Shown here in pieces: positions 1 through 14,036 of a stretch of 14,036 bases of DNA (position 1 is its first letter; each line of letters begins with the position of its first letter). The notes below the pieces were generated by a model. The model saw nothing but the letters and a program-made list of their open reading frames with translations, made no database searches and had not been told where the DNA came from. The DNA is taken from contig JAGGVT010000185.1 of assembly GCA_021157815.1 (NCBI GenBank), positions 1-14,036 on the forward strand, in the 5' to 3' direction. Both the position numbers and the translations under genes were made by a program. The DNA is from a bacterium. Its GTDB lineage: Bacteria > JAJVIF01 > JAGGVT01.

Positions 1-36
1 CCCTTAATCCCCCCGCGAGCGGGGGGAAGTATTTTT
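1..36 (+). repeat. REP-like GC hairpin, left member of inverted pair
   Basis: Six C, then a G-C closing pair around a CGAG loop, then six G form a 7-bp hairpin at 9-26. It is preceded by CCCTTAAT and followed by an AAGTA-T6 tract. The first 33 bases recur at 13821-13853 in the same orientation with two mismatches, so this is a dispersed family member and not a unique structure. The T-run at 32-37 would allow it to end transcription entering from the left on the plus strand, but no gene is visible to its left to test this. Confidence 0.75.
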
Positions 37-90
37 TACATTTGCAAACAATTGTCCGATCGATACACTTGCGAAGGGAAGAGACAGTAT

Positions 91-127
91 GCTCCCTCCC
101 CGCTCGCAGGGAGGGCTGGGGTGGGGG
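91..127 (-). repeat. REP-like GC hairpin, right inverted member
   Basis: CTCCCTCC and GGGAGGG arms enclose CGCTCGCA, followed by CTGGGGTGGGGG. The core is the reverse complement of the GCGAGCGGGG core at 15-24, so the two elements face each other across about 54 bp, as in bacterial BIME pairs. They lie just beyond the 3' end of the minus-strand 308-residue gene and may limit read-through or protect its mRNA end. No T-run follows on the minus strand, so it does not look like a classical intrinsic terminator. Confidence 0.65.
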
Positions 128-189
128 AAAACTTGTTTGCTATACCTTTCCCAACTAACTCCTAAACCCTTTGCTTTTCAAAACACCAG

Positions 190-1116
190 CTATGATTCAT
201 CATCATCGACCGAATTATCATTCCATCCGTAGAATTCTCTTGAGCTATCGTTGGAATAATAATAAATCGGTTCGTCTTTTCCCCAGCCAATCACTTCATA
301 GTATTCATCATCATTCGAAAATTTCTTTTCGCTATCATCTTTATCCTCAAACCGCTTTAATACTGTACCAAACCTGTCATAGAGGAATCCGCTGCCTGCA
401 CCTGAGTCTGAGCCGTTTTCAGAATTTACAGCATCATCTCCCTTTGTGAATTTCCGATACATGTAATCGCCAGGAGATAGTTTATCTGTGTTTTTAACAG
501 GTTTTTTAGTGAACGGGTTGATGTAATTAACGTTTACATCGCCCTTTTCAGCCATTATTTCAAGGGATTCCGGAATTTCACCGTACCTTTGCTCAAAACT
601 GTCGATAGCATCGTTAAGTTGAAGAAGATAGATTCTGGTTAATTGTTCCTCGCGGGAGGCATCATCGCCAAAAACCATTTCATGAAGCGCCTCATGAGTG
701 AAGATTACAACTACGGAGTTAAGCGACCTTATCTTATCCGGTTTGTTTGGATTAATGAAGTAAGCCGCGAACTCGCCGCTGGTGTCATCCGATTTGCTGT
801 AATATAAGCCGGCCGCGCGAGGTTTTTCATTGATTGCGCCCAAATGCACATCCTCATTATCAGAGTAAGGGTTGATTAGTTTGACGCAAAGGTGACCGCT
901 TTCCTTCAATTCATGGATATCATCAGGAGGCCTTTCAAATTCCATCGTGAAGGTGTAGTATGCGAATTGAAGCGCTCCGAAATTCTGCGCGACAATATCA
1001 AATCCTCGTTTCAATTCATCGCGCGTAAACTCTTTCTTTTCAGTTGCCACGGCGCATGTTGCGGATATCATTAGAAACGCGATTACGAGCAATCCTGTTA
1101 AGTAGTTCCTGTGCAT
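190..1116 (-). CDS. Exported 308-aa protein of unknown function with two internal repeats
   Basis: I do not recognise a named family. Residues 1-24 are a signal peptide (RN, hydrophobic LLVIAFLMI, AVA cleavage site), so the mature protein is probably periplasmic or outside the cell. Two 38-residue segments, 49-86 and 167-204, align without gaps at about 10 identical positions (Leu, Ala, Phe, Pro, Glu, Gly, Val and a shared INP). The pattern of a Phe/Tyr helix, a P-x-x-L/I turn, E-x-G and INP-Phe/Tyr resembles the C-terminal part of type II secretion pseudopilins, but the pilin-type N-terminal helix is absent, so the likeness is only suggestive. The last 80 residues are rich in Asp, Glu, Ser and Tyr. 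A HEALH string at 141-145 is probably chance. The ATG at 1116 is supported by GGAG six bases upstream. It lies 51 bp after the RCK channel gene and is probably cotranscribed with it. Confidence 0.85.
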   Translation of the reverse strand: MHRNYLTGLLVIAFLMISATCAVATEKKEFTRDELKRGFDIVAQNFGALQFAYYTFTMEFERPPDDIHELKESGHLCVKLINPYSDNEDVHLGAINEKPRAAGLYYSKSDDTSGEFAAYFINPNKPDKIRSLNSVVVIFTHEALHEMVFGDDASREEQLTRIYLLQLNDAIDSFEQRYGEIPESLEIMAEKGDVNVNYINPFTKKPVKNTDKLSPGDYMYRKFTKGDDAVNSENGSDSGAGSGFLYDRFGTVLKRFEDKDDSEKKFSNDDEYYEVIGWGKDEPIYYYSNDSSREFYGWNDNSVDDDES

Positions 1117-1167
1117 ATAATGCTCCGATATAATTTGGTAAATTAGATAATTTCCATAGATAAAATT

Positions 1168-2178
1168 CTATTTACAGCCCATATGTTTTCTCAGCCTTGT
1201 GAAATCCTCCCGACTACCAAGGCAGATTAAAGTATCACCTATTTTGAGAACCATATTCGCCTGCGGGTTGACTATTATACGATTATTCTCTTTTTGTCTT
1301 ACACCAATAACATTGACATTACTTGCCTTTCTAATGCCGCTTTCTCCCAGGGTTTTGTCGTGCACGGGTGAATTTTCGGGAACTGTAATTTCATAGAAAG
1401 TGCCTTCCTCGATGGTTTTATCCATAAACTGCATGAGCATCTGGGATATATTAGGATTAAGCATCGTAAGAAGCATACTGTGTGATCCCCACGATTGCGG
1501 TGATATACAGTGATCAGCTCCAGCTCTTATGAAACGTATCTCCAGTTCAGGAGATGAAACACGAGTTACAATTCTCAAATCAAGATTTAACGCTCTTGCG
1601 TTAAGAACAGTTAGAAGGTTTGATGCATCCTCGCCAAGTGCGCAGAATATTCCCTTTGCATTGCTAATTCCTGCCTCTTTAAGAACTTCATCACTGTTAG
1701 CGTCGCCGTCAATGAAAACCAGCTCACTTTGTTCGCTCAGATGCTTGATTGCAGCCTTGTCGTTTTCGATAATAATATGGGGCAGTTTTTCCGATAAAAG
1801 GCCGTTACATATCGATTTGCCGATTCGACCATAGCCACACACAATATAGTGCTGATTCAGTTCATTTATTTTTTCTTTCATTTTCTTCTTCCCAAAATAT
1901 TCCTTAAGTTGGCCGCTAAGCACCATTTCTGAAATGTTAGCTATCAAAAACGAGAATAAAATAACTGAAGATATCACAAGAACGCTGGAAATAATTTTAT
2001 CGATTACGGAGAACCGTCCAACATCCTCCATGCCAAGAGTGCTGATTATGGTGATTGTAAACCAAATCGCGTCTGAAATACTGTCTGTGCGCCAGTAGAA
2101 ATATGCAATTCCACATGCGAGTACCGTTGCAAATGCAAGAATGAGAGCGCGTAATCTTTTAAATCTTAATAAATCCAT
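1168..2178 (-). CDS. Two-TM RCK-domain (TrkA-N) potassium channel-like protein
   Basis: This is a membrane protein of MthK/Kch-like layout: TM1 at about 11-29, a pore helix and filter at 37-52, TM2 at about 61-82, a linker, a cytoplasmic RCK-N Rossmann domain with GYGRIG (115-120) and an acidic END at 138-140, then an RCK-C domain at about 259-336. The family forms tetrameric K+ channels gated by ligands binding the RCK ring. The filter is abnormal: where TVGYGD is expected the sequence reads TLGMED (47-52), with Tyr replaced by Met and the second Gly by Glu. K+ selectivity therefore cannot be assumed, and the protein may be non-selective, non-conducting or a specialised subfamily. The 336-residue length is normal. 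The start at 2178 lies inside the end of the radical SAM gene (13-bp overlap), which implies translational coupling; no strong Shine-Dalgarno sequence is visible. Confidence 0.9.
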   Translation of the reverse strand: MDLLRFKRLRALILAFATVLACGIAYFYWRTDSISDAIWFTITIISTLGMEDVGRFSVIDKIISSVLVISSVILFSFLIANISEMVLSGQLKEYFGKKKMKEKINELNQHYIVCGYGRIGKSICNGLLSEKLPHIIIENDKAAIKHLSEQSELVFIDGDANSDEVLKEAGISNAKGIFCALGEDASNLLTVLNARALNLDLRIVTRVSSPELEIRFIRAGADHCISPQSWGSHSMLLTMLNPNISQMLMQFMDKTIEEGTFYEITVPENSPVHDKTLGESGIRKASNVNVIGVRQKENNRIIVNPQANMVLKIGDTLICLGSREDFTRLRKHMGCK

Positions 2179-3410
2179 GATTTATGCTTGTTCTTTTGTC
2201 TCGCCATAGCTTTGGCACGATAATAATAATACAGAATTTCAGTTGATGACAGCACTCCGTTGTGAATTACGGCTTCACCATCAATGTCGCCAACGTGCTC
2301 AGGCCGTTCCTGAATTTTTATTCCATATTTATCAGGATTTTCCCTGATTGCACAACCCTCGAACGGGTAGAATATATGAAACCCTATTGAATTTAACGGC
2401 ATATTGCCTGCCCACATTAAAGTTCTTTCAATGTCCTCCCTGCTTTCTTTTGGAAGGCCTATCATGAAAGAGGCGTGTATTTCGAACCCAAGCTTGAATC
2501 CATATTCGATTAACCGCTCAATTTTATCATGATCGTAAGTTTTTCCAATGAATCTCAGGATTTCAGGATTTGCCGATTCGAGTCCAAGAAAGATTGAATC
2601 AAAGCCGACTTCACGTGTTTTCTCAAGGATTTCCTCATCGAGCCTTATAGGATGTGATGAAAACCCCAGTCTTCCTGTTTTGATCTTGCGTTCCATCATT
2701 CTATCGCAAAATTTGATCACACGTTTACGGTCATACGTGAATGAGTCATCAGCGAAACTGACAGGCACAAATCCGCGCTCTGAATATATGAATTCAAGTT
2801 CATCGATTATCAAATCGGGATTTCGCCCCCTGAAAGCGCCCCAGAATTTCTTTGATGAGCAGAATCCGCAATTAAAACCACATCCGCGTGATGTCAATAT
2901 CCTTTCAGTATAGATTTCACGGTTTTGAAGAAGGTCACGCGCGGGTAAAGGAAGCTTGTCTATATCAGGCGAATCCGATTCAGATAAAACGCCATCGGGA
3001 AAATCTGTGCTTCCGGCATCAAGAGATTCAATGAGGCTTTTGAATTTTAATTCAGCTTCACCGGGGATGAAGAAATCATGTGAAATAGATTCACGAATCC
3101 TCTCGGATGCGAGAGTCGCGTGTATCCCACCGATGATTATTTTCGCGTTACTGTTTTCTCTAACCTCTTGAGCAGTTTTTTGAGCGGTTTTTTCGACCAG
3201 GCGAAAAGGGATTGAAATAGCGACAACGTCCGGGCTGAATTCAATTATATGGCTGGCAATATTCTCTGATGGCTGTGAATATGCATCAATGATTTGAACA
3301 TCGTGGCTTTCACGAATCATTGATGCGAGATAGAGAGTTCCAAGAGGCATGCCGTCGCTGATTGGCATATCACGGCTTGGATGAGGCGGTATTATGAATA
3401 AAACACGCAT
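2166..3410 (-). CDS. Radical SAM protein with N-terminal B12-binding-type domain
   Basis: The 414-residue protein has a Rossmann-like B12-binding domain at about 1-130, with VLFIIPPHP, PLGTLYLASMI and the GGIHAT turn at 94-99 that is typical of cobalamin-dependent radical SAM enzymes. A radical SAM barrel follows at about 165-350. The CxxxCxxC cluster ligands are Cys177, Cys181 and Cys184, and GLESAN (276-281) and FMIGLP (315-320) match later barrel strands. Members use a [4Fe-4S] cluster and S-adenosylmethionine for methylations or rearrangements on diverse substrates; the substrate here cannot be read from the sequence. It is the first gene of the leftward cluster and overlaps the channel gene. 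No clear Shine-Dalgarno sequence precedes the ATG at 3410, but TATAAT lies 19 bp upstream, so translation may start from a very short leader. Confidence 0.92.
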   Translation of the reverse strand: MRVLFIIPPHPSRDMPISDGMPLGTLYLASMIRESHDVQIIDAYSQPSENIASHIIEFSPDVVAISIPFRLVEKTAQKTAQEVRENSNAKIIIGGIHATLASERIRESISHDFFIPGEAELKFKSLIESLDAGSTDFPDGVLSESDSPDIDKLPLPARDLLQNREIYTERILTSRGCGFNCGFCSSKKFWGAFRGRNPDLIIDELEFIYSERGFVPVSFADDSFTYDRKRVIKFCDRMMERKIKTGRLGFSSHPIRLDEEILEKTREVGFDSIFLGLESANPEILRFIGKTYDHDKIERLIEYGFKLGFEIHASFMIGLPKESREDIERTLMWAGNMPLNSIGFHIFYPFEGCAIRENPDKYGIKIQERPEHVGDIDGEAVIHNGVLSSTEILYYYYRAKAMARQKNKHKSWIY

Positions 3411-3428
3411 AGTTTAATCAGACTGAAT

Positions 3429-3434
3429 ATTATA
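3429..3434 (-). promoter_or_regulatory. Possible -10 box for the radical SAM cluster
   Basis: On the minus strand a perfect TATAAT ends 18 bases before the ATG at 3410, which predicts an untranslated leader of only about 11 bases. No good -35 box is found at 16-18 bp spacing (the hexamer there is CTCTAT-like), so this is a weak call resting on the -10 hexamer and its position. Confidence 0.3.
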
Positions 3435-3523
3435 CCTTACACTTGTCCAAAATAGAGATTGCATGATACTTGATATACTGGGAAACACCAGCCAATTAAA
3501 ACATTCCAATCATAACAAACCGC

Positions 3524-3567
3524 CATTCCGACCATCTGTCTCCCTCCGGTCGTCAGATGTCGGAATG
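3524..3567. repeat. Imperfect palindrome of the CATTCCGAC type
   Basis: CATTCCGACCATCTG (3524-3538) and CAGATGTCGGAATG (3554-3567) are reverse complements apart from one bulged C, with a 15-base loop. Long hairpins beginning TCATTCCGAC are widespread intergenic repeats in many bacterial genomes, so this is probably one copy of a dispersed family. It sits in the divergent gap between the radical SAM and HD-GYP genes, about 110 bp from the first start codon. No T-run follows. Confidence 0.75.
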
Positions 3568-3580
3568 ACGATTTCATATA

Positions 3581-3622
3581 TCTCCAAGACTATTTCGACT
3601 ATCTCAAAGACTATTTCGACCT
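3581..3622 (+). repeat. Two-copy 21-bp tandem duplication
   Basis: The 21-base unit beginning TCTCCAAGACTATTTCGAC (3581-3601) is repeated at once at 3602-3622 with a C to A change and a changed end. It directly follows the CATTCCGAC palindrome. It is noncoding, with no dyad symmetry within the unit, and probably arose by slippage. Confidence 0.7.
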
Positions 3623-3678
3623 TCATACAAAAGCGCATGTAAGGTTTAATGTTAAGGCCTTTGAAAAAACTCATTCTA

Positions 3679-3740
3679 TTGTAGCCCGGTTAATGAGAAA
3701 CCGGACTACCAATTATTTCCTTTTTTCGGAGGTCTCTGTT
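3679..3740 (+). repeat. GTAG-type hairpin element with GGTCTCTGTT tail
   Basis: TTGTAGCCCGGTT (3679-3691) pairs with AACCGGACTACCAA (3699-3712), forming a stem with one mismatch and the tetranucleotide GTAG at its 5' foot. A pyrimidine tract (TTTCCTTTTTTC) and GGAGGTCTCTGTT (3728-3740) follow. The same order of GTAR-CCCGG palindrome, T-rich tract and GAGGTCTCTGTT occurs in both copies at 9323-9531, so this is a shorter or decayed member of that family. It lies about 125 bp upstream of the HD-GYP gene. Confidence 0.7.
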
Positions 3741-3864
3741 AGTTTGTGTACATTAAACCCGACTAAAAATACAGTGAATTCTTCTTGAGCATTAAAAGTG
3801 GTTGTTAAAAAGGGATATCCCTATTGCGATATTAATTTGTCCTGGGAAAAAGGATAAGTTGACT

Positions 3865-4899
3865 ATGAAGGAAATGCGTATAGAAGAGAGCGGGTTGAGT
3901 CGTGAGTTGATTGAGACAATCAACGAGAAACTTACGACATCCGGCGATTACTACAAGAACATCTCCGATGCTCTGGAAGTGCTGTGTCAGCGGATTGGTG
4001 CGGTCAAAGGCCTGATAAAACTATACAGCCGTTATGACAAGGATTTCATTCAGGATATTGTCTGGCCCGAAGGATTATCAACCCGTGAGGAAAATGATGT
4101 CGCTCAGCGAGTTCTTGACTGCGGAAACAAACCGTATTTTCATTCCAGAGGCGTGAAGGATGGAGCGAATCATCCGCTTATGGGTCTGCCTCTTCTAAAT
4201 AATGATTATCCTCTTGGTGTTGCTGTATTTACAGGTGAAACGTATGACGGGTTGAGAGTATTTCTCCAGAACGACCTTCACAACTACATTCCTCTTCTGA
4301 TTGTTCCTGCCGAGAACATGCTTCTGCACAGGGTGCTTATAGAGAGTTACCTTCGTACGATAGAATCATTAGCGATTGCATTGGAAGCAAAGGACAATTA
4401 CACAATCGGCCATTCGAACATGGTGATGGCTCATTCACTTGCATTGGCAACTGAGATGAATTTGAACGAGGCGAGCCTTGATGCCATTGAAATCGGCGCA
4501 CTTATGCATGACATTGGAAAAATTGGCGTTCGTGATGAAATTCTGCAAAAAGAGGGGCAATTAACTGGTGATGAATTCGAGGAGATGAAGCAGCACCCAA
4601 TAATTGGAGAACAGATTCTCGTTCCATTGAAACACGAAATGATGGATCTTCCACGGAAAATTGTGCGATGGCATCATGAACGAATGGATGGCAGTGGATA
4701 TCCTGACGGCGTTAAGTCTGACGTTCTCCCGATTGAGGTTAGAATCGTGTCGGTTGCGGATATATTCGAAGCGTTGACATCAGACAGGCCATATCGGAAA
4801 GCTCTTGAAATCAAAGAAGCGATTGAAATCATGAAAAAAATGGTTCCCAATCATATCGATGGTGATATTGTAAAAACCCTTGAAGAATTAATGCTGTAG
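3865..4899 (+). CDS. GAF-like/HD-GYP cyclic-di-GMP phosphodiesterase
   Basis: This cytoplasmic signalling enzyme has a GAF-like sensor region at about 28-155 and an HD-GYP domain at about 165-340 (numbers from the ATG at 3865). All expected metal and catalytic residues are visible: H183 in GHS, the HDIGK pair H215/D216 with K219, H244 in QHP, H270/H271, D299 in VAD, and the signature DGSGYPDG at 275-282. The family hydrolyses cyclic di-GMP to pGpG and/or GMP, and the intact motif predicts activity. The GAF-like part is judged by length and strand pattern only; its ligand is unknown. The frame is open from a TTG at 3802, but the ATG at 3865 has AAGGA ten bases upstream and is preferred; the TTG would add 21 residues without family likeness. 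No partner gene is adjacent. Confidence 0.92.
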   Translation: MKEMRIEESGLSRELIETINEKLTTSGDYYKNISDALEVLCQRIGAVKGLIKLYSRYDKDFIQDIVWPEGLSTREENDVAQRVLDCGNKPYFHSRGVKDGANHPLMGLPLLNNDYPLGVAVFTGETYDGLRVFLQNDLHNYIPLLIVPAENMLLHRVLIESYLRTIESLAIALEAKDNYTIGHSNMVMAHSLALATEMNLNEASLDAIEIGALMHDIGKIGVRDEILQKEGQLTGDEFEEMKQHPIIGEQILVPLKHEMMDLPRKIVRWHHERMDGSGYPDGVKSDVLPIEVRIVSVADIFEALTSDRPYRKALEIKEAIEIMKKMVPNHIDGDIVKTLEELML

Positions 4900-4975
4900 G
4901 AGTCTGAATTGATTAAATGAAACCACTTGAATCCGTTTTCCCAGCTGCTATGATTCCCGGCAATCAAATTTGGCT

Positions 4976-5004
4976 TTGACAAATCATAATCATACTAATA
5001 TAAT
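4976..5004 (+). promoter_or_regulatory. Consensus sigma70 promoter for the isomerase gene
   Basis: TTGACA (4976-4981) and TATAAT (4999-5004) are separated by exactly 17 bp, a perfect match to the housekeeping promoter consensus. It lies 77 bp after the HD-GYP stop and about 170 bp before the isomerase start, so it should make the isomerase an independent transcription unit starting near 5011. It is the strongest promoter-like sequence in the window. Confidence 0.8.
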
Positions 5005-5182
5005 GCGGCTCAGTTTGGAGGATTAATTTAATAGACCTGCCTAATGGGGATACCGTTTTCAAACCGCTGAGCATTTCATCCCATAACGGCATATAAAATC
5101 GGTAAAGATTTTTAGAATCCCTGGTATGGAAAGCAGCAAAGTACGGGCATAATGAACATCTTATTTAATGTGAGGATTTGTG
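5005..5182 (+). other. Long untranslated leader of the isomerase gene
   Basis: About 170 noncoding bases lie between the predicted start site near 5011 and the isomerase start. GCTCAG at 5008-5013 can pair with a CTGAGC about 60 bases later, which would enclose a GGAGG at 5017-5021 that precedes no usable start codon. I matched no known riboswitch or small-RNA consensus. It may be a plain leader, a structured regulatory leader, or an independent small RNA made from the strong promoter. Confidence 0.4.
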
Positions 5183-6298
5183 GTGGAAGAGAGTGATTTT
5201 GAAAAAGAACCAAACCGCGGATTTATCGAAGGATTTTCCCGCAAATATGATCCCAAAGGTATGTTAAGCTGGGTTGAGGATTGGCCTGGAATTATCATCA
5301 GGGGACAGGATGAGTTTATCCTCAATGAAGAACCTGTAACTGACGTTAAACCGGATGATTTTGACAAGATTGTCATGTCCGGCATGGGTGGGAGTGCGAT
5401 GGCGTGCTCCATTGTCTGTTCTCTAATTGGCAAAAAGAGAAAACCGATTAAGATTGTCAAAGGATATGGCATACCGGCATGGGTGGATGAAAAAACGCTG
5501 TTTATCGCTGTAAGTTACAGCGGAAATACTGAAGAGGTTATCTGGAACACAACGCAGGCGTTTAACAAGGGTGCGAAAATAATAATAGTTACATCCGGCG
5601 GTGGATTGAAGGACATCGCGGAAAAAGTCGGATTGCAGTTAATAAAGGTATATGGCCAGTGTCCTACACCAAGAGCGGCTTTGGGATATATATTGATGCC
5701 TTTGGTAAGGCTGTTCATGGATATCGATATCCTCGATAAAACGGAAACTGTTGAATCGGTTACTGAAGTGATAAAGACCATAATCCGCGAAAGAAAAAAA
5801 TACACCTTCTTCCTTGATGAAGAGAAAAATTTTGCCAAAAAGCTGGCTCGTGAATTGAAAAACTCATTCCCAATTATCTGGGCGGAATCTGATTTCACAA
5901 AGCCGATTGCAATGAGATGGCAGCAGCAGCTTAACGAAAATTCAAAAACACTAGCGCATTATGGGAATTTCCCTGAGGTTAACCACAACGAAATTCTGGC
6001 TTTCCAGTTCAAACAAAGGGAATGGCTTGTAAAGGATGTTCTCATGCTGGTTCTTCGTGATCCGGAAGAGCATCCGCGAATCACGCTCCGCATCGATTTC
6101 ACAACAGACATAATTCGCCCTATGATTCGAGGTTTGTACCAGATAAAGCCAAAAGGCAAAAGCAAATTATGCCGTATCCTGAGCCATATTCAGATTGCGG
6201 ATTATGTCAGTGTCTATCTTGCGCTTCTTAATAAAACCGACCCGTCGAATCAGAATCACATTGATGAATTGAAAAAGAAAATCCATCTGATTAAGTAG
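5183..6298 (+). CDS. Bifunctional phosphoglucose/phosphomannose isomerase
   Basis: This cytoplasmic enzyme interconverts glucose-6-phosphate and fructose-6-phosphate and also mannose-6-phosphate and fructose-6-phosphate. It has two SIS folds in 371 residues. Visible motifs are GMGGSA (67-72), the phosphate-binding SYSGNTEE (111-118), and PTPRAALGY with R164. The catalytic set known from the archaeal PGI/PMI family (Arg, Glu, His, Lys) matches R164, E252 in LNENS, H268 in NHNE and K351 near the C-terminus; the Glu-His spacing of 16 is the same as in the archaeal enzyme. The length is slightly above that of the archaeal enzyme. Two adjacent GTG codons at 5180 and 5183 could start it; GAGG at 5172-5175 gives 7-base spacing to the second, which is chosen. 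It ends only 11 bases from a duplicated copy of the M16 gene end. Confidence 0.93.
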   Translation: MEESDFEKEPNRGFIEGFSRKYDPKGMLSWVEDWPGIIIRGQDEFILNEEPVTDVKPDDFDKIVMSGMGGSAMACSIVCSLIGKKRKPIKIVKGYGIPAWVDEKTLFIAVSYSGNTEEVIWNTTQAFNKGAKIIIVTSGGGLKDIAEKVGLQLIKVYGQCPTPRAALGYILMPLVRLFMDIDILDKTETVESVTEVIKTIIRERKKYTFFLDEEKNFAKKLARELKNSFPIIWAESDFTKPIAMRWQQQLNENSKTLAHYGNFPEVNHNEILAFQFKQREWLVKDVLMLVLRDPEEHPRITLRIDFTTDIIRPMIRGLYQIKPKGKSKLCRILSHIQIADYVSVYLALLNKTDPSNQNHIDELKKKIHLIK

Positions 6299-6335
6299 CA
6301 TCTTGAATATTATTTAGCTATTACGAAAAAACCCT
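6292..6335. repeat. 44-bp direct repeat, left copy
   Basis: This segment matches 6598-6641 at 41 of 44 positions, including 31 identical bases in a row. It starts in the last codons of the isomerase gene (TTAAGTAG) and then carries, on the minus strand, a copy of the last codons of the M16 peptidase (FFVIAK and stop). It is therefore a duplicate of the junction between two convergent genes. In the inferred ancestor the two stop codons lay only 11 bases apart. Confidence 0.9.
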
Positions 6336-6372
6336 ATTTCAAGTTATTTCGTTTTCTCAAAACTATCTTTTT

Positions 6373-6551
6373 CTGGGAGCGCTGGTCTCTGACCGGCACC
6401 TGAACAAGGTTTATAAAAATCAACAAAATATATCTAACAGACAACATCACTAAAAGAAAATAGTTGAATTTACCAATCCTGTCCGAAAGATTCCCTTTAT
6501 TTCATTTCACGTTAGTTTGCTCAGGTGCCGGTCAGAGACCAGCGCTCCCAG
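6373..6551. repeat. Perfect 31-bp inverted repeat pair (GGAG-type REP pair)
   Basis: The arms at 6373-6403 and 6521-6551 are perfect reverse complements over 31 bases, separated by 117 AT-rich bases. Each arm is a small hairpin by itself: GCTGGTC-TCT-GACCGGC (6381-6397) with GGAG at its 5' foot. This is the layout of REP singlets in an inverted pair. It lies inside the 262-bp block (6336-6597) enclosed by the 44-bp direct repeats, between the convergent isomerase and M16 genes. It could act as a two-way barrier to transcription, but neither side has a clear T-run. Confidence 0.9.
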
Positions 6552-6597
6552 GAAAAGTATTTATCTCACACTATAGAGAAAGTTTTTCAGGGACAGC

Positions 6598-6641
6598 TAA
6601 GTAGTATCACGAATATTATTTAGCTATTACGAAAAAACCCT
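6598..6641. repeat. 44-bp direct repeat, right copy
   Basis: This is the second copy of the junction duplicate, 306 bp from the first. It contains the working 3' end of the M16 gene (stop at 6616-6618) and, upstream, a vestige of the isomerase end (TAAGTAG). The three differences from the left copy all lie outside the M16 coding part. Confidence 0.9.
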
Positions 6642-9276
6642 TATCGGGTGTAAGATATTTATCGCGCACTCGCAGGATGTCGTCGAGGGTGGCATCGTAC
6701 CATTCATCGATTGGGTCATACTCGATATCTTTACCATTGTACAGATTCAGCCCCATGTAGTATGCCTGATTCATGCGCTTTGCACGATAGCGGAACATCT
6801 GCGCCGTTTTCGAATTAACTGCCAGTTCCATGTCGCGCTGGGATATTTCCATAGATTTGCACATGCCAAGTACATCACGGATTCCTTTTTTTGCTTTATC
6901 GATGTTTTCAGGGCCTGTTCCCATTGCGAGGTAGAAATAACCATCGCTGTCATCAAGATTGAATGATGCGCCAACCGAATATGCCAGCCCCTGGCGTTCT
7001 CGCAGTTCAAATGCCACTTCCTTGCTGACAATCGAACCCAGCGCTCTTAGTGGGATTCTGTCTTTTTCGGGAACGTTATTGACTGGATATCCGAAAATGA
7101 TATAGCTCTGAGGACCGCCTGCTTCAATCTGAATGTCATCAGAAGGCTTTCCTGAATATTTAGTAGCCGGGAATTTTGATTTTACCCTGGCAAACTCCAT
7201 CCCTCCGAAAGCATCCTTAATTTTCTTCATTACTTCTTCGCTGTCGATGCTTGTAGTTACTGTAAGGATTATATTATCCGGCGCGAAGAATATCTTTCTG
7301 AAATCGTGGATGTCTTCAAGCGTGATGCTGTTTACAGTTTCCATTGTACCCATGATTGGGCGTGTCAGAGACGAATCTCCCATTACAGTATTTTTAAAGG
7401 CTTTTTTCGCTTTCGTTCTCGCGCTTCCATGTTTTGGGCCAAGAGAGTGAATCATTCCGGTACGTGATGATTCAAGGATATCCTCGGTTATGCCATCGTT
7501 TACGATAATTCCAGCCGCGAAATCGATGCTTTCATCCCAGAACATGTCAAGGCCGTTGATTCGAACATAGCTGTATTCGGGATCAAGGCAGTAATCATCA
7601 AAAGGAATATAGGAATAGTCGTTGGTTTTAATATCGATACCAAGCTTGCTCATTTTCATTTGGATATCATCCGCGCTCATTTCAGGCGTGCCTTTTGTGA
7701 TTGTTCTGTGTAAGAGATCAGCAATTCCATCCTTGCCTTTAGGCTCGAGGTAACATCGATTTTTATAAAGGAAATGCATTCCGAAAACTTCACTTGAATT
7801 GTCCTGCTTGATTGCGACTGTTAATCCATTTGGAAGAACTTCCTTTGTCCATTTGGCGTCAAACGCTTTTTCTGACAAGCCGCCAGCGGGAAAAGGCTTT
7901 GAAATGTATGTTTGAAAGCTCGGGGAAAGCAGATATTTTTTCCTTACTGAGTCGATGTCATCGGTGGTAACGCTTTCAACCTTGCCGCGTTTTTGGTCAA
8001 TGTAATCCCATCCCCAGTTTGTGGCATCCGCGAGAACGTACAGTCCGAAAATCATCATGTTATCAAGCATCTTGATTTCATTTGCGATAGTGCTGATTTT
8101 AACGCCATCAAGTTTATCCTGTGATGTTTTAGCAATTCCCACATTCTGAATAGCATCCATGATGTGCTCTTCAGTTTCATCATCCGTTAATGAACCTGGG
8201 ATTTTGCCTGAAATAATCAGACGGCATCCGGGTTTGTATGTAATATGCTCAATCGAAACCTGAATTGGGTCGGATGGATTTATTTTTTTTAAGTATGAAT
8301 TCAATTCATCCTGAAGAAGATCAACCATAATCATGAATGGAATGCCGTCATCATCTGTGGGAATAGGAGCGTTAAGAATAATGCTGATATCCCGTGCGGC
8401 TTTGGGAACGTAATCTATCATCCGTTCGTGTTTTGTTATGGGTGGAAGGATGACATCATCGATTTGAATATCATTAGGCTGCGCCTTGCCATAGTACTTT
8501 TTAATGAGTTCAAGCATCTCGCCCGGATTGAAATCACCAGCTACAACCATTATCATGTTGTTCGGCACATACCACTTTCGCCAGTAGTTGCGAATATCAT
8601 CCGCATCCAGTTTGTTGATGCCGTCAACGGTGCCAAGAACCGTTTTTTCAAACGGCGTTCCGCCGTATATCCAATTACAAAAATTCGCTTTTACAGCGTA
8701 AGCGGGACTTTCCATGCTGCCGCGTATTTCCTCCGATACAATCCCCATCTCCTTTTTCACTTTTTCAGGGCTGATAACCGAATTGAAAAGCATGTCGCTT
8801 TGGATATCCATTCCGGTTTCGATGTTTTTCGATGGAATCGTAATCATGAACGCGGTGTAATCCTTGCGTGTGTAGGCGTTGTTGTAGCCGCCAATCAGGT
8901 CCATCTCATCATAGAGTTCCTGTTGAGTTCGTTTTGTGGTTCCGTTGAACAGCATATGCTCAAGAAAATGCGTGATTCCGTTGTGGCGGTAATCCTCAGT
9001 CGCGGACCCCGCTTTTATGGCGACAAACACAGTAATAAGCGGTGTGGCGTGATTTTCAATCATTACCACCTTAAGGCCATTATCCAGGCGCATCGTTATC
9101 GCGTTGTATGTGGAATCATACGCAGATGCCTCTGCTACGGGAATTTTTGCAGGCGTTGATGCCTCCGGTTTCATCATCATGCCCGGATGCGCTGATGCGC
9201 CTGTCAAGAAGAAGCAAATATGAACGGCAATTGCGAGTATTGCCAGTTTTCCAATCAAACTTGATTTAACAGCCAT
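6616..9276 (-). CDS. Exported two-domain M16 (insulinase/pitrilysin family) zinc peptidase
   Basis: The 886-residue protein has a signal peptide at 1-29 (ASA cleavage) and two M16 halves. The first half carries the inverted zinc motif HFLEH (103-107) and the third zinc ligand at E183, 76 residues later, in SEEIRG. The second half has lost the motif (DLLHR at 519-524) but keeps the R-x6-Y pair at R759/Y766 in RERQGLAY, which lines the active site from the non-catalytic half. This is the usual arrangement of single-chain M16 enzymes, which enclose and cleave short peptides. It probably acts in the periplasm. The ATG at 9276 has GAGGT six bases upstream. The gene converges on the isomerase and its final codons are part of the 44-bp duplication. 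The exact substrate is unknown. Confidence 0.93.
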   Translation of the reverse strand: MAVKSSLIGKLAILAIAVHICFFLTGASAHPGMMMKPEASTPAKIPVAEASAYDSTYNAITMRLDNGLKVVMIENHATPLITVFVAIKAGSATEDYRHNGITHFLEHMLFNGTTKRTQQELYDEMDLIGGYNNAYTRKDYTAFMITIPSKNIETGMDIQSDMLFNSVISPEKVKKEMGIVSEEIRGSMESPAYAVKANFCNWIYGGTPFEKTVLGTVDGINKLDADDIRNYWRKWYVPNNMIMVVAGDFNPGEMLELIKKYYGKAQPNDIQIDDVILPPITKHERMIDYVPKAARDISIILNAPIPTDDDGIPFMIMVDLLQDELNSYLKKINPSDPIQVSIEHITYKPGCRLIISGKIPGSLTDDETEEHIMDAIQNVGIAKTSQDKLDGVKISTIANEIKMLDNMMIFGLYVLADATNWGWDYIDQKRGKVESVTTDDIDSVRKKYLLSPSFQTYISKPFPAGGLSEKAFDAKWTKEVLPNGLTVAIKQDNSSEVFGMHFLYKNRCYLEPKGKDGIADLLHRTITKGTPEMSADDIQMKMSKLGIDIKTNDYSYIPFDDYCLDPEYSYVRINGLDMFWDESIDFAAGIIVNDGITEDILESSRTGMIHSLGPKHGSARTKAKKAFKNTVMGDSSLTRPIMGTMETVNSITLEDIHDFRKIFFAPDNIILTVTTSIDSEEVMKKIKDAFGGMEFARVKSKFPATKYSGKPSDDIQIEAGGPQSYIIFGYPVNNVPEKDRIPLRALGSIVSKEVAFELRERQGLAYSVGASFNLDDSDGYFYLAMGTGPENIDKAKKGIRDVLGMCKSMEISQRDMELAVNSKTAQMFRYRAKRMNQAYYMGLNLYNGKDIEYDPIDEWYDATLDDILRVRDKYLTPDKGFFVIAK

Positions 9277-9322
9277 TTTTTACCTCGTGGTTTTTCATTT
9301 GAAGACCTTAAAATTAAATTCA

Positions 9323-9531
9323 CTTTGTAACCCGGCGTCCCCTCGCCGGGATTTCCAGCCATACCCCGGGAAAGGATTCCCGGGTTACAAGCTGTTTCTC
9401 TTTTTTTTCAGAGGTCTCTTTTGATAACTTTGTAACCTGGCGTCCCCTCGCCGGGATTTCCAGCCATACCCCGGGAAAGGGATCCCGGGTTACAAGCTGT
9501 TTCTCCTTATTTCAGAGGTCTCTGTTGATAA
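9323..9531 (+). repeat. Tandem pair of about 105-bp GTAA-type palindromic elements
   Basis: Unit 1 (9323-9427) and unit 2 (9428-9531) are nearly identical and head to tail. Each is bounded by TTGTAACCCGG (CCTGG in unit 2) and CCGGGTTACAA and contains two hairpins. In unit 1 these are CCCGGCG-TCCCCT-CGCCGGG (9331-9350) and CCCGGGAA-AGGA-TTCCCGGG (9365-9384). Read on opposite strands, both hairpins start with GTAA, so each unit is itself an inverted REP-like pair. A 3' tail of T-rich tract plus CAGAGGTCTCT follows, shared with the element at 3679-3740. The repeats fill the gap between the divergent M16 and mutase genes. No ORF of note lies there. Confidence 0.9.
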
Positions 9532-9601
9532 TATTAATTGATACAAATAAATATATCCCCCTGAATTTCAGGAATTATATCATAACTAAAAATAATCCAA
9601 G

Positions 9602-9631
9602 TTGCCAAGATGTTGTCAAATCGGATAGAAT
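9602..9631 (+). promoter_or_regulatory. Probable sigma70 promoter for the mutase subunit gene
   Basis: TTGCCA (9602-9607) and TAGAAT (9626-9631) are 18 bp apart, each one base away from consensus, in an AT-rich stretch. A TATAAC at 9631-9636 offers an alternative -10. The distance to the ATG at 9714 gives a leader of about 75 bases. Confidence 0.5.
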
Positions 9632-9713
9632 ATAACAGGCAGGTTATCTGACACATGCAAATTATGCATTGCGTAATAATAGAAAGTGAAATTTATAACT
9701 TGCGGAGGCAATA

Positions 9714-10130
9714 ATGGAAAACAAGATACGAGTTGTGGTTGCGAAACCCGGTTTGGATGGCCATGACAGGGGAGCAAAGGTTGTTGCCCGCGCTCTTCGC
9801 GATGCTGGCATGGAGGTAATATACACCGGATTGAGGCAGACTCCTGAGCAGATAGTTCAAACGGCGTTGCAGGAGGATGCCGATGTTATAGCTATTTCGA
9901 TTCTTTCAGGCGCCCATATGGCCTTGATTCCTAAAATAATTGAATTGTTGAAAAAAGAGGAAGCTGAGGACATAATCGTACTTGGCGGCGGAATTATACC
10001 TGAGGAAGACCGGGATAAGCTTCTGGATGCAGGCGTTTACTCAATTATGGGACCCGGCACAGATACACGGGACATTGCCAGAATAATCAAGGATGCGGTA
10101 AAAGAAAGGGGAGAAAAAATCGCCAGTTAG
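9714..10130 (+). CDS. Stand-alone methylmalonyl-CoA mutase B12-binding (small) subunit
   Basis: The 138-residue protein is a complete cobalamin-binding Rossmann domain. DGHDRG at 15-20 is the D-x-H-x-x-G motif whose His17 coordinates cobalt; SILSG (62-66) and GGGI (91-94) contact the nucleotide tail. The [18 protein letters not shown] run is typical of the C-terminal domain of methylmalonyl-CoA mutase. In split mutases this chain pairs with a TIM-barrel catalytic chain that isomerises methylmalonyl-CoA to succinyl-CoA; related isobutyryl-CoA or ethylmalonyl-CoA mutases use very similar domains, so the substrate is not certain. No catalytic chain, epimerase or MeaB-type GTPase is in the window. 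The ATG at 9714 has GGAGG five bases upstream. A terminator-like hairpin separates it from the next gene. Confidence 0.9.
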
Positions 10131-10164
10131 ATTATAATCATCTCTGGATTTACAAAAGCTCTTT

Positions 10165-10196
10165 CCCATCCGTTTATGGGTGGTTTTTTATTTTTT
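10165..10196 (+). terminator. Short intrinsic terminator after the mutase subunit gene
   Basis: CCCAT (10165-10169) and ATGGG (10176-10180) form a 5-bp stem with a 6-base loop, followed by TGG and two T6 tracts split by one A. The stem is short but the U-rich tract is strong. It would partly or wholly uncouple the aminotransferase from the mutase gene. The aminotransferase start is only 25 bases further on, so read-through may still occur. Confidence 0.6.
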
Positions 10197-10221
10197 ACTT
10201 TTCAGGCTTTGAGGTAGTCCG

Positions 10222-11400
10222 ATGAAATTTGCAGACAGACAAGAGAGACTGGGAACTGAGACAGCTTTTGAGGTTCTCGCGCGCGCCAAACAACTAGAGG
10301 CAAAGGGCATGGATGTTGTGCATTTGGAAATCGGCGAGCCTGATTTTGATACAGCTCCGCATATCGTGCAAGCCGCTATCAAAGCTCTTGTTGACGGGCA
10401 CACCCATTATGTTCCAACAGCCGGAATACCTGAAGTTCGCGAATGTTTCGCAGACTACATCACGAAAACAAGAAAGATAAAATACACCCCGGATGAAATT
10501 GTAATAACGCCGGGAGCAAAACCGATAATCACTCTAAGCCTCTACGCAATAGTAAATCGCGATGATGAGGTCCTTTATCCTGATCCCGGATATCCAATTT
10601 ATGGTTCAGTTATAAACTACATCGGGGCAAAACCGGTTCCGTACACTCTCAAAGATGACTTTGATTTCAGGATTGACTTTGACGAGTTAAGAAGCCTGAT
10701 TACCAAGAAAACCCGCCTTATAATCATTAACTCACCACACAATCCGACAGGCGGCATCCTTACGAAGGAAGATCTTAAACAACTTGCGGAAATCGCGGTT
10801 TCCAACGATCTTTGGGTTCTTGCCGATGAAGTTTACTGCCACATACTTTATGACGGCAGGAAACATCAATCGATTTCGCGTTATAACGACATGAAGGAAA
10901 GAACAATAATAGTGGATGGGCATTCCAAGACGTACGCCATGACAGGATGGCGGCTTGGATTCGGAGCCATGCCGGTTGAACTCGCCAAACATATTACAAA
11001 GCTCTGCACTAATTTCAATTCATGCACTGCCGGATTTGTTCAGCTGGCAGGAAAAGTTGCAATCGAAAGTTCTCAGGATTGCGTTCGCGATATGGTTTCA
11101 AAATTCACGGGACGCCGTCGGTTAATAATCGCAGAACTGGCTGATATTGAGGGAATCACGTGCCGTGTTCCCAAAGGAGCATTTTACGCTTTTCCGAATA
11201 TCAGTGAATTTGGTTTGTCATCATTAGAAATGCAGGATTACCTTCTTGATAAATACGGATTGGCTACGCTTGCCGGAACAAGTTTTGGAAAGGAAGGAGA
11301 GGGATTTATCCGTCTGAGCTATGCCAACTCACCGGCAAATATAAACAAAGCGATGAAAAAACTTCGCGTTGGCCTTGAAAATCTTCGCAACAAAAAATAA
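10222..11400 (+). CDS. PLP-dependent class I/II aminotransferase (aspartate aminotransferase-like)
   Basis: The 392-residue protein has the fold-type I aminotransferase motifs in order: GEPDF (38-42), NSPHNPTGG with PLP-contacting N174, DEVY (202-205), the Schiff-base lysine K236 in SKTYAMTGWRLG, and the carboxylate-binding R364 in FIRLSYA. It transfers amino groups between an amino acid and a 2-oxo acid in the cytoplasm, most likely with glutamate/2-oxoglutarate as one pair. The sequence is of the broad aspartate/aromatic/alanine group (subfamily I-gamma style), and I cannot decide the preferred amino acid. The length is normal. The ATG at 10222 has GAGG seven bases upstream. It converges on the M1-like peptidase gene, with a REP pair between them. 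Confidence 0.93.
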   Translation: MKFADRQERLGTETAFEVLARAKQLEAKGMDVVHLEIGEPDFDTAPHIVQAAIKALVDGHTHYVPTAGIPEVRECFADYITKTRKIKYTPDEIVITPGAKPIITLSLYAIVNRDDEVLYPDPGYPIYGSVINYIGAKPVPYTLKDDFDFRIDFDELRSLITKKTRLIIINSPHNPTGGILTKEDLKQLAEIAVSNDLWVLADEVYCHILYDGRKHQSISRYNDMKERTIIVDGHSKTYAMTGWRLGFGAMPVELAKHITKLCTNFNSCTAGFVQLAGKVAIESSQDCVRDMVSKFTGRRRLIIAELADIEGITCRVPKGAFYAFPNISEFGLSSLEMQDYLLDKYGLATLAGTSFGKEGEGFIRLSYANSPANINKAMKKLRVGLENLRNKK

Positions 11401-11456
11401 CAGATGAATAGTCCTTTATGGTGCGGGTTTCCAGTAGCTGTTGAAAAAGCGCTAAT

Positions 11457-11542
11457 GTAGGGGCGAACCTTGTGTTCGCCCAGAAGGTTAGGCATAAATA
11501 CAGGGCGATCCACTAGTGGGCGAACACAAGGTTCGCCCCTAC
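11457..11542. repeat. Perfect 25-bp inverted repeat pair (GTAG-type REP pair)
   Basis: The arms at 11457-11481 and 11518-11542 are perfect reverse complements, 36 bases apart. Each arm reads GTAG followed by its own hairpin, GGGCGAAC-CTTGT-GTTCGCCC, so the pair is two complete singlets head to head. Elements with this GGGGCGAACCTTGTGTTCGC core occur as intergenic repeats in many unrelated bacterial genomes. A perfect CCACTAGTGG palindrome spans the loop edge at 11510-11519. It sits between the convergent aminotransferase and M1-like genes, 56 and 25 bases from their stops, and may serve as a transcription barrier for both. Confidence 0.92.
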
Positions 11543-11567
11543 GTTGGATGTTTATTTTATGAAACTG

Positions 11568-13757
11568 TTATCCCAACTTATAAACCAGGCTATTTTCAAT
11601 TGCCCATTTTTTCTTGTCTATCGCGTTGCCGTCCTCGTATATGACATACGAGTGCAGTCTGTAGTGGAAAATTAAACTAGCCTTGGATACCGCCTGCGGT
11701 GAGTTGCCGAAATAGAACGTTACGAAATTATCTTCGTTAAACGGGTTTCTAACAGTTACCAACGCGGATGCTCCCGCACCCAAACACTCATTGCCATCCA
11801 ACTCAAAACGGTCGTGATTCAGATAAACCGCACCATCGGTTTGATCAGCGATTTTCTTCGCAACCGAATTATATCTGGATGCTCCAAGGCAGATAATCGA
11901 TGATGATTTTAAATCGTCATCTGTAACCTGGTAATCACGCTTTATTTCAGCCTTGATTCCGCTTTCAATCATTGATTCAGCAAGCTCCTCATACATTTTC
12001 TTTACATTGGTGCTTTTTGTTCCGCCAGAGCTCCTGCCATGGCCATGACCTGCAAAGATCTCAATCAAATCGTCCTCTCCTCCACTGGGTAGAATTATCA
12101 GAATTTGCTCCGACTTGATTGTAGTATTAAGGCAAGGCGCTATTTCCCTTCCGACAAGTTCACGGAAAACATAATAATCCGGGTCTAGTTCAATTGATGT
12201 CACTTTTGCGGGTATGAGATAATCGAATCCGGTTGATTTTTCTTTTATCTCAACAACATCCTTGATATCACCTTCCGGCGTGCTGATTAAAAAGGGCACA
12301 ACCAGATGATACAAATCGCCATCCTGAACGATATTGAATTTGATATGGTTGCCATCACTGCCTGAATACTGCCCTATTGAATCACATTTCAGTTTTGGCG
12401 TTCCTGTGTAATCGAGCCAGGTGTGGAAATACTGTTTCAAGTCTTTTCCGCTGACCTCTTCGAATACTTCACGGAAATCATCCCAAGTAGATAGCTTTGC
12501 TCCATGCTTAACAACTATTTTCTTCAGAGCTTTAAAATATAGCTCATCCCCAAGCATTTGTTGGAGCATTCTGAAAATCGCGCTTGCTTTACCATAGCCA
12601 ATATTTCCATCGGTCTCAGTGAACTTTGATCTGAATTTCCTGACAGGATATTCATCTTCTTTAACGACCTGCAGTGTGTATTTGAGCATGTCGGTATAGC
12701 GAAACTCTCGCGCTTCTTCATCAAGGCCTTTTATGATACTCCAGTAGTAATTGGTTGAATTGTAGGTGATGCCCTCGCACCAGTTGCCCTGATTCCAATC
12801 CGGGACAACATAATTCCCCCACCAGCAGTGAACGAGTTCATGTCCCAGCGAACCCTGAAGTGTCGCAAAAGGCATTCGTATTACTCTTTTTCCAAGAAGC
12901 GTAAATCCCGGCATACCATAACCGGTAGTGAAGAAATTCTCCACGACATCGAACCTTGAATATTTGTATTCACCGAACAGCTCGATATACGCTGGAAGGT
13001 ATTCCTCCAGTTTGTCCAGAAAGGAATCTGATAGCGCCTCATTATCCTCATAGAAATATGTGCTGCAGTCCACACCGGCAATTTTCCTTGTTCTTTTATA
13101 ATATTCGCTGGCGACTAGCACGCATGAGTCGAACATGATATCGCATTTCCATTCGCTTGTACGCTCATCTCCAACAATTTCCCTTTTCAGTAAATCTCCC
13201 TGCGTTACCGAATACCACGTTTTGGGAACACTGGATTCAATGTGAAAAGTCGCCATCGCGTTTGCAGTATCGGGATACCATCCGGACGAGGAGCATAGAA
13301 ATACGCCATCGGATGATATAATGCCGCTTGTCTGGTCACCTCTGACATGAATCAACGTTTTTCCCGATTCAATGGGGTCGCTAATTTCACCCTCGTATGC
13401 AATTGTGAATTTAGTCGCGCCGTCAGGGAGATTAACCTTTACGGTCATGAATCTGTAAGTCCATCCGGTCTCGCCAGCTTCAGCGCCCTCGTAAGGTCCC
13501 GTTTCGTAACTTATCTCATGGTTATTGCATTTAACATCTGTAATCACAAGATTTGTATTCAACGTGAACGCGAAAACTCCATTGGGAGAATCCGAAAGCG
13601 TAACCTCATCCACCGCTGAAAGAGATTGCGTATCCGGCATGATTTGAATCTTCAAATAATGGCCTGTGATATCGACTGTATTAGTCGAGGATTCCGAATC
13701 AGACCATGCTGGCACGATAAGAATAATCGCAATTATAAGAGCGGATAAATATCTCAT
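11568..13757 (-). CDS. Exported M1-like (gluzincin) metallopeptidase with extra C-terminal domain
   Basis: The 729-residue protein has a signal peptide at about 1-19 (hydrophobic LSALIIAIILIVPA) and is probably periplasmic. A beta-rich N-terminal domain (about 25-215) precedes the thermolysin-like domain with HELVH at 306-310 (zinc His306, His310, general base Glu307) and the third ligand E328 in GNWCEG, 17 residues later, one fewer than in classical M1 enzymes. Y388 in GYGKASAIFRML matches the catalytic Tyr region. The GxMEN exopeptidase motif is replaced by GYGMPGF (279-285), so N-terminal amine recognition typical of aminopeptidases is doubtful. A C-terminal region (about 455-729) has no recognised match and includes a Gly/His/Ser-rich stretch at 570-580. 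The ATG at 13757 has GGCGG five bases upstream. Confidence 0.9.
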   Translation of the reverse strand: MRYLSALIIAIILIVPAWSDSESSTNTVDITGHYLKIQIMPDTQSLSAVDEVTLSDSPNGVFAFTLNTNLVITDVKCNNHEISYETGPYEGAEAGETGWTYRFMTVKVNLPDGATKFTIAYEGEISDPIESGKTLIHVRGDQTSGIISSDGVFLCSSSGWYPDTANAMATFHIESSVPKTWYSVTQGDLLKREIVGDERTSEWKCDIMFDSCVLVASEYYKRTRKIAGVDCSTYFYEDNEALSDSFLDKLEEYLPAYIELFGEYKYSRFDVVENFFTTGYGMPGFTLLGKRVIRMPFATLQGSLGHELVHCWWGNYVVPDWNQGNWCEGITYNSTNYYWSIIKGLDEEAREFRYTDMLKYTLQVVKEDEYPVRKFRSKFTETDGNIGYGKASAIFRMLQQMLGDELYFKALKKIVVKHGAKLSTWDDFREVFEEVSGKDLKQYFHTWLDYTGTPKLKCDSIGQYSGSDGNHIKFNIVQDGDLYHLVVPFLISTPEGDIKDVVEIKEKSTGFDYLIPAKVTSIELDPDYYVFRELVGREIAPCLNTTIKSEQILIILPSGGEDDLIEIFAGHGHGRSSGGTKSTNVKKMYEELAESMIESGIKAEIKRDYQVTDDDLKSSSIICLGASRYNSVAKKIADQTDGAVYLNHDRFELDGNECLGAGASALVTVRNPFNEDNFVTFYFGNSPQAVSKASLIFHYRLHSYVIYEDGNAIDKKKWAIENSLVYKLG

Positions 13758-13820
13758 GTTTGCCGCCTTTTTCAGGAAATCAGGTAAATGTTTATTTTGT
13801 TTTGTGACGCTTCCTCCCCC

Positions 13821-13853
13821 CCCTTAGTCCCCCCGCGAGCGGGGGGAAATATT
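13821..13853 (+). repeat. Second copy of the C6-GCGAGC-G6 hairpin element
   Basis: This 33-base stretch matches positions 1-33 with two substitutions in the same orientation. It forms the same 7-bp GC hairpin and runs straight into the 38-bp tandem array, whose units share its TTAATCCC start and GCGGGGAAA end. It lies about 65 bp upstream of the M1-like start codon. Confidence 0.85.
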
Positions 13854-13859
13854 TCCCTC

Positions 13860-14036
13860 TTAATCCCAACACGGGCGGGGAAAAGTGTTTTTCACTCTTA
13901 ATCCCAACACGGGCGGGGAAATATGTTTTTCACTCTTAATCCCAACACGGGCGGGGAAATATGTTTTTCATTCTTAATCCCAACACGGGCGGGGAAAAGT
14001 GCTTTTCATTCTTAATCCCAACACGGGCGGGGAAAA
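13860..14036 (+). repeat. 38-bp tandem repeat array, cut by the window edge
   Basis: Four full units (13860, 13898, 13936 and 13974) and a 25-base partial fifth run to the end of the window. Each unit begins TTAATCCCAACACGGGCGGG, followed by an AT-rich half containing GTTTTTCA. Only a few positions differ between units (AAGTG or ATATG, CACTC or CATTC). The unit looks like a decayed version of the GC hairpin just before it that then spread by tandem duplication. The true length is unknown because it continues past the window. Confidence 0.92.

Follow-up and report, generated by a model that had tools for sequence, protein, structure and literature searches.

Organization of the locus

The window, meaning the whole stretch of 14,036 nucleotides that was analysed, contains a junction of two convergent genes, a PGI-type isomerase gene and an M16 peptidase gene, whose facing ends are separated by a block with paired inverted arms. 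The features of this region are as follows (coordinates, strand where one applies, description).

5180-6298, plus strand: PGI-type isomerase gene with SIS and bact-PGI_C domains, stop codon at 6296-6298
6292-6335: left 44-bp copy, holding the isomerase stop and, as a non-coding duplicate, the end of the M16 gene
6327-6366, plus strand: left tail of the element, apparently lacking its outer ~14 nt and joining the target at AAAAAACC from 6327
6367-6407, plus strand: left REP-type arm
6408-6516: element spacer, common to other copies
6517-6557, minus strand: right REP-type arm, inverted
6558-6599, minus strand: right tail of the element, with the canonical end ...CAGGGACAGC-TA
6598-6641: right 44-bp copy, holding the native M16 gene end and a duplicate of the isomerase stop
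6616-9276, minus strand: M16 peptidase gene, ending at 6616-6618, with its GFFVIAK-stop codons within the right copy

A preliminary description of this DNA had claimed that 44 bp of the junction occur twice around a 262-bp block with a perfect 31-bp inverted repeat, and that both genes survive the interruption. All of this is borne out. Indeed, 6292-6335 and 6598-6641 form a direct repeat with 41 of 44 positions identical, with all three mismatches in its first 14 nt and an exact match over its last 31 nt, while the 262-bp insert (6336-6597) is flush with both copies, without extra bases. The perfect 31-bp core sits inside the two arms, which are inverted repeats of each other over 41 nt at 95% identity. 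Both genes survive because each retains one intact copy of its own end: the final Lys codon and stop of the isomerase lie in the left copy, and the end of the M16 gene lies intact in the right. The repeat is far beyond chance, as local alignment of the left against the right flank gives a score of 35, compared with a maximum of 16 among 1332 mismatched left/right flank pairs taken from other copies of the element. An att-type repeat of an integrative element was considered and rejected, since only the REP pair lies between the two copies, flush on both sides. No known RNA family reached threshold in the window.

A dispersed family of paired inverted arms

A search of the organism's own genome (3.2 Mb in 221 contigs) with the insert identified the block as a member of a dispersed family, with related blocks at about 50 sites and long matches of 72-87% identity. 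In particular, the core of the arm, GGTCTCTGACC, matches the genome 37 times in forward and 35 times in reverse orientation, compared with none for a reversed control, and the 23-nt arm, with up to two mismatches, gives 49 and 44 matches there and none in three genomes of the same class. Copies of the family pair inverted REP-like arms at a distance of about 145 bp. The length bounded by the two arms is 168-175 bp in almost every complete copy, with exceptions of 191 and 386 bp. The longer of these, L015 (G000:C86:11854-12354), spans 386 bp from arm to arm against about 173 bp, and represents either a longer variant or an insertion inside the element. Many of the tails outside the arms are inverted repeats of each other that end in TA-GTCGTCCCTGAAAAA, and an end scan of ten copies showed terminal inverted repeats flanked by TA. 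The stem of the arm carries a compensatory change in a sub-family, from GGTC-TCT-GACC to GGTT-TCT-AACC. A single arm can form a 7-bp hairpin that is no better than those of shuffled sequences (z -0.99), and the whole element, as single-stranded DNA, has a strong hairpin fold (z = -10.3).

The copies occupy extragenic positions: none of the 36 examined lies inside an open reading frame of at least 150 aa. Of 33 copies flanked on each side by such a reading frame, 16 have convergent and three have divergent neighbours. Copies mostly adjoin the 3' ends of genes, and the ends of the element often fall at stop codons.

The same genome also holds arrays of octamers, (GTTAGCAA/GTTAGCAG)n, over dozens of contigs (L134-L143 are examples), and a 21-mer of these arrays has about 1300 matches with up to two mismatches. 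One end of the element copy at L028 lies directly inside such an array. The array was considered as a natural empty site for that copy and set aside, as with ~1300 unit matches the other half of the insertion could not be assigned.

One canonical and one irregular end

The two ends of the copy in the window differ. Its right end, CAGGGACAGC-TA, fits the family end. On the left, homology of the insert to the family extends ~9 nt into the left 44-bp copy, starting at 6327, and homology to the tail consensus begins exactly in an A-run, AAAAAACC, that is common to the target and the tail. When scored with a weight matrix built from 38 other tails, the outer 12 nt of this left end reach -1.8 bits, the lowest value of any tail, and with the TAG set aside roughly one in three background positions does equally well. 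The left tail therefore lacks its outer ~14 nt, with target sequence in their place. The copy in the window combines a canonical end with a microhomology joint. This microhomology is A-rich, and a part of the match at AAAAAACC could be due to chance. There is a small chance that the left end is complete but decayed, since its TAG keeps the register of the terminal repeat and TAGCTAT also stands at this place in one other copy, L015.

The native end of the M16 gene

Homology and structure modelling both bear on which 44-bp copy is the original one. The M16 protein ends in DKYLTPDKGFFVIAK. In alignment with its three best homologues of full length, its terminal GFFVIAK falls at their ends, LVVVTVK, LLICIAE and TFFIVR. 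An AlphaFold2 model of the protein has its final strand at residues 881-885, with a pLDDT of about 90 in the last block. These homologues and the predicted fold identify the right copy as the native M16 gene end. The left copy therefore holds the duplicate and, on the natural reading, one ancestral convergent junction with stops 11 bp apart was split. Indeed, rejoining the two halves into one junction places the isomerase and M16 stops at exactly the spacing that the preliminary description had given, and its view that one such junction was split, leaving 44 bp present twice, is supported by the homology and the model.

The end of the M16 gene was also considered as a captured tail of the element, a tempting reading since L015 reads the same TAGCTAT at the equivalent place. 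It was rejected, both because the outer 12 nt, apart from the TAG, match tails at background level and because the homologues end at an equivalent strand, which is also a strand in the AlphaFold2 model.

A junction without the insert was sought in relatives. Among 59 genomes searched, three of them sharing the class, none has the isomerase locus with an adjoining M16 gene. The nearest genomes in this set are the class-mates, at about 37% identity in the isomerase, and contig scans using the isomerase and a 29-nt arm as queries gave no matches.

Flanking duplications at other copies

The terminal repeat defines both ends in ten copies of the family, including the one in the window. The longest exact repeat between their flanks is 31 nt in the window, 13 nt at L065 and 5-8 nt at the remaining eight, with mismatched pairs reaching up to 9 nt. 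Flush duplications above chance are thus found at two of the ten copies. The copy at L065:1500-1800 (G000:C146, about 23900-24190) has a flush 13-bp direct repeat, GAAGAAGTAGCAA, that includes the stop codon of the adjoining gene and, like the copy in the window, it has imperfect ends. None of the copies with two good canonical ends has a flank repeat above chance, and the 8-bp repeat TGAATAGG at L008 was discarded as a candidate, as it does not exceed the range of mismatched pairs. Spaced repeats of this type are otherwise rare in the sampled sequence of this genome.

The preliminary description had suggested that the duplication could mark an unusual insertion or repair mechanism. A special insertion mechanism of the element is not supported, as only one of the nine other end-defined copies has a flush duplication (13 bp) and the rest are at chance. 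A comparison of flanks at other copies thus goes mostly against it, most being without a duplication, while L065 means that the window is not wholly alone. Since the duplication is absent at most copies, it is not a habit of the element and looks like a one-off repair accident. The defective left end with its microhomology also points to an unusual junction of the repair type.

Relation to known elements

In REPINs and BIMEs, a GTAG or GTGG foot is usual, not universal. The foot of the present element is GGGAG, unlike those feet, and the element is therefore named REPIN/BIME-like and not a proven REPIN. It resembles these elements in its high copy number, its dispersed extragenic sites and the presence of RAYT-type Y1 transposase genes in the genome. 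Like the TA-target MITEs of bacteria, which include ERIC, Correia and IS630-derived elements and have terminal inverted repeats bounded by TA, it also has terminal inverted repeats bounded by TA. An IS630-type parent was sought and rejected: the genome has two decayed DDE_3 fragments, neither with the ends of the element.

As in a REPIN, a REP doublet forming a hairpin (Bertels and Rainey 2011, PMC3116915), the inverted REP-type arms are paired and enclose a conserved spacer. Unlike a REPIN, the element is longer, about 260-290 bp with its tails, its arms lie 109 nt apart, and it has extra inverted tails of ~50-60 nt. Some classes are reported to have feet that deviate from GT[AG]G (PMC6006769). 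The family is also like GTAG-tagged REPs and BIMEs (PMC3733652) in that the ends of copies often give the neighbouring gene a TAG stop and many copies lie between convergent genes, and ends at stop codons are indeed reported for GTAG REPs; sequence and foot differ from those of BIMEs and GTAG REPs, and the TAG of the element lies at the outer end of the tail.

Ordinary insertion sequences make target duplications of 1-14 bp (PMC11708052). The direct repeat in the window is like these in being flush with the insert and unlike them in that, at 44 bp, it is longer, its length varies by copy and it is absent at most copies. The passages on REP elements taken into account describe no target duplication. 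In vitro, REP DNA is cut and rejoined by TnpA-REP, and how the elements disseminate is stated to be unknown (PMC8266576).

There are nine matches to the Y1-transposase (RAYT-type) domain in the genome, and one Y1 gene has a hairpin with a GGGAGCGC foot just upstream, its stem sequence different from that of the element; a RAYT-type mover of the element is thus plausible. At L101:1991-2230, immediately upstream of a RAYT-type gene, a separate 84-bp REP-like unit with GGCTGTCACC palindromes is present in two copies spaced 156 bp apart.

A proposed history and its alternatives

On balance, the junction was probably split, and 44 bp of it copied twice, when a REPIN/BIME-like element was inserted or repaired in a non-canonical way. 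The target of this lineage-specific element would have been a convergent gene pair whose stops were separated by 11 bp. The right end of the element would have joined the TA dinucleotide at the isomerase stop in the usual way of the family, and its left end would have joined the target 44 nt away, at the microhomology AAAAAACC with the M16 gene end, the left tail losing its outer ~14 nt on joining. The sequence from one joining point to the other may then have been duplicated while the element was inserted or the site repaired, either because a long staggered gap was filled in or because the polymerase switched template. From this arrangement we infer a single event behind both insertion and duplication, the order of its steps, the repair route and the involvement of a RAYT. 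Duplication and insertion could also be separate events, and a canonical insertion may have come first, with its left end repaired later.

Several other orders of events have to be weighed against this history. Slippage might have duplicated the 44-bp junction in tandem before the element entered a TA at the border of the copies: the joined tandem would read CCCT-TA-AGTAG, with the TA, the usual target, exactly at the border, and the window has other tandem duplications at 9322-9531 and 13852-14036. The left tail would have been shortened later, by a deletion between two AAAAACC runs. Three events and a chance insertion at the border are required, and plain gene junctions rarely occur as spaced or tandem duplicates in the sampled sequence of the genome, so that we regard this order as unlikely. 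It is very improbable that the element entered the last codons of the M16 gene without duplication, that flank and element were then duplicated in tandem and that the second element was excised precisely. For REPINs of Pseudomonas fluorescens, tandem units including their flanks, and excisions, are described (PMC3116915), and the REP-like unit at L101 is itself tandemly duplicated upstream of its RAYT-type gene, but this route takes three steps and an interval with the M16 gene broken, and tandem copies of the element family were not seen in the genome. An assembly chimera, in which the insertion points of the element in two strains differ by 44 bp and the contig fuses the left side of one to the right side of the other, would fit the fragmented assembly, with several of the 221 contigs breaking inside the element, and the three differences between the 44-bp copies. 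Two independent insertions within 44 bp would be needed, and the pattern is absent at other copies, which makes such a fusion extremely unlikely. These three orders are possible and less economical than the non-canonical insertion or repair event.

The duplication might instead belong to how the family moves. The flush repeats of 44 and 13 bp at two copies would agree with a mechanism that regularly leaves variable long target duplications of about 10-50 bp; eight of the ten end-defined copies, some with well-kept terminal repeats, are nevertheless at chance, and such regularity appears quite improbable. Scarcely less doubtful is the weaker form, in which a REPIN-like element at times inserts via long staggered cuts or primed copying, with variable duplications of 13-44 bp; if true, it would be an undescribed step in REP dispersal. 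At this locus, one copy of a new REPIN-like family has left a real and somewhat unusual footprint, which is not evidence for a new insertion system. Under the favoured insertion or repair event, the canonical end, the microhomology joint and the 44-bp duplication together suggest a rare footprint of an insertion gone wrong. Such a footprint, at this single locus, may constrain models of REP movement towards ends that are joined singly and a target gap of tens of bases.

Neighbouring repeats in the window

Two further repeats lie in the window. At 9322-9531, just upstream of the M16 gene, a 105-bp unit with two GC-rich palindromes occurs twice in tandem (93%), a second duplication in the window that involves palindromic repeats. 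At 13852-14036, a 38-bp unit is repeated 4.9 times, up to the end of the contig.
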